From positions 1 to 61,550 of the forward strand of contig JAETUM010000009.1 in NCBI GenBank assembly GCA_021768625.1: a stretch of DNA of 61,550 nucleotides, written 5' to 3'. The first letter of the stretch is position 1. Each line of letters begins with the position of its first letter. The DNA comes from Candidatus Stoquefichus sp. Its GTDB lineage: Bacteria > Bacillota_I > Bacilli_A > Erysipelotrichales > Coprobacillaceae. A program made the translations under genes and the position numbers. The notes beneath the pieces are model-generated. The model was not told where the DNA came from, searched no databases, and was given only the letters and a program-made list of their open reading frames with translations. Shown here piece after piece: positions 1-61,550 of this stretch.

Positions 1-297
1 ATGCATGAAGAGTTTATAAGAAGTGAAGACTTTATAAGAGCATGTGAGATAGAGAGAGAAAGGTCACTCATAGAAGCAAAGCTGCAAAGGGCTAAAGACA
101 ATGGAATAAGTCAAGGGAAAATAGAAGGAAAGCATGAAGAAAAGGTAGCAAATGCGAAAGCTGTTTTACAAGTATTATTTGATAAAGAAGATATAAGTTG
201 GATTGAAGAATGTTGTGATGAGAAATTAGATAGAGTCTTTCAATTAATAGGAAAGAATCTTAAATATGAGGAATTTAAAAAAATTATACAAGGATAG
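1..297 (+). CDS. Rpn-family recombination-promoting nuclease/putative transposase, C-terminal part
   Basis: The 98 residues are charged and helical, with a Gly/Lys/Glu-rich stretch (GISQGKIEGKHEEK, about 36-49). This is typical of the tail of Rpn/PD-(D/E)XK transposase-like proteins, whose full length is about 250-300 residues. The catalytic PD-(D/E)XK core is not in the window, so the gene most likely begins upstream and the ATG at base 1 is internal. A hairpin terminator follows at 344-378. The family assignment rests on composition and pattern, because no catalytic motif is visible. Alternative: an independent small coiled-coil protein. Confidence 0.55.
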   Translation: MHEEFIRSEDFIRACEIERERSLIEAKLQRAKDNGISQGKIEGKHEEKVANAKAVLQVLFDKEDISWIEECCDEKLDRVFQLIGKNLKYEEFKKIIQG

Positions 298-343
298 ATA
301 ATACAGAATTAAAGAGTAAGAAGTTTAAATAGGAATATTTTGG

Positions 344-378
344 AAATATCTTTATCTTTATAGATAAGGATATTTTTT
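344..378 (+). terminator. Intrinsic terminator after the Rpn-like gene
   Basis: A 13-bp stem, AAATATCTTTATC with GATAAGGATATTT and one G-U pair, has a 6-base loop and runs into TTTTTT. It separates the Rpn-like gene from the ATP synthase promoters. Confidence 0.75.
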
Positions 379-413
379 AATATAACAGATTATGGAAAAT
401 ATTATAGAAATGA

Positions 414-442
414 TTGTCAATTAAGGATATTCAATGTATAAT
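414..442 (+). promoter_or_regulatory. Promoter P1 of the ATP synthase operon
   Basis: TTGTCA at 414-419 and a perfect TATAAT at 437-442 have a 17-base spacer. This is a near-consensus sigma-A promoter, predicting transcription from about 449 and a leader of about 70 bases before the first Shine-Dalgarno sequence. Confidence 0.7.
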
Positions 443-470
443 TTGTTAGACAAATATATAATTTTGTTTA

Positions 471-498
471 TTGAATAGAATAAAAATTTATTTATAAT
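471..498 (+). promoter_or_regulatory. Possible second ATP synthase promoter P2
   Basis: TTGAAT at 471-476 and TATAAT at 493-498 have a 16-base spacer, in tandem with P1. Transcription would start just upstream of the AAGGAG ribosome site at 507-512. The surrounding AT-richness makes chance matches common. Confidence 0.45.
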
Positions 499-520
499 AT
501 ATAAATAAGGAGTGAGTGAT

Positions 521-571
521 ATGAGTGATGTAATGTTAGATATTGTTCTTTCATATGACTCTTTTTATTAA
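521..571 (+). CDS. 16-residue leader ORF ahead of atpZ
   Basis: The ORF starts with ATG at 521 behind a strong AAGGAGTGAG ribosome site and ends with TAA at 569-571. It encodes MSDVMLDIVLSYDSFY. It overlaps the upstream part of the atpZ reading frame in another register, and its stop lies one base before the ATG at 573. The atpZ ATG has no ribosome site of its own, so this ORF could load ribosomes for atpZ by stop-restart coupling. Alternatives are a frameshifted old N-terminus of atpZ, or a sequencing error joining the two frames. There is no homology evidence for the peptide itself. Confidence 0.4.
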   Translation: MSDVMLDIVLSYDSFY

Positions 572-572
572 T

Positions 573-761
573 ATGTTAAAGAATATTTTATTTATATTAG
601 AATTGGGAATGAGAGTTATTTGTGCTTTTGTTTTAGGTCTGGTTATTGGATTAAAATTAGATGCATATTTTAAAAGTCAACCAATATTATTATTAATATG
701 TTTGTTGTTTTCATTTGTTTATGTTATGAAACTATTATTAGGAGTTGGGAAAAATGAATGA
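573..761 (+). CDS. atpZ: AtpZ/AtpI-like small membrane protein of the ATP synthase operon
   Basis: This short protein (62 residues from the ATG at 573) has two hydrophobic helices. The N-terminal pattern LELGMRVICAFVLGLVIG followed by a KLDAYF turn is typical of AtpZ-type proteins that precede atpI/atpB. The family is thought to assist assembly of the c-ring or Mg2+/Ca2+ entry. TTG at 543 and ATG at 555 are alternative starts, but none has a good ribosome site. Translation probably depends on the leader ORF at 521-571. Its end overlaps the atpI start (ATGAATGA). Confidence 0.65.
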   Translation: MLKNILFILELGMRVICAFVLGLVIGLKLDAYFKSQPILLLICLLFSFVYVMKLLLGVGKNE

Positions 762-1122
762 GAAGGATGTATTAAAAAAATCATTATATTTATTTATAAT
801 TGGGTGTTTCTTATTTATAATTATTGGTATACTCTTAAGAGATATATCTTATTTATTGGGATTTATCTTGGGATATGTTATTAATGTGATTTCATTTATA
901 TTAATCATTAAGATGTCTGATGAAATCTTGAAATCTTCATCGTCAACAATATTTGTTGCTATGGGATTTGTATTAAAGTTAGCATTATATGCATTAGGCT
1001 TTTACATTTCTGTTAAGACACAATCAATTCATATTTTAGGAGTATTTTTAGGGTATTTAATAACAAAACTAACAATTTATGTAGAAGGATTTGTTCATAA
1101 AGGAGGTGAGGTTGATGGTTAG
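754..1122 (+). CDS. atpI: ATP synthase subunit I-like membrane protein
   Basis: The 122-residue protein has four predicted membrane helices and lies between atpZ and atpB, where atpI is found in many Bacillota. AtpI proteins help assemble the c-ring. ATG at 754 is chosen because AGGAG sits 9 bases upstream; an in-frame TTG at 745 lies within that ribosome site. The start overlaps the atpZ stop by eight bases and the stop overlaps the atpB start, implying translational coupling. The sequence is weakly conserved, so the call rests mainly on position and topology. Confidence 0.75.
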   Translation: MNEKDVLKKSLYLFIIGCFLFIIIGILLRDISYLLGFILGYVINVISFILIIKMSDEILKSSSSTIFVAMGFVLKLALYALGFYISVKTQSIHILGVFLGYLITKLTIYVEGFVHKGGEVDG

Positions 1123-1798
1123 TGCGACAATACTATCTACAATACATATAGAGTTACAAGTAGAATTGGTCTTTTCTCTAATCATTATAACAGCATTAAG
1201 TTTATTCTTTATATATGCTGGAAAGAAAGTTATGGTAGCAGATCCACTTCAAAAACCAAAAGGTATTGTGTTAGTATGTGAAACAGGTATAGAGATGGTT
1301 TATAACTATATGAAGTCGATAATGCCATCACAATTTGAGAAGAATTATTATCCTTATTTTGCGATGATGTTTGTTTATTTAATTGTAGCAAATTTGAGTG
1401 GGTTAATTGGATTCGATGCACCTACATCAAATTACTCGATTACACTAGCAATTACGTTGATTACTTTTGTATTGATTCAATACAATGCATTTAAGAAAAA
1501 AGGAGGATTTACTTATATTAAAGAACTTGTTTGGCCACCTACAAATATCTTAAGTGCAGTATCTCCACTTATCTCATTATCTATGCGTTTATTTGGTAAT
1601 ATTTTAAGTGGAACAATTTTAATGGGTCTAGTATATCAATTTACAGGTTGGTTATCTGGAATGATCATTCCATTTAATTTCTTAGGACCAATTTTAGCTC
1701 CTGTATTACATGCATATTTTGATGTGTTTGCAGGATGTATTCAAACTTTAGTATTTGTGACTTTATCTAGTATTTTAATTGCAATAGAAGCAGAATAA
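1115..1798 (+). CDS. atpB: ATP synthase Fo subunit a
   Basis: This is the stator subunit that forms the ion half-channels against the c-ring in the cytoplasmic membrane. The 227-residue protein has about five or six helices. The essential arginine is Arg158 in SLSMRLFGNILSG, and the last helix carries CIQTLVFVTLSSIL with the usual glutamine. ATG at 1115 is chosen because AGGAGGTGAG lies just upstream; longer in-frame starts lie within atpI. The atpI stop overlaps the start. Confidence 0.95.
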   Translation: MVSATILSTIHIELQVELVFSLIIITALSLFFIYAGKKVMVADPLQKPKGIVLVCETGIEMVYNYMKSIMPSQFEKNYYPYFAMMFVYLIVANLSGLIGFDAPTSNYSITLAITLITFVLIQYNAFKKKGGFTYIKELVWPPTNILSAVSPLISLSMRLFGNILSGTILMGLVYQFTGWLSGMIIPFNFLGPILAPVLHAYFDVFAGCIQTLVFVTLSSILIAIEAE

Positions 1799-1839
1799 CT
1801 AGTAAAGATAAAAAAGTAAAAATTCGGAGGTATAAAAAA

Positions 1840-2082
1840 ATGACAGATTATGGATTAATTGCAATTGCAGCAGGTATTGCTGTTTGTGCAGGTTTAGGTA
1901 CAGGTATTGGTGAAGGTATTGCAGCAAGTAAAGCTGTAGAAGCTGTAGGAAGAAACCCAGAAGCTGAAGGGAAAATTCGTACTATGATGATCTTAGGTAT
2001 CGCATTATCTGAAACAGTAGCTATCTATGGTTTATTAATCTCTTTCTTATTAATGTTCGTTTTCCCAAGTTTCATTGGATAA
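1840..2082 (+). CDS. atpE: ATP synthase Fo subunit c
   Basis: The 80-residue, two-helix proteolipid forms the rotor ring. The polar loop is GRNPEAEGKI (37-46). The ion-binding carboxylate is Glu58 in ALSETVAIYGLL. It is followed by Thr59 and Tyr63, at positions that are Ser66 and Tyr70 in the Na+ c-ring of Ilyobacter. Helix 1 carries Glu25 (GIGEGIAAS) where Ilyobacter has Gln32, giving a second carboxylate in the site. An AATTCGGAGG ribosome site precedes ATG 1840. Ion specificity cannot be settled from sequence alone, but Na+ coupling is plausible. Confidence 0.95.
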   Translation: MTDYGLIAIAAGIAVCAGLGTGIGEGIAASKAVEAVGRNPEAEGKIRTMMILGIALSETVAIYGLLISFLLMFVFPSFIG

Positions 2083-2120
2083 AAGTGGAGAAAAACGCAT
2101 AAAAGAAGGAGGAATAAGAA

Positions 2121-2624
2121 ATGAATATAGATATTGCTGGTAAATTATTCCCCAATATAACAACATTGATTGTTCAGTTATTAGCCACAGGGGTTATGTT
2201 ATTGATTTTCAAAAAGTTTCTTTGGACTCCTATGCAAGCTTATTTTGCAAAGAGAGCAGATTTCATTGAAGCACAAATGAATGAAGCAAGAGAAATGAAT
2301 GAGAAAGCAAAAACATATATGGTAGAAAGTGAAAAACAAGCACGTGATTCAGCAAAAGAATATCGTGATATTGTTGAAAAAGCGAAAACTGATGCTTTAA
2401 AAGTGCGTGATGATATTGTTGGAGAAGCAAAAAAAGAAGCAACTGCCAAAATAGAACAAGCACAAAAAGAAATTGAAGCTGAGAAAGCTCAAGCTAAAGA
2501 TGAAATGAAAGAAGAAATGATTGATATTGCAATGGAAGTTGCTACAAAGATCATGAACAAAGATATGAATACACAAACAAATCAAGATTTAGTTGAAGAA
2601 TTTATTGATAAGGTTGTGAAATAA
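2121..2624 (+). CDS. atpF: ATP synthase Fo subunit b
   Basis: This is the peripheral stalk subunit. It has one N-terminal membrane helix (about 12-32), then a long Lys/Glu/Ala-rich coiled coil to residue 167, the normal length. AAGGAGGAAT lies upstream of ATG 2121. The stop shares one base with the atpH start (TAATG). Confidence 0.95.
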   Translation: MNIDIAGKLFPNITTLIVQLLATGVMLLIFKKFLWTPMQAYFAKRADFIEAQMNEAREMNEKAKTYMVESEKQARDSAKEYRDIVEKAKTDALKVRDDIVGEAKKEATAKIEQAQKEIEAEKAQAKDEMKEEMIDIAMEVATKIMNKDMNTQTNQDLVEEFIDKVVK

Positions 2625-3154
2625 TGGATACAATTGCAAGTCGTTATGCTGAATCTTTATTTGATTTAGCTAAAGAGGAAAATGATATTCAAACATATCA
2701 AAAAGATATCATGAAAGTACAAGATGTCTTTGAAGATGATGTCTTTGTTCAATTCTTTAGTCATGTTGCTGTGCAAGATGAAGAAAAAATCAATATTCTT
2801 AAAAAAAGTTTTCAAAATCAAATTTCTGAATATGTTTTAAACTTTTTAATGTTATTAGTTAAAAAAAGAAGAATGAGATATATTCAACAAATTTGTCAAC
2901 ATTTTCAATCATTATGTAATGATTATTTTGGAATAAAAGTAGGTAAGGTTTATAGTGCTTATTCATTAACTCCAGAACAAATTCAAAAAATTGAAAATGC
3001 AATAAGTCAAAAAGAAGCAAAGAAAGTTCAATTACGTATGGTTATTGATGAAAGCTTAATTGGTGGAATTAAAGTTGAAGTAGATAATCATATTTATGAT
3101 GATTCGCTTTCTTATAAATTAGAATCATTAAGAAAAGAATTATTAAGAAAGTAG
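2624..3154 (+). CDS. atpH: ATP synthase F1 subunit delta
   Basis: The 176-residue protein links F1 to the b-subunit stalk. The N-terminal IASRYAESLFDLAKEE motif and the C-terminal IDESLIGGIKVEV segment are the family's conserved ends. It starts inside the atpF stop codon, so it is translationally coupled. It ends at TAG immediately before the atpA start region. Confidence 0.95.
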   Translation: MDTIASRYAESLFDLAKEENDIQTYQKDIMKVQDVFEDDVFVQFFSHVAVQDEEKINILKKSFQNQISEYVLNFLMLLVKKRRMRYIQQICQHFQSLCNDYFGIKVGKVYSAYSLTPEQIQKIENAISQKEAKKVQLRMVIDESLIGGIKVEVDNHIYDDSLSYKLESLRKELLRK

Positions 3155-3163
3155 GTGAAGGTA

Positions 3164-7352
<4,189 letters not shown>

Positions 7353-7356
7353 TTTG

Positions 7357-7386
7357 AAAAGGTGAATAAAAAAGTTCACCTTTTTT
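7357..7386 (+). terminator. ATP synthase operon terminator
   Basis: A perfect 10-bp stem (AAAAGGTGAA with TTCACCTTTT) has an 8-base A-rich loop and a T-run, four bases after the atpC stop. Confidence 0.9.
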
Positions 7387-7489
7387 ATATTTCTATAATT
7401 GAATCATACAAATTTTTATAATATAAAATATATAAGATTATTTATATATTTGTCAAAAAATGATAAAATATAGCATAGGGGTGATGAAC

Positions 7490-8251
7490 ATGGCAAAGAA
7501 AAAGAAAAAAAAGAAGTTAAAATGGGGTAGAGTGTTCATTGCTTTGATAATTGTGATTGTATTAATATTTGGAATATATAAAAGTGCAAGTTTTTTAATT
7601 GACCAAGCTATAGATTTAATAAATGATTTGTTAGCAGGCGAAAAGATTTCAACAAAAAAATATCGGGCAACTATCATTATTGATCCTGGACATGGAGGGT
7701 ATGATGTTGGTGCTAATACAAAAAATATTTATGAGAAAGATATTACATTGAAAATAGCACAGTATTTACAAAAAGCATTAGAAAAGAAAAATATAAAAGT
7801 AGTTCTCACAAGAGATAAAGACATAGAATTGAATAGTGACAAGTCTACAGACTTACATATGAGAGCAGCAATGAGTCAACAAAATCAAGCTGATTATTTT
7901 GTATCCATACATGTTAATGACCTGGCTAATAATACCAGTGTTTCTGGTTTTGAAATATATACTAGAAACAATGATAGTTATTTTTTAGCTGAAAGCATTC
8001 TAACAAAAATGGATGAATTAAAAATATCAAAGAATAGAGGAATTGTAGATGGAAGTAATTTACAAGTTTTAAGAGATAATACTGTTCCATCTGTATTGGT
8101 TGAATTAGGATATATAAAGAGTTCTGATTTTCAATATTTAACAAATGATAGTCAGCTAAATAATATTGCAGGTGCCATTGCTAATGGACTTGAAGAAAGA
8201 ATAAAAGAGGATAAAGAAGCAAAAAATGAAGGGGAAAATCAGGGTGAATAA
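7490..8251 (+). CDS. Membrane-anchored N-acetylmuramoyl-L-alanine amidase
   Basis: The Amidase_3 domain of this enzyme cleaves the bond between MurNAc and L-alanine in peptidoglycan. A run of seven lysines (3-9) precedes one membrane helix (about 14-31), placing the catalytic domain (59-245) outside the cell. Zinc and catalytic residues are visible: His68 (DPGHGG), Glu82 (YEKD), His141 (SIHVND) and Glu205 (VELGY). ATG 7490 is chosen because TAGGGGTGATG lies upstream; the longer ORF from 7460 has no ribosome site. It has no cell-wall-binding domain. A small membrane protein follows four bases later. Confidence 0.88.
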   Translation: MAKKKKKKKLKWGRVFIALIIVIVLIFGIYKSASFLIDQAIDLINDLLAGEKISTKKYRATIIIDPGHGGYDVGANTKNIYEKDITLKIAQYLQKALEKKNIKVVLTRDKDIELNSDKSTDLHMRAAMSQQNQADYFVSIHVNDLANNTSVSGFEIYTRNNDSYFLAESILTKMDELKISKNRGIVDGSNLQVLRDNTVPSVLVELGYIKSSDFQYLTNDSQLNNIAGAIANGLEERIKEDKEAKNEGENQGE

Positions 8252-8254
8252 AAA

Positions 8255-8626
8255 ATGAAAAAGGATACTTTGTTAAGAGATTTAGGATTAGGATTAGTTT
8301 TTTTCTTTTTAGGTGTATATATTATTTTTCAGAATACAACAGTAAGTGCTTCATGGGGTTTTTATATTGGGCATTTTCATGTTTCAAGTGGGATGATTAT
8401 TATACCATTATTAATAGGAATTATATGGAAAGTTATGTATCCAAGTTCTATGGGTGCATGGTTTTTAATAGGATTAGGGATATTATGTATTTTAATAACA
8501 ATTATTATGGGAGTAAGAATCCGTTTTACAACAACAAGTTTATTTGATTTTATTTTAATGTTTGGTTTAACAGCTATAGGATTTGGATTAATATTAAAAT
8601 GTTTGATTGTATCAAACAGAGAATAA
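8255..8626 (+). CDS. Small four-helix membrane protein, function unknown
   Basis: The 123 residues form about four membrane helices with short loops (8-28, 42-60, 66-88, 96-118). There is no catalytic motif, and I do not recognise the family. It starts four bases after the amidase stop, with AGGGTGA upstream, and is followed by a terminator. It is therefore co-transcribed with the amidase and may be accessory to it; that is inference from position. Confidence 0.6.
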   Translation: MKKDTLLRDLGLGLVFFFLGVYIIFQNTTVSASWGFYIGHFHVSSGMIIIPLLIGIIWKVMYPSSMGAWFLIGLGILCILITIIMGVRIRFTTTSLFDFILMFGLTAIGFGLILKCLIVSNRE

Positions 8627-8636
8627 AGTATGTATG

Positions 8637-8663
8637 GACGTTCTTTTTAAAGGACGTTTTTTT
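8637..8663 (+). terminator. Terminator of the amidase operon
   Basis: The ACGTTC and GGACGT arms (one G-U pair), extended by T/A pairs, are followed by TTTTTTT. It lies just after the stop at 8626. Confidence 0.8.
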
Positions 8664-8746
8664 ATTTATAAAAAATGTCTTGTGTTTTTATTGAAAGAGG
8701 TGTATATTGATAAAAACTTAAAAATTTTTAAGTACATGGAGGAAGT

Positions 8747-9214
8747 ATGAAAAATATACAAAAGATAATTATATATATTGTTTTACAATTTTTATATCGT
8801 GGTATGAAAGTTTTATATAAAGATGATTCACGTGTTTCTAATGAATTGAATGGGTGGAGTCAAAATAAAACAATTCGTTTAAGTGTTATTGATGGACCTT
8901 CTTTAACAATTCAATATCATTATTTAAAGGGGCTATCTAAAGTACATAGAAATGATGTAGATATTGACATTACTTTTAAAAGTCTTTCAATGGCTTTTAG
9001 AGTTTTTACTGGCATGATGAGTGTTAAACAAGCTTATTTGCAACACTATTTTTCATTAAAAGGTGATATTTATGAAAGTATGCGTTTTGTACGTTGTGTA
9101 GATTTGGTGGAAACATACTTATTTCCATACTTTATGACAAAACGTATTTTGAATCACTGTGAAAAAAGATATCAACCAATGTTGATTGTTTATATAAAAA
9201 CATTATTTGTATAG
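8747..9214 (+). CDS. SCP2 sterol-carrier-like protein
   Basis: Residues 40-125 follow the SCP2 pattern: a beta strand with IDGPSLTIQYHY, then DVDIDITFKSLSMAFRVFTG, then a conserved amphipathic stretch ending SLKGDIYESMRF. SCP2 folds have a hydrophobic tunnel that binds lipids or acyl-CoA. GGAGGAAGT lies directly upstream of ATG 8747. The gene is the first of a three-gene operon with an iron alcohol dehydrogenase and an aldehyde dehydrogenase, which suggests a hydrophobic alcohol or aldehyde as substrate. The family call is by eye and moderately sure; the pathway role is inference. Confidence 0.55.
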   Translation: MKNIQKIIIYIVLQFLYRGMKVLYKDDSRVSNELNGWSQNKTIRLSVIDGPSLTIQYHYLKGLSKVHRNDVDIDITFKSLSMAFRVFTGMMSVKQAYLQHYFSLKGDIYESMRFVRCVDLVETYLFPYFMTKRILNHCEKRYQPMLIVYIKTLFV

Positions 9215-9224
9215 GAGGTTAATT

Positions 9225-10397
9225 ATGAAATATTTTGAATTTGTAAATAAAACCAAACTCATTGCAGGAAAACATGCTTTAGAACAGTTAAATTATCAAT
9301 GTCAACAATACCATATGACATATCCTCTTATTTTAACTGATGAAGTTTTAATTGAAGTTAATGTTTATTCTCAATGTATAAAACATCTATCTTTACCATA
9401 TATAACTTATAGTCATATACCTGTAGATTCATCTATTCATATAGTACAAGATATAGTCAATTTATATAAAGATAACAATTGTAATGGAATTATAGCTATT
9501 GGTGGTGGAAGTGTTTTAGATACAGCAAAAGGTGTCTATTTAATGTTGAGTCAAGAGGTTTCCTCTTTTGAAAATATTATAGGATTTGAAAATCTAAAAA
9601 AAGGAAAGGATATACCGTTTTTTGCAATTCCTACAACAAGCGGAACAGGAAGTGAAGCAACAAGTGTAGCTGTTATATCAAATCCTGATAAAGGAATTAA
9701 AATGGAAATTATTTCAGAGTTTATGCAATTTGATGTAGCCTTTATTGATCCCAAAACAACACTTAATTTACCATTAAAAACAACAGCAAGTTGTACTATC
9801 GATGCATTGACTCATGCTATTGAGGCTTATACTTGTTCTGGAAAGAATCCAGTAAGTGATGCTTATGCAATAACAGCTATTAAACTGATTGTAGAAAATA
9901 TACATCAAGTGATCCACCACCCTGAAGACAAAGAGTCACGACTAGCTCTTGCAGTTGCTTCTTATAATGCGGGTTGTGCATTTTCAAATTCTATGGTAGG
10001 TATTGTTCATGGGATAGGACATGCTTTAGGAGCTGTTTGCCATATTCCTCATGGAGATGCAATGAGTATGCTTTTAGTTCCATCTATGAAATTTAATAAA
10101 GACCAGTGTAAGGATTTGTATGGTGAATTACTTTTATATATTGGAGGTAGCGAATTATATGCACGAACTTCTAAGGAAAAACGATCTGATAAGACAATAG
10201 AGTGCATAGAAACATTATTGCATCAACTGCATATAATAACAAAATTACCTATTTCATTATTGAGTATAGATGATTTAAAGAATTATATAGATGAAATTGT
10301 TGAAAAAGCGATGAATGATGGAGCAATGATTGTTAATGAAAAGTATGTTGATTATCAGGATGTTATAGATATATTAGGAGGATATTATGGATATTAA
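9225..10397 (+). CDS. Iron-containing alcohol dehydrogenase
   Basis: The 390-residue enzyme has the Fe-ADH fold. It has NAD(P)-binding GGGSVLDTAK (93-102), TTSGTGSEAT (137-146) and metal ligands Asp193, His197, His262 and His276 (DALTHAIEAY, HGIGHALGA, PHGDA). It should interconvert an alcohol and an aldehyde or ketone. ATG 9225 follows AGGAGGTTAATT; an earlier in-frame start lies in the upstream gene. The stop overlaps the aldehyde dehydrogenase start by 11 bases. Substrate unknown; the SCP2-like partner and class-3 ALDH suggest a long-chain compound. Confidence 0.9.
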   Translation: MKYFEFVNKTKLIAGKHALEQLNYQCQQYHMTYPLILTDEVLIEVNVYSQCIKHLSLPYITYSHIPVDSSIHIVQDIVNLYKDNNCNGIIAIGGGSVLDTAKGVYLMLSQEVSSFENIIGFENLKKGKDIPFFAIPTTSGTGSEATSVAVISNPDKGIKMEIISEFMQFDVAFIDPKTTLNLPLKTTASCTIDALTHAIEAYTCSGKNPVSDAYAITAIKLIVENIHQVIHHPEDKESRLALAVASYNAGCAFSNSMVGIVHGIGHALGAVCHIPHGDAMSMLLVPSMKFNKDQCKDLYGELLLYIGGSELYARTSKEKRSDKTIECIETLLHQLHIITKLPISLLSIDDLKNYIDEIVEKAMNDGAMIVNEKYVDYQDVIDILGGYYGY

Positions 10398-11757
10398 AGA
10401 AATTGTTCTTCATCAAAAAGAATATTATCAAACAGATATAACAAAGGATATAAAGTATAGAAAAGAAACTTTAAGAAAGATAAAGAAATGGATTCAAGAA
10501 CATGAATCAGAAATTATTGGAGCATTAAAAGCAGACTTAAATAAAGATGCAGTTGAATCTTATATGTGTGAAATTGGTTTAACTTTATCAGAATTGAATT
10601 ATCAATTAAGACATATATCACATTGGGCTAGAAAGAAATATGTTTATACACCATTAGCTCAATTTTATGGAACAAGTTTTGAGTATTATGAGCCATATGG
10701 AGTTGTTCTTGTGATGAGTCCTTGGAACTATCCATTTATGTTATCAATAGAGCCAGCTATAGGGGCTATTGCAGCAGGAAACTGTGTTGTTATAAAGCCA
10801 AGTGCTTATGCTCCACATGTTTCACATGTCATTTTTAAAATGATTCAAGAAACATGTAATTCACGACATGTATGTGTTGTTGAAGGTGGAAGAGAAGAGA
10901 ATACTGAGCTTTTAGAGCAACGCTTTGATTATATTTTCTTTACAGGAAGTGTCAATGTTGGGAAATTAGTTATGGAAAAGGCAAGTCGTTATTTAACACC
11001 TGTCACATTGGAATTAGGAGGAAAAAGCCCGTGTATCGTCAGTGATAGAAAGAGTTTAAAATTAGCTGCTAAAAGAATAGCGTTTGGCAAATTTTTAAAT
11101 GCTGGACAAACCTGTGTGGCTCCTGATTATTTGTTAATTAAAGAAGATTTAAGGGAATCATTTATTGAATATATGCAAGAAGTGATTAAACAATTTTTTG
11201 GAGAGGATCCATTATCTCATTCTCAATTAGTAAAGATTATAAATGAGAAACATTTTCAAAGACTTCATCATCTATTAGAAAATCAAAAAATTATTTATGG
11301 TGGAAAAAGTGATAATCAGTCATTAAAAATTGAACCAACTCTTGTTGCTGTCAAAGATGATGATAATGCCTTGATGCAAGAAGAAATCTTTGGACCAATT
11401 CTTCCTATTATCACATATCAAAATATAGATGATGCTATCAAGTTTATTAATAATCATGAAAAACCATTAGCTTTATACATTTTCTCATCACAAAGGGATG
11501 TCCAAAATAAAATATTAAGATCATGTAGTTATGGAGGAGGATGTATTAATGACACAATTATTCATCTTGCAACATCTAAGCTAGGATTTGGGGGAGTTGG
11601 AAATAGTGGTATGGGGTCATATCATGGTAAAAAAAGTTTTCAAACATTTTCTCATACAAAGAGTATTGTTAAAAAAGCAAGATGGATTGATTTACCATTG
11701 AGATATTATCCTTATAATAAAATAAAAGATAAACTGATTAGAAAGTTTGTCAGATAA
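10387..11757 (+). CDS. Aldehyde dehydrogenase, class-3/fatty-aldehyde type
   Basis: The 456-residue length and lack of the longer N-terminus of class 1/2 enzymes fit class-3 ALDHs. The catalytic set is complete: Asn114 (SPWNYPF), Glu209 (LELGGKSP) and Cys243 (GQTCVAP). The C-terminus, residues about 440-456, is basic. It would oxidise an aldehyde to an acid with NAD(P)+. AGGAGGATATT precedes ATG 10387, inside the end of the upstream Fe-ADH gene, so the two dehydrogenases are translated together. Confidence 0.9.
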   Translation: MDIKEIVLHQKEYYQTDITKDIKYRKETLRKIKKWIQEHESEIIGALKADLNKDAVESYMCEIGLTLSELNYQLRHISHWARKKYVYTPLAQFYGTSFEYYEPYGVVLVMSPWNYPFMLSIEPAIGAIAAGNCVVIKPSAYAPHVSHVIFKMIQETCNSRHVCVVEGGREENTELLEQRFDYIFFTGSVNVGKLVMEKASRYLTPVTLELGGKSPCIVSDRKSLKLAAKRIAFGKFLNAGQTCVAPDYLLIKEDLRESFIEYMQEVIKQFFGEDPLSHSQLVKIINEKHFQRLHHLLENQKIIYGGKSDNQSLKIEPTLVAVKDDDNALMQEEIFGPILPIITYQNIDDAIKFINNHEKPLALYIFSSQRDVQNKILRSCSYGGGCINDTIIHLATSKLGFGGVGNSGMGSYHGKKSFQTFSHTKSIVKKARWIDLPLRYYPYNKIKDKLIRKFVR

Positions 11758-11763
11758 ATTATA

Positions 11764-11792
11764 TTGACAATATCTATGATATTTGTTAAGGT
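11764..11792 (+). promoter_or_regulatory. Probable promoter of the metG T-box transcript
   Basis: A perfect TTGACA at 11764-11769 is followed after 17 bases by a weak -10, TAAGGT. Its position fits a start just ahead of T-box stem I. Confidence 0.45.
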
Positions 11793-11799
11793 TAAAAGG

Positions 11800-12012
11800 T
11801 AAAAAAAGCAAAGAACAGAAGAGATTAAAAGGGCGTTATAGAGAGCTGATGGTTGGTGTAAATCAGCACATAACTTTTATGAAAATGGTCTGGGAGCTGT
11901 TATCTTGAATAGTTAGAGATAAACGTTAACTGCGTTAAAGTTTTGAGAGACACAGATGTGTAAAAAAGGTGGTACCGCGTTATATGACGTCCTTTTATAG
12001 GGCGTTTTTTAT
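11800..12012 (+). promoter_or_regulatory. T-box riboswitch leader of metG
   Basis: The leader carries the T-box sequence AAGGTGGTACCGCG at about 11966-11979. It includes the UGGU (11970-11973) that pairs with the uncharged tRNA acceptor end. Stem I elements AGAGAGCTGATGGTTGGTG lie at about 11840-11858. AUG triplets at 11879-11881 and 11885-11887 are candidate methionine specifier codons. A competing terminator ends it: GACGTCC pairs with GGGCGTT, then T-rich sequence to 12012. Uncharged tRNA-Met would stabilise the antiterminator and raise metG expression. Confidence 0.9.
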
Positions 12013-12027
12013 TTTGAAAGGAGAAAA

Positions 12028-13950
12028 ATGATGAAAGACCCAAAAGATTATTATTTAACAACAGCAATTACATATACTTCTGGTAAACCTCATATTGGAA
12101 ACACGTATGAAATCATATTAGCAGATGCAATTGTAAGAAGTAAAAGACAAGAAGGATATAATGTTTATTTTCAAACTGGTACAGATGAGCATGGACAAAA
12201 GATTGAATTAAAGGCTAAAGAGGCTGGAATACCTCCAAAACAATTTGTTGACGAGAAAGCAGCAATTGTTAAAAATATTTGGGATTTAATGGATACAACA
12301 TATGATAGGTTCATGAGAACAACAGATGAGTATCATATTAAACAAGTTCAAAAAATATTTAAAAAATTATATGATCAAGGTGATATTTATTTAGGACATT
12401 ATGAAGGAAAGTACTGTACAGCATGTGAATCATTCTTTACAGAATCACAATTAGTAGATGGAAAGTGTCCAGATTGTGGTGGAGAAGTTCATGATGCAAA
12501 AGAAGAAGCTTATTTCTTTAAATTATCTAAATATGCAGATCGTCTTATCAAACATATAGAAGAACATCCAGAATTTATTCAACCTGTTTCAAGAAAGAAC
12601 GAAATGATGAATAACTTCTTAAAGCCAGGATTACAAGATTTGTGTGTATCACGTACAACTTTTAAATGGTCAATTCCTGTAGACTTTGATCCAAAACACG
12701 TTGTTTATGTATGGATAGATGCACTTACAAATTATATTACAGGACTAGGTTATGATGTAGATGGAAATCATGGCGAGTTATATAAAAAGTATTGGCCTGC
12801 GGATCTTCATTTAATAGGAAAAGATATTGTAAGATTCCATACAATTTATTGGCCAATTATGTTAATGGCTTTAGATATACCTTTACCAAAACAAGTCTTT
12901 GGGCATCCTTGGTTATTACAAGGAGAAAGTAAGATGTCTAAGTCTAAAGGAAATGTTATTTATGCTGATGATTTAGTAGATATCTTTGGTGTAGATGCTG
13001 TTAGATATTATGTTTTACATGAAATTCCATATGATAATGATGGAAGTATTACATGGGATTTATTAGTTGAACGTATTAATTCTGATTTGGCTAATATTTT
13101 AGGAAATCTAGTGAATAGAACAATAGCCATGACTAATAAATATTTTGATGGTATTGTAACAAATCCACATGTTGAAGAACCTGTAGATAATGAATTAAAA
13201 GAAATTGCTTTAGCAATGCCACATAAAGTACAAGCATTAATGGATGAATTTAAAGCATCTAAAGCATTAGATGAAATCTTTGTATTACTTAGAAGAACAA
13301 ACAAATATATTGATGATACAATGCCATGGGCATTGGCTAAAGATGAAACAAAAAAAGATCGTTTAGCAACAGTTCTTTATAATTTGATTGAGGCTATTCG
13401 CTTTGCAGCTATTGCATTAGAACCATATATGCCATCAACATCAACAAAAATCTTAGATCAAATTAATACAGATCAAAGAGAAATGAAGGATTTAACAACT
13501 TTTGGTTTATACAAAGAAGGAACAAAAGTAACAGATAAACCACAACAATTATTTGCAAGATTAGATCCAAAAGAAGTTGAAAAGAAAGTTAATGCTTTAC
13601 AACCTAAAAAAGAAGAACCAAAAGAAGACAATCTTATTACTATTGATGACTTTGCTAAAATAGAATTAACAGTAGGAACTGTAGAAAAATGTGAAAAACA
13701 TCCAAGTGCAGATCGCTTGTTAGTATCACAAATTAATATTGGAAAAGAAACGAGACAAATTGTTTCTGGAATTGCAGAACATTATACACCTGAGGATATG
13801 ATAGGTAAAAAAGTTATTGTTGTAAGTAATTTAAAACCTGCAATGCTTAGAGGAGTAGAGTCTCAAGGAATGATTCTTGCTGGATCAAAGAAAAAATTAT
13901 TAGAAGTTATTTCAGTAGACAATCTTCCAAACGGAACAAAAATACATTAA
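12028..13950 (+). CDS. metG: Methionyl-tRNA synthetase
   Basis: The class I synthetase charges tRNA-Met (640 residues). The HIGH-type motif is PHIG (21-24), and KMSKS is intact at about residue 303. A four-cysteine zinc knob (CTAC and CPDC, about 131-151) is present. A C-terminal tRNA-binding OB domain (about 540-640) has the GTVEKCEKHPSADRLL pattern. AAAGGAG precedes ATG 12028; ATG 12031 is also possible. Expression is controlled by the T-box immediately upstream. Confidence 0.96.
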   Translation: MMKDPKDYYLTTAITYTSGKPHIGNTYEIILADAIVRSKRQEGYNVYFQTGTDEHGQKIELKAKEAGIPPKQFVDEKAAIVKNIWDLMDTTYDRFMRTTDEYHIKQVQKIFKKLYDQGDIYLGHYEGKYCTACESFFTESQLVDGKCPDCGGEVHDAKEEAYFFKLSKYADRLIKHIEEHPEFIQPVSRKNEMMNNFLKPGLQDLCVSRTTFKWSIPVDFDPKHVVYVWIDALTNYITGLGYDVDGNHGELYKKYWPADLHLIGKDIVRFHTIYWPIMLMALDIPLPKQVFGHPWLLQGESKMSKSKGNVIYADDLVDIFGVDAVRYYVLHEIPYDNDGSITWDLLVERINSDLANILGNLVNRTIAMTNKYFDGIVTNPHVEEPVDNELKEIALAMPHKVQALMDEFKASKALDEIFVLLRRTNKYIDDTMPWALAKDETKKDRLATVLYNLIEAIRFAAIALEPYMPSTSTKILDQINTDQREMKDLTTFGLYKEGTKVTDKPQQLFARLDPKEVEKKVNALQPKKEEPKEDNLITIDDFAKIELTVGTVEKCEKHPSADRLLVSQINIGKETRQIVSGIAEHYTPEDMIGKKVIVVSNLKPAMLRGVESQGMILAGSKKKLLEVISVDNLPNGTKIH

Positions 13951-13959
13951 TAAAGAAGT

Positions 13960-13996
13960 AACCCCTAAAGTTAAACTTTTAACTAGAGGGGTTTTA
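13960..13996 (+). terminator. metG terminator
   Basis: The AACCCCT and AGGGGTT arms have a long AT loop that can form an additional AAGTT/AACTT stem, followed by TTTTATT. Confidence 0.7.
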
Positions 13997-14088
13997 TTAT
14001 AATAGAATATAGAGTAAATTATATTAATTAATAATGCTATAAGATATAATTAAATGATAAAATTTTTAAGCTTACTTAATCACATTGC

Positions 14089-15045
14089 TTATTTTTTGAA
14101 TAATGATCTATAAGATTTAAGATTTCTTAATAGCTTATAAAGAGAAATGAATAATATAATACATATTGCTCCAACTATAAAGAAATCTGCTAAAATATAA
14201 CTAAAAGTTATATTTAAAGGAAGTAGGTAATATTGTAAAAATTGAGAATTAATAATAAAAGTTATTAATGCGATTATTATAAATAAATTAATAAAACTAC
14301 TGTATTTAAGATATTTTTTTGTATATTTCTTTTTTGTCAAATCAATAATATAATCCAAATATATAATCATAACAAATGGTTGAAAAAAGTATGTCATTAA
14401 ATGAATCATTTTTGATGATGCATGTTGTATTTCCAATATTTTATGACTTGTAAAAAATAATGAAAAGAAAGCAAAAAATATTGTTAATACAATAATAAAT
14501 AACGTTTCAACAACATGATGGGGATAATGGGATGGTGGAGCTAACTTATATAAAGTTTTTAAATCCCATTGTAAATCATGTTCTTGTTCTAAAGAATTTT
14601 TATAATCTAAAAAAATAAGTCCTAATATAGAAATAATAAAAATACCACCCATAATAATGATAGGATGTAATAATATCCAAGTAAAGAAAGTAGAATCATT
14701 GAGAGTTGAGGCTATTTGTTGTGTTGATAAAAAAGGTAAACAATTTAATTGTTGTAAATAATAAAGAGTTGAAAAAAATAAATAGATAAAAGATAAAGAA
14801 AAGACTGTCTTTTCTATTAAATTAACAACTTTAGGATTATAAATGTGACTAATAAGTGGTCTATAACCATAACTTAAAGCCAAACTCCTTGGATGCCCAT
14901 ATTCAATAAGAAGATCTTCTAAATTATCATAGCGCTTTGCACTTGTTTGTAATTGTGCCTTTAAATCTTTATAAATCGCTTTTCTTTTAGAGCCAATAAA
15001 ATAAGAACATACAGCACTAAGATATCTTTCTAATAAATTATTCAT
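14089..15045 (-). CDS. HAAS-like N-terminal domain membrane protein, function unknown
   Basis: The first about 70 residues (MNNLLERYLSAVCSYF, then RKAIYKDLKAQL and LEDLLIEYGHPRSLALSYG) match the helical HAAS-type domain found on membrane proteins paired with PadR regulators. Six to seven membrane helices follow (about 80-310). AGGTGAG precedes the ATG. No PadR gene is adjacent, and it is a single gene converging on metG. Family assignment is moderate and function unknown. Confidence 0.6.
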   Translation of the reverse strand: MNNLLERYLSAVCSYFIGSKRKAIYKDLKAQLQTSAKRYDNLEDLLIEYGHPRSLALSYGYRPLISHIYNPKVVNLIEKTVFSLSFIYLFFSTLYYLQQLNCLPFLSTQQIASTLNDSTFFTWILLHPIIIMGGIFIISILGLIFLDYKNSLEQEHDLQWDLKTLYKLAPPSHYPHHVVETLFIIVLTIFFAFFSLFFTSHKILEIQHASSKMIHLMTYFFQPFVMIIYLDYIIDLTKKKYTKKYLKYSSFINLFIIIALITFIINSQFLQYYLLPLNITFSYILADFFIVGAICIILFISLYKLLRNLKSYRSLFKK

Positions 15046-15168
15046 ACTCTCACCTGCTTTTTAGTATCTTTATCATAACATAAATATGTGAACTTATTTT
15101 GATTATACTCAAAAAATATAGTAAAATAATCAAAAAGTTATATAATATTGATAGAAAGGTGATAAATA

Positions 15169-15816
15169 ATGAAAGTCAATCAAGAAGTTGTTAAAACTAT
15201 TATGGATGAAGTCAAACCAGCACGCTTAATTGCTGCTACAAAATATGTTGATGAAACACAAATAGAAGAGTTAGAAAAATGTGGTTGTTTATATTTTGGA
15301 GAAAATAGAGTTCAAGCATTATTAGATAAATATGAAAAATATCACGGAAAAGGTCATTGGCATTTTATTGGAACTTTACAAAGTAATAAAGTGAAATATA
15401 TTATTGATAAAGTAGAGTTGATACATTCTATTAATTCATTAAAACTCATTAAAGAAGTAGAAAAGCAAGCAAAGAAGCATGGTTTAAAAATGCATGTTTT
15501 ATTAGAAGTGAATATTGCTGATGAGGAAAGTAAACAAGGGTTTGATAAAAATGATATTAGAGATGCTATGAATTTAATAGAAGAATGTCCACACATTATT
15601 GTTGATGGATTAATGATGATGGCACCAAATATTGAAGTAGAAAAAACACGTGTTTATTTTAGACAAACAAAAGAACTCCTTGAACAATTAAAGAAAGAAT
15701 ATCCTGATTATCCTTTAAAAGAATTATCAATGGGAATGTCTCAAGATTATAAAGTTGCTTTAGAAGAAGGTGCAACTTTGGTAAGGATAGGAAGAGCTTT
15801 GTTTAAAGATGAATAA
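15169..15816 (+). CDS. YggS/PLPBP-type pyridoxal phosphate homeostasis protein
   Basis: The 215-residue alanine-racemase-like barrel binds PLP without known enzymatic activity and protects the PLP pool. AATKYVDETQIEELEKCG carries the PLP lysine. FGENRVQALLDKY, WHFIGTLQSNKVKY, and the C-terminal LSMGMSQDYKVALEEGATLVRIG phosphate-binding region are all conserved. AGAAAGGTGATAA precedes the ATG. In Bacillus the orthologue lies near sepF/ftsZ; here it stands alone. Confidence 0.9.
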   Translation: MKVNQEVVKTIMDEVKPARLIAATKYVDETQIEELEKCGCLYFGENRVQALLDKYEKYHGKGHWHFIGTLQSNKVKYIIDKVELIHSINSLKLIKEVEKQAKKHGLKMHVLLEVNIADEESKQGFDKNDIRDAMNLIEECPHIIVDGLMMMAPNIEVEKTRVYFRQTKELLEQLKKEYPDYPLKELSMGMSQDYKVALEEGATLVRIGRALFKDE

Positions 15817-15846
15817 AACTGTTGAAAAATTTTTCAACAGTTTTTA
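15815..15846. terminator. Bidirectional terminator between yggS and the M20 hydrolase
   Basis: A nearly perfect palindrome (AAAACTGTTGAAAAA with TTTTTCAACAGTTTT) has A and T tails on the two sides, between convergent genes. Confidence 0.85.
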
Positions 15847-15855
15847 AATACACAT

Positions 15856-17157
15856 TTATTTCATTAAATAATAAGCAATACTTGCAAATATTCTAGGACC
15901 TTTTTTTAATACAGATTCGTCAAAGTCAAAAGTTGTATTGTGTGGAGATGATTTAATTGGTGTTAAAAGTTTCATATATGTTGCTTTGCCACCATGAGCT
16001 TGAACTCTTGCCATCATATAAGAAAAATCATCACTACCACCTAAAGGACTCAAGTTTTCCTTAGGAAGTTTTAAATCATTTAAATGTTGTTGACATAAAG
16101 AACGGATTTGAGTCATAAAATCTTTATCACATTCTAAAGCATAAGCTTTACCCATTTCATTTATTTCTACAACAGTATCATGCATAAGTGCAGAAGCATT
16201 AATAATATCTCTTGCATACATTTCCATATATCTATTGAGTTCTGTTGTGACACCACGCACTTCTATTTCTAACTTAGCTGTTTCGGGGATGACATTTCTG
16301 CTAGTTCCAGCATGAACAGTTCCTACATTGACACGTGTTTGACCATCACTATTACGAGGTATGGAATGGAGATTTAAAATGCAATTAGCTGCAGAAAGTA
16401 ATGCGTTTTTTCCAAACTGTGGAGACTCGGCGGCATGTGTAGATACACCATGAAAGATAACATCCAACTTTGTTGTAGCAAAAGACTCATTCATACCAAG
16501 ATATAAATCATAGTCTGCGACCTGAGGCATAATATGTGCAGCAAAAATATAATCTACATCATCTAAAAAACCACTTTCAGCAATACACTTTGCACCTCTT
16601 ACACCTTCTTCAGCAGGTTGAAAAATAAGTTTGATGGTCCCATGTATTGATTCTTTTATATTCATTAGTATTTTTGCAGTTGTTAGACCTATTGCTGTAT
16701 GACCATCATGACCACATGCATGCATAGCTTCTAAATGACAAGAAGAAAATTTTTCTTTGTAAGGAAAATGTTGAGATGATGTGTCCTCTATAAGTCCTAA
16801 AGCATCAATATCAAAGCGTAATGCAATAGTAGGACCTTGTCCATTTTTATATATTCCTGCTACAGCAGTCATTCCACTTTTTACTTTATCAAAATATTTT
16901 TCATTGACACCTTCTTTAAAAGCTCTACGATCATTTAGTTGAAGAACTCTTTCATGTGGTAAACCCATACGATCATCTTTATTCATGATATCTTTTCCAG
17001 TTAAAACTTCATATCCTAATTCATCAAGCTTTGTAGCAATCATACAAGCTGTCCTTGTCTCTAACCATCCTCTTTCGGCATATTTATGAATATTTCTTCG
17101 TATATTAATTGTCTCTGTATAATATTTTTCAGACAACTCTTTAATTTGTTGATACAT
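15856..17157 (-). CDS. M20 family amidohydrolase (AbgA/aminobenzoyl-glutamate hydrolase-like)
   Basis: The two-domain metallopeptidase-like amidohydrolase has 433 residues. The metal site is HACGHDGHT with PAEEG downstream, and the C-terminal LGGSDDFSYM region is present. A long N-terminal segment (RRNIHKYAERGWLETRTA) resembles AbgA-type enzymes that split p-aminobenzoyl-glutamate or N-acyl amino acids. The ATG at 17157 is preferred because GAGAGGTG is correctly spaced from it; upstream in-frame ATG and GTG codons overlap that ribosome site. Exact substrate unknown. Confidence 0.85.
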   Translation of the reverse strand: MYQQIKELSEKYYTETINIRRNIHKYAERGWLETRTACMIATKLDELGYEVLTGKDIMNKDDRMGLPHERVLQLNDRRAFKEGVNEKYFDKVKSGMTAVAGIYKNGQGPTIALRFDIDALGLIEDTSSQHFPYKEKFSSCHLEAMHACGHDGHTAIGLTTAKILMNIKESIHGTIKLIFQPAEEGVRGAKCIAESGFLDDVDYIFAAHIMPQVADYDLYLGMNESFATTKLDVIFHGVSTHAAESPQFGKNALLSAANCILNLHSIPRNSDGQTRVNVGTVHAGTSRNVIPETAKLEIEVRGVTTELNRYMEMYARDIINASALMHDTVVEINEMGKAYALECDKDFMTQIRSLCQQHLNDLKLPKENLSPLGGSDDFSYMMARVQAHGGKATYMKLLTPIKSSPHNTTFDFDESVLKKGPRIFASIAYYLMK

Positions 17158-17175
17158 TCTCATCACCTCTCTTTT

Positions 17176-17204
17176 ATTTTATCAATTCATATATGTAACA
17201 TCAA
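17176..17204 (-). promoter_or_regulatory. Promoter of the M20 hydrolase gene
   Basis: Reading the minus strand, TTGATG at 17204-17199 and TAAAAT at 17181-17176 have a 17-base spacer. It is back-to-back with the marR promoter. Confidence 0.55.
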
Positions 17205-17238
17205 TTTAAAAAAACATGTTTACAAAAAATCATATAAT

Positions 17239-17267
17239 TTGACAAAACAAGACAATTCGTTTAAAAT
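17239..17267 (+). promoter_or_regulatory. Promoter of the marR gene
   Basis: A perfect TTGACA at 17239-17244, a 17-base spacer and TAAAAT at 17262-17267 predict a start at about 17274. Confidence 0.65.
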
Positions 17268-17291
17268 GCTCATAGTGTGAGGTAAAAGACT

Positions 17292-17723
17292 GTGGATTAT
17301 CAAAAATATGCAAAAGAATTATTAGATTATTTAATAATTGGAGAAAGAATAGGTTATATTATTCAAGGAAATATTTCTGAGATAGCTAAAGGAGAATTAG
17401 CAGTATTGATTTATTTAATTGATGAGAATAATGGAGCAAATGCAAGAAATATAAGTCAACGTTTTGATATCAACACATCAAGAGTTGCTGCTATTTTGAA
17501 CACGTTATCGAAGAAGGGATATATTGAAAGAAAAAGTGACACAAGTGATAAAAGAAAAATATGTGTCTATATTACAGAAAAAGGTAGAAAGTATGCCGAG
17601 GAAAGACGGCAATGTATCTTAGAACATGTGTGTCATATGTTAGAAGAACTAGGGGAAGAAGATGCTAAGGAGCATATTCGCATTATGAAAAAAATTTCAA
17701 ACTTATGTTTAGATATTGCTTGA
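17292..17723 (+). CDS. MarR-family transcriptional regulator
   Basis: The 143-residue winged-helix protein has recognition helix region ARNISQRFDINTSRVAAILNTL (about 54-75) and a wing with DTSDKRKICVYITEKG, the hallmark of MarR. It starts with GTG 17292 behind TGAGGT. It is 71 bases upstream of the giant dehydratase activator, in the same direction, an arrangement that suggests it controls that gene. The ligand is unknown. Confidence 0.88.
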   Translation: MDYQKYAKELLDYLIIGERIGYIIQGNISEIAKGELAVLIYLIDENNGANARNISQRFDINTSRVAAILNTLSKKGYIERKSDTSDKRKICVYITEKGRKYAEERRQCILEHVCHMLEELGEEDAKEHIRIMKKISNLCLDIA

Positions 17724-17794
17724 GATTTGTTTCATATTTAGTTAATATTTATCAAGTATTTTGTAAAAAGAGGTCGAAGTAAAGGAGTCATAGT

Positions 17795-20700
17795 ATGAGT
17801 TATTATTTAGGGATAGATGTTGGTTCGACAACAGTAAAAGCTTATTTAACAGATGAAAATGATCAATGTCTATATTCCAATTACATAAGACACAATTCAG
17901 ATGTAAGAAAAACAATATTGTTTTTATTAGAGGAAATTCAAAAGAAATTTGATCATATAAATATTTATCCAGTCATTACTGGGTCAGGTGGATTATCTAT
18001 ATCAGAATCATTAAATATAAAATTTGTACAAGAAGTTATAGCATGTACAAAAACAATTGAAACGTATATTCCTGAAACTGATGTTGCAATAGAATTGGGT
18101 GGAGAAGATGCGAAAATCACTTATTTTGAGGGTTCATTAGAACAAAGAATGAATGGAACTTGTGCAGGAGGGACAGGAGCATTTATTGATCAAATGGCAA
18201 CACTCTTACAAACTGATGCACAAGGATTAAATGAATTAGCTAAAAACTATCAAACGATTTATCCTATTGCTTCTCGTTGTGGAGTCTTTGCTAAAACAGA
18301 TGTCCAACCATTAATTAATGAAGGAGTACAAAAAGAGGATATTGCTGTTTCTATATTTCAAGCTGTTGTTAATCAAACAATTAGTGGGTTGGCTTGTGGA
18401 AAACCTATTAGAGGGAAAGTGGCTTTCTTAGGAGGTCCCCTCTATTTCTTGGATCAATTAAGAAAACGTTTTATTGAAACATTAAATTTAAAAGATGAGG
18501 ATATTATTTTTCCAGATAATTCTCAATTATTTGTTGCAATGGGAGCTTGCTTAAATGCAAAGGATGTTGAAGAGAGTTTATCTCTTTGTGAGTTAATTGA
18601 TAATCTTAAAAATTTATCATCAAAAGGGTTAGAATCTTCTCATACATTAGAACCATTATTTAATAATGAGGATGAACTTAATCAATTTAGACAAAGACAT
18701 TATCAAGCAAAAACAAAGAAAAGAAATATAAAAAACTATAAAGGTGATATTTATTTGGGAATAGATGTTGGTTCTACAACATCAAAAGTGATCTTAATTG
18801 ATAATGAGGGTTCAATTCTTTATTCATTCTATAATTCTAATGAAGGAAATCCTTTAGACTTAATTATGAGAATTATGAAAGAAGTTTATCAATTAATTCC
18901 AGAAGGATGTCAGATCAAAAAAGCAGGTGTAACCGGATATGGTGAGGCGCTTATAAAGGCAGCATTAAAGGTAGATATAGGAGAAGTAGAAACAATTGCC
19001 CACTATACAGCAGCTAAACACTTTCAACCAGATGTAGACTTTATTCTTGATATAGGTGGTCAAGATATGAAGGCTATTACTATTAAAGATGATGTTATTC
19101 AAGATATTACACTTAATGAAGCTTGTTCATCAGGATGTGGCTCATTTTTAGAAACATTTGCACATTCACTAGAATATAATATTCAAGACTTTGCTCAATC
19201 AGCTTTATTAGCAAAACATCCATTAGACTTAGGAAGTCGTTGTACAGTCTTTATGAATTCTAAAGTGAAACAAGCTCAAAAAGAAGGTGCAACTTTAGAA
19301 GATATTTCAGCAGGATTATCTTATTCAGTTATTAAAAATGCTTTGTATAAAGTTATTAAGTTAAGAAATAAAGAACAAATAGGAAAGCATATTGTTGTTC
19401 AAGGTGGGACTTTTTATAATGAAGCTGTGTTAAGAGCATTTGAAAAAGAAGCCGACGTAGAAGTTATACGCCCAGATATTGCAGGATTGATGGGAGCTTA
19501 TGGTATGGCAAAATTAGCTATGGAAAAAGATGATGGAAAAGGAACGACACTCTTAACATTAGAAGAAATAGAAGCATTAACATATAACAATGCTATGCGT
19601 AACTGTGGTAAATGTACAAACAATTGTATGTTAACAATAACAACATTTAATGATGGTAGAGATTTTATTAGTGGAAATAGATGTGAACGTGGAGCAAATA
19701 TGCCATTAAAATCAAAAACATTACCTAATTTATTTGATTATAAATATCGTCGTGTTTTTCAATACCGCTCACTAGCAAAAGAAGAAGCAACAAGAGGAGT
19801 TGTTGGTATTCCAAGAGCACTGAATATTTATGAGAATTATCCTTTTTGGCATACATTTTTAACTGAACTAAAATTTAGAGTTGTTTTATCTCCTCGTTCT
19901 TCTAAAGCAATTTACGAAAAGGGAATAGAATCTATTCCAAGTGAGAGTGCATGTTATCCAGCAAAGATAACTCATGGACATATTGAAAGTTTAATACAGA
20001 AGGGAATAAAATTTATTTTCTATCCGTCAGTTGCTTATGAAAGACTAGAACATGAAGATGCAGGAAATCATTATAATTGTCCAGTTGTTGCTTCTTATCC
20101 AGAGGTTATTAGAAATAATGTGGATTCTTTACAAGAAAATAAAGTTCAATTTAAAAATCCTTTTGTGTCATTAAATAATCCTAAAACATTATTTCATGTT
20201 TTAAAGGAAGAATTTAAAGAGTTTCATGTGTCTGATAAAGAATTAAAACATGCTATAGATAGAGGTTTTGAAGAATTAAAGAAATGTCAACAGGACATTC
20301 GACAAGAAGGTCAAAAGGCTATGGAGTATATGAGAGAAAATCATATGCAAGGTATTGTTTTGGCTGGTAGACCTTATCATATAGATCCTGAAATTAATCA
20401 TGGTATTGCTGATTTGATTACAAGTGAAGGATTTGTTGTATTAACTGAAGATAGTGTATGTTATTTAGATGATGAACATTTAAAGTTAAGAGTTGTTGAT
20501 CAGTGGACATATCATTCACGTTTATATAAAGCAGCATCTTTTGTATCTTCGCAAAAAGACTTACAACTTATTCAATTAACATCATTTGGGTGTGGTTTAG
20601 ATGCTGTGACAGCAGATCAAGTTGCTGAAATTTTAAAAGCAAGAAATAAGATATATACTCTAATCAAGATAGATGAGGGAAGCAATTTAGGTGCTATACG

Positions 20701-22021
20701 TATACGTATTCGTTCTTTAAAAGCAACAGTTGAGAAAAAGGATAACGAAATTAATCTTTCTCATTGTTATGAACAAAAGAAAATACCATTTACAAAGCAA
20801 ATGAAAGAAGAGAGATATACAATATTATGTCCACAAATGTCTCCAATTCATTTTCAATTTGTTGAAACAGCAATGAATGAAGAAGGATATAACTTTGTTG
20901 TATTACCTTCAGTTGATAAAGACGCTGTAGAACAAGGATTGAAATATGTGAATAATGATGCTTGCTATCCTAGTATTCTTGTTACAGGACAAATGATGAA
21001 TGCTTTAAATAGTGGGCAATATGATTTAAATAAAGTAGCATTAATGATTACTCAAACAGGTGGAGGATGTCGAGCAACAAACTATATAGCATTTATAAGA
21101 AAAGCATTAAAAGATGCAGGTATGGAACATATTCCTGTAATTTCAGCAAACTTATCTGGACTAGAAAGTAATCCTGGTTTTAAGATTACATATAAAGTTG
21201 CTAAAAAGGTCATTATTGGAGCGATGTATGGTGATTTGTTTATGAGAGTTCTTTATCGTGTAAGACCATATGAAGCACAATCAGGAGCAGCTAATGTATT
21301 ATATGAATCATGGGTAGAAAAGTGTAAACAAAATGTAAGAAATGGAAGTTTGAAAGAGTTTAAAAAGAATGTTTATCAAATTGTTAAAGACTTTGATGAA
21401 TTACCATTATTAGATATTCAAAAACCAAGAGTAGGATTGGTAGGAGAAATTTTAGTGAAGTTCCATCCAACTGCTAATAATCAGATTGTTGATATTATTG
21501 AAGCGGAGGGTGGAGAAGCTGTTATGCCAGACTTGATTGATTTCTTCCAATATTGTTTCTATAATACAGAATATGAACATGAACATTTTGATATGAGTCA
21601 AAGTGCAGTATGGTTATGTAATTTTGCTATTTGGTTTGTAGATTATTTAAGAAAAGATATGATTAAAGCTTTAAAAGCATCAAAACGTTTTGATGCTCCT
21701 CATCCAATTGATCAGATTGCAAAAAAAGCAAGTCAGATTGTTTCTATTGGAAATCAAACAGGCGAAGGTTGGTTTTTAACTGGGGAAATGATTGAATTGA
21801 TTGAAGAGGGAGCACCTAATATTGTCTGTATGCAACCATTTGCATGTTTACCTAATCATGTCACTGGAAAAGGTGTTATTAAGGCATTAAGAAAAAAATA
21901 TCCGCAAAGTAATATTGTTGCTATTGATTATGATCCAGGTGCTAGTGAAGTTAATCAATTAAATAGAATTAAATTAATGTTATCTACAGCATTTAAAAAT
22001 ATGAAAAAGAATCAAGAGTAA
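17795..22021 (+). CDS. Giant 2-hydroxyacyl-CoA dehydratase activator-related protein
   Basis: The 1408-residue protein has two ASKHA ATPase modules in tandem: DVGSTTVKAY at about 6 and DVGSTTSKVI at about 321. Each keeps the cysteine pattern that holds the bridging [4Fe-4S] cluster of activators such as HgdC (NGTCAGGTG with SRCGVFAKT, and NEACSSGCG with SRCTVFMNS). A DUF2229-type region with NCGKCTNNCML follows (about 600). The C-terminal part is dehydratase-subunit-like, with ACYPAKITHGH, NNDACYPSILVTG and QTGGGCRATNY. Its true substrate is not known; no separate dehydratase subunits are adjacent. Behind a MarR gene; its stop codon region forms part of a terminator. Confidence 0.85.
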   Translation: MSYYLGIDVGSTTVKAYLTDENDQCLYSNYIRHNSDVRKTILFLLEEIQKKFDHINIYPVITGSGGLSISESLNIKFVQEVIACTKTIETYIPETDVAIELGGEDAKITYFEGSLEQRMNGTCAGGTGAFIDQMATLLQTDAQGLNELAKNYQTIYPIASRCGVFAKTDVQPLINEGVQKEDIAVSIFQAVVNQTISGLACGKPIRGKVAFLGGPLYFLDQLRKRFIETLNLKDEDIIFPDNSQLFVAMGACLNAKDVEESLSLCELIDNLKNLSSKGLESSHTLEPLFNNEDELNQFRQRHYQAKTKKRNIKNYKGDIYLGIDVGSTTSKVILIDNEGSILYSFYNSNEGNPLDLIMRIMKEVYQLIPEGCQIKKAGVTGYGEALIKAALKVDIGEVETIAHYTAAKHFQPDVDFILDIGGQDMKAITIKDDVIQDITLNEACSSGCGSFLETFAHSLEYNIQDFAQSALLAKHPLDLGSRCTVFMNSKVKQAQKEGATLEDISAGLSYSVIKNALYKVIKLRNKEQIGKHIVVQGGTFYNEAVLRAFEKEADVEVIRPDIAGLMGAYGMAKLAMEKDDGKGTTLLTLEEIEALTYNNAMRNCGKCTNNCMLTITTFNDGRDFISGNRCERGANMPLKSKTLPNLFDYKYRRVFQYRSLAKEEATRGVVGIPRALNIYENYPFWHTFLTELKFRVVLSPRSSKAIYEKGIESIPSESACYPAKITHGHIESLIQKGIKFIFYPSVAYERLEHEDAGNHYNCPVVASYPEVIRNNVDSLQENKVQFKNPFVSLNNPKTLFHVLKEEFKEFHVSDKELKHAIDRGFEELKKCQQDIRQEGQKAMEYMRENHMQGIVLAGRPYHIDPEINHGIADLITSEGFVVLTEDSVCYLDDEHLKLRVVDQWTYHSRLYKAASFVSSQKDLQLIQLTSFGCGLDAVTADQVAEILKARNKIYTLIKIDEGSNLGAIRIRIRSLKATVEKKDNEINLSHCYEQKKIPFTKQMKEERYTILCPQMSPIHFQFVETAMNEEGYNFVVLPSVDKDAVEQGLKYVNNDACYPSILVTGQMMNALNSGQYDLNKVALMITQTGGGCRATNYIAFIRKALKDAGMEHIPVISANLSGLESNPGFKITYKVAKKVIIGAMYGDLFMRVLYRVRPYEAQSGAANVLYESWVEKCKQNVRNGSLKEFKKNVYQIVKDFDELPLLDIQKPRVGLVGEILVKFHPTANNQIVDIIEAEGGEAVMPDLIDFFQYCFYNTEYEHEHFDMSQSAVWLCNFAIWFVDYLRKDMIKALKASKRFDAPHPIDQIAKKASQIVSIGNQTGEGWFLTGEMIELIEEGAPNIVCMQPFACLPNHVTGKGVIKALRKKYPQSNIVAIDYDPGASEVNQLNRIKLMLSTAFKNMKKNQE

Positions 22022-22038
22022 ATCTTGGTTCTTTTTTT
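22005..22038 (+). terminator. Terminator of the giant activator gene
   Basis: AAGAATCAAGA pairs with TCTTGGTTCTT (one G-U), followed by a T-run. The stem begins inside the coding sequence and the stop codon is in the loop. Confidence 0.8.
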
Positions 22039-22047
22039 ATAAATCAC

Positions 22048-22076
22048 TTGATTAGTTAAAATTTTTTATATAAAAT
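22048..22076 (+). promoter_or_regulatory. Promoter of the alpha/beta hydrolase gene
   Basis: TTGATT at 22048-22053, a 17-base spacer and TAAAAT at 22071-22076. Confidence 0.5.
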
Positions 22077-22095
22077 AGATGAGACGGAGGTTCTT

Positions 22096-23064
22096 ATGAA
22101 ACTATTAAAAAATAAATGGTTAATATTATTTATTGTTTTATCAATATTATTAAGTGTAAGTTTTGGTGTTGGCAATTATTTTGTAAATTATGCTTTATCT
22201 CCAGCAAGTGATTCAGATCAGAGAAATGTTGAAGATGACGTTGAACCAAGTGATAAGGATCAAATAACGATAACTTCTCATAAAGCTGAAGAGAATAAAA
22301 AAGGAAAACAATTTCAAAAAACATTATATACAATGAATATTGCTGTAGATACAGATATTATTGTTGAAGGTAAATATAAGGAACATAAGGGACAACATAA
22401 TTGGGTTATTCTAGTTCATGGGTATAAATCAAGTAATCGAAGTATGATGTCTTATGGTGCACAATATTACCAACAAGGCTATAATGTGTTGCTTCCAGAT
22501 AATCGTGCTCATGGAGATAGCGAAGGGGATTATATCGGAATGGGCTGGCTAGATAAAGATGATATTGCATGTTGGATTGATTGGATTGTAGAAAAGGATA
22601 AAGACGCAAGAATTATTGTTCATGGTGTATCTATGGGTGGAGCAACAACAATGATGCTTTCAGGAGACAATAATAAGTATGTTATTGGATATATTGAGGA
22701 TTGTGGATACACAAGTGTATGGGATATATTTGCAAGTGAACTTGATAAACGCTTCTCATTACCAACTTTCCCAGTATTAGATATTTCAAATATTGTTGCA
22801 CAAATGAAAGTCGGATATTCTTTTAAAGAGGCATCGAGTATTGAACAAGTGAAAAAATGTCAAAAACCAATGTTGTTTATACATGGAGGAAAAGATGATT
22901 TTGTTCCTACTTCTATGGTTTATGAGGTTTATGAAGCTGCAACATGTATAAAAGATATATATATTGTTGAACAAGCTGGACATGCTGAAGCAAAAGATTA
23001 TAATCCACAAGCATATTGGAATAAAGTCTTTGATTTTATTGATAAAAACATTTTAAAAAATTAA
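22096..23064 (+). CDS. Membrane-anchored alpha/beta hydrolase
   Basis: An N-terminal helix (8-30) anchors the protein and the serine hydrolase domain lies outside the membrane. VILVHGYKSS supplies the oxyanion region. The nucleophile is Ser179 in HGVSMGG, the acid is Asp267 or Asp268 in HGGKDDFVP, and the base is His296 in AGHAEA. A charged linker (about 38-75) separates anchor and enzyme. The 322 residues are typical of the YqkD-like extracellular hydrolases of Bacillota. Substrate unknown. ACGGAGG lies 7 bases upstream of the ATG. Confidence 0.85.
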   Translation: MKLLKNKWLILFIVLSILLSVSFGVGNYFVNYALSPASDSDQRNVEDDVEPSDKDQITITSHKAEENKKGKQFQKTLYTMNIAVDTDIIVEGKYKEHKGQHNWVILVHGYKSSNRSMMSYGAQYYQQGYNVLLPDNRAHGDSEGDYIGMGWLDKDDIACWIDWIVEKDKDARIIVHGVSMGGATTMMLSGDNNKYVIGYIEDCGYTSVWDIFASELDKRFSLPTFPVLDISNIVAQMKVGYSFKEASSIEQVKKCQKPMLFIHGGKDDFVPTSMVYEVYEAATCIKDIYIVEQAGHAEAKDYNPQAYWNKVFDFIDKNILKN

Positions 23065-23085
23065 AAACTTTAATTATTGGATGAT

Positions 23086-23119
23086 AAAAAACTCTCTCTG
23101 TTTGACAGAAAGAGTTTTT
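23086..23119. terminator. Bidirectional terminator between the hydrolase and M42 peptidase
   Basis: AAAACTCTCTCTGT and ACAGAAAGAGTTTT form a stem with one mismatch and have A/T tails, between convergent genes. Confidence 0.7.
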
Positions 23120-23128
23120 GTGTAAAAT

Positions 23129-24154
23129 TTATTTTTGATGATTTATATAAGCAAGGATAAGTTTAAAAGTATTTTCTATAGCTTGAATATGTGTTCTTTC
23201 CATACCATGAGAAGCATGGATACCAGGACCAATTAATGCACCTTTGATATTATTACCACCTCTTAAAGCAGCTGAGACATCACTACTATAAAAAGGATAG
23301 ATATCAATAGCAAAGTTTAATTGATTTTCTTTTGCTAAAGTTATAAATTGAGTTGTTATATCATAATCATAAGGGCCACTACTATCCTTAGCGCATATAC
23401 TTACATCATATTCACTACAAGATAAATCTTTTCCAATACACCCCATATCCACAGCAATAAACTCATTTATATTTTCAGGAATATAACAACTTCCATGACC
23501 AACTTCTTCAAAAGTAGAAATAATAAATATTAATGAGTGTAAAGGTGTTATATGGTGATCAAATAAATACTTTAAAACACCAAAAAGAATAGCAACACTC
23601 ATTTTATCATCAAGAAAACGAGATTTAATAAAGCCAGAATCAGTTATTGTTGTTTTTGTTTCAATTGCAATATAGTCACCATTTTGAATACCTAATTGAT
23701 AAACGTCTTCTTTATTTTTTACATTTTCATCTATACGAATATACATTGATTCACAATCTCTTTCTCGTTTCTTTGCATCATCATAAACATGAGCAGAAGG
23801 AGAAAGAGATAAAATAGTTCCAGTATATACCTTCTTATCTCTTGTTATAATACGGCAATATTCACCATCTAATGTTGGGATAATAGGACCACCAACATTT
23901 GTAAAACGTAGAGTACCATCATCGTGAACGCTTCTTACCATCAAGCCAAGTGTATCTACATGAGCACCAAGTCCAATAGTATAGTCATCTTGACCATTAA
24001 CATAAATATGCAAATTACCTTTATTGCTTTCTTCTGTTTTTAATCCTAACTTATGAGCTTCGTTTTTACAAAATTGAATGACATCTTTTGTATATCCAGA
24101 AGGGCTATCAATAGCCATAATCTCTTTTAAAAATTCTAATATATAATTATTCAT
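23129..24154 (-). CDS. M42-family metalloaminopeptidase
   Basis: The 341-residue protein is of the glutamyl-aminopeptidase/endoglucanase-M class. Metal and catalytic residues lie in GAHVDTLG, SRFLDDKMSV, FEEVGHG and VDMGC, with GIHASHGMERTH near the end. It trims N-terminal residues from peptides in the cytoplasm as a large oligomer. Its start lies 12 bases from the HAD gene stop on the same strand; AAGGAGATG precedes it, so the two genes are likely one operon. Confidence 0.88.
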   Translation of the reverse strand: MNNYILEFLKEIMAIDSPSGYTKDVIQFCKNEAHKLGLKTEESNKGNLHIYVNGQDDYTIGLGAHVDTLGLMVRSVHDDGTLRFTNVGGPIIPTLDGEYCRIITRDKKVYTGTILSLSPSAHVYDDAKKRERDCESMYIRIDENVKNKEDVYQLGIQNGDYIAIETKTTITDSGFIKSRFLDDKMSVAILFGVLKYLFDHHITPLHSLIFIISTFEEVGHGSCYIPENINEFIAVDMGCIGKDLSCSEYDVSICAKDSSGPYDYDITTQFITLAKENQLNFAIDIYPFYSSDVSAALRGGNNIKGALIGPGIHASHGMERTHIQAIENTFKLILAYINHQK

Positions 24155-24166
24155 AATATCATCTCC

Positions 24167-24850
24167 TTATTCTAATATCTTATATATATCTTTTAATTGG
24201 TGAATAACATAAGTTGGTTTTATACTTATATTGTTCGTTTCCCGGCAACAAATCCAACAAGTATCAATACCAGCATTAATCCCACCCTGAATATCACTAC
24301 TTAATGAATCTCCAATAATTAAGGTTTCATCTTGATGAAAGAAAGGTATTTTTTTGAAACAATATTCAAAGTATTCTTTTCTAGGTTTTTGATAACCTAT
24401 ATCTTCAGAAACAAAAATATCTTCAAAATAAGTATATAAACCACTCATCCTTAAACGACTATATTGTGTTTGTGATACCCCATTTGTTACAACATATAGA
24501 TGATATTCTTTTGATAGAGTTTCTAAAACTTCTTTTGCAAAAGGAAGTTTCTTATGTCCTTTTCCAAGTTCTTTTTGATAATCATCTTCAAAAGCAATAC
24601 CATCTTCATGAATATGAAATTCATCAAATAACTTTACAAAACGTGTATAAACAATAGTTTTTTTATCAATAAGACCTTTTTCAAATTGTTTCCATAAATC
24701 ATCATTTAAAGAAATATACTTTTCTTCTATTTCTTGAGTTAAAGGAATACCATAATTTTGAAAAGTTTTTCTTAGTGCTTGTTTTTGTGCATCATAAAAA
24801 TCTAATAATGTTCCATCTACATCAAATAATAATATTTTATACTTTTTCAT
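24167..24850 (-). CDS. HAD-family phosphatase, YjjG-like nucleotidase
   Basis: The 227-residue HAD enzyme has motif I LLFDVDGTLLDF (Asp nucleophile), motif II VVTNGVSQTQ, motif III lysine in YQKPRKEYF, and motif IV IIGDSLSSDIQGG. The helical cap and the GDSLSSDIQGGINAGIDTCW ending match the YjjG/YfnB group of pyrimidine nucleotidases. The ATG at 24850 is chosen because TGAGGG lies upstream at proper spacing; a longer start is inside that site. First gene of a pair with the M42 peptidase. Confidence 0.82.
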   Translation of the reverse strand: MKKYKILLFDVDGTLLDFYDAQKQALRKTFQNYGIPLTQEIEEKYISLNDDLWKQFEKGLIDKKTIVYTRFVKLFDEFHIHEDGIAFEDDYQKELGKGHKKLPFAKEVLETLSKEYHLYVVTNGVSQTQYSRLRMSGLYTYFEDIFVSEDIGYQKPRKEYFEYCFKKIPFFHQDETLIIGDSLSSDIQGGINAGIDTCWICCRETNNISIKPTYVIHQLKDIYKILE

Positions 24851-24927
24851 ACCAACCCTCAATTCTTTTTTATTATAATAAAATTTGTTATGATTATAAA
24901 TAATAAATTGTGAAAAGAGGAAAAGAT

Positions 24928-25341
24928 ATGAGGAAATATAATATTATAATTATATATGATAAAGAATATAAACAGGTTCTTATGTGTTTAAGAAGTAAAG
25001 ATCCTTTTCTAGGTTTATATAACTTTGTGGGTGGAAAAATAGAAAATGACGAAACAGATGAAGAAGCAGCCTATAGAGAATTATTTGAAGAAACGCATAT
25101 TGATAGAGATAACATAGTATTAACACATACCCATGACTTAGTTTATTATTTAGAAGATATGAGCATGCAAGTATGGTGTGGGCAATTAAGAGAAGATATA
25201 GATATCTATGGTGATGAAAATCAATTAGAATGGATAAGTCTAAAAGAAAATTTTTTCGATTTATCAAGGTTTGCAGGATATGGAAATATTGGCCATTTAC
25301 TTTATAGTATAGATATTAATAGAGATAAAATCATATTTTAG
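24928..25341 (+). CDS. Nudix hydrolase (8-oxo-dGTPase-like)
   Basis: The 137-residue protein has a canonical Nudix box GKIENDETDEEAAYRELFEE (about 38-57); the G after the EE is replaced by T. Nudix enzymes cleave nucleoside diphosphates linked to X; the arrangement resembles MutT-like pyrophosphatases, but the substrate is unknown. ATG 24928 is chosen over the GTG/TTG-type upstream extension because AAGAGGAAAAG precedes it. It is followed 31 bases later by the SodC-like gene in the same direction. Confidence 0.85.
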   Translation: MRKYNIIIIYDKEYKQVLMCLRSKDPFLGLYNFVGGKIENDETDEEAAYRELFEETHIDRDNIVLTHTHDLVYYLEDMSMQVWCGQLREDIDIYGDENQLEWISLKENFFDLSRFAGYGNIGHLLYSIDINRDKIIF

Positions 25342-25372
25342 ATAGAATTTCATATAATATGTTGGTGATAAA

Positions 25373-25867
25373 ATGAAGATTAAACCAACAAAACTAACAA
25401 CAGATATTTTAATGACAATTATTAATGAAAAACCATGTGCATATGCAATGATAAGTGGAGAGAATGGAATTATGGGGACAATATGTTTTTATCCTTGTTT
25501 AAAAGGGAGTGTTCTTATTTATGAAATTGATCATTTACCACATTCTCAAACATGCCAAGGAGGAATTTTTGCATTTCATATTCATGAAGGAAGTTCGTGT
25601 CAAGATTCGCAAGGACATTATAATCCCCAAAACTGTGAACATCCTCATCATTTAGGAGATCTGCCTTCACTTTTTGCGACAGATGGAAAAGCATGGGCAA
25701 TTGTTTATATTGATAAGTTTAAACCTGAAGATGTTATTGGAAGAACAATTATTATTCATGAACATGAGGATGATTTTCATAGTCAACCATCAGGGAATTC
25801 TGGAAGTAAGATAGCATGTGGAGAGATTAGAGGATTTAAGGGAATGGATTGTGTAGAAAGACAGTAA
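25373..25867 (+). CDS. Cytosolic Cu/Zn superoxide dismutase-like protein
   Basis: The 164-residue protein has the SodC metal ligands. Copper: His69, His71 (FHIHEG), His82 (GHYNP) and His129 (IHEHEDDF). Zinc: His82, His90, His92 or 93, and Asp96 (HHLGDLP), in an unusually short zinc loop. Cys76 and Cys149 match the structural disulfide. There is no signal peptide, unlike most bacterial SodC. The usual active-site arginine (SRLACG in animals) is Lys146 (SKIACG), so activity may be reduced. It may share a transcript with the Nudix gene. Function as an oxidative-defence enzyme is inference. Confidence 0.8.
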   Translation: MKIKPTKLTTDILMTIINEKPCAYAMISGENGIMGTICFYPCLKGSVLIYEIDHLPHSQTCQGGIFAFHIHEGSSCQDSQGHYNPQNCEHPHHLGDLPSLFATDGKAWAIVYIDKFKPEDVIGRTIIIHEHEDDFHSQPSGNSGSKIACGEIRGFKGMDCVERQ

Positions 25868-26038
25868 ATAGGGGACTATTTATTGTTTTTTTATATAAGA
25901 ATTGTAAGATCAATAGTAAGTGGTTCATTTTAGGGATTGTATATAAATGAAAATGAGAAAATATATAAAAATAATAGATGAAAAATTGATGATGAAAGAT
26001 ATATGAGAGTTTTTTGAATAAAAATATAAAGGAAACCT
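25868..26038. other. AT-rich intergenic spacer before rnmV
   Basis: No open reading frame with a ribosome site, tRNA or clear terminator was seen. A short AAAGG/CCTTT hairpin lies at 26028-26040, just before the rnmV promoter. Confidence 0.4.
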
Positions 26039-26066
26039 TTGATTAGATTTCTTTTTGTTTTATAAT
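26039..26066 (+). promoter_or_regulatory. Promoter of the rnmV-kptA operon
   Basis: TTGATT at 26039-26044, a 16-base spacer and a perfect TATAAT at 26061-26066, 16 bases before the rnmV start. Confidence 0.6.
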
Positions 26067-26081
26067 GAATAAGGTGATTAA

Positions 26082-26603
26082 ATGAAAAAAATAAAAGAAG
26101 TTATTGTTGTAGAGGGAAAAACAGATACAGCTATTATCAAAAAGTTATTTGATGTTGAAACGATAGAAACACACGGATTAGGTATTGATGATCAGGTTTT
26201 AGACTTTATAGAACAAGCTCAACAAAAAAGAGGTGTTATTATTCTCACTGATCCAGATTATCCAGGTATGAAAATAAGAAATGAAATAATAAAAAGAGTT
26301 CCTCATGCTAAACATGCATTTATTGATAAGAAAGATGCTATTGGCCATAAAAAATTAGGAGTTGCAGAAGCAAGAGAAGAGGCTATTATACAAGCATTGG
26401 AGAATGTTGTTACATTTTCTAATCAAGAAGAATCTATTTCTTGGGATGAATTTATATCTTTAAATATTATTGGAAATAAAAAAAGAAGAATGGAAATATA
26501 TCAGCAATTTCATTTGGGTTATGGGAATGTAAAAACTTTATTCAAAAGATTAAATTTAACTCAAGTAACTAAACAAGATATTATTGATAAATGTGGAGAA
26601 TAA
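26082..26603 (+). CDS. rnmV: Ribonuclease M5
   Basis: The Toprim-domain nuclease matures 5S rRNA. VVEGKTDTAIIKKLF (about 9-23) holds the catalytic glutamate and ILTDPDYPGMKIR (about 54-66) the DxD-type metal site. The 173-residue length is normal for RNase M5, whose C-terminal part (GNKKRRMEIYQQFHLGYGN) binds the substrate. AAGGTGATTAA precedes ATG 26082. In Bacillus it abuts rsmA; here kptA and a niacin module intervene. Confidence 0.92.
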   Translation: MKKIKEVIVVEGKTDTAIIKKLFDVETIETHGLGIDDQVLDFIEQAQQKRGVIILTDPDYPGMKIRNEIIKRVPHAKHAFIDKKDAIGHKKLGVAEAREEAIIQALENVVTFSNQEESISWDEFISLNIIGNKKRRMEIYQQFHLGYGNVKTLFKRLNLTQVTKQDIIDKCGE

Positions 26604-26604
26604 C

Positions 26605-27144
26605 ATGAATTATACTAAGTTAGGAAAGACAATTTCTTATATATTAAGACATCATCCAGAAGAATATCATTTAGAATTAGATGAAGGTGGATGGATTTGT
26701 ATAAAAGATTTATTTGAGGCCTTAAAAGAACGATTTCAAGAATTAGATATTCATGATATATATAATATTATGAATCATTCTGATAAAAAACGCTATGAAA
26801 TAAAAGATGGTAAAATAAGAGCTATATATGGACATTCCCTATCTCAAAAAATAGAATATCAGTCAAGTATACCACCAGATTACTTGTTTCACGGAACAGC
26901 ACATCGATTTTTGCCATCAATTATTCAAAAAGGATTATTATCAATGGATAGACAATACGTTCACTTGTCACAAGATATAGATACAGCTATAAAAGTGGGA
27001 AAACGCCACGACAAGCAACCTGTCATTTTAAAAGTCCATGCTAAAAAAGCTTATAATGATCATATTTTATTTTATAAAACACAAGATCAAGTATGGTTGT
27101 CTGAAAGTATTCCATCAAAGTATTTAGATATTATTAAAGAATAA
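26605..27144 (+). CDS. kptA: RNA 2'-phosphotransferase (KptA/Tpt1 family)
   Basis: The 179-residue enzyme moves an internal 2'-phosphate from RNA to NAD+. SYILRHHPEEYHLELDEGGW (about 11-30) carries the first Arg-His pair and IRAIYGHS the second arginine. LFHGTAHRF and VHLSQD form the ADP-ribosyltransferase-type NAD site. ATG 26605 lies one base after the rnmV stop with GTGGAG before it, so the genes are coupled. Bacteria lack the eukaryotic tRNA-splicing route, so the natural substrate here is unknown. Confidence 0.9.
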   Translation: MNYTKLGKTISYILRHHPEEYHLELDEGGWICIKDLFEALKERFQELDIHDIYNIMNHSDKKRYEIKDGKIRAIYGHSLSQKIEYQSSIPPDYLFHGTAHRFLPSIIQKGLLSMDRQYVHLSQDIDTAIKVGKRHDKQPVILKVHAKKAYNDHILFYKTQDQVWLSESIPSKYLDIIKE

Positions 27145-27168
27145 AAAACCTCCTTTTGGAGGTTTTTA
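27144..27168. terminator. Bidirectional terminator between kptA and niaX
   Basis: A perfect 10-bp stem (AAAAACCTCC with GGAGGTTTTT) has a TTTT loop, between convergent genes. Confidence 0.9.
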
Positions 27169-27172
27169 CATT

Positions 27173-27751
27173 CTAAGCATTTTTAATAAGATATACTTTT
27201 TTAACATTAGAAACATCAGAAATACTTGTATTTTGACTTAAGGCTTTCCATACAACTAATGAAATAATAAAATCAACAGAACTATGTACAATTGTACCTA
27301 ATCCAACAAGACCAAATACCATATAGCAGAATGCTTGAATATCCATACCAGCACCATAGTAGAATGGTACAACAACAATCATTTCACCAAGTGCATGTAT
27401 AACAGCGATAGCCAAGTTAAATCCTAAAGTTTTAATAGGTGATTGGAATAAATCTGAATGCTTCATAATATAGTATCCACCAAATGCAGCCCATATAACA
27501 TGAGATAAGGCTCTTAAAACAACAACATCTGGAAATCCTGCTAAAAAGAAACCTAGAGTTGTTCCCAATGCTACAGCAATTGAAACTTGTGGTGAAATAA
27601 ATAAAGCGACCATAATAGCAACATGTGATGCTAAAGTAAATGACATTGGACCAATTTGTATTTTAATTGGTGAAATCATAGGAATAACAATTCCTACAGC
27701 AATAAGTAAAGCTGACAAAGTCATAGTTAATATCTTTTTATGTGTATTCAT
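27173..27751 (-). CDS. niaX: ECF transporter substrate-binding component, probable niacin (NiaX)
   Basis: The 192-residue protein has about six helices (typical for an ECF S-component), with the N-terminal SALLIAVGIVIPM pattern used to contact the energising module. The niacin assignment rests on the NiaR gene just upstream and on a likely NiaR operator over its promoter. No ATPase or T-component is adjacent, so it would share a group-II energising module encoded elsewhere. AAAAGGGG precedes the ATG. Confidence 0.8.
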   Translation of the reverse strand: MNTHKKILTMTLSALLIAVGIVIPMISPIKIQIGPMSFTLASHVAIMVALFISPQVSIAVALGTTLGFFLAGFPDVVVLRALSHVIWAAFGGYYIMKHSDLFQSPIKTLGFNLAIAVIHALGEMIVVVPFYYGAGMDIQAFCYMVFGLVGLGTIVHSSVDFIISLVVWKALSQNTSISDVSNVKKVYLIKNA

Positions 27752-27779
27752 AATAATATACCCCTTTTAAATAATATTT

Positions 27780-27799
27780 ACATATGTCTTGACATATGT
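27780..27799. promoter_or_regulatory. Probable NiaR operator
   Basis: Two copies of the palindrome ACATATGT (27780-27787 and 27792-27799), four bases apart, lie immediately downstream of the niaX -10 box. Repression by bound NiaR plus niacin is inferred from position and the adjacent regulator gene. Confidence 0.65.
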
Positions 27800-27806
27800 T
27801 ATGACT

Positions 27807-27834
27807 ATTATAGTCTTTATTTTATATTTGTCAA
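27807..27834 (-). promoter_or_regulatory. Consensus promoter of niaX
   Basis: On the minus strand, a perfect TTGACA (27834-27829) and a perfect TATAAT (27812-27807) have a 16-base spacer. Such a strong promoter would need repression, which fits the operator just downstream. Confidence 0.8.
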
Positions 27835-27924
27835 CAATAAAGTTATTTTATAAAACTCAAGAAATTTATTATGGTATAAAAAGATAGATTAATAAAAGTG
27901 TAATATTATAAATGTTTTATATAA

Positions 27925-27961
27925 TAAAAAAGGATTATTTTGTAAATAAATAACCCTTTTC
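27925..27961 (-). terminator. niaR terminator
   Basis: On the minus strand, AAGGGTTATTT pairs with AAATAATCCTT (one G-U), then TTTTTT. It overlaps the end of niaR. Confidence 0.75.
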
Positions 27962-28438
27962 ATTTAATGATTTTTTAATACGTTCAAAAGTTTCTTGATC
28001 CTGACATTTGATTGTATGTAGGTGTAAGCCATTAGTTAATTGACTTAACGGTTTAGCATCATTAGCATTGACATTTTTGATAAATTGGTCAACATCATAA
28101 CGAGAAGATAAATGAAGATTACCACTCAACTGTCCATAAATAGGATGTTCTACAATGACATCAACAACATACCCTCCTAAATCAACAATTGTATATAATT
28201 CATCAGCCAAATCTTTCTTTTCATGATTAACAGCAATAGTATATAAATGATTTTGCTTCTTATCTTCTAAAACATAACCTCTAGGAGTTGCTATAATATC
28301 TGTTCCACTTGCTCTTATAAGAGCAACATCTCCAACAATAATCTGTCTAGAAACCCCAAAATGCTTAGCTAAAGTAGATGCAGAAATAGGCTTTTCACTT
28401 TTTTGAATTGTTTCAATAATTTTCTCTCTTCTATCCAT
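27935..28438 (-). CDS. niaR: Niacin-responsive repressor NiaR
   Basis: The 167-residue protein has an N-terminal HTH_11 winged helix (about 5-56, ISASTLAKHFGVSRQIIVGDV) and a C-terminal 3H domain. The latter's metal/niacin-binding histidines lie in VEHPIYGQLSGNLHLSSR and GLHLHTI. It represses NAD salvage and niacin uptake genes when niacin is plentiful. It lies directly upstream of niaX on the same strand, but niaX has its own promoter after the niaR terminator. Confidence 0.9.
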   Translation of the reverse strand: MDRREKIIETIQKSEKPISASTLAKHFGVSRQIIVGDVALIRASGTDIIATPRGYVLEDKKQNHLYTIAVNHEKKDLADELYTIVDLGGYVVDVIVEHPIYGQLSGNLHLSSRYDVDQFIKNVNANDAKPLSQLTNGLHLHTIKCQDQETFERIKKSLNEKGYLFTK

Positions 28439-28564
28439 GATTATTACACCTCATCACAAATTATATATGATTTTCATTTTAAAATAAAGAAAAAGTCAAT
28501 GATAACAAAAGAAAGGTGTATTCTTTTTTTTGTTTTTAGATTATAATATTTTTTAGGTGAGAAC

Positions 28565-29374
28565 ATGAAAGATATAGCTAAAAAATCAAATACAGAATAT
28601 CTATTAAATAAATATCATTTAAAAGCTTCTAAAAAGTTTGGTCAAAACTTTTTAATTGACTTAAATACTATTAAAAAAATTGTTGAAAAAACACCAATTG
28701 ATAATCAAACATGTGTTATTGAAATTGGACCAGGAATTGGTGCTTTAACAGAACAACTTGCTCAAAAAGCAGGAAAAGTGATATGTTTTGAGATTGATAC
28801 AAGACTTAAAGATGTATTAGATGAATCATTATCAGAGTATCATAATGTAGATATTATTTTTCAGGATTTTTTAACAGTTGATCTAAAGAAAATTGTTGAA
28901 GAGTGTGGTTATCAAAAAGTATGTATTGTTGCTAATTTACCTTATTATATTACGTCAGATATTATAGAATATATTATTGTCTCTCAGGCACCACTTTATA
29001 GTATACATGCAATGGTTCAAAAAGAAGTGGCACAAAAACTTACAGATGAAAACTATACAAGTCCATTGACATTGATGATAAAAAGTGTTGGAAATATTTC
29101 ATTGGATATGAATATATCTAAAAATGTTTTTGAGCCAGTGCCACATGTTGATAGTGCCATTATTTCTATATATTTACAAAACCAATATAATCCTCTATTA
29201 ACACAAATATTAAAAAAGTCTTTTACTCAAAAAAGGAAAACGATTTATAATAATCTTAAAGAATTATTTAACGAAAATACAAATGATATACTTTTAAAAT
29301 GTGATATTGATATAAAAAAACGACCTGAACAATTAACAGTAAATGATTATTTAAAACTCACAAAATATTTATAA
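28565..29374 (+). CDS. rsmA: 16S rRNA dimethyladenosine transferase
   Basis: This SAM-dependent enzyme dimethylates two adenosines near the 3' end of 16S rRNA. KKFGQNFLID (about 23-32), the SAM site EIGPGIGALTE and the catalytic NLPYYITSDI are intact over 269 residues. It begins a same-strand run rsmA-yabG-ispE-glmU-prs. A TATAAT at about 28541-28546 may be the -10 of its promoter. Confidence 0.95.
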   Translation: MKDIAKKSNTEYLLNKYHLKASKKFGQNFLIDLNTIKKIVEKTPIDNQTCVIEIGPGIGALTEQLAQKAGKVICFEIDTRLKDVLDESLSEYHNVDIIFQDFLTVDLKKIVEECGYQKVCIVANLPYYITSDIIEYIIVSQAPLYSIHAMVQKEVAQKLTDENYTSPLTLMIKSVGNISLDMNISKNVFEPVPHVDSAIISIYLQNQYNPLLTQILKKSFTQKRKTIYNNLKELFNENTNDILLKCDIDIKKRPEQLTVNDYLKLTKYL

Positions 29375-29399
29375 TTTCATATATTAATATGGTGAGATT

Positions 29400-30146
29400 A
29401 TGAAAATAGGAGATTATGTTGTTAGAAAGAAATATAACAGAGATATTCTTTTTGAAATATTTGATATTCAAGAGCATATTTATTATTTAAGGGGTGTTGA
29501 GTTAAGACTAATTGCAGATAGTGATATTGATGATTTAGAACTTAGTGAAATACAACCTTATCAAGATGATCATTTTTCTATTGAAAGACAGCCGATGTTA
29601 AGAGGAAAGGTTCTACATTTAGATGGTGATGAAAAGTATTTAAAAATGTGTCAAAAGAAGTACCAAGAATTACGTATTCGAGCTGATTGTTATTATATGA
29701 AAGAACATCAGATGAAAGATAGGGTCTATGAATTATTAGAAAAGCATAAGCCTCAGATTCTTGTTGTTACAGGTCATGATGCTTTAAGGAAAAATAAAGA
29801 TAAAACAAATATAGATAATTATCAACATTCTAAAGATTTTATGGAAACAATTCAAAATGCACGACAATATGAAGATGACAAAGATGCGTTAATTATTATT
29901 GCTGGGGCATGTCAATCATATTATGAAATGTTATTAGCAAGTGGTGCAAATTTTGCTTCTAGTCCAAAGCGTATTAATATTCATGCGTTAGATCCTGTTT
30001 ATATTGCAAGTTTGATTGCTAATGAAAGTGTAAGAAACTATGTTGATGTTGAAGAAATTATTAATCATACATCACACAGACAACAGGGCATAGGTGGAAT
30101 AGATACTAAAGGAGTTGCAAGAAAGATATACCCAACGAAAGGATGA
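29400..30146 (+). CDS. yabG: YabG-type sporulation protease
   Basis: The 248-residue protein starts MKIGDYVVRKKYNRDI and carries the YabG core, including VVTGHDALR and IIAGACQSYYEMLLASG. His126 and Cys171 are spaced as in the cysteine-protease pair reported for YabG; that assignment is by eye. YabG processes spore coat and related proteins during sporulation, so the organism, or its recent ancestor, makes endospores. It lies between rsmA and ispE, as in Bacillus, but without veg and sspF. Confidence 0.9.
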   Translation: MKIGDYVVRKKYNRDILFEIFDIQEHIYYLRGVELRLIADSDIDDLELSEIQPYQDDHFSIERQPMLRGKVLHLDGDEKYLKMCQKKYQELRIRADCYYMKEHQMKDRVYELLEKHKPQILVVTGHDALRKNKDKTNIDNYQHSKDFMETIQNARQYEDDKDALIIIAGACQSYYEMLLASGANFASSPKRINIHALDPVYIASLIANESVRNYVDVEEIINHTSHRQQGIGGIDTKGVARKIYPTKG

Positions 30147-30150
30147 TAAA

Positions 30151-31020
30151 ATGAAAATCAGAGCATATGCAAAAGTCAATTTAGCACTAGATGTTGTAAG
30201 AAGAAGAGAAGATGGTTATCATGAATTAGATATGATTATGGCACCTATTGCATTACACGATTTAATTTATATTGATAGAATAGATCATGGTATTGAAATT
30301 ACATCAAATAGCTATAGAATGCCTACTGATAAGAAAAACATTATGTATCAGGTTGCAGATATTCTTATTCAAAGATATAACATTCCTTATGGTGTAAAGA
30401 TTCATATCTATAAACATATACCAACTCAAGCAGGATTAGCTGGAGGAAGTGCTGATGGAGCAGCTGTTTTAAAGGCTATGAATCAGATGTTTCGTTTGGG
30501 ACTTTCGTTGGATCAACTTGCTGCAATAGGAAAAGAAGTAGGAGCTGATATTCCATTTTGCATATATGAAAAAATGGCACTAGTAAGAGGAATTGGGGAG
30601 AAATTAGAGTTTATTCAAAATGATTTCCATTGTTATTTATTGTTGGTCAAACCTAAAAAAGGTGTTTCTACTAAAAAGTCATTTGGAATGCTTGACTTGA
30701 ATCATGCAGTTCATCCACAAGTTCTAGAGCTAAAAGCTGGTATTGAGGAAAACAATTTGAAAAAGGTTGTCACACATTTAGGAAATACTTTAGAAGGTCC
30801 ATCAATTGATATGGTTCAAGACATACAAACGATTAAAGAAGAACTTATTGATTTAGGATTTGATGGAGCACTTATGTCAGGAAGTGGGTCTTGTGTTTTT
30901 GGGATGACACAAGATAAAAATAAACTTGATGAAGGATATGAATTTTTCAAAAATAAATATTATTTTGTTAGAAAAACACAAATACTTCACGAAGAGGAAG
31001 AAAAATATAACAAATCGTAA
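30151..31020 (+). CDS. ispE: 4-diphosphocytidyl-2-C-methyl-D-erythritol kinase
   Basis: The GHMP kinase of the MEP isoprenoid pathway has 289 residues. AYAKVNLALDV at the start, the ATP-binding PTQAGLAGGSADGAA (about 93-107) and C-terminal MSGSGSCVFG are intact. ATG 30151 is chosen because GAAAGGATGATAA precedes it; an upstream in-frame start lies inside yabG. Confidence 0.93.
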   Translation: MKIRAYAKVNLALDVVRRREDGYHELDMIMAPIALHDLIYIDRIDHGIEITSNSYRMPTDKKNIMYQVADILIQRYNIPYGVKIHIYKHIPTQAGLAGGSADGAAVLKAMNQMFRLGLSLDQLAAIGKEVGADIPFCIYEKMALVRGIGEKLEFIQNDFHCYLLLVKPKKGVSTKKSFGMLDLNHAVHPQVLELKAGIEENNLKKVVTHLGNTLEGPSIDMVQDIQTIKEELIDLGFDGALMSGSGSCVFGMTQDKNKLDEGYEFFKNKYYFVRKTQILHEEEEKYNKS

Positions 31021-31052
31021 AAGTATTTCTTCTTTCCTCTTTTTTTTTTATT
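30991..31052 (+). terminator. Probable imperfect terminator after ispE
   Basis: AGAGGAAGAA within the ispE end can pair with TTCTTCTTTCCTCT (small bulges), followed by TTTTTTTT. Confidence 0.5.
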
Positions 31053-31091
31053 CAATTTTTGTTAGAATAGTGGCGGTAAGGAGAGAATAAA

Positions 31092-32483
31092 ATGAAAATT
31101 TATGCCATTGTATTAGCTGCGGGAAAAGGAACTCGCATGAAGTCTCAAAAACCAAAAGTTGTACATGATGTTTTGTATAAACCAATGATTAATCATGTTG
31201 TAGATGAATTAAAATTAATGGGAGTAGATGAAACAATTGTTGTTGTAGGTCATGAGGCACAACAAGTTGAAGCAATTGTGGATGATGTTGCTTTTGTTTA
31301 TCAAAGAGAACAATTAGGAACTGGGCATGCTGTTTTGCAAGCAAAAGAACTCTTAAAAGAAAAAGAAGGAATTACGCTTGTTTTAAATGGAGATGCTCCA
31401 TTGATTAGAAAAGAAACTTTACAAGGCTTAATTGCATTTCATATGAATAATCATAATCATGCAACTGTCATGAGTGCAGATTGTGATGTGTCAACTCACT
31501 ATGGAAGAATCGTAAAAGATAAAGAGCAAGTGATTGGGATTGTAGAGTATAAAGATTTACAAGACAATCAAATGGATATAACTGAAATGAATACTGGAGA
31601 ATATTGTTTTGATAATCAAGCATTATTTGAAGCGTTAGATGAAGTTACAAATAACAATGCCCAAAATGAATATTATCTTACTGATGTGATTAGTATTATG
31701 AATACAAAAGGATTAAAGGTCGATGCTTATAAGATTGATGATTTTAATGAAGTAGGTGGAATTAATGATCGCCAAGCATTGGCTGAGGCAACACAAATTC
31801 TAAGAGATAGAATTAATCAGGAACATTTGTTAAATGGTGTAACGATTATAGATCCAAGTCATACTTATATTGGAAGAGATGTTGTTATTGGTGAAGATAC
31901 AATTATTGAGCCAGGATGTATTTTAAAAGGAAAGACAGTTATTGGAAGTGATTGTCATATTGGACCTTATTGTGAATTTGATAATGTTGTCGTGAAAGAT
32001 CATGTTGAGATTAAATTCTCTGTTATTAGTGATTCTATTATAGAAAACGGTGTTGATATTGGACCATATGCAAGATTAAGAACAAATTGTCATATTTTAG
32101 AGAATGTTCATATGGGAAATTTCGTAGAAATGAAAAAAGCTGTATTTGGAAAGAATAGTAAGGCTGCTCACTTAACTTATATTGGCGATGCTGAAGTTGG
32201 AAGTGATGTCAATATTGGTTGTGGAACAATTACTGTTAACTATGATGGAAAGAACAAGTCATTAACGAAAATTAAAGATAATGCATTTATTGGATGTAAT
32301 TCAAATCTTGTTGCACCAGTAACAATAGAAGAAAATGCTTTTATAGCCGCTGGTTCTACAATTACAAAAGATGTAGAGCAAGATGCAATGGGAATTGCCA
32401 GAGCAAAACAAGTTAATAAAGAAGGATACAGTAAAGTATTAGAAGAAAAAAGATTGAAAGAATTTGAAAAAAGAAATAAATAG
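31092..32483 (+). CDS. glmU: Bifunctional UDP-GlcNAc pyrophosphorylase/glucosamine-1-P acetyltransferase
   Basis: The 463-residue enzyme makes UDP-GlcNAc for peptidoglycan. The N-terminal uridyltransferase has LAAGKGTRMKSQKPKV (8-23), LNGDAPLI and NTGEYCFDN. The C-terminal left-handed beta-helix (about 250-440) is built of hexapeptides. It carries the acetyltransferase residues around HLTYIGDAEVGSDVNIGCGT. AAGGAGAG precedes the ATG. Followed 21 bases later by prs, as in many Bacillota. Confidence 0.96.
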   Translation: MKIYAIVLAAGKGTRMKSQKPKVVHDVLYKPMINHVVDELKLMGVDETIVVVGHEAQQVEAIVDDVAFVYQREQLGTGHAVLQAKELLKEKEGITLVLNGDAPLIRKETLQGLIAFHMNNHNHATVMSADCDVSTHYGRIVKDKEQVIGIVEYKDLQDNQMDITEMNTGEYCFDNQALFEALDEVTNNNAQNEYYLTDVISIMNTKGLKVDAYKIDDFNEVGGINDRQALAEATQILRDRINQEHLLNGVTIIDPSHTYIGRDVVIGEDTIIEPGCILKGKTVIGSDCHIGPYCEFDNVVVKDHVEIKFSVISDSIIENGVDIGPYARLRTNCHILENVHMGNFVEMKKAVFGKNSKAAHLTYIGDAEVGSDVNIGCGTITVNYDGKNKSLTKIKDNAFIGCNSNLVAPVTIEENAFIAAGSTITKDVEQDAMGIARAKQVNKEGYSKVLEEKRLKEFEKRNK

Positions 32484-32504
32484 AGTGGAAAAAAGGGGTA
32501 GACA

Positions 32505-33455
32505 ATGAAAAACAAAATTACAGTATTTGCTTTATCAGCAAGTCAAGATTTAGCTAAAAGTATTGCAAACAAATTAGGAACAGAATTAGGAAAGTCAAGA
32601 GTTCATCATTTTGCAGATGGGGAAATATTGGTGGAAATTGAGGAGTCAGTTCGTGGAAAGGATGTATTTATTGTACAATCTACATCTAATCCAGTTACTG
32701 AAAATTTAATGGAAATCTTAGTCTTAACTGATGCGTTAAAAAGAGCATCAGCAAAAGAAATCACAGCTGTTATTCCATATTTTGGATATGCTAGACAAGA
32801 TCGTAAGGCTAAGCCAAGACAACCAATTACATCTCGATTAGTTGCTGATTTATTAACAACAGCAGGTGTAGATCGTGTTGTTACTGTTGATTTACATGCA
32901 AGACAAATTCAAGGGTTCTTTGATATTCCAGTAGACGAAATGGAAGCATTGCCTTTAATCTATAAATACTTTGTTGATAAGGGTGTAAATGATCTTTGTG
33001 TTGTATCACCAGATCATGGGGGAGCAACTCGTGCAAGAAAGTTATCAGAACGTTTAGATTGCCCAATTGCTATTATTGATAAAAGAAGACCTAAACCAAA
33101 TGTTGCTGAAGTTATGGGAATTATTGGAGATGTTTCTGGTAAGAACTGTATTTTAGTTGATGATATGATTGATACTGCTGGAACAATTTGTGCTGGTGCT
33201 GAAGTTCTAAAAGAGAAAGGTGCTAAAGATGTGTATATCGCATGTACACATGGTGTTTTATCTGGACCAGCTGCTCAAAGACTTCAAGATTGTTCAGCAA
33301 AAGAAGTAGTTATTACAGATACAATTGCTATTCCTGAAGAAAAAAGATTTGATAAGTTAGTGCAAGTGACAGTTGCTGATTTACTAGCACATACTATTGA
33401 AAATATAGAAAATAATTTACCTGTAAGTGATGTTTTTACACAATATCATTTTTAG
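32505..33455 (+). CDS. prs: Ribose-phosphate pyrophosphokinase
   Basis: The 316-residue enzyme makes PRPP for nucleotide, His, Trp and NAD synthesis. YFGYARQDRKAKPRQPIT (flexible loop region), VVTVDLHARQIQGFF and the PRPP loop ILVDDMIDTAGT are all present. A GGGGTAGAC sequence precedes the ATG. It is the distal gene of the glmU operon. Confidence 0.96.
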   Translation: MKNKITVFALSASQDLAKSIANKLGTELGKSRVHHFADGEILVEIEESVRGKDVFIVQSTSNPVTENLMEILVLTDALKRASAKEITAVIPYFGYARQDRKAKPRQPITSRLVADLLTTAGVDRVVTVDLHARQIQGFFDIPVDEMEALPLIYKYFVDKGVNDLCVVSPDHGGATRARKLSERLDCPIAIIDKRRPKPNVAEVMGIIGDVSGKNCILVDDMIDTAGTICAGAEVLKEKGAKDVYIACTHGVLSGPAAQRLQDCSAKEVVITDTIAIPEEKRFDKLVQVTVADLLAHTIENIENNLPVSDVFTQYHF

Positions 33456-33474
33456 ATAATATTTATTAAAGATA

Positions 33475-33508
33475 AATCTCGTTATTTGTGAAGACAGATA
33501 ACGAGATT
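33475..33508 (+). terminator. glmU-prs operon terminator
   Basis: A perfect 11-bp stem (AATCTCGTTAT with ATAACGAGATT) has a 12-base loop and then ATTTTAT. It is weak in T-run but stable in stem. Confidence 0.65.
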
Positions 33509-33616
33509 ATTTTATATATAGAAATAGAATAAGATACATAATTGTAGGAATTATTAAGATTGATGAAAGCACTGTTATTGATGTTGGATTAAAAATGTAT
33601 TTTTGAAGTTAGATTG

Positions 33617-33644
33617 AAGAATAGTTATGAGCTATTCTTTTTTT
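33617..33644 (+). terminator. Orphan terminator hairpin
   Basis: AAGAATAG pairs with CTATTCTT over a 7-base loop, then TTTTTTT. No gene lies between it and the prs terminator 110 bases upstream. Confidence 0.65.
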
Positions 33645-33837
33645 AATATTTGTATATAATTATTGAAAATTGTAATAATGAAGATAGAGATTGAAGCTGT
33701 TCGATAAATATACATAAATGTGAACAAATTATGATAATAATTTGTTAAATAAACAAATAAATATGGGTTTTATATATATAAAAACGTGAAAAAAGACGAT
33801 AAATACGCCATTAATTGAAGAATGTCTGTTTAGAAAT

Positions 33838-33866
33838 TTGACAAATATATATTTTTCTGATATTAT
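33838..33866 (+). promoter_or_regulatory. Promoter of the tatD-yabE operon
   Basis: A perfect TTGACA at 33838-33843, 17 bases, and TATTAT at 33861-33866. The predicted leader is only about 10 bases. Confidence 0.7.
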
Positions 33867-33883
33867 GCCCTAGGGTGAAAGGA

Positions 33884-34642
33884 ATGTACTTCAATACACA
33901 CACACATCTTAATAGTGATGAATTATATGAAAAGAGAGAAGAACTTATCCAACATGCATTAGATAATCAAGTCAAAAATATTGTTGTGGCTGGATATGAT
34001 TTGAAGTCTTCTCAAAGAGCAGTCAAGATAGCTAATGAATATTCGTTTATATATGCTACAGTAGGAATTAGTCCTAATGATTGTCTTCATACAACAGATG
34101 ATGAATTAAAAGAAATAGAAGTACTACTTCAGGATCCACGTGTTGTTGCCTTAGGTGAAATTGGGCTTGATTATTATTGGGATGATGTTCCTCGTGATAA
34201 ACAAAAAGAAATTTTTATAAAACAAATTCAAATTGCAAAGAAATACAATAAACCTATTGTTATTCATGCAAGGGATGCCTATGAAGATACGTATGATATC
34301 TTAAAGCAAGCAGCACATCGCGGCATCATGCATTGTTATAGTGGTTCTGTAGAAATGGCAAAAAGATATATTGATATAGGATTTTATATATCTTTAGCTG
34401 GACCAGTTACTTTTAAAAATGCAAAAGTACCAAAAGAGGTCGCGATAAAAATTGGTATTGATCATTTAATGATCGAAACAGACTGTCCTTATTTAACACC
34501 TCATCCGTTTAGAGGAAAGTTGAATGAGCCAGCAAATGTTGTGTATATTGCCCAGGAAATAGCAAAGCTAAAGAACATGGAGATAGAAGACGTTGCTAGA
34601 ATCACAACATTTAATGCCAAAGAATTGTTTGGGATTAAATAA
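33884..34642 (+). CDS. tatD: TatD-family metal-dependent deoxyribonuclease
   Basis: The 252-residue TIM-barrel hydrolase has NTHTHLNSDEL at the start, GEIGLDYYWDD, VIHARDAYEDT, GIMHCYSGS and the C-terminal IETDCPYLTPHPFRGKLNEP. These give the two-metal ligand set. ATG 33884 is chosen because AGGGTGAAAGGA precedes it; the upstream GTG lies in that site. In Bacillus tatD (yabD) sits next to metS and yabE; here only yabE stays adjacent. Confidence 0.92.
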   Translation: MYFNTHTHLNSDELYEKREELIQHALDNQVKNIVVAGYDLKSSQRAVKIANEYSFIYATVGISPNDCLHTTDDELKEIEVLLQDPRVVALGEIGLDYYWDDVPRDKQKEIFIKQIQIAKKYNKPIVIHARDAYEDTYDILKQAAHRGIMHCYSGSVEMAKRYIDIGFYISLAGPVTFKNAKVPKEVAIKIGIDHLMIETDCPYLTPHPFRGKLNEPANVVYIAQEIAKLKNMEIEDVARITTFNAKELFGIK

Positions 34643-34655
34643 GGAGGAAAATTTT

Positions 34656-35591
34656 ATGTTAAAAAAAGCTAAAGAGGTTATTGTCTCGGCTAACAGCCGT
34701 ACAAAATGTATTTTAGCAGTCGCTTGTGTATACTTGATTGTTATTTTTGCAACAGTAACGACAGGCGCAGTTAATCAAGTTATGAATTATATTCCAACAG
34801 TTGATATCAAGTTAAAAGATGGTGTTGACAAGGAAAAAAGATATCTTGTTAAGCAAGATACAGTGAAAAATGTACTCACTGAATTAGATATTGAATTAAA
34901 TAAGGGAGATACTGTTAATAAGAAATTAAATAGTATTATTCAACAAAATGATTCATTAAAAATTACAAGATTAGAAACAAGTACAATTACAAAGATTGAA
35001 TCTATTCCTTATAAAACAGTTGTGAAGGGAAAAGGTGGATGGAGTAAGACTGTAACTCAAAAAGGAAAAAATGGTCAAGTTAAGAAAACTTATTTAGTGA
35101 CTTACTCTAATAAAAAAGAAGTTTCTAGAAAAGTTATTAAAGAAAAAGTTATCAAAAAACCTGTTAATAAAGTCATTAAAAATGGTGGAATTCAAAAAGG
35201 AACAACCTTTACTGGAAGGTTAACTCTTTATGGAGGAGATTGTAGAGGGTGTAGTGGAAGAAGTGCATCAGGATTAAAACTATCTCCAAGTAGTGGAGTA
35301 AATAATTCTAAAACACCATATTTAAAATATAAAGGAAAGAAGTATTATTGTTTAGCTGCCGATCGTTCTATTCCTTTTGGAACAATCATTAAAATTTCTA
35401 ACCATAATCTAAGAACTAAGTCAACAATTTATGGAATAGTTGTAGATCGTGGAGGAGCTATTAAAGGAAATAAAATAGATATTTTTAATGGTAGTGAAAG
35501 AGGAAGAAAGTACTTTAGTGGTGGGACTTCAACACGTACCAAGTTTGAAATTGTATCGCTAGGTAGTGGTAGAGCATATTTCTGGAAGTAA
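34656..35591 (+). CDS. yabE: YabE-like cell-wall protein with DUF348, G5 and 3D domains
   Basis: The 311-residue protein has a membrane anchor or signal (about 17-40) and one DUF348-type domain (about 53-95, VKQDTVKNVLTELDIEL). A G5-like domain (about 108-178, IESIPYKTVVKGKGGW) follows. A C-terminal 3D domain (about 185-311) has conserved aspartates in LYGGDC, AADRSIPFGT and VVDRGGAIKGNKIDI. 3D domains resemble lytic transglycosylase folds, so it probably cleaves peptidoglycan in growth or germination. ATG 34656 is chosen for AAGGAGGAAAAT upstream, 14 bases after tatD. Confidence 0.85.
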   Translation: MLKKAKEVIVSANSRTKCILAVACVYLIVIFATVTTGAVNQVMNYIPTVDIKLKDGVDKEKRYLVKQDTVKNVLTELDIELNKGDTVNKKLNSIIQQNDSLKITRLETSTITKIESIPYKTVVKGKGGWSKTVTQKGKNGQVKKTYLVTYSNKKEVSRKVIKEKVIKKPVNKVIKNGGIQKGTTFTGRLTLYGGDCRGCSGRSASGLKLSPSSGVNNSKTPYLKYKGKKYYCLAADRSIPFGTIIKISNHNLRTKSTIYGIVVDRGGAIKGNKIDIFNGSERGRKYFSGGTSTRTKFEIVSLGSGRAYFWK

Positions 35592-35618
35592 AGTAAGTTT
35601 AAAAAACTATAAATGTTT

Positions 35619-35649
35619 GAAGGGTCGTTTCAGACTCTTCTTTTTTTTA
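35619..35649 (+). terminator. tatD-yabE operon terminator
   Basis: GAAGGGTC pairs with GACTCTTC (one G-U) around a 6-base loop and is followed by TTTTTTTT. Confidence 0.8.
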
Positions 35650-35896
35650 GACCGAAAACTTATTCTTGTTAGTGTTTTTTATTGTAATTGTGTAATAGTT
35701 TTTGACTATACATGATTCAATTTAGCTCTTTTAAAATTGAATATTTCATTTGTATTAGAAAGTCATTTCGTAGTTCTAAAAAGATTGAAAGGTAAATTTT
35801 ACCATACAAATTTTTGTGATATTATAATAGATTGTTGAGAGATTGTTATTCTTTTTTTATTATGTTATGATTCTGTTATAAAGGAGTAATAGATTT
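35650..35896. other. Promoter region of the Cys-rich gene
   Basis: The spacer (305 bases counting from the yabE stop) holds TTACCA (35799-35804) and TATAAT (35823-35828), 18 bases apart. The 13-base palindrome GGTAAATTTTACC (35791-35803) overlaps the -35 box. An inverted repeat TTCAATTT/AAATTGAA lies near 35720-35748. No small gene was seen. Confidence 0.45.
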
Positions 35897-36343
35897 ATGA
35901 TATGCAAAGAATGTTATACTGATCAAAAGAGAATAACACCATTAGTAAAACCTTTAGAATGTTTACAAAATCATACACAATATATTTGTGGAACATGTGG
36001 ACGTTGTATATGTATTGAAAAAACATGTCGTAGCGGTTTGCAAAGATGGAACTTTCCTTTCCAAACACTAGAAATGGCTAAACTTTATATAAGGGTAGCA
36101 GATTATACTATGAAAAAGTGTTGTGGTATTTATGAGATTATCAATGATAAGGGAAGAAAGTCTTATAAAATTTTTGCTAGCCAAGATGATTTATTACATT
36201 ATCTCAAAAAGAATACGGATAAAACATGCCAAACACAAAAACCATTATTTTCTATGAATCAGTATCATGAATACCCAAACACTCAAGTACGAAGATTGAC
36301 ATATGATGAAGTACAAAACTATTTAAAAGAAAGGTGTATATGA
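35897..36343 (+). CDS. Cys-rich putative zinc-binding protein, function unknown
   Basis: The 148 residues carry an N-terminal CKEC pair (3 and 6), Cys22, and the cluster CGTCGRCICIE (about 31-41) with Cys44. This pattern suits a zinc ribbon or double knuckle. The C-terminal half (about 55-148) contains YIRVADYTMKKCCGIYEI, a KIFASQDDLLHYLKKN helix, and a final LTYDEVQNYLKERC. No known family was recognised. AAAGGAG lies 11 bases upstream. It stands alone, converging on the PstS-like fusion gene, behind its own promoter with an overlapping palindrome. Confidence 0.7.
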   Translation: MICKECYTDQKRITPLVKPLECLQNHTQYICGTCGRCICIEKTCRSGLQRWNFPFQTLEMAKLYIRVADYTMKKCCGIYEIINDKGRKSYKIFASQDDLLHYLKKNTDKTCQTQKPLFSMNQYHEYPNTQVRRLTYDEVQNYLKERCI

Positions 36344-36348
36344 AAAAA

Positions 36349-36365
36349 AGGAAGTATTCTTCCTA
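36349..36365 (-). terminator. Terminator of the PstS-like fusion gene
   Basis: On the minus strand AGGAAG, AATA loop, CTTCCT are followed by TTTTTTT. It overlaps the stop codon. It has no T-run for the plus-strand gene. Confidence 0.75.
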
Positions 36366-37805
36366 ATTAAGTGAACAATATCCAGTTTGTTCTATAATAT
36401 ATTGTCCTTGTGGAGAAAGCAGAAACTCTTTGAGTTTTTTGACATTCTCTTTTTCATTTGATTTCAATGTCACACAATATAAATAAGTAGAAATAGGATA
36501 TTTTTGGTTTTTAATATTTTCAACAGTCGGATAAACATTATCAATAGATAATATTTTAACATTTTTTTCTTGATGAAGCCCTTCTAAAAAATATTTAAAC
36601 GTATAACCAATAGCTCCATCTTCATTATAATATTCAGCAACTTCTTGAATAATACCTTCCATAGCTGATTGCATTTCATAAGTTACAGGTTCTTTAAGAG
36701 TAACATCTTTCATAAAATAGTTCATCATAGCTTGACTACCAGATCTTTCAGGTCTTTGAAAAGCAATAATATCACAATCTTTTCCACCAACACTTTTCCA
36801 ATTGGTAATATCGCCATGATAGATACTTTTAATATCTTTGGACTTTAAATTACTGATAACATTCTTTTCATTAACAAAGAAAACAAATGCTTCTCTACCA
36901 ATAGGTGTGTATTCTAATTCTACACCTGCTTTTTTTGCCTCTTCTAGTTGATCTTGTGAAGGTTTGGCACCAAAAAACATATCAACCTCTCCATCAAATA
37001 AACGAGTATATCCAGTAGAACTATTATAAAAAGTAACAATTTTGCCATTGTCAGCATCATTATATTTAGCATAATCCTTCTCTATTTTAGCAATATCTTT
37101 ATAGGTTGCATTTGCTATTGCAGCATAAACAGGATAACAGGCTTCAGCTCCATCTAAAATAGGCATATCTTTTTCATCTTCTATAATTAATGAGCTTTTT
37201 TGTGGAAGTTTAACCAATTGATTATTTTCAGTATATGGATAAAAAGGCGATAAATCTGTGCTAGAAAATCCATTCATATATTCAAAATCATGTCCTTTAT
37301 ATTTTTGTGAGGGAGATGTCTTATAAAAATAGAAATCTATTCCCAGTGATAATATCATGCAAATGCATGTAAGAACTATTTTTTTCTTATTGATTTTAGG
37401 TTTAACAATATAATAACATAATATAAGTTCAACGGTATTTATAATTAAGATAAGAATAATTGAAAACATGTAGGAATGTAAAAATAATGATAAAAAATAG
37501 AAAATACAATAAGGAGCATTCACTAAGATGAATATATTCCAAATAGGATGAAGAGTTATTCCTTGAGATACAATTAAACATAAGGGTAATAATAAATAAG
37601 ATAAAATATTAATAATAAGAATCGTTTTAAAAGTATAATGATCTATCTGTTGAGATGAAAATTGATAATATATAATAAGAATAATTAAGAAAAGTCCTGA
37701 GATATATATAGAATCAATACCAAAATTTAGACAAGGAAGACATAATAGATAAAAGACAATAACAGGTAAAAAAATAAATTTTAAATAATGAGATAAATAT
37801 TTCAT
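36363..37805 (-). CDS. Membrane protein fused to a PstS-like substrate-binding domain
   Basis: The first about 165 residues form six membrane helices. From about 195 to 480 the protein resembles PstS-type phosphate-binding proteins: LDGAEACYPVYAAIA, YNSSTGYTRLFDGEVDMFFGAKPS, KSIYHGDITNW, FQRPERSGSQAMMNYFM and YNEDGAIGYTFKYFL. These match the ligand loops (SGSQ, ERSGS). The domain should face outside. No pst permease or ATPase genes are adjacent, so it may sense or capture an anion rather than transport it. The membrane-domain fusion is not the usual lipoprotein form. Function beyond ligand binding is unknown. Confidence 0.75.
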   Translation of the reverse strand: MKYLSHYLKFIFLPVIVFYLLCLPCLNFGIDSIYISGLFLIILIIYYQFSSQQIDHYTFKTILIINILSYLLLPLCLIVSQGITLHPIWNIFILVNAPYCIFYFLSLFLHSYMFSIILILIINTVELILCYYIVKPKINKKKIVLTCICMILSLGIDFYFYKTSPSQKYKGHDFEYMNGFSSTDLSPFYPYTENNQLVKLPQKSSLIIEDEKDMPILDGAEACYPVYAAIANATYKDIAKIEKDYAKYNDADNGKIVTFYNSSTGYTRLFDGEVDMFFGAKPSQDQLEEAKKAGVELEYTPIGREAFVFFVNEKNVISNLKSKDIKSIYHGDITNWKSVGGKDCDIIAFQRPERSGSQAMMNYFMKDVTLKEPVTYEMQSAMEGIIQEVAEYYNEDGAIGYTFKYFLEGLHQEKNVKILSIDNVYPTVENIKNQKYPISTYLYCVTLKSNEKENVKKLKEFLLSPQGQYIIEQTGYCSLN

Positions 37806-37851
37806 AGAAGTCCCTCCCTATTTCAGCATAACATAAGTATATGGAAAAAAT

Positions 37852-37884
37852 ATGAAAAAAAACCTCTCTTAAAGAGAAGTTTCA
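37852..37884 (-). terminator. Terminator of the CoA-binding protein gene
   Basis: On the minus strand AACTTCTCT pairs with AGAGAGGTT (one G-U), followed by TTTTTTTT. The stop codon lies in the stem-loop. Confidence 0.75.
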
Positions 37885-38249
37885 ACTAAAATACAAGCTA
37901 GAATAGGCGTGATGCCAACATTCTTCATATAATCTAGTAATTCATCATCATAAGTTTGAGGTTGCATCCATGCATAATGAATACCTAGACTTGTCATTTC
38001 GTCAATATAGCTATAAGCATGCTTTTTATTCACAACAAAGATAACAACATCTATAGGTCCATCAATATCTTCTAATGAAGAGTATAATGATATACCATCA
38101 ACACTATCATAAATAGGAGAAATACCATAGACATCATAATTTCTATCACGAAGTCTTTTAAATATTTTATAACCATATTTATCTTTGTCTTGTGAAACGC
38201 CAATAACAGCGAAATGGTAATACTTTTTTAAAATATCTTTTGGTTCCAT
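37869..38249 (-). CDS. CoA-binding domain protein (YccU-like)
   Basis: The 126-residue single Rossmann domain has AVIGVSQDKDKYGYKIFKRL, then VYGISP, VDVVIFVV, and AWMQPQTYDDELLDYM. This pattern is typical of the CoA_binding_2 family (YccU/YneT). CoA binding is a family property; the role is unknown. The ATG at 38249 is chosen because GGGTGATG precedes it; a longer frame to 38288 has no ribosome site. It is divergent from mnmG. Confidence 0.82.
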   Translation of the reverse strand: MEPKDILKKYYHFAVIGVSQDKDKYGYKIFKRLRDRNYDVYGISPIYDSVDGISLYSSLEDIDGPIDVVIFVVNKKHAYSYIDEMTSLGIHYAWMQPQTYDDELLDYMKNVGITPILACILVETSL

Positions 38250-38310
38250 AACATCACCCAAAAATATTATAACACAGTCAAAAGTCATAATCTATTCAAT
38301 GTTTTTAAAA

Positions 38311-38339
38311 TTGATTAAAGTTATAAATTATGCTATAGT
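38311..38339 (+). promoter_or_regulatory. Promoter of mnmG-rsmG
   Basis: TTGATT at 38311-38316, 17 bases, TATAGT at 38334-38339. Confidence 0.55.
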
Positions 38340-38367
38340 TTAGTAGCAATCAAGGAGTGTGATAGAA

Positions 38368-40221
38368 ATGTATGATGTTATTGTTGTAGGTGGAGGACAT
38401 GCGGGAATTGAAGCATGTTTGGCTTCATCAAGAATTGGGAAAAAGACGTTATTAGTGACTTCTCATTTTGAAAATGTTGGATCATTACCTTGTAATACAT
38501 CTATAGGAGGACCTGCAAAAGGAATCATTGTTCGAGAGATTGATGCTTTGGGAGGACAGATGGGAAAAACTTCTGATGCAACTTATCTTCAATTAAAAAT
38601 GTTGAACACAGCTAAAGGTCCAGGTGTTCAGTCTTTACGTGCTCAAGCAGACAAAAAGGCATATCCAAGATATATGCAAAATACTTTAAAACAACAAGAT
38701 AATCTTGATATTGTTGAGGGTATGGTAGAAGACTTGATTATTGAGAATAATGTAGTTAAGGGTGTTATCTTAGATACTGAGGAAAGTTATGAAGGAAGAA
38801 CTGTTATTTTAACAACAGGAACATATCTTAAGGCAGAAGTATTATGTGGAGATCAAAAGACACCAAGTGGTCCAGATCAAGAGCGTCAATCTTTATTTCT
38901 ATCAGATAAATTAAAAGAATTAGGTTTTAGGATTCAAAGACTTAAAACAGGGACACCTCCACGTGTTGAAATAAATAGTGTTGATTATGCTAAAACACAA
39001 TTACAACCTGGAACAGACGAACCATTAGCATTTAGTTATGAAACAACATCATATATACCAATAGACGAGCAAACTCCTTGTTATTTAACATATACAAATG
39101 AAAAAACACATCAAATCATTAAAGATAATTTACATAAATCAAGCATGTATTCTGGTATTGTGAAGGGGATTGGACCAAGATATTGTCCATCAATTGAAGA
39201 TAAGATTGTTAAATTCTCTGATAAACCACAACATCAAATCTTCTTAGAACCAGAATCAAAGGAAATGAATACAATTTATGTTCAAGGATTTTCTACATCA
39301 TTACCCCATGATATTCAAGAAGAGATGATTAGAACGATCCCAGGATTAGAAAATTGCCAAATTTTAAAATATGCTTATGCAATAGAATATGATGCTATTG
39401 ATCCACTACAATTATGGCCATCGTTAGAAACAAAGGTCATTAAGAATTTGTATACAGCTGGTCAAATCAATGGAACAAGTGGTTATGAGGAAGCTGCGGC
39501 ACAAGGGTTAATTGCAGGTATTAATGCAACTAAAAATATTGATGGAAAAGATCCATTAGTATTAAAAAGAAATGAGGCATATATTGGGGTTATGATTGAT
39601 GATCTTGTAACAAAAGGAACAAAAGAACCTTATCGTATGTTAACATCACGTGCTGAATATCGTTTATTATTAAGACATGATAATGCAGATGAAAGATTGA
39701 GACAGTATGGTTATGATGCACATTTGGTTAAAGAAGACGTTTATCAAGCTTATCTTGATAAAATGAATCGTATTCATGAAGAAATTGAAAGATTGGATAC
39801 AATACGCTTTACACCTAAGCATGAAATTAATGATATGTTAGAGTCATTAGGTTCATCAAGACTCAATGAAGGTATAAGTGCAAAGGCATTGTTACAAAGA
39901 CCAGAATTAGATTATCAAAAGATAAAGCCTTATATAGGAGAAACAAACCTTACAAAAGAAGAAGAAAAAAGAGTGACTATTCTTATTAAATATAAAGGAT
40001 ATATTGATAAGGCTTTACGACAAGTAGAGAAAATGAAAAAAATGGAAGAAAAACAAATTCCTAAAGATTTAGATTATAATGATGTTTTGAATTTATCATT
40101 AGAGGCTAAACAAAAATTATCAGAAATCAAACCATTAACAATCGCTCAAGCATCAAGAATTTCTGGTATCAATCCAGCAGATATATCAGTATTACTTATT
40201 CATTTAAAGCAACATTATTAA
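38368..40221 (+). CDS. mnmG: tRNA uridine-5-carboxymethylaminomethyl modification enzyme MnmG
   Basis: The 617-residue FAD protein works with MnmE to make cmnm5U34 in tRNA. The FAD site is [19 protein letters not shown] (8-26); [11 protein letters not shown] and [18 protein letters not shown] follow. The C-terminal helical domain (about 530-617) binds MnmE and tRNA. ATG 38368 has AAGGAG at suitable spacing; a GTG at 38359 is too close to it. mnmE is not in the window. Co-directional rsmG follows after 10 bases. Confidence 0.95.
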
Positions 40222-40231
40222 AGAGGACAAT

Positions 40232-40936
40232 ATGAATCAAGAACAATTTATACAAATATTAAAAAATAAGGGAATTACTTTATCAGATAAACAAATCCAA
40301 CAATTTGAATTATATTATCAAACATTAATAGAATGGAATGAAAAAATGAATCTTACAGCAATTACTCAAAAAGAAGATGTATATTTAAAACACTTCTATG
40401 ATTCATTAACCATATCATTTGATTATGTTTTAGATCATCAATCATTATGTGACATAGGAGCAGGTGCAGGTTTTCCATCAATTCCTCTAAAAATTGTATA
40501 CCCTCATTTAAAAATTACAATTGTAGATTCACTTACAAAACGTATTACATTTTTAAATCATCTTATTCAAGTTTTGAAACTAGAACATGTAGAAGCAATA
40601 AGTGCAAGAGCAGAAGACTATGCTAAGAATCATAGAGAATCGTTTGATATAGTTACAGCAAGAGCAGTTGCAAGATTAAATATTTTGGATGAATTGTGTT
40701 TACCATTAGTAAAGAAGGATGGTTATTTTATAACATTAAAAGGTTTGAAAGCAAAAGAAGAGTTATTAGAAGCTAAAAAAGGAATTGAAATCTTAGGTGG
40801 AGAAGTTGTTAAAGAGATTGATTTTACACTAACAGATGAAAATGATCATCGTTGTAATATTTATATTCATAAACAAAAAGAGACACCTGTGAAATATCCA
40901 AGACAATATGGGAAAATAAAAAAGAAACCATTATAA
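40232..40936 (+). CDS. rsmG: 16S rRNA m7G527 methyltransferase
   Basis: The 234-residue SAM-dependent methyltransferase has NLTAITQKEDVYLKHFYDSL, the SAM loop DIGAGAGFPSIPLKI and the conserved RAVARL. AGAGGACAAT precedes ATG 40232. It is coupled with mnmG and precedes noc, as in Bacillus. Confidence 0.93.
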   Translation: MNQEQFIQILKNKGITLSDKQIQQFELYYQTLIEWNEKMNLTAITQKEDVYLKHFYDSLTISFDYVLDHQSLCDIGAGAGFPSIPLKIVYPHLKITIVDSLTKRITFLNHLIQVLKLEHVEAISARAEDYAKNHRESFDIVTARAVARLNILDELCLPLVKKDGYFITLKGLKAKEELLEAKKGIEILGGEVVKEIDFTLTDENDHRCNIYIHKQKETPVKYPRQYGKIKKKPL

Positions 40937-40965
40937 GAGATAGACAATCTGTCTCTTTTGTTTTA
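40935..40965 (+). terminator. mnmG-rsmG terminator
   Basis: AAGAGATAG pairs with CTGTCTCTT (one G-U) around 5 bases, then TTGTTTT. Confidence 0.7.
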
Positions 40966-41009
40966 CAACAAAAAATGATATAATATGGGACGAAGTGAGG
41001 AGTGATAAA

Positions 41010-41777
41010 GTGAAAGAACCTGTATATAAATTTATAGATATTCATAACATTATTGCAAATGAAAAGCAACCAAGAACACACTTTGAAAAAGAAAAAATAC
41101 AAGAACTTGCTGTATCTATCCAACAAAATGGTTTATTACAGCCTATTGTTGTAAGACCATATGATGGAAAATATCAAATTGTTGTAGGAGAACGTCGTTA
41201 TAGAGCTTGTAAACTTGCAAATATTAGCGAAGTTCCATGTATTGTACAAAAACTAGATGAGAAAGAAACAGCAACTGCTGCTATTGTTGAAAATATTCAA
41301 AGAGAAAATCTTTCACCAATAGAAGAAGCATTAGCATATCAACAATTATTAGATACACAAGATTTAACACAAGAACAATTAGCACAACGTGTTGGGAAGA
41401 AACAATCAACAATAGCTAATAAACTAAGATTATTACAATTACCAATGACAGTACAAGAAGCTGTGAGAAGAAGAGATATTACTGAAAGACATGCAAGAGC
41501 TTTGTTAAAACTTGATTCAACATCTAAGCAAAATAATATGTTAAGAGAAATTTTAGCTAAGGGTTGGAATGTAGAACAGACTGAACAAAAGATTAAAAGT
41601 AAAATTGAAACAAAACCAAAGAAAACAAAAACAAAGAGAATTTCTCAAAACTTAAAAATTGCATTAAATACATTAGATCAAGCTATTCAAATGATAGAGC
41701 AATCTGGAGTAGCAGTTAGTTTAGAAACAAGAGATAGTGATGATGAAATCGTTTATACAATTAAAATGAAAAAATAA
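41010..41777 (+). CDS. noc: Nucleoid occlusion protein Noc (ParB family)
   Basis: The 255-residue ParB/Spo0J-like protein has an N-terminal CTPase/clamp domain with ANEKQPRTHFEKEKI, GLLQPIVVRPYDG and GERRYRACK. The HTH region is DLTQEQLAQRVGKKQSTIAN. The C-terminal tail (RISQNLKIALNTLDQAIQMI, ending in EIVYTIKMKK) resembles Noc rather than Spo0J. Position right after rsmG also fits noc. GTG 41010 is chosen for GAGGAGTGA upstream. soj and spo0J do not follow, so ParB identity is not excluded. A TATAAT lies at about 40977-40982. Confidence 0.82.
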   Translation: MKEPVYKFIDIHNIIANEKQPRTHFEKEKIQELAVSIQQNGLLQPIVVRPYDGKYQIVVGERRYRACKLANISEVPCIVQKLDEKETATAAIVENIQRENLSPIEEALAYQQLLDTQDLTQEQLAQRVGKKQSTIANKLRLLQLPMTVQEAVRRRDITERHARALLKLDSTSKQNNMLREILAKGWNVEQTEQKIKSKIETKPKKTKTKRISQNLKIALNTLDQAIQMIEQSGVAVSLETRDSDDEIVYTIKMKK

Positions 41778-41815
41778 GCCACAAAAGTGGTTTATTTTGT
41801 TTGGAGGAAAAAAAG

Positions 41816-42451
41816 ATGAAAGGTTATATATTTGATATGGATGGAACTTTGTTGGACTCTTTGGATGCCTGGGTAAATATTGGCAATAGGTATCTAGAAA
41901 GTTTAGGATTAGCACCTGCCACTGATCTAGATGAAAAACTTAATCACATGGCATTAAGTGATGGTTCCAAATATGTTAAAGAAAGATTTCATTTAAAACA
42001 AACAACAGATGAAATTATTGCAGGTATTAGAAATATAATTAATAACAAATACGCATACGAAATAGATCTTAAAGAAGGTGTTAGAGATTTTTTACAGGAA
42101 TGTAAGGAAAAACAATATAAAATGTGCGTTTTAACAGCAAGTGATTCCCAACTTGCTAAAAAGGCATTCCAAAGATTAGGGATATTAGAGTATTTTGAAG
42201 ATGTCTATGCATGTCATGAAATAGGATTAACAAAGAAAGATCCTCAAAGTTATATTGAAATAGCCAAAAAGATGCAGTTATTACCACAAGAATGCACTGT
42301 TGTGGAAGATGCATTATATGCTATTAAAACAGCAAAAGAAGCGGGCTTCTATGTAAAAGCAATATATGATAAAGCAAATCAGCATGAGTGGGATAGTATT
42401 AGTAAGGAAGCTGATGAGAGCTATTATACATTTAAAGATATGAAAATATAA
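41816..42451 (+). CDS. HAD-family hydrolase (beta-phosphoglucomutase-like)
   Basis: The 211-residue enzyme has motif I YIFDMDGTLLDS, helical cap (about 20-85), motif II CVLTASDSQ, motif III lysine in GLTKKDPQSYIE and motif IV VVEDALYAIKTAKEAG. It is a sugar-phosphate phosphatase or mutase type; substrate unknown. TTTGGAGG precedes ATG 41816. It follows noc by 38 bases and may share its transcript. Confidence 0.85.
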   Translation: MKGYIFDMDGTLLDSLDAWVNIGNRYLESLGLAPATDLDEKLNHMALSDGSKYVKERFHLKQTTDEIIAGIRNIINNKYAYEIDLKEGVRDFLQECKEKQYKMCVLTASDSQLAKKAFQRLGILEYFEDVYACHEIGLTKKDPQSYIEIAKKMQLLPQECTVVEDALYAIKTAKEAGFYVKAIYDKANQHEWDSISKEADESYYTFKDMKI

Positions 42452-42475
42452 AAAAGACAAATTTGTCTTTTTTAT
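42450..42475. terminator. Bidirectional terminator after the HAD gene
   Basis: A perfect palindrome (AAAAAAGACAAA with TTTGTCTTTTTT) is the 3' end of both the HAD gene and, on the minus strand, of the downstream lipoprotein operon. Confidence 0.85.
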
Positions 42476-42510
42476 ATTTGTGAAAAACTTGACAGCTTGC
42501 TACTCAATAC

Positions 42511-42918
42511 TTATTTACAATCTTGATGATGAATCTCTTTTCCATCTAATATAGGAGGAAATGACTCTTTAACAAATGAACCTACAACAACATGAATTTT
42601 TTTAGGAATAATTGTTGGTAATTGTTCATATTGAATAAATGCTGAGTATCTTTTCTTATGAGAGTTACGTATTGTAACTAAGAGTCTATTCTTTTTTCTG
42701 TCAATGTGAACAACTTCTACATCTTCAAAATAATATATATCTGAATTACCACATTTCTTTGAAGCCGCTTCAAATATGTTTGAAAATTCTTGGTAATATT
42801 CCCAATGACTTTGTACTTTAGCTGTTTCATCTTTTTGTTGAATTTTTGTTTGAACATTTCCAGAATATCCACAACCTACTAATAAGATTATTAATATAAT
42901 AAATTTTAATATTTTCAC
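42511..42918 (-). CDS. Lipoprotein of the sigma-factor operon, function unknown
   Basis: The 135-residue protein has an N-terminal hydrophobic stretch and lipobox LLVGC (Cys16), so it is probably lipidated and outside the membrane. The rest is soluble and basic (IRNSHKKRYSAFIQYEQLP, then IIPKKIHVVVGSFVKESFPP). GTG 42918 is chosen because AAAGGGTGATAAAA precedes it; the longer frame to 42942 has no such site. It is the third gene of the ECF sigma operon, 43 bases after the membrane protein. Family not recognised. Confidence 0.65.
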   Translation of the reverse strand: MKILKFIILIILLVGCGYSGNVQTKIQQKDETAKVQSHWEYYQEFSNIFEAASKKCGNSDIYYFEDVEVVHIDRKKNRLLVTIRNSHKKRYSAFIQYEQLPTIIPKKIHVVVGSFVKESFPPILDGKEIHHQDCK

Positions 42919-42961
42919 TTTTATCACCCTTTCATAAAACATGATGTATAAGACATATAGT

Positions 42962-43351
42962 TTATTGGTGTTTTTTATAAAGAATATAGAAAATAATTAA
43001 AATATTAAGGCTACTTAGTATATAAATATCATTATATTGATAGTGTTCAAATTGAATAATAAAATTATTCGTATTTTCTTCTATCATTTTTGGATTACTT
43101 TCTTTCTTAACTTCTAGATTATCTTTATTGAGTTTAATATGATATTGAGGAATAATAATTGAATTAAAAGTAGGTTGTTTATTTTGATAAAGATAAATAC
43201 AAAAGCAAATAGATATAATTAATATGAGTTGAGGAATAAAAAGATTTTTTTTATTTTTTGGAATATGAAGTATATCTTTAAGTTCATCTTTTTGATAGAC
43301 ATAATATGAATCAATATCTTTATTCATCTTTTTTAATATTTTTCTATTCAT
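42962..43351 (-). CDS. Two-helix membrane protein, possible anti-sigma partner
   Basis: The 129 residues consist of an N-terminal cytosolic segment (1-35), a membrane helix (about 37-56), an extracytoplasmic segment and a second helix (about 107-124) near the C-terminus. Its start overlaps the sigma gene by 8 bases, the usual arrangement for an anti-sigma factor. It has no zinc-binding H-C-C motif of ZAS anti-sigma factors, so the role is inferred from position. Confidence 0.5.
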   Translation of the reverse strand: MNRKILKKMNKDIDSYYVYQKDELKDILHIPKNKKNLFIPQLILIISICFCIYLYQNKQPTFNSIIIPQYHIKLNKDNLEVKKESNPKMIEENTNNFIIQFEHYQYNDIYILSSLNILIIFYILYKKHQ

Positions 43352-43844
43352 GAATATTTCTCCTTATCTTTTGAATTGATTGATGGTATAACCAAATGCA
43401 AGTATTTGTAGGTTTATTTAGGAATTGACTTATTTCTCTAAACTTAAATCCATTTAATTTAAATATCATAACTTCTTTTTCTTGATCATTTAATAATTGA
43501 AAGCATTGTTCTATAAATAAATTATTATTTATTTTTGGTATTGTATTATTACTTAGTTCAATAGAATCTATATCAATATTCTGTTTCCTTTTTCTATATA
43601 CAAGATATGTTTCATTTCTTATTAAAGAATAGAGCCATGATTTTGCATTTGTATGAGGTAATAATTTTGGAGATAAAGAAGATAACTTCATACAAACATT
43701 TTGAACAACGTCATTTGCTTCATCATCTTTAAGTATTGAAAAAGCAATTGTGAAGATGAGACGAGAGTAATTATTATAAAATTCATTAAATGCATTTTCA
43801 TCTTTTTCAGTTAACTTTTTTAATAACTTTTCTAATCTCATCAT
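43344..43844 (-). CDS. ECF-type RNA polymerase sigma factor
   Basis: The 166-residue sigma factor has region 2 (NEFYNNYSRLIFTIAFSILK, then DDEANDVVQNVCMKLSS) and region 4 (LLNDQEKEVMIFKLNGFKF, then REISQFLNKPTNTCIWLYHQ). Region 3 and region 1.1 are absent. Both DNA-binding helices are visible. AGAGGTGAATA precedes the ATG. It leads a three-gene operon with a membrane protein and a lipoprotein. Target promoter unknown. Confidence 0.85.
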   Translation of the reverse strand: MMRLEKLLKKLTEKDENAFNEFYNNYSRLIFTIAFSILKDDEANDVVQNVCMKLSSLSPKLLPHTNAKSWLYSLIRNETYLVYRKRKQNIDIDSIELSNNTIPKINNNLFIEQCFQLLNDQEKEVMIFKLNGFKFREISQFLNKPTNTCIWLYHQSIQKIRRNIHE

Positions 43845-43888
43845 TATTCACCTCTTTTACTAGATAAAATTTATTTGATTTTTATTGG

Positions 43889-43915
43889 AAAAAAAAGGAC
43901 AAATTATTGTCCTTC
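43889..43915 (-). terminator. Lactonase gene terminator
   Basis: On the minus strand AAGGACAA pairs with TTTGTCCTT, followed by TTTTTTTT. The stop codon is in the loop. Confidence 0.8.
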
Positions 43916-44944
43916 TTCAAAAGTAATGCAAACTGGAGCGGGAATTTCCAATTCTGAGTCACTTAATAATAGTTTTTCATTTTGTTCATCAAAGGTAAGA
44001 AGTTGTAATTTATTATCTTTTTGACATCCTACAATAAGATATTGATCATTAATAATATTAAAATCTCTAGGCTCTTTTCCTGTATGAACCATATACAATA
44101 AAGAAATTTTACCTGTTTCTTTATTTACACGATACATAGCAATACTATCATGTCCACGATTAGATACAAATAAATGTTCACCATTAGAGGTCATACGAAT
44201 GGCTGATGCACTAGAGAACCCTTTAAAGTGTCGTGGAATACAATGTATAGCTTGAATCAAACTGAAACGTCCTTCATTATATTTAAAAACCATAATATTA
44301 TTAGCAATTTCATTAACTAGATACGCAAATTTTCCATCAGGTGAGAAAATCATATGTCGAGGACCTGAACCAGGTAAAATATTTAATGTAAAATCTTTAT
44401 CCTCCATGAGTACACCCTGATGATAACGATACATAACAACTTTATCGGCTCCAAGGTCAACAGAATAAACAAATTGATTATCTGGGGTAATGCCTACATA
44501 ATGAGCATGTGGACCTGTTTGACGTTTTAATAAATCTGGACCTAAACCAACATGTCTAACAGCACTTATTTTTTGAGTAATTGTTTTATTTTCTAATTCA
44601 TATGAGGCAGTTGCTCCAATATGATAATTAGCAGCAAAAATATATCTTTGATTATTAGCTACACATAAATGAGTATATGATCTACCACTAGAGCTGTAAT
44701 TATTATTAAGAATAAGTTCATCTTTATGAATAGAAAAACTTCCTAAACCGCCACCATCATTATGAGAACTTGCATTCTTATAAGCAACATATAAAACATG
44801 ATCTTTTGTAATCATATAAGAGGGATAATCTCTTGTGACAATTTGTTGTATTAATTTCATTTGTAGTGTTTCTTTATCAAGTTTAAGAATATATATTCCT
44901 TTATCATCATTTTTTCCATAACTAGAAACATAAAATGTTTTCAT
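43904..44944 (-). CDS. Lactonase-family beta-propeller protein
   Basis: The 346-residue protein has the 7-bladed propeller of the YkgB/6-phosphogluconolactonase family: GPHAHYVGITPDNQFVYSVDLG, SGPRHMIFSPDGKFAYLVNE and GKEPRDF. Conserved histidines and arginines in these blades match the active site of Pgl-type lactonases. It may hydrolyse 6-phosphogluconolactone or a related lactone. Single gene, divergent from the Lrp gene. TAAAGGAGGTTTAC precedes the ATG. Confidence 0.85.
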   Translation of the reverse strand: MKTFYVSSYGKNDDKGIYILKLDKETLQMKLIQQIVTRDYPSYMITKDHVLYVAYKNASSHNDGGGLGSFSIHKDELILNNNYSSSGRSYTHLCVANNQRYIFAANYHIGATASYELENKTITQKISAVRHVGLGPDLLKRQTGPHAHYVGITPDNQFVYSVDLGADKVVMYRYHQGVLMEDKDFTLNILPGSGPRHMIFSPDGKFAYLVNEIANNIMVFKYNEGRFSLIQAIHCIPRHFKGFSSASAIRMTSNGEHLFVSNRGHDSIAMYRVNKETGKISLLYMVHTGKEPRDFNIINDQYLIVGCQKDNKLQLLTFDEQNEKLLLSDSELEIPAPVCITFEEGQ

Positions 44945-45086
44945 AGGTAAACCTCCTTTATATGTCTATTTTAGCATATTCATTATCTATTTACTAATAT
45001 TGATTTCTATAAAAAAATAAATTAATCCTTTTCTAATACATAATTTTGTAATACAATGATAACATATTAAAAAAGGAGAGATCGTT

Positions 45087-45578
45087 ATGGAAGATAAGTT
45101 ATTATTAAAACTATTACAAAAAAATGCAAGGATGAAAATTACTGACCTAGCGGCCGCCTTAAATGAATCAAAAGATAACATTATTGAGAGATTAACAGAA
45201 TTAGAACAAGAAAAAGTGATTTGTGGTTATCATACAATTGTGAATTGGGATCGTACAAATACTGAAATAGTAACAGCATTAATTCAAATTAATGCAAGTC
45301 CTGAAAGAGAATATGGTTATGATCGTATTGCAAGTCGCATCTATAAATTTAGTGAAGTAGATACTGTATATTTATTAAGTGGAAGTTTTGAATTTATGGC
45401 TATTGTTAAAGGAAAGACAATGCAAGAGGTTGCTCATTTTGTTGCTAGTAAATTAGCATGTTTAGATGGTGTAACAGGAACATCAACATTTTTTGTATTA
45501 AAACAATATAAAAATAATGGTGTTATATTAATTGAAGATGAAGATGGAAAGAATGATAGATTGGTGGTGACTCCTTAA
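45087..45578 (+). CDS. Lrp/AsnC-family regulator
   Basis: The 163-residue protein has an N-terminal winged helix (LLKLLQKNARMKITDLAAAL, then NESKDNIIERLTELEQEKVI) and a C-terminal RAM-type sensing domain (VYLLSGSFEFMAIVKG). AAAAGGAGAGATC precedes the ATG. The aminotransferase begins one base after its stop, so both are in one operon, and it probably controls its own operon in response to an amino acid. Confidence 0.88.
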   Translation: MEDKLLLKLLQKNARMKITDLAAALNESKDNIIERLTELEQEKVICGYHTIVNWDRTNTEIVTALIQINASPEREYGYDRIASRIYKFSEVDTVYLLSGSFEFMAIVKGKTMQEVAHFVASKLACLDGVTGTSTFFVLKQYKNNGVILIEDEDGKNDRLVVTP

Positions 45579-45579
45579 T

Positions 45580-46752
45580 ATGAATTATGAAGATATGATA
45601 AGTGAACGTGCAAAGATTATTAAGCCAAGTGGAATTAGAAAGTTTTTTGATTTGGCGTCTCAAATGGAAGGTGTTATTTCTTTAGGTGTAGGAGAACCTG
45701 ACTTTACAACACCTTGGGCAATTAGGGAGGCTGCAATATATTCTATTGAAAAAGGTAAAACTTTTTATACAGCTAATCGTGGTTTGTTAGAATTAAGAGA
45801 AGAAATTTGTCAATATTATCAAAGAAGATTTCAAGTTTCTTATAATCCAGAAACAGAATGTATAGTGACTGTTGGAGGGTCAGAAGGAATTGATATTGCT
45901 TTAAGGGCTTTAGTGAATCCAGGTGATGAGGTCATTGTTTTAGATCCAGGTTACGTTGCTTATGCTCCAGGTGTTGAATTATCTGGAGGAGTAGCAGTAC
46001 CAATTACATTAAGACATGAGGATCAATTTAAGCTGACTCCTGAATTATTGAAAGAAGCTATTAGTCCAAAAACAAAAGCAATTATATTGAATTATCCTTC
46101 AAATCCAACAGGAGGATTTATGACAAAGCAAGATTATGAAAAGATTGTTCCAATTATAAAAGAAGCAGGAATTGCTGTTATTTCTGATGAAATATATGCT
46201 GAATTAAGTTATGGGGATGAATTTTGTTCCATTGCCTCATTTGATGAAATTAAGGATCAATGTATTGTTATTAGTGGTTTTTCTAAAGCATTTGCAATGA
46301 CAGGATGGAGATTGGGATATATTTTATCAAATGAAATATTTTCAAAGATGATGACAAAGATTCATCAATATATTATTATGTCTGCTCCTTCAGCAGCTCA
46401 ATATGGAGCATTAGAAGGTTTAAGACGTTGCCAAGATGAAGTAGAAAATATGAGAGATTCATATATGACAAGAAGAAACTTTTGCGTGAAAGCATTTAAT
46501 GATATGGGGCTTGAAACATTTATGCCTCAAGGTGCATTTTATGTTTTTCCTTGCATTAAGTCTACAGGATTAACATCAGATGAGTTCTGTGAAAAACTTT
46601 TAGACGATCAAAGAGTTGCATGTGTTCCAGGAACAGCATTTGGACCAGCAGGTGAAGGATTCATTCGTGTGTCTTATGCATATAGCATTGAGGAACTCAA
46701 AGTAGCAACAGAAAAAATAAAACAATTTGTTGAAAAATTAAGTAAAGGATAA
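45580..46752 (+). CDS. Class I/II PLP aminotransferase (aspartate/aromatic type)
   Basis: The 390-residue enzyme has SLGVGEPDFTTP, the YPSNPTGG loop and the PLP lysine in SGFSKAFAMTGWRLGY (about 230-245), plus the C-terminal PGTAFGPAGEGFIRVSYA with the carboxylate-binding arginine. This is the subgroup of Bacillus PatA and aspartate/aromatic aminotransferases. Coupled with an upstream Lrp regulator. Substrate not defined. Confidence 0.88.
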   Translation: MNYEDMISERAKIIKPSGIRKFFDLASQMEGVISLGVGEPDFTTPWAIREAAIYSIEKGKTFYTANRGLLELREEICQYYQRRFQVSYNPETECIVTVGGSEGIDIALRALVNPGDEVIVLDPGYVAYAPGVELSGGVAVPITLRHEDQFKLTPELLKEAISPKTKAIILNYPSNPTGGFMTKQDYEKIVPIIKEAGIAVISDEIYAELSYGDEFCSIASFDEIKDQCIVISGFSKAFAMTGWRLGYILSNEIFSKMMTKIHQYIIMSAPSAAQYGALEGLRRCQDEVENMRDSYMTRRNFCVKAFNDMGLETFMPQGAFYVFPCIKSTGLTSDEFCEKLLDDQRVACVPGTAFGPAGEGFIRVSYAYSIEELKVATEKIKQFVEKLSKG

Positions 46753-46771
46753 CATCGTTTATCCTTTTTCT
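46744..46771 (+). terminator. Lrp-aminotransferase terminator
   Basis: AAAGGATAA pairs with TTATCCTTT around a 6-base loop, followed by TTCTTT. The stop codon is in the stem. Confidence 0.8.
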
Positions 46772-46823
46772 TTATTCATAAATTGTTATATAATAATATA
46801 AAAAAAGAGAGGTTGATAAAAAG

Positions 46824-47576
46824 ATGAAATTGATTATGCGTGCTGATGACTTAGGATTTAGTGAAGGAGTCAATCATGGTATATGTAAGGCTGTTAAAGA
46901 TGGCGTTATTACAAGTGTGGGAATTATGACGAATATGGAGGCAGCTAGACATGGATACGAACTGCTTAAAAATGAAAATATTGCATTAGGATTACATACG
47001 AATATCTGTGCAGGAAAACCAATAAGTGATCCAAAACTTATTCCTTCATTAGTTCAAGAAAATGGGGAATTTTGTACAAGTAAAGAGATTAGACAGAGGA
47101 AAGAAGATACGATTGATGTTAAAGAATGTGAAATAGAGGTAGAAGCACAATTACAAAGATTTATAGAAATAACTGGTAGAAATCCAGACTATTTTGAAGG
47201 ACATGCAGTATTTTCTAAAAATTTCTTTATTGCTTTAAAAAATGTAGCAAAGAAACATGGACTCTTTTTTGAAAATCCAATAATGGATAAAGAGTGGGAA
47301 AAGCAAAATGGAATAGTTGGTTTTCCATTTGCCTCTCTTGATGAAAAAGGATTATACGATCCAAAGGCATTTATGAATCAACATTTAGATATTATTAAAA
47401 ATAGTCCCTGTGCTATAGCCGTCTTTCATCCAGGATATTTAGATCAATATATATTAACACATTCATCATTTACTTTCATAAGAGCAATGGAATGTGACTT
47501 CTTATGTAGTCAATGGTTAAAACAATGGATTAAGGAAAATAATATAGAATTAGTAGATTTTAGAAATTATCAATAA
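46824..47576 (+). CDS. ChbG/YdjC-family carbohydrate deacetylase
   Basis: The 250-residue protein has metal-binding RADDLGFSEGVNHG (about 6-19), LGLHTN (His) and FEGHAVFS (His). This is the D-D-H-H metal set of ChbG, which removes an acetyl group from acetylated mono- or disaccharides. AGAGAGGTTGAT precedes the ATG. No chitobiose genes are adjacent, so the substrate is unknown. Confidence 0.85.
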   Translation: MKLIMRADDLGFSEGVNHGICKAVKDGVITSVGIMTNMEAARHGYELLKNENIALGLHTNICAGKPISDPKLIPSLVQENGEFCTSKEIRQRKEDTIDVKECEIEVEAQLQRFIEITGRNPDYFEGHAVFSKNFFIALKNVAKKHGLFFENPIMDKEWEKQNGIVGFPFASLDEKGLYDPKAFMNQHLDIIKNSPCAIAVFHPGYLDQYILTHSSFTFIRAMECDFLCSQWLKQWIKENNIELVDFRNYQ

Positions 47577-47589
47577 GAAAAAGAGAAGA

Positions 47590-48219
47590 TCACTTTTGAT
47601 TTTCTCTTTTTAACATTTCTTCATAACTAAACATACAACCACAGTAGTTTTGACGATACATATTGTATTGTTTTGTCATTTGTGTAGATTTTAAATAACC
47701 ATCATTTTTTTTGAAATCTGCATATAAAAATCTTGGTTTTTCTTTTTGCCATGAGTTTCCAATTTCATTAATCCATTGACTGTTCTTATGGGGAGAAACA
47801 CTTAAGACTGTTGTCCAATAATCATAATGATTGATTCTTGCATAATCAAAAGCTCTTCTCATTCTTAAGTTATAACATAGTTTACATCTTAAACTTCCTT
47901 CAGGAAGTTCTTTAAGAGGATACATATGACTTATCCATTCGCTATGATTATAAGGATCTTCAATAACTTTAATATCTTGATGAAAATCCTGATTGAATTG
48001 CTGAATAAAACGAACTAATTCTTGAAATCTACGTTGATATTCTTCAGGTGGATAAATATTAGAATTAGAATAATATATAGTTATATCAAAATACTCACAT
48101 AATTCTTTGATAACATTACTTGAACATGGTCCACAACAAACGTGTAATAAGAGTGATGGTTTTGTATCACCAATCTTTTTTAATTCTTCTTGAAGCATTA
48201 AATAATAATTTGTTTTCAT
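47590..48219 (-). CDS. queH: Epoxyqueuosine reductase QueH
   Basis: The 209-residue protein reduces epoxyqueuosine to queuosine, the last step of the pathway. Iron-sulfur and catalytic cysteines lie in HVCCGPCSS, RCKLCYNLRMRRA and YCGCMFS. It is the cobalamin-independent alternative to QueG. The ATG at 48219 shares a base with the queA stop (TAATG). An upstream in-frame ATG at 48237 lies in queA. Confidence 0.92.
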   Translation of the reverse strand: MKTNYYLMLQEELKKIGDTKPSLLLHVCCGPCSSNVIKELCEYFDITIYYSNSNIYPPEEYQRRFQELVRFIQQFNQDFHQDIKVIEDPYNHSEWISHMYPLKELPEGSLRCKLCYNLRMRRAFDYARINHYDYWTTVLSVSPHKNSQWINEIGNSWQKEKPRFLYADFKKNDGYLKSTQMTKQYNMYRQNYCGCMFSYEEMLKRENQK

Positions 48220-49244
48220 TACTGTATAAACATACAATCACCAAATGAGAAGAAACGATATTTTTCTTCGACAGCATGATGATAAGCTTTCATAATATAA
48301 TCTTTATTAGCAAAAGCACTAACTAACATAACTAATGTTGATTTAGGTAAATGGAAATTTGTTATTAAAGCATCCACTGCTTCAAATTGATAGCCAGGAT
48401 AAATAAAAATATCTGTGCTTTCTTGTGTAGCTTTAAAACATCCATATTTTTTATAATTAGCTTCAAGAGTACGTGTAGAAGTTGTTCCTACACTGATAAT
48501 ACGTTGTCCATTCTCTTTAGCATGATTTAGCTTTTCGGCAACATCCTCGTCAATGATATAAAACTCGCTATGCATATGATGATCATTAACATCATCAACT
48601 TTTACGGGTCTAAATGTTCCTAGTCCAACATGTAAAGTAACATCTAAAATCTCAATTCCTTTTGCTTTTACCTTTTCAAGAATTTCATCAGTAAAGTGTA
48701 GTCCAGCAGTTGGAGCAGCAGCACTCCCTTCAACCTTTGCATAAACAGTTTGATAACGAGATGGATCATTAAGTTTTTCTTTAATATATGGAGGTAAAGG
48801 CATGATTCCAAGCTTATCAAGAACTTCATAAAAAATACCTTCATAAATCATTTGGAACAGTCTTATTCCTTCTTCTTTGACTTCTACACATTTTGCTTTT
48901 AAAGATCCATCACCAAAAGTAATAACAGTATTTAATTTAACAATTTTAGCATTTCCAACTAAGCATTCCCAAATATCATTTCCCTTATCTTTTAATAATA
49001 GAACTTCAACATGACCATTTGTTTCCTCTTTGATTCCATATAATCTTGCAGGAATAACCTTGGTATTATTTCTAACAAGAATATCTCCTTTATGTAAATA
49101 ATCAAGAATGTCATAAAAATGTTTATCTTCAATTGTTTCATTCTTTCTATCTAATATCATTAAACGTGAAGTATCTCTTTGACTTATTGGAGTTTGAGCA
49201 ATTAATTCTTCAGGTAAATGATAATCAAAATCACTAATTTTCAT
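48219..49244 (-). CDS. queA: S-adenosylmethionine:tRNA ribosyltransferase-isomerase
   Basis: The 341-residue enzyme adds the epoxycyclopentane from SAM to preQ1-modified t[27 protein letters not shown] and TAGLHFTDE with [12 protein letters not shown] are all family signatures. The ATG follows the tgt stop directly (TAA-ATG). The second gene of tgt-queA-queH. Confidence 0.95.
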
Positions 49245-50402
<1,158 letters not shown>

Positions 50403-50453
50403 TCATTATACATGAAACTACATATAAGTTCAAATAACTATGAAAACTTTTAT

Positions 50454-50480
50454 AAAAAAGACAACCAATTATGGTTGTCA
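50454..50480 (-). terminator. Terminator of the unknown 50.5-kb gene
   Basis: On the minus strand GACAACCA pairs with TGGTTGTC around TAAT, followed by TTTTTT. The stop codon is inside the stem. Confidence 0.85.
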
Positions 50481-51011
50481 AGACATATCAATGAAAGTTG
50501 TACCTTCTAAAGGATTTTTATGTGGAGCTCTTATTCTATAATGAATATATCTAAAAAAACTATCATAAGTTTCTATCAAAATCTTTCCATCAAAAATATA
50601 GTTAATCCCTTCAAAATACATTTTTAACTCATTATCTAAATATGTTTTCTTTAAGTAGCGTGAATTATAAAAATTAAAGTAATCAATATCTTCATTTTTT
50701 ATAAAATGAATAACTTCTTGAGTTGTCTTATTTTGAAGAAGTTCTATATTGTCTAAATATTCATCAATATATCGTGATTCTCCATTATTAACAACATGTT
50801 CCTTTAAAAAGGAACAAAGATTATTCTTAATAACATCTTCTTTTAAATCAAAGTAAACATGATTATCATCCTCGTTTTGAAAATATAAATCAAGTTGAAA
50901 GTAACGACTCATTTTTTCAATAATTTCTCCAGAAGAAATAACACGATTAAAACAATCCCTTTTTAAAACAACAATTTTAGTAGCAATAGAGATATATATA
51001 TAATTTCCCAT
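50478..51011 (-). CDS. Hypothetical protein, unknown function
   Basis: The 178-residue protein has no signal peptide, membrane helix or recognised motif. It begins MGNYIYISIATKIVVLKRDC and is mixed alpha/beta and acidic. The ATG at 51011 is chosen because AAAGGAGTTTTATT precedes it; a longer frame to 51050 does not have this. It ends in a strong terminator, so it is a real single-gene unit. It is divergent from the XRE membrane regulator. Confidence 0.6.
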   Translation of the reverse strand: MGNYIYISIATKIVVLKRDCFNRVISSGEIIEKMSRYFQLDLYFQNEDDNHVYFDLKEDVIKNNLCSFLKEHVVNNGESRYIDEYLDNIELLQNKTTQEVIHFIKNEDIDYFNFYNSRYLKKTYLDNELKMYFEGINYIFDGKILIETYDSFFRYIHYRIRAPHKNPLEGTTFIDMS

Positions 51012-51173
51012 AATAAAACTCCTTTCTATTATATTTTTTACTATAAGCAATTATATAATATTTGCACAAAGAAATCAAATGATTTTGCAACTGTTACGTG
51101 CGAATTTTCCAAGAAGGCTATGTAGATAGTTGCGTATAAACATGCTATGATTGTCTTGAAAGAAGGGACGATA

Positions 51174-51791
51174 ATGGAACTGAAAGATAAATTATTAATG
51201 TTAAGAAAGGAAAAGAACTTATCTCAACAACAATTAGCTGATCAACTAAATGTATCAAGACAGTCTATATCAAAGTGGGAACTTGGAGAAAGCCAACCTG
51301 ATATAAGTAATATTGTACTTTTGAGTGAGATTTTTCATGTATCAACAGATTATTTATTAAAAGATGAATATGAAGAAGAAGTAAAAAAAGACAACCATTT
51401 AACATCAATAATGATTGTTGCAACGTGTATAATTATAGGAGGTCTTTTATTTGGACATGTCACATGGAAGGAAAATCAAGAAGCTCTGTGGTTGTTATTA
51501 GGTATGCTTATTCAGCTGATAGGAATTGCTGTTTTTGAATATTTTGTTTTGAAAAGTAAATCTGAAAGGATGCAAGATTTATTTATCTCAATTAATATAT
51601 GGTTTATACCTTTGTTGCCAATTCAGTATTTTGTTGAATATACAAAAACATTTTCATTAATATTAAGCAAAGTTAATTTTCTATTTCAAGGGAGTATTGG
51701 AGGAATCTTTTATATGTATTTTCCATTAATTATTTCTTTGAGTATAAGTTTAATAGTATTTTTATTATTCAGAGTTAAGAAAACAAACTAA
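51174..51791 (+). CDS. XRE-family regulator with membrane domain
   Basis: The 205-residue protein has a Cro/CI HTH (about 4-60; LRKEKNLSQQQLADQLNVSR, then QSISKWELGESQP) and about four C-terminal membrane helices (82-205). This is the HTH plus DUF-type membrane anchor common in Bacillota. GAAGGGACG precedes ATG 51174. Its target and signal are unknown. Upstream, GCAACT (about 51087) and AGTTGC (about 51128) could form an operator. Confidence 0.75.
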   Translation: MELKDKLLMLRKEKNLSQQQLADQLNVSRQSISKWELGESQPDISNIVLLSEIFHVSTDYLLKDEYEEEVKKDNHLTSIMIVATCIIIGGLLFGHVTWKENQEALWLLLGMLIQLIGIAVFEYFVLKSKSERMQDLFISINIWFIPLLPIQYFVEYTKTFSLILSKVNFLFQGSIGGIFYMYFPLIISLSISLIVFLLFRVKKTN

Positions 51792-51814
51792 AAATATCCC
51801 TAGGGATATTTTTA
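51790..51814. terminator. Bidirectional terminator after the XRE gene
   Basis: A perfect palindrome, AAAAATATCCC with TAGGGATATTTTT, lies between convergent genes. Confidence 0.8.
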
Positions 51815-51819
51815 AATGC

Positions 51820-53199
51820 TTATTTATGTTCATAATCATGTAAAGATTGAATGACTTGTTTTGACATAGGAACAAGAGCAATCATGTTAAAAATAGTCAT
51901 GAGTCCTACACCAATATCACCTAAATCCCATACAAATGTATATGTAGCAAGTCCACCAATAAACAACATGATTAATGCTAAAATTTTATAGAGAGTTTGA
52001 GATAACCAATTGTCGTTAAAGATATATGCTATATTCGATCTTGCATAGAAAAGAATGCCAATAAAAGTAGAGAAACTAAATAACCAAAGAATAATAGCAA
52101 TCAATATGACACCAAAATCTCCCATATGATAATGCATAGCAGTTTGTAGTAGGTTCATTCCTTCTAATCCTTGAGTAAGATGACTCGGTGTTAAAAGCAT
52201 AATCATAGCAGAACAACTACAGATAAGTATTGTATCGATGAAAACAGCAAAAGATTGTAAGAGACCTACTTTTACAGGATGATTCATATCAGCAGCTGCA
52301 GCCGCACATGGAGCAGAACCTGAACCAGCTTCATTAGAGAATAAACCACGTTTTATTCCGTTCATTAAAACAGCACCAAATCCTCCAGCAGTAACTTGTC
52401 TTAATCCAAAGGCTTCTTCAAATATCTGTTGGAAAACAGAAGGAATTTGTGAGATGTTTGTTATAATAATGAATAATGTTATTAAGAAATAAAAACTTGC
52501 CATAATAGGAACAATAATATCTAAAACTTTTATGGTAGCGTTTTTACGCAGCACAATAATAGCAGCTACAAATACTAAAACAATTGTTGTATAAAGTGGA
52601 GGTATTTGAAAAGCATTTTCAAATGCTGAAGAAACAGAGTTTCCAATAACTTGACTAATTCCACACCAACAAATTAATCCAGAAATAGCAAATAACAATG
52701 CTATAATAGAGTATCTTCTTTTCTTTTTAAAACTAAAAAGATGGTGAATATAGTACGCAGGTCCTCCTCTGTAGCCACCATAAAGAGGATCTTTTTCTTT
52801 GTAAAGCTGGGCTAATGTTGCTTCAATAAATGCTGTAGAAGATCCTAACAATGCAGTGATCCACATCCAAAAAACAGCACCTGCACCACCAGCAGAAATT
52901 GCTGCTACAACACCAACAAGATTTCCCATACCAACTCTTGTTGCTGTAGAAATAATTAAAGCTTGAATACCAGAAATAGAATTTTTTTGAGATACATTTC
53001 TTTTTTCCATCGCAACCTTTAACATTTCAGGAAAAAGACGAAATGGTAAAAAGCGTGTTTTTATTGAAAAATATATTCCTAAAGGAATAAGAATAAGTAC
53101 TAATAAGGATAAACCTATGGAACTTCCTCCAGGTAAAGGGATAGTTACTAAATCTCCCCATAATAATTGATATATATAATGAATAATATCCTGAATCAT
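51820..53199 (-). CDS. Alanine/glycine:cation symporter (AGCS family)
   Basis: The 459-residue protein has about 11 helices. The AGCS motifs LSTATRVGMGNLVG-like (ATRVGMGNLVGVVAAIS), YRGGPAYYI and GLFSNEAGSGSAPCAAAAAD are clear. It takes up alanine or glycine with Na+ or H+. The LysR gene is divergent from it, and their shared intergenic region (53200-53311) suggests that LysR controls its expression; that is inference. Confidence 0.93.
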   Translation of the reverse strand: MIQDIIHYIYQLLWGDLVTIPLPGGSSIGLSLLVLILIPLGIYFSIKTRFLPFRLFPEMLKVAMEKRNVSQKNSISGIQALIISTATRVGMGNLVGVVAAISAGGAGAVFWMWITALLGSSTAFIEATLAQLYKEKDPLYGGYRGGPAYYIHHLFSFKKKRRYSIIALLFAISGLICWCGISQVIGNSVSSAFENAFQIPPLYTTIVLVFVAAIIVLRKNATIKVLDIIVPIMASFYFLITLFIIITNISQIPSVFQQIFEEAFGLRQVTAGGFGAVLMNGIKRGLFSNEAGSGSAPCAAAAADMNHPVKVGLLQSFAVFIDTILICSCSAMIMLLTPSHLTQGLEGMNLLQTAMHYHMGDFGVILIAIILWLFSFSTFIGILFYARSNIAYIFNDNWLSQTLYKILALIMLFIGGLATYTFVWDLGDIGVGLMTIFNMIALVPMSKQVIQSLHDYEHK

Positions 53200-53311
53200 T
53201 TTTAAACCCTCTTTATTGTATTTTCTTTATATATAGTATATATTAGAATAAAGTATTCGTAAAATTGATAATAACAATAAATATAATCGAAAAAATAGAT
53301 GGAGAATGAAA

Positions 53312-54181
53312 ATGGATATTAAAAACTTAAATACATTTGTACATGTTGCAGAATTAAATAGTTTTACAAAAGCTGCAGAAGTCTTAGGATATTCTCAATC
53401 AACAATATCTTTTCAAATTAAACAACTAGAAAATGAATTAAACTGTCAATTGTTTGAAAGAATTTATCATACAATAGCATTAACAGATAAAGGAAGAGAA
53501 GTTCTTGATTATGCTCACCAAATGATAAAACTAACAAAAAAATTAGAAAGTTCTATTCAAAATACACAATCTATACATGGTCATATTCGTTTGGCATTAG
53601 CTGATTCATTAACTTATTCGTTATTAAAAGATAAGTTCGTAGAATTTATGAAAATGTTTCCTAATATCACTTTAAAAATAACATCAGCAGGAACAGAGGA
53701 ACTATTTCGTTTATTAAATCATAATGAAGTTGATATGATTTTAACTTTAGATAGTCATATTTATAATACAGAGTATATTATTGTAAAAGAAGAAAAGATA
53801 TCGACATGTTTTGTTGTTGCCAATAATCATCCTCTTTCTAAAAAGAATAAAGTCACAATTCATGAATTGATTTCATATCCATTTCTATTGACAGAAAAGG
53901 GAATGAGTTATCGTCGTATTTTTGATGAAGAGCTCGCGAAGATGTCTTTGGAAGTTCAACCAGTATTGGAATTGGGAAGTACTCATTTGATTTGTTCATT
54001 AATAGAACAAGGAATAGGGGTATCTTTATTACCAGAATATGTTGTAAAACAATCTATAGAAGAAGGTAAGTTAAAGCGTTTAGATGTTGAAGGAATGAAT
54101 ATAGAGGTATGGAAGCAACTGTTATATCATAGAGACAAATGGGTTTCTCCACAAATGGAGGCCATTATACAATATTTATAA
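53312..54181 (+). CDS. LysR-family transcriptional regulator
   Basis: The 290-residue protein has an N-terminal HTH (LNTFVHVAELNSFTKAAEVL, then GYSQSTISFQIKQLENEL) and a C-terminal periplasmic-binding-like effector domain (about 90-290, GHIRLALADS and ICSLIEQGIGVSLLPEYVV). ATG 53312 is chosen over 53306 because GGAG is correctly spaced. It is divergent from the AGCS symporter gene. Confidence 0.9.
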   Translation: MDIKNLNTFVHVAELNSFTKAAEVLGYSQSTISFQIKQLENELNCQLFERIYHTIALTDKGREVLDYAHQMIKLTKKLESSIQNTQSIHGHIRLALADSLTYSLLKDKFVEFMKMFPNITLKITSAGTEELFRLLNHNEVDMILTLDSHIYNTEYIIVKEEKISTCFVVANNHPLSKKNKVTIHELISYPFLLTEKGMSYRRIFDEELAKMSLEVQPVLELGSTHLICSLIEQGIGVSLLPEYVVKQSIEEGKLKRLDVEGMNIEVWKQLLYHRDKWVSPQMEAIIQYL

Positions 54182-54427
54182 ATGTATGAAAGTTCTTGAT
54201 AAATATAAAGATATTATTCCAATGTAAGTAGAAAGAAAACTATAAAGTATTTTGCTAGAATGCAAACAGAACTCAAATAACATGTTTTAAGCATGATGTT
54301 TGAGTTTTTTATAGAAAAGAAGAGATAGGATGAAAATTAACTAAATATTGGATAATAATCTGACAGTGGTCAAAAGAGGTCCTCATGAAGTGATTGTTTA
54401 TTCTAAAGTATTTCTTTTATAAAAAAA
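54182..54427. other. Intergenic region after lysR with terminator
   Basis: A hairpin with AACTCAAA (54270-54277) and TTTGAGTT (54299-54306), then TTTTAT, is the likely lysR terminator. The remaining bases show no gene. The repeat at 54428-54505 follows. Confidence 0.6.
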
Positions 54428-54505
54428 TTGAAGCTGTCTTTTTGACAAGACAACTTCAATCAAATCATTTTAATTATTTCACCCGTCTATTTGACAGGAG
54501 TGGTT
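54428..54505 (-). repeat. Copy A of a repeat with hairpin, downstream of the BIG2-Ltp gene
   Basis: In the minus-strand direction it reads AACCACTCCTGTCAAATAG and ends in a hairpin of TTGAAGTTGTC with GACAGCTTCAA followed by T7. About 50 of 58 aligned bases are identical with copy B at 61438. The hairpin plus T-run also works as a terminator for the gene ending at 54539. Confidence 0.7.
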
Positions 54506-54538
54506 TATTTTAAGTGTTATAGCTTTTAAAAACTTTTA

Positions 54539-55747
54539 TTATTCACCCCAAGCGACACCACAATGATCAACACCATATACAGCTTCACTGTGAGTAAATC
54601 CTTCAAACTCTAATTGATTGATAAGACCTTCACGAGAAAATGCCATAATTTCTAAATAACTTTTTGCTGTTCTAACAGCTTGTTGATTCCAGTTGGCACC
54701 ACAATTATTAACACCATAAGTAACTTGACTAGCAGTAAAACCTTCAAATTCTAATTGCTCAACAAGGCCTTGACGAGAGAAAGGCATAGTTTCTAAATAA
54801 CTCTTTGCTGTTTTCAAGGCTTGAACATTCCAATCAGCACCACAATGATCAGCGCCATAAGTAGCTTGACTAGTCGTAAAACCTTCAAATTCTAATTGTT
54901 CAATAAGCCCTTGACGAGAGAAAGGCATAATAGCTAGATAATCTTTGGCCATTTTAACAGCTTGATCATTGGCCGTATAATTTTTTACTGTAATTTTGCA
55001 TTTTAAAGTTTTCCCATCTACTTTCGCAGTGATGGTTGCAGTACCAGCTTTTTTAGCAGTTACTTTTCCTGCAGAAGAAACTGTAGCAACACTCTTATTA
55101 TTAGAAGACCAAGTGACTTTCTTACTTGTTCCAGTAACTTTTAAGGTATAAGTATTACCTTTGTATAAAGTTTTAGAAGTTACATTAAGTTTAATAGGAT
55201 TTTTGACAGTGATTTTACATTTTAAAGTTTTTCCGCTCACTTTTGCAGTGATGGTTGCAGTACCAGCTTTTTTAGCAGTTACTTTTCCTGCAGAAGAAAC
55301 TGTAGCAACACTCTTATTATTAGAAGACCAAGTGACTTTTTTACTTGTTCCAGTAACTTTTAAGGTATAAGTATTACCTTTGTATAAAGTTTTAGAAGTT
55401 ACATTAAGTTTAATAGGATTTTTGACAGTAATTTTACATTTTAAAGTTTTTCCACTTACTTTTGCAGAAATAGTTGCAGTACCAGCCTTTTTAGCAGTTA
55501 CTTTTCCTGTAGAAGAAACTGTAGCAACGCTCTTGTTGCTTGAAGACCATTTGACTTTCTTCTTAGTATTTAATACTTTTAATGTGTAAGTTTTTCCTTT
55601 ATCAATTGTCTTTTTTGTTGTATTTAGCTTAATCGTAGCCTTTGCTTGAACTTCTATAATTGGATTTTCTATAGGTAGTCCTTGCGATATAGGAACTCCT
55701 AAGAGTACTCCTATTGTAATTGATGAGATAATTATTTTTTTTATCAT
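54539..55747 (-). CDS. Secreted protein with three BIG2 and three Ltp repeats
   Basis: The 402-residue protein has a signal peptide (MIKKIIISSITIGVLLGVPI, then mature region from about 36). Three Ig-like BIG2 units (38-110, 111-183, 184-256) follow, then three Ltp-type repeats of about 47 residues (260-402). Each Ltp repeat has an FSRQGLIEQLEFEGF-type core and a YG-HCG pattern. Repeats of this type occur in the phage TP-J34 lipoprotein Ltp, which blocks phage DNA entry, and in many bacterial surface proteins. No LPXTG or lipobox is visible; surface attachment is not explained. AGAGGTGGAAAC precedes the ATG. Function unknown; phage exclusion is a hypothesis. Confidence 0.8.
   Translation of the reverse strand: MIKKIIISSITIGVLLGVPISQGLPIENPIIEVQAKATIKLNTTKKTIDKGKTYTLKVLNTKKKVKWSSSNKSVATVSSTGKVTAKKAGTATISAKVSGKTLKCKITVKNPIKLNVTSKTLYKGNTYTLKVTGTSKKVTWSSNNKSVATVSSAGKVTAKKAGTATITAKVSGKTLKCKITVKNPIKLNVTSKTLYKGNTYTLKVTGTSKKVTWSSNNKSVATVSSAGKVTAKKAGTATITAKVDGKTLKCKITVKNYTANDQAVKMAKDYLAIMPFSRQGLIEQLEFEGFTTSQATYGADHCGADWNVQALKTAKSYLETMPFSRQGLVEQLEFEGFTASQVTYGVNNCGANWNQQAVRTAKSYLEIMAFSREGLINQLEFEGFTHSEAVYGVDHCGVAWGE
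54542..54970 (-). repeat. Three tandem about 141-bp Ltp repeats
   Basis: The unit encodes residues about 260-306, 307-353 and 354-402, with strongly conserved KSYLE-MPFSRQGL-EQLEFEGF positions. The copies have diverged more than the BIG2 units. Confidence 0.75.
54980..55417 (-). repeat. Two near-identical 219-bp BIG2 repeats (third, diverged copy upstream)
   Basis: Residues 111-183 and 184-256 differ at only two positions. DNA of the two units (55199-55417 and 54980-55198) is almost identical. The first unit, at about 55418-55636, is more diverged. Copy number could vary by recombination. Confidence 0.85.
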
Positions 55748-55850
55748 GTTTCCACCTCTTTCTTATTTTATTATACTTTATTTTTTATCTAATAGATAGT
55801 TTATTTGTTATTAAATAATTATTTTTATCTATATAACAAAAAATAGATAA

Positions 55851-56810
55851 CTATTTTTTAAAATAATTATCTATTCCATTTGCTATTCCTATTGCACATT
55901 TTGTTTGATATGCAGAGGTTGCTAGTTTTTTATCCTCTTGTTTATTTGACATAAAGCCCATTTCAATAATTGTTACAGGGACTTTACACCAGTTAATTCC
56001 ACTCATATCATCTCTATAACTTACACTTCTATTCTTAGCTTTTGTATTTTTACAAAAACTATTAATAATTGATTTGGCTAATTTTTGTGAAGATGTTTTG
56101 ACATTTTTAGAAACATACTTGTTTTTTGATGTCGGAGCAATTGTATGAGCACCACTAATTTTTGGATTGCTACTTCCATCACAATGCAACCTAATGAAAA
56201 CATCTGCTTTTGCTTTATTTGCTATATCAGCCCTTTGTTTATTAGAGATATTAACATTTTGTTTTGTTCTTACCATAATTACTTTATAGCCTCTTTTAAC
56301 GAGTTCTGTTTGTAATTTTTTAGCAACTGCCAAGTTAATTTCAGATTCCTTTTTCTTAGTCCATTTCCCTGTTGTTCCAGTTGTCACCTTGGCTTTCTTT
56401 TCTTTTGCACCTGGTCCAATAGGTTCCTTTGCATTGTTTCCTTTTGCTTGGTGTCCTGCATCAATGACAACAATTTTTTGATTTTTGACAGTAATTTTGC
56501 ACTTTAATGTTTTTCCGCTTACTTTTGCATAAATATAGGCAATACCAACTTTTTTTGCTGTTACCTTTCCTTTAGAGGTAACTGTGGCAACACTTGTCTT
56601 ATCAGAAGACCAAGTCACTTTTTTATTTGTTCCAGAAACTTTTAAAGTAAGACTTTTTCCTTTGTAAAGTGTTTTAGATGTTACATTAAGTTTGATTTTA
56701 TCCTTTGCTTGAACTTCAATAACAGGATTTTGTACAACAGATACTTGAGAAATTGTTATTCCAAGTAATAATCCTAATGTAAGTGAAATGGTAATTATTT
56801 TTTTAAACAT
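55851..56810 (-). CDS. Secreted N-acetylmuramoyl-L-alanine amidase with a BIG2 domain
   Basis: The 319-residue protein has a signal peptide, one BIG2 domain (about 37-109) and an Amidase_3 domain (about 112-319). Zinc and catalytic residues are visible in IDAGHQ, ESEINLA, IRLHCDGS and IIEMGFMSN. The first 45 residues closely resemble those of the BIG2-Ltp protein, so they are paralogous at the N-terminus. AAGGGGGAAGG precedes the ATG. It should cut peptidoglycan at the cell surface. Confidence 0.87.
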   Translation of the reverse strand: MFKKIITISLTLGLLLGITISQVSVVQNPVIEVQAKDKIKLNVTSKTLYKGKSLTLKVSGTNKKVTWSSDKTSVATVTSKGKVTAKKVGIAYIYAKVSGKTLKCKITVKNQKIVVIDAGHQAKGNNAKEPIGPGAKEKKAKVTTGTTGKWTKKKESEINLAVAKKLQTELVKRGYKVIMVRTKQNVNISNKQRADIANKAKADVFIRLHCDGSSNPKISGAHTIAPTSKNKYVSKNVKTSSQKLAKSIINSFCKNTKAKNRSVSYRDDMSGINWCKVPVTIIEMGFMSNKQEDKKLATSAYQTKCAIGIANGIDNYFKK

Positions 56811-56857
56811 TCCTTCCCCCTTCTTTCCCTTATATTATTTATCTTATCAAAGATTTT

Positions 56858-57799
56858 CTAATCGAAAGTTACATATTCATTTTCTAAAGGAGGAACAACT
56901 TTTAATTCATCCACCTTTAATACACAAACATTTCCACCTAGTTCATGGTCATACTCAAGTTCAATTTTTCCCTTTACTTGAATCCATTCGTTAGGTATAA
57001 GTTGCTTTGCTGCTGAATGAATACAAACCATGCCTATGAGAGAGGTATCTTCTTCACAGCATACCATAGCTAGTCTCCCTATAACGAAACCATCTTCTAA
57101 TTGCTTATCTCTGCCTATAAATTTACCTTTCATTGTGATTGTCTTGCCAGCATATTTATCAGGATGATCTAATGCATCCATACAAAATATACCAAAATCA
57201 TGATCTAAGATTTCAAGTTCATCATTTGTTATATCAAAAGGCAATTCGTCTTCATCTAATGTATTAACAGTTCCATCTTCTTTTTCATATATAATTTGAC
57301 ATTGAGAATTAATAGCTTTAATATTATTTCTCAAAAATGATTTTTTAATAGAATCATTAATTCTATTGAAAATTAATAAATCAGTATGTACAACATGTTG
57401 AAATAATAAAGATCTCATATTTTGAATATATAGTGCAAAAGTTTGAGCATTGATAGTTGTTAAAACTTGAACAACTTGCCATCCATCGGGTAAACTACAT
57501 GCTAAAAATCTATTCACATTATACATACCATTTAATTCTACTAGAACTTGAGTAGGATTGTACTTGTCTTTTAATTCTTCAAAATACTCATATGTCCATT
57601 GATCCTCACTTGTTACATAAACAAGATCACAATGAAATGATTCAAGTTGTTCTTGATTATATTCAAGTTCTCCCTGTTCACTTACAATTAATAAAGATTT
57701 TTCATTTTCACAAAAATCAGTAGTTGTAATTGTATCATTAATAAATGTAGACTTTCCACTATCCAAAAAACCAGTAAATAAATAAATTCTTGTTTTCAT
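56858..57799 (-). CDS. CobW-like GTPase fused to a DUF1980/YcgQ-type domain
   Basis: The 313-residue protein has an N-terminal P-loop GFLDSGKSTF (10-19) and CobW-like fold, but lacks the CxCC metal motif. Residues about 200-313 resemble the C-terminal domain of YcgQ (COG3689): DHPDKYAGKTITMKGKF, LAMVCCEEDTSLIG and EWIQVKGKIELEYD. That family is linked to zinc homeostasis and the COG0701 permease. It starts in the stop codon of the His-rich CobW gene (TAATG), so both are made together. Function inferred: metal handling. Confidence 0.72.
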   Translation of the reverse strand: MKTRIYLFTGFLDSGKSTFINDTITTTDFCENEKSLLIVSEQGELEYNQEQLESFHCDLVYVTSEDQWTYEYFEELKDKYNPTQVLVELNGMYNVNRFLACSLPDGWQVVQVLTTINAQTFALYIQNMRSLLFQHVVHTDLLIFNRINDSIKKSFLRNNIKAINSQCQIIYEKEDGTVNTLDEDELPFDITNDELEILDHDFGIFCMDALDHPDKYAGKTITMKGKFIGRDKQLEDGFVIGRLAMVCCEEDTSLIGMVCIHSAAKQLIPNEWIQVKGKIELEYDHELGGNVCVLKVDELKVVPPLENEYVTFD

Positions 57800-58914
57800 T
57801 ATTTAACTCCAAATAAATTCCAAATTTTTTCTTCTACAAGATCTTTCCCTATAACACATAAACGACCAGTATAATCAGCTGAACCCTCACGAATTTCATA
57901 TTCACCAGGAACTAAATCAAAATGTAACCAAGTCTTTTCAGGTGTAGAGAGGATACCTTTTGCACGTAAAATATGTCCAAATTCTTGAGATGAAGAAAGT
58001 TCTTTAAGAATATTATCTAACTGTTCATATGTATATGTTTGAATAGTTTCTTTACCAATACTTGTGAAAACTTCATCAGCATGATGATGATGTTCACCAT
58101 GGCAACATTCGTGTTCATGATGGTGTTCTCCATGACAACATTCATGTTCATGATGATGGTGTTCTTCATGGCAACATCCATGTTCATGATGGTGGTGTTC
58201 ACCATGACAACATTCATGCTCATGATGATGGTGTTCATCATGACAACATTCATGTTCATGATGGTGATGACCACACTCAGGACAAATATCTTCTTCTTTC
58301 ATTAAAATTTCTTTTAAAGAATCTTTATTTTCTAATGCACTTAGTATAGTATCACCACTTAAGTCATCCCAAGGTGTTGTAATGATATTTGCATTTGTAT
58401 TCAATTGTTTAATGAGATTAATATCATCTTGTATCTTATCTAAAGTTATATCTTGTGTTCTACTTAAAATAATAGTAGAAGCATATTCTATTTGGTTATT
58501 AAAAAATTCACCAAAGTTTAAAGAATAAGTCTTGCATTTTTTAGCATCAATAACAGCAATAAAACTATTAAGTTGAAGTTCATCATCATGAACATCCACA
58601 ACAGCTTGAATGACATCAGATAATTTTCCAACTCCAGATGGTTCGATAATAATACGATCAGGATGATATTCATGAACAACTTTCTTTAATGCTTCGCTAA
58701 AATCACCAACCAATGAACAACAAATACATCCAGAATTCATTTCAGTGATTTCAATACCTGCATCTTTAAGAAAAGAACCATCAATTCCAATTTCACCAAA
58801 TTCATTTTCAATTAAAACAACCTTTTCATTGCCTAAGCTTTCTTGAATAAGTTTTTTAATTAATGTTGTTTTTCCAGCTCCTAAAAAACCAGAAATAATA
58901 TCTACTTTACTCAT
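57799..58914 (-). CDS. CobW/COG0523 metallochaperone GTPase with His/Cys repeat
   Basis: The 371-residue protein has Walker A GFLGAGKTT (9-17), the metal motif CICC (63-66), and EPSGVGKLSD. A metal-binding insert at 211-278 starts CPECG and continues as five units of the type HHHHEHECCHGE, giving 33 His and 12 Cys. A C-terminal CobW_C domain (about 280-371) ends the protein. COG0523 GTPases deliver metals, often zinc, to client proteins. Transcribed with the DUF1980 fusion gene. The insert should bind several zinc or other soft-metal ions. Confidence 0.85.
   Translation of the reverse strand: MSKVDIISGFLGAGKTTLIKKLIQESLGNEKVVLIENEFGEIGIDGSFLKDAGIEITEMNSGCICCSLVGDFSEALKKVVHEYHPDRIIIEPSGVGKLSDVIQAVVDVHDDELQLNSFIAVIDAKKCKTYSLNFGEFFNNQIEYASTIILSRTQDITLDKIQDDINLIKQLNTNANIITTPWDDLSGDTILSALENKDSLKEILMKEEDICPECGHHHHEHECCHDEHHHHEHECCHGEHHHHEHGCCHEEHHHHEHECCHGEHHHEHECCHGEHHHHADEVFTSIGKETIQTYTYEQLDNILKELSSSQEFGHILRAKGILSTPEKTWLHFDLVPGEYEIREGSADYTGRLCVIGKDLVEEKIWNLFGVK
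58081..58284 (-). repeat. In-frame 36-bp tandem repeats coding for the His/Cys segment
   Basis: Five units of 36 bp (one shortened by a codon) encode residues 211-278. Reading frame is conserved in all copies, so expansions or contractions change metal capacity in steps. Confidence 0.85.
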
Positions 58915-58937
58915 AATATGACCTTCTTTCTGTATGT

Positions 58938-58966
58938 ATTATAACACTCGTATTTTTAACAGGCAA
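58938..58966 (-). promoter_or_regulatory. Promoter of the CobW operon
   Basis: On the minus strand TTGCCT (58966-58961) and perfect TATAAT (58943-58938) have a 17-base spacer. No clear Zur palindrome was seen at this promoter. Confidence 0.6.
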
Positions 58967-59009
58967 ATGAAATATCATACAATACTTTAAGACAATTATG
59001 AATTTATCA

Positions 59010-59038
59010 ATGACTTTAAATAAAAAAGTAGATATAAT
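59010..59038 (+). promoter_or_regulatory. Promoter of the PHP gene
   Basis: ATGACT at 59010-59015, a 17-base spacer and TATAAT at 59033-59038. Confidence 0.5.
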
Positions 59039-59069
59039 GAATAATATAATAAAAAAAGGAGAAATGAAT

Positions 59070-59858
59070 ATGATAGATGGACATATGCATTTAGAAAATG
59101 GACCACTTACTAAAGAATACGTTTTAGAGTTTGTGAAAGAAGCATATAAAAAAGGATTAGATGAAATTCAAATTTTAGATCATACACATCGTTTTATAGA
59201 GTTTGAACCGATATATGAAGAATTAAAACAATATGAAGTACAAAAAGCATGGTTAGAAAATAAAGAAATGAAGTTTAAAGACCATGTCAGTGATTTTGTT
59301 GATTTAATGAAAGAAGTACAAAAAATGGATTTACCTGTTAAGGTCAAGTATGGATTAGAAGTTTGTTATGTTCCTCAACATAAGGAATATATTAAAGAAG
59401 TTTTATCACAATATCAGTTTGATTTTATTGTTGGAGCAATTCATTCGATTGATGGAATATTATACGATATGAGTTTCTCAAAAGAATTATTATGGGATAA
59501 ATATGATGTCAATCATATTTATAAAAGATATTATGAATTAGTATTTGATTTAATACAATCAGATTTATTTACACAATTAGCTCATCCAGATACAATTAAA
59601 TTATTCGAGATATATCCAACATATGATTTAAAACCAACATATGAAAAAATGGCTGAATTACTAAATGAACATCATATGAAAGCAGAAAATAATGTAGGAT
59701 GTTATTATCGTTATAATCACCCAGATTTAGGGTTGTCTGATGAATTGTTGAAAATATTAAAAAAGCATCGTGTTGAACTTATTTTTACTTCAGATGCTCA
59801 TAAGCCAAGTGATGTTGGAAGTTATATTCGAGAAGCATACGAAAGAATGGAAAAATAA
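59070..59858 (+). CDS. PHP-domain phosphoesterase (HisJ-like histidinol phosphatase)
   Basis: The 262-residue protein has PHP metal motifs DGHMHLENG, ILDHTHRF, GLEVCYV, GAIHSID, AHPDT and SDAHK. HisJ-type histidinol phosphatases look like this, but no his genes are nearby, so another phosphoester is possible. ATG 59070 has AAAAGGAG at proper spacing; ATG 59064 is too close. It is followed by a membrane protein two bases later. Confidence 0.82.
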   Translation: MIDGHMHLENGPLTKEYVLEFVKEAYKKGLDEIQILDHTHRFIEFEPIYEELKQYEVQKAWLENKEMKFKDHVSDFVDLMKEVQKMDLPVKVKYGLEVCYVPQHKEYIKEVLSQYQFDFIVGAIHSIDGILYDMSFSKELLWDKYDVNHIYKRYYELVFDLIQSDLFTQLAHPDTIKLFEIYPTYDLKPTYEKMAELLNEHHMKAENNVGCYYRYNHPDLGLSDELLKILKKHRVELIFTSDAHKPSDVGSYIREAYERMEK

Positions 59859-59860
59859 GG

Positions 59861-61420
59861 ATGAAGGCTTTTTTTGAATTTTTAGAAATTGAAGAAACAT
59901 TAGATATTCATAAAATAGAAAAAGCTTGCCAAATGTGCATAGAAAAATACCCAGAAAAAGAATGGAAATATATATTTACAAAAAAATACATCCTAGAAAA
60001 TATAGATTATTTAAAGTATAAATCCACGTTAAAATGGTTTCGAAAAGAAATAGAAAATCCAAATATAAGTATGATGTATTATAGAGTAAAAAAGGTTTTA
60101 AAAAGTAAGGAATTTCAAAAATACAAAAATCAAGAAAAATTTCAAAAGTATGTAGCTTATATACTGGATAATAAATGTGTTTCAGAAAGAACAATCCAAT
60201 TATTAGTTAAAGAATTTCCTTTAAAGAGAGTAAAAAAGAATAATCCATTATATCAATATCTTAAACAATATAATTCAAAACAATATGCAATAAGAATAAC
60301 TGATATTTTGATTATTCTTTTTGGAATAATAAGTATAATTCTCTGTTTTAAATGGCATTTATTATCTATGGTAAAGATATGTAGTATCTTAGTTACTTTT
60401 TATATTGGATTCATTGTTTTATATACTCATTTTAAATGGGGTACTAATTTAAGAACTTTTATGAGTGTTTTTGTTTCGATGTGCTTAGTTATTTTGGTTG
60501 CAGTAAACAACTTATATGAAGGAAGAAAATTAGGAAATGAATCATTTCAAATAGAAGTTGTAGATAAAAATTTTTTTGAAGGCTCATCAAAACCTAAAAT
60601 TATTGATAATGAAATGCTTATATATGATGATGTGGAGTGTGAATACCAAGTCTTTAATAATGAGTTAAAGAAGATAAAACAAATAAGAATGCCAGAAGAA
60701 TATCAAGAGATAGATGACGATATAGTATTCTTTTATAATCAGTATTATTATACAATAAGGATTGATGATACTTATTATGTAAAAAACATTAAAAATGAGA
60801 TAATATATCAAGAAAAATATAAGGAAGGTATTCTTTATAAAAGTTGTTTTTTTATAGATGATGAAATTTGTTATTTAGTTATTTGTGTAGATAATCAATT
60901 AAAGATATATCAATTAAAAGTAGATAATTGTTTATTGGTAGCACAACATGATTTTGATAATGATATTAATTCTCAAGATATGATACTTAAAGATGGTATG
61001 CTTTATTATAAGATGATTGAAGATAAAGATATTTATATGTATAATATAGCAACTGATGATAGCCAACCAATAACTCATACTTTTGGAAGTCATACAGATA
61101 TAAGATATTTTCAATTTAATCACTTATACACAGTTGCATCTACAAATAGTGGGATTTTTATATCTCAAAACCAGAGTAACAAAAATACTTTTTGTATATC
61201 AAATGTATCTGTAGATAAATTTATATTTTATGACGAAAATAGAATATTTTTTACTGATGATGATAAAGTAAGTTTATATAACATAAAAACTCAAGAGTAT
61301 GAAAATAGTATAATAATAGACTGTGTTTATCCATATGCAGATTGTGTAAAGTTCGAAGATTATGTTATACTTTATGATGGAGATACATATAATGCTTTAA
61401 AACTAAAATATAAAAAGTAA
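59861..61420 (+). CDS. Membrane protein with cytosolic helical domain and repeat-like extracellular domain
   Basis: The 519 residues fall into an N-terminal soluble helical part (1-145; Lys/Glu-rich), three membrane helices (about 147-166, 168-192 and 198-217) and an extracellular part (218-519) with repeated short beta-strand/turn segments such as IDNEMLIYDDVECEYQVFNN and LYYKMIEDKDIYMYN. The latter resemble propeller blades. No known family was recognised. It is coupled with the PHP gene (two bases apart). Function unknown. Confidence 0.65.
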   Translation: MKAFFEFLEIEETLDIHKIEKACQMCIEKYPEKEWKYIFTKKYILENIDYLKYKSTLKWFRKEIENPNISMMYYRVKKVLKSKEFQKYKNQEKFQKYVAYILDNKCVSERTIQLLVKEFPLKRVKKNNPLYQYLKQYNSKQYAIRITDILIILFGIISIILCFKWHLLSMVKICSILVTFYIGFIVLYTHFKWGTNLRTFMSVFVSMCLVILVAVNNLYEGRKLGNESFQIEVVDKNFFEGSSKPKIIDNEMLIYDDVECEYQVFNNELKKIKQIRMPEEYQEIDDDIVFFYNQYYYTIRIDDTYYVKNIKNEIIYQEKYKEGILYKSCFFIDDEICYLVICVDNQLKIYQLKVDNCLLVAQHDFDNDINSQDMILKDGMLYYKMIEDKDIYMYNIATDDSQPITHTFGSHTDIRYFQFNHLYTVASTNSGIFISQNQSNKNTFCISNVSVDKFIFYDENRIFFTDDDKVSLYNIKTQEYENSIIIDCVYPYADCVKFEDYVILYDGDTYNALKLKYKK

Positions 61421-61435
61421 GGTGTCAACATACAT

Positions 61436-61511
61436 TGAACCGCCCCTGTCAAGTAGACAGATGAAATAATTAAAATTGTTTTTATTGAAGTTGTCGAGCA
61501 GACAACTTCAT
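61436..61511 (+). repeat. Copy B of the hairpin repeat, possible IS3-type left end
   Basis: It begins TGAACCGCCCCTGTCAAGTA and ends in a perfect 10-bp hairpin TGAAGTTGTC/GACAACTTCA. A second hairpin (GCAGTT/AACTGC, 61521-61539) follows. The TG start and CCCC-rich sequence resemble an IS3-family terminal repeat, with a possible transposase beyond the window. It also works as a terminator for the gene ending at 61420. Confidence 0.6.
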
Positions 61512-61550
61512 TTTCTTTATGCAGTTAAAGTTGAACTGCTTGTGTAATGT

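Follow-up and report, generated by a model that had tools for sequence, protein, structure and literature searches.

The window, a stretch of 61,550 bp from Candidatus Stoquefichus sp. (contig JAETUM010000009.1), was found to carry a pair of minus-strand genes in which a COG0523 (CobW-type) GTPase is followed by a second G3E GTPase (GTPase2) that lacks the CxCC motif and is fused to a C-terminal DUF1980 domain of the YcgQ family (Table 1). We consider it somewhat better than even (a probability of about 55%) that the pair serves as a module for trafficking metal in the cytosol, with Zn2+ the most likely metal, and is the soluble remnant of a clostridial membrane system. The CobW protein would bind metal at its CxCC, buffer it in a His/Cys-rich insert and move it with the GTP cycle, while GTPase2, having lost the CxCC loop and kept the nucleotide-binding motifs, would act as its partner GTPase. 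The two proteins would presumably be in direct contact, with metal flowing to or from the OB-fold CCxxD domain carried by GTPase2, which may either accept or present it. The module may have originated from a system of CobW, a GTPase2:COG0701 permease and YcgQ, which would have shed the permease and the membrane part of YcgQ, bringing the domains on either side together in one protein.

Table 1. Features of the CobW gene and the fusion gene, with their positions in the window.
Feature	Position	Strand	Basis
COG0523 (CobW-type) GTPase gene (gene 1), 371 aa	57799..58914	-	PF02492 134.7 bits, PF07683 31.6 bits
CobW Walker A, GFLGAGKT, residues 9-16	58867..58890	-	Invariant in 63 homologues
CobW CxCC (CICC, residues 63-66)	58717..58728	-	C63, C65 and C66 invariant in 63 homologues
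CobW His/Cys-rich insert, residues 211-278, 33 His and 12 Cys	58081..58284	-	Residue count
CobW ribosome binding site AGAAGG	58922..58927	-	Read from the sequence
Sigma-A-like promoter, TTGCCT-17-TATAAT	58938..58966	-	Consensus scan, overall not above shuffles; block kept 5' of the gene in near relatives
Fusion gene (gene 2), 313 aa: CxCC-less G3E GTPase (1-172) and DUF1980_C (187-310)	56858..57799	-	PF02492 and PF21537 over cut-off
GTPase2 Walker A, GFLDSGKS, residues 10-17	57749..57772	-	G10, F11, S14, G15 and K16 invariant in 68 homologues; pattern in 68/68
GTPase2 G3/Walker B-like ELNG, residues 88-91	57527..57538	-	E88 and N90 invariant, G91 nearly; aligned with CobW EPSG
GTPase2 G4-like NR, residues 145-146	57362..57367	-	Invariant in 68 homologues; aligned with CobW SR
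DUF1980_C domain, residues 187-310, predicted OB fold	56870..57241	-	PF21537; AF2 model; OB-fold matches
CCxxD motif (C247, C248, D251), candidate metal site	57047..57061	-	Invariant in 68 fusions; common to YcgQ/TIGR03943 proteins

The original prediction had placed a two-gene module at 56858–58914, and both open reading frames were found there on the minus strand. Its description of gene 1 as a COG0523 GTPase with CxCC was confirmed, with PF02492 and PF07683 both over cut-off and the sequence GCICC at residues 62–66. The CobW C-terminal domain is present (PF07683 at 31.6 bits against a cut-off of 22), GCICC was identified in 62 of 63 aligned homologues, and GFLGAGKTT and EPSG were invariant in the aligned CobW homologues. 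The count of 33 His and 12 Cys given for the insert proved exact (residues 211–278). The insert comprises 68 residues and is coded by a 36-bp tandem repeat present in 5.2 copies (58080–58263). COG0523 proteins are known to bind Zn or Co via the CxCC motif and to move the metal with the GTP cycle (PMC2770081, PMC7895991). The sequence supports reading the CxCC and the insert of CobW as classic features of a probable metal-binding protein.

Gene 2 had been described as a second, CxCC-less CobW-like GTPase fused to a C-terminal domain of the YcgQ family, and both parts were recovered. PF02492 matched residues 5–168 with 31.9 bits (cut-off 20.7), and in a profile alignment against the CobW family the CxCC loop is represented by a seven-residue gap; CxCC was found in none of the 68 fusions. 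PF21537 (DUF1980_C) matched residues 187–310 with 78 bits (cut-off 25.9), and the domain contains the invariant CCxxD. TIGR03943 gave 66.3 bits on the C-terminal part, which is under its cut-off of 88.8, and gene 2 lies below every NCBIfam COG0523 cut-off. No match to PF09323, the N-terminal membrane domain of DUF1980, was detected in the fusion, the N-terminal part of which is the GTPase.

The stop codon of CobW and the start codon of the fusion overlap as TAATG, an arrangement that usually couples translation. The fusion was present in 47 of 60 near relatives, and a DUF1980_C match was obtained in 199 of 295 sampled genomes of the order, mostly in frames of ~310–330 aa. A survey of public named genomes of the Erysipelotrichales and Clostridia yielded at least 80 fusion loci; of the 80 loci listed, 79 have CobW as the immediately preceding gene in the same orientation, in agreement with the coupling originally proposed. 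In Clostridium beijerinckii (locus L163), ~480 bases lie between CobW and the fusion. Carriers among the loci listed belong to the Erysipelotrichales (Massilimicrobiota, Thomasclavelia, Holdemania, Dielma, Sharpea, and others) and the Lachnospiraceae (Blautia and others) and also include Butyricicoccus and C. beijerinckii, the pair being found widely among Firmicutes of the human and animal gut. With 47 of 60 relatives carrying the fusion and 79 of the 80 loci listed showing the adjacency, the pair is far beyond chance; a chance association or annotation artefact was rejected on the conservation of both fusion and pair. This supports the view that CobW and the fusion form a conserved functional unit. 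The relay suggested in the original prediction, with one GTPase reading a bound state, gained no support from these results. No third conserved neighbour of the pair was identified in the 80 loci listed.

Directly downstream of the fusion, the window encodes a secreted Amidase_3 protein (a zinc amidase family) with one Big_2 domain (55851–56810, minus strand), and after it a Big_2 protein with three Lipoprotein_Ltp repeats (54539–55747, minus strand). The amidase was considered as an operon partner and rejected, an Amidase_3 gene being found at +2 in only six of the 80 loci listed, these six being from Lachnospiraceae, which is too few to build on. One clostridial genome (G777) possesses a second copy of the fusion without a CobW neighbour (L212, contig C16, 5662–6597).

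Homologous loci that include a permease were found in Clostridia. A first search covered 398 genomes from the phylum to which C. beijerinckii belongs, and 16 loci were inspected; a second, of 83 genomes, added six complete loci with the same order, two truncated where their contigs end, and one consisting of FUR, CobW and GTPase2 alone, in that order. In C. beijerinckii locus L206 (module at 3271–6759), the CxCC-less GTPase2 is a separate gene of 211 aa and the order is CobW, GTPase2, ArsP_1 permease and DUF1980 protein. In L197–L201 and L203, GTPase2 is the N-terminal domain of a COG0701/ArsP_1 permease of ~520–550 aa, a striking architecture in itself, and a DUF1980/YcgQ gene is next. CobW followed by the GTPase2:permease and a full YcgQ (TIGR03943) was observed in ten loci (L199–L201, L203 and L252–L257; modules at 5465–8970 in L200 and 6016–9515 in L252), the CobW of L203 being cut by the contig start. 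Two permease loci, both of C. beijerinckii, are without a preceding CobW. In one clostridial sample of 24 DUF1980_C loci, the permease was directly upstream in 14 of 14 YcgQ-type loci and in none of the ten fusion loci, where CobW was found instead.

Several of these modules lie among genes for zinc uptake. ZnuA, ABC-3 and FUR genes adjoin the module in L200, L203 and L252, ABC-3 and FUR genes in L201, and a ZnuA/ABC-3-like set is present in L253; no metal gene was found nearby at L197, L198 or L255–L257. Gene order and gene fusion in the permease loci connect the YcgR/YcgQ family both with the COG0523 metal GTPases and with zinc operons of the ZnuABC-Fur type. The link to zinc made in the original prediction is supported by these permease loci within ZnuABC-Fur clusters. 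Zinc is favoured because of this uptake context, and on sequence evidence it is the best reading of the metal role that the pair may have.

It is unlikely, in our estimation, that the module instead serves cobalt or nickel, with CobW handing Co2+ or Ni2+ to a client and the fusion acting as an insertase. The cobalt CobW does belong to COG0523 (PMC7895991), His-rich stretches are also typical of the nickel proteins HypB and UreG (PMC2770081), and locus L199 adjoins CbiM- and NikL-like Co/Ni transporter genes. However, L199 is a single Co/Ni locus against three with Znu and Fur genes (L200, L203 and L252); L201, which has ABC-3 and FUR, makes a fourth. In addition, no clear HypB or UreG was found among the cobW-family matches of the window genome, the weak match that was inspected (L004) overlapping FtsY.

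A similarly low probability is given to a role as a store or sink, in which the CobW insert would be a metal sponge, the pair would protect against excess metal and GTPase2 would regulate release. The length of the insert, its construction from repeats and its variation among 44 CobW homologues, which have 18–54 His from residue 190 to the ADEV motif, are as expected of a buffer, and the best NCBIfam match of the permease, although under cut-off, is the SO_0444 Cu/Zn efflux family. Yet the CxCC is invariant in the CobW homologues, and the permease version is surrounded by znuABC uptake operons, not by efflux genes.

Returning to the trafficking module and its possible origin, CobW, GTPase2:permease and YcgQ occur in fixed order, with several of the loci in ZnuABC-Fur clusters, and the window pair therefore looks like the permease system minus the permease and the YcgQ membrane part, with the soluble parts left. 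In an unrooted G-domain tree, the fusions clustered together (100/100). A second clade (98/86), separate from GTPase2, united the CobW partners with the CobW proteins encoded in znu loci, and the GTPase2 proteins that are free or fused to a permease were placed outside both the fusion and the CobW groups. The C-terminal-domain tree, also unrooted, split the fusions from YcgQ (100/99). A placement of the fusion inside the group of permease-fused GTPase2 proteins was considered and dropped, as the G-domain tree does not place the root. Loss of the permease, rather than its gain, would be the simpler reading, because the fusion is obtained when GTPase2 is joined to the C-terminal domain and the intervening part removed; it is not proven, since neither tree is rooted.

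No COG0701/ArsP_1 permease was detected next to the pair in the neighbourhood covered by the window. The idea that the pair's permease is encoded elsewhere in the genome was rejected, as the two ArsP_1 genes present both lie in arsenic-type clusters, accompanied by genes for ArsR and arsenate reductase. In 30 of the 47 fusion-bearing relatives, no protein exceeded the ArsP_1 cut-off, so that the missing permease is lineage-wide; taken with the arsenic-type setting of the two genes in the window genome, this means that the pair is independent of the permease. The original prediction had called a fusion without permease unusual, which holds against the literature but not against the genomes, the arrangement being common in Erysipelotrichales and in many Lachnospiraceae.

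Control of the pair by Zur under zinc starvation is doubtful. ZnuA was not found in the window genome, and the only Fur-family protein found there is nearest to PerR models (97.5 bits, under cut-off) and adjoins a rubrerythrin-like gene. A search near 58914–59000 for the Zur box TCGTAATNATTACGA gave no match within three mismatches, although clostridial Zur boxes may differ, and no shared palindrome was seen by eye upstream of CobW in the relatives. Zur control was set aside because neither the three-mismatch search nor the reading of upstream regions gave anything, and the missing ZnuA and the likeness of the Fur protein to PerR add to the doubt. For the same reasons, the zinc link of the window pair itself comes only by homology.

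The full-length fusion was modelled with AF2 at a pLDDT of 88 and a pTM of 0.70, and its G domain was closest to HypB (VIA Z 14.2) and YjiA (13.9). In the profile alignment, Val39 of GTPase2 lies opposite the first glutamate of IENEFGE, which we take to be E37 of YjiA; the title of PDB entry 4ixn names E37, C66 and C67. The loss of the CxCC loop and the Val39 substitution would suit a degenerate paralogue, with the fusion a passive scaffold without GTPase activity. This is improbable, as 68 homologues show no or almost no variation at the Walker A residues or at E88, N90, N145 and R146.

The DUF1980_C domain modelled alone (pLDDT 90) was predicted to adopt an OB fold, with a VIA Z of 10.6 to Ten1. 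In the full-length model, the CCxxD loop (residues 247–250) is the least certain part, at a pLDDT below 50. No solved DUF1980_C structure was found by sequence search, which returned only YjiA matches on the G domain. The pattern R..M.CC..D is common to the fusions and YcgQ, and in two YcgQ proteins CCxxD is replaced by HCxxD, a variant that is as expected if the motif is a putative metal ligand. These two proteins (L208 and L209) also have loops rich in His and Cys that connect membrane spans 2 and 3; together with HCxxD, these loops point to probable metal ligands. It is very unlikely that the domain binds nucleic acid or another protein in place of metal and that the pair is a regulator under the control of GTP, acting for instance on ribosomes or tRNA, since the best structural matches of the isolated domain are indeed nucleic-acid OB folds (Ten1, MCM, SSB, and AspRS) but a common OB fold shows no function, and the invariant CCxxD is kept in membrane-bound YcgQ, with C to H in two of them.

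Hydropathy analysis of 14 clostridial YcgQ proteins (L197–L210) indicated three membrane spans with the C-terminal domain outside. B. subtilis YcgQ with a C-terminal mVenus has been imaged and is listed with four spans (PMC6120080), and a DUF1980 protein of S. aureus is listed as a lipoprotein (PMC5020093). YcgR and YcgQ (ScfA and ScfB) are conserved membrane proteins needed by group A streptococcus in mouse soft-tissue infection (PMC5584981).

Compared with the COG0523/G3E GTPases YjiA, YciC, ZigA and CobW, gene 1 likewise has Walker A, GCICC, a His-rich region and CobW_C. Gene 2 resembles them in its G-domain fold and differs in being without the CxCC loop and CobW_C and in ending in DUF1980_C. 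That C-terminal domain, with its R..M.CC..D, is like that of YcgQ/TIGR03943 proteins such as ScfB, the partner of the COG0701 permease YcgR/ScfA; unlike YcgQ, the fusion has no DUF1980_N membrane part and no adjoining permease, and it begins with a GTPase. The clostridial permease loci share with the pair the CobW clade, the CxCC-less GTPase, the CCxxD domain and the gene order, whereas they are membrane-bound and have a GTPase2 that is either a free protein or part of the permease instead of being joined to DUF1980_C. The nickel systems of HypB or UreG with UreE likewise divide the work between a His-rich carrier of metal and a GTPase, HypB being the best fold match of the fusion model; in contrast, both window proteins are GTPases, and no urease or hydrogenase genes are linked to them.

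A search of the open literature (subscription papers lying outside it) found no paper that treats COG0523 in connection with either DUF1980 or COG3689, and neither COG3689 nor COG0701 nor permeases are mentioned in the founding COG0523 survey. G3E metal GTPases are known; the two-GTPase variant with an OB domain and the link to YcgRQ appear to be undescribed in the open literature searched. A broader proposal, possible though with the odds clearly against it, is that a G3E GTPase without a metal site drives or gates metal transfer via a CCxxD OB domain. On this view, YcgR/YcgQ would transport zinc in a GTPase-coupled manner, and the window pair would represent a soluble version of that system without the permease, with two different G3E GTPases as an obligate pair. 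As the permease-free fusion is a soluble protein, the role of its CCxxD domain is directly measurable.

A further CobW-like GTPase without CxCC is encoded in the genome of the window itself (L220, contig C123, 4551–5513), with GGCDQETHRRR in its place, near genes resembling those for PEP carboxykinase and homocysteine methyltransferase. The window also has a T-box leader (11802–11997, plus strand) upstream of a methionyl-tRNA synthetase-like gene at 12028.
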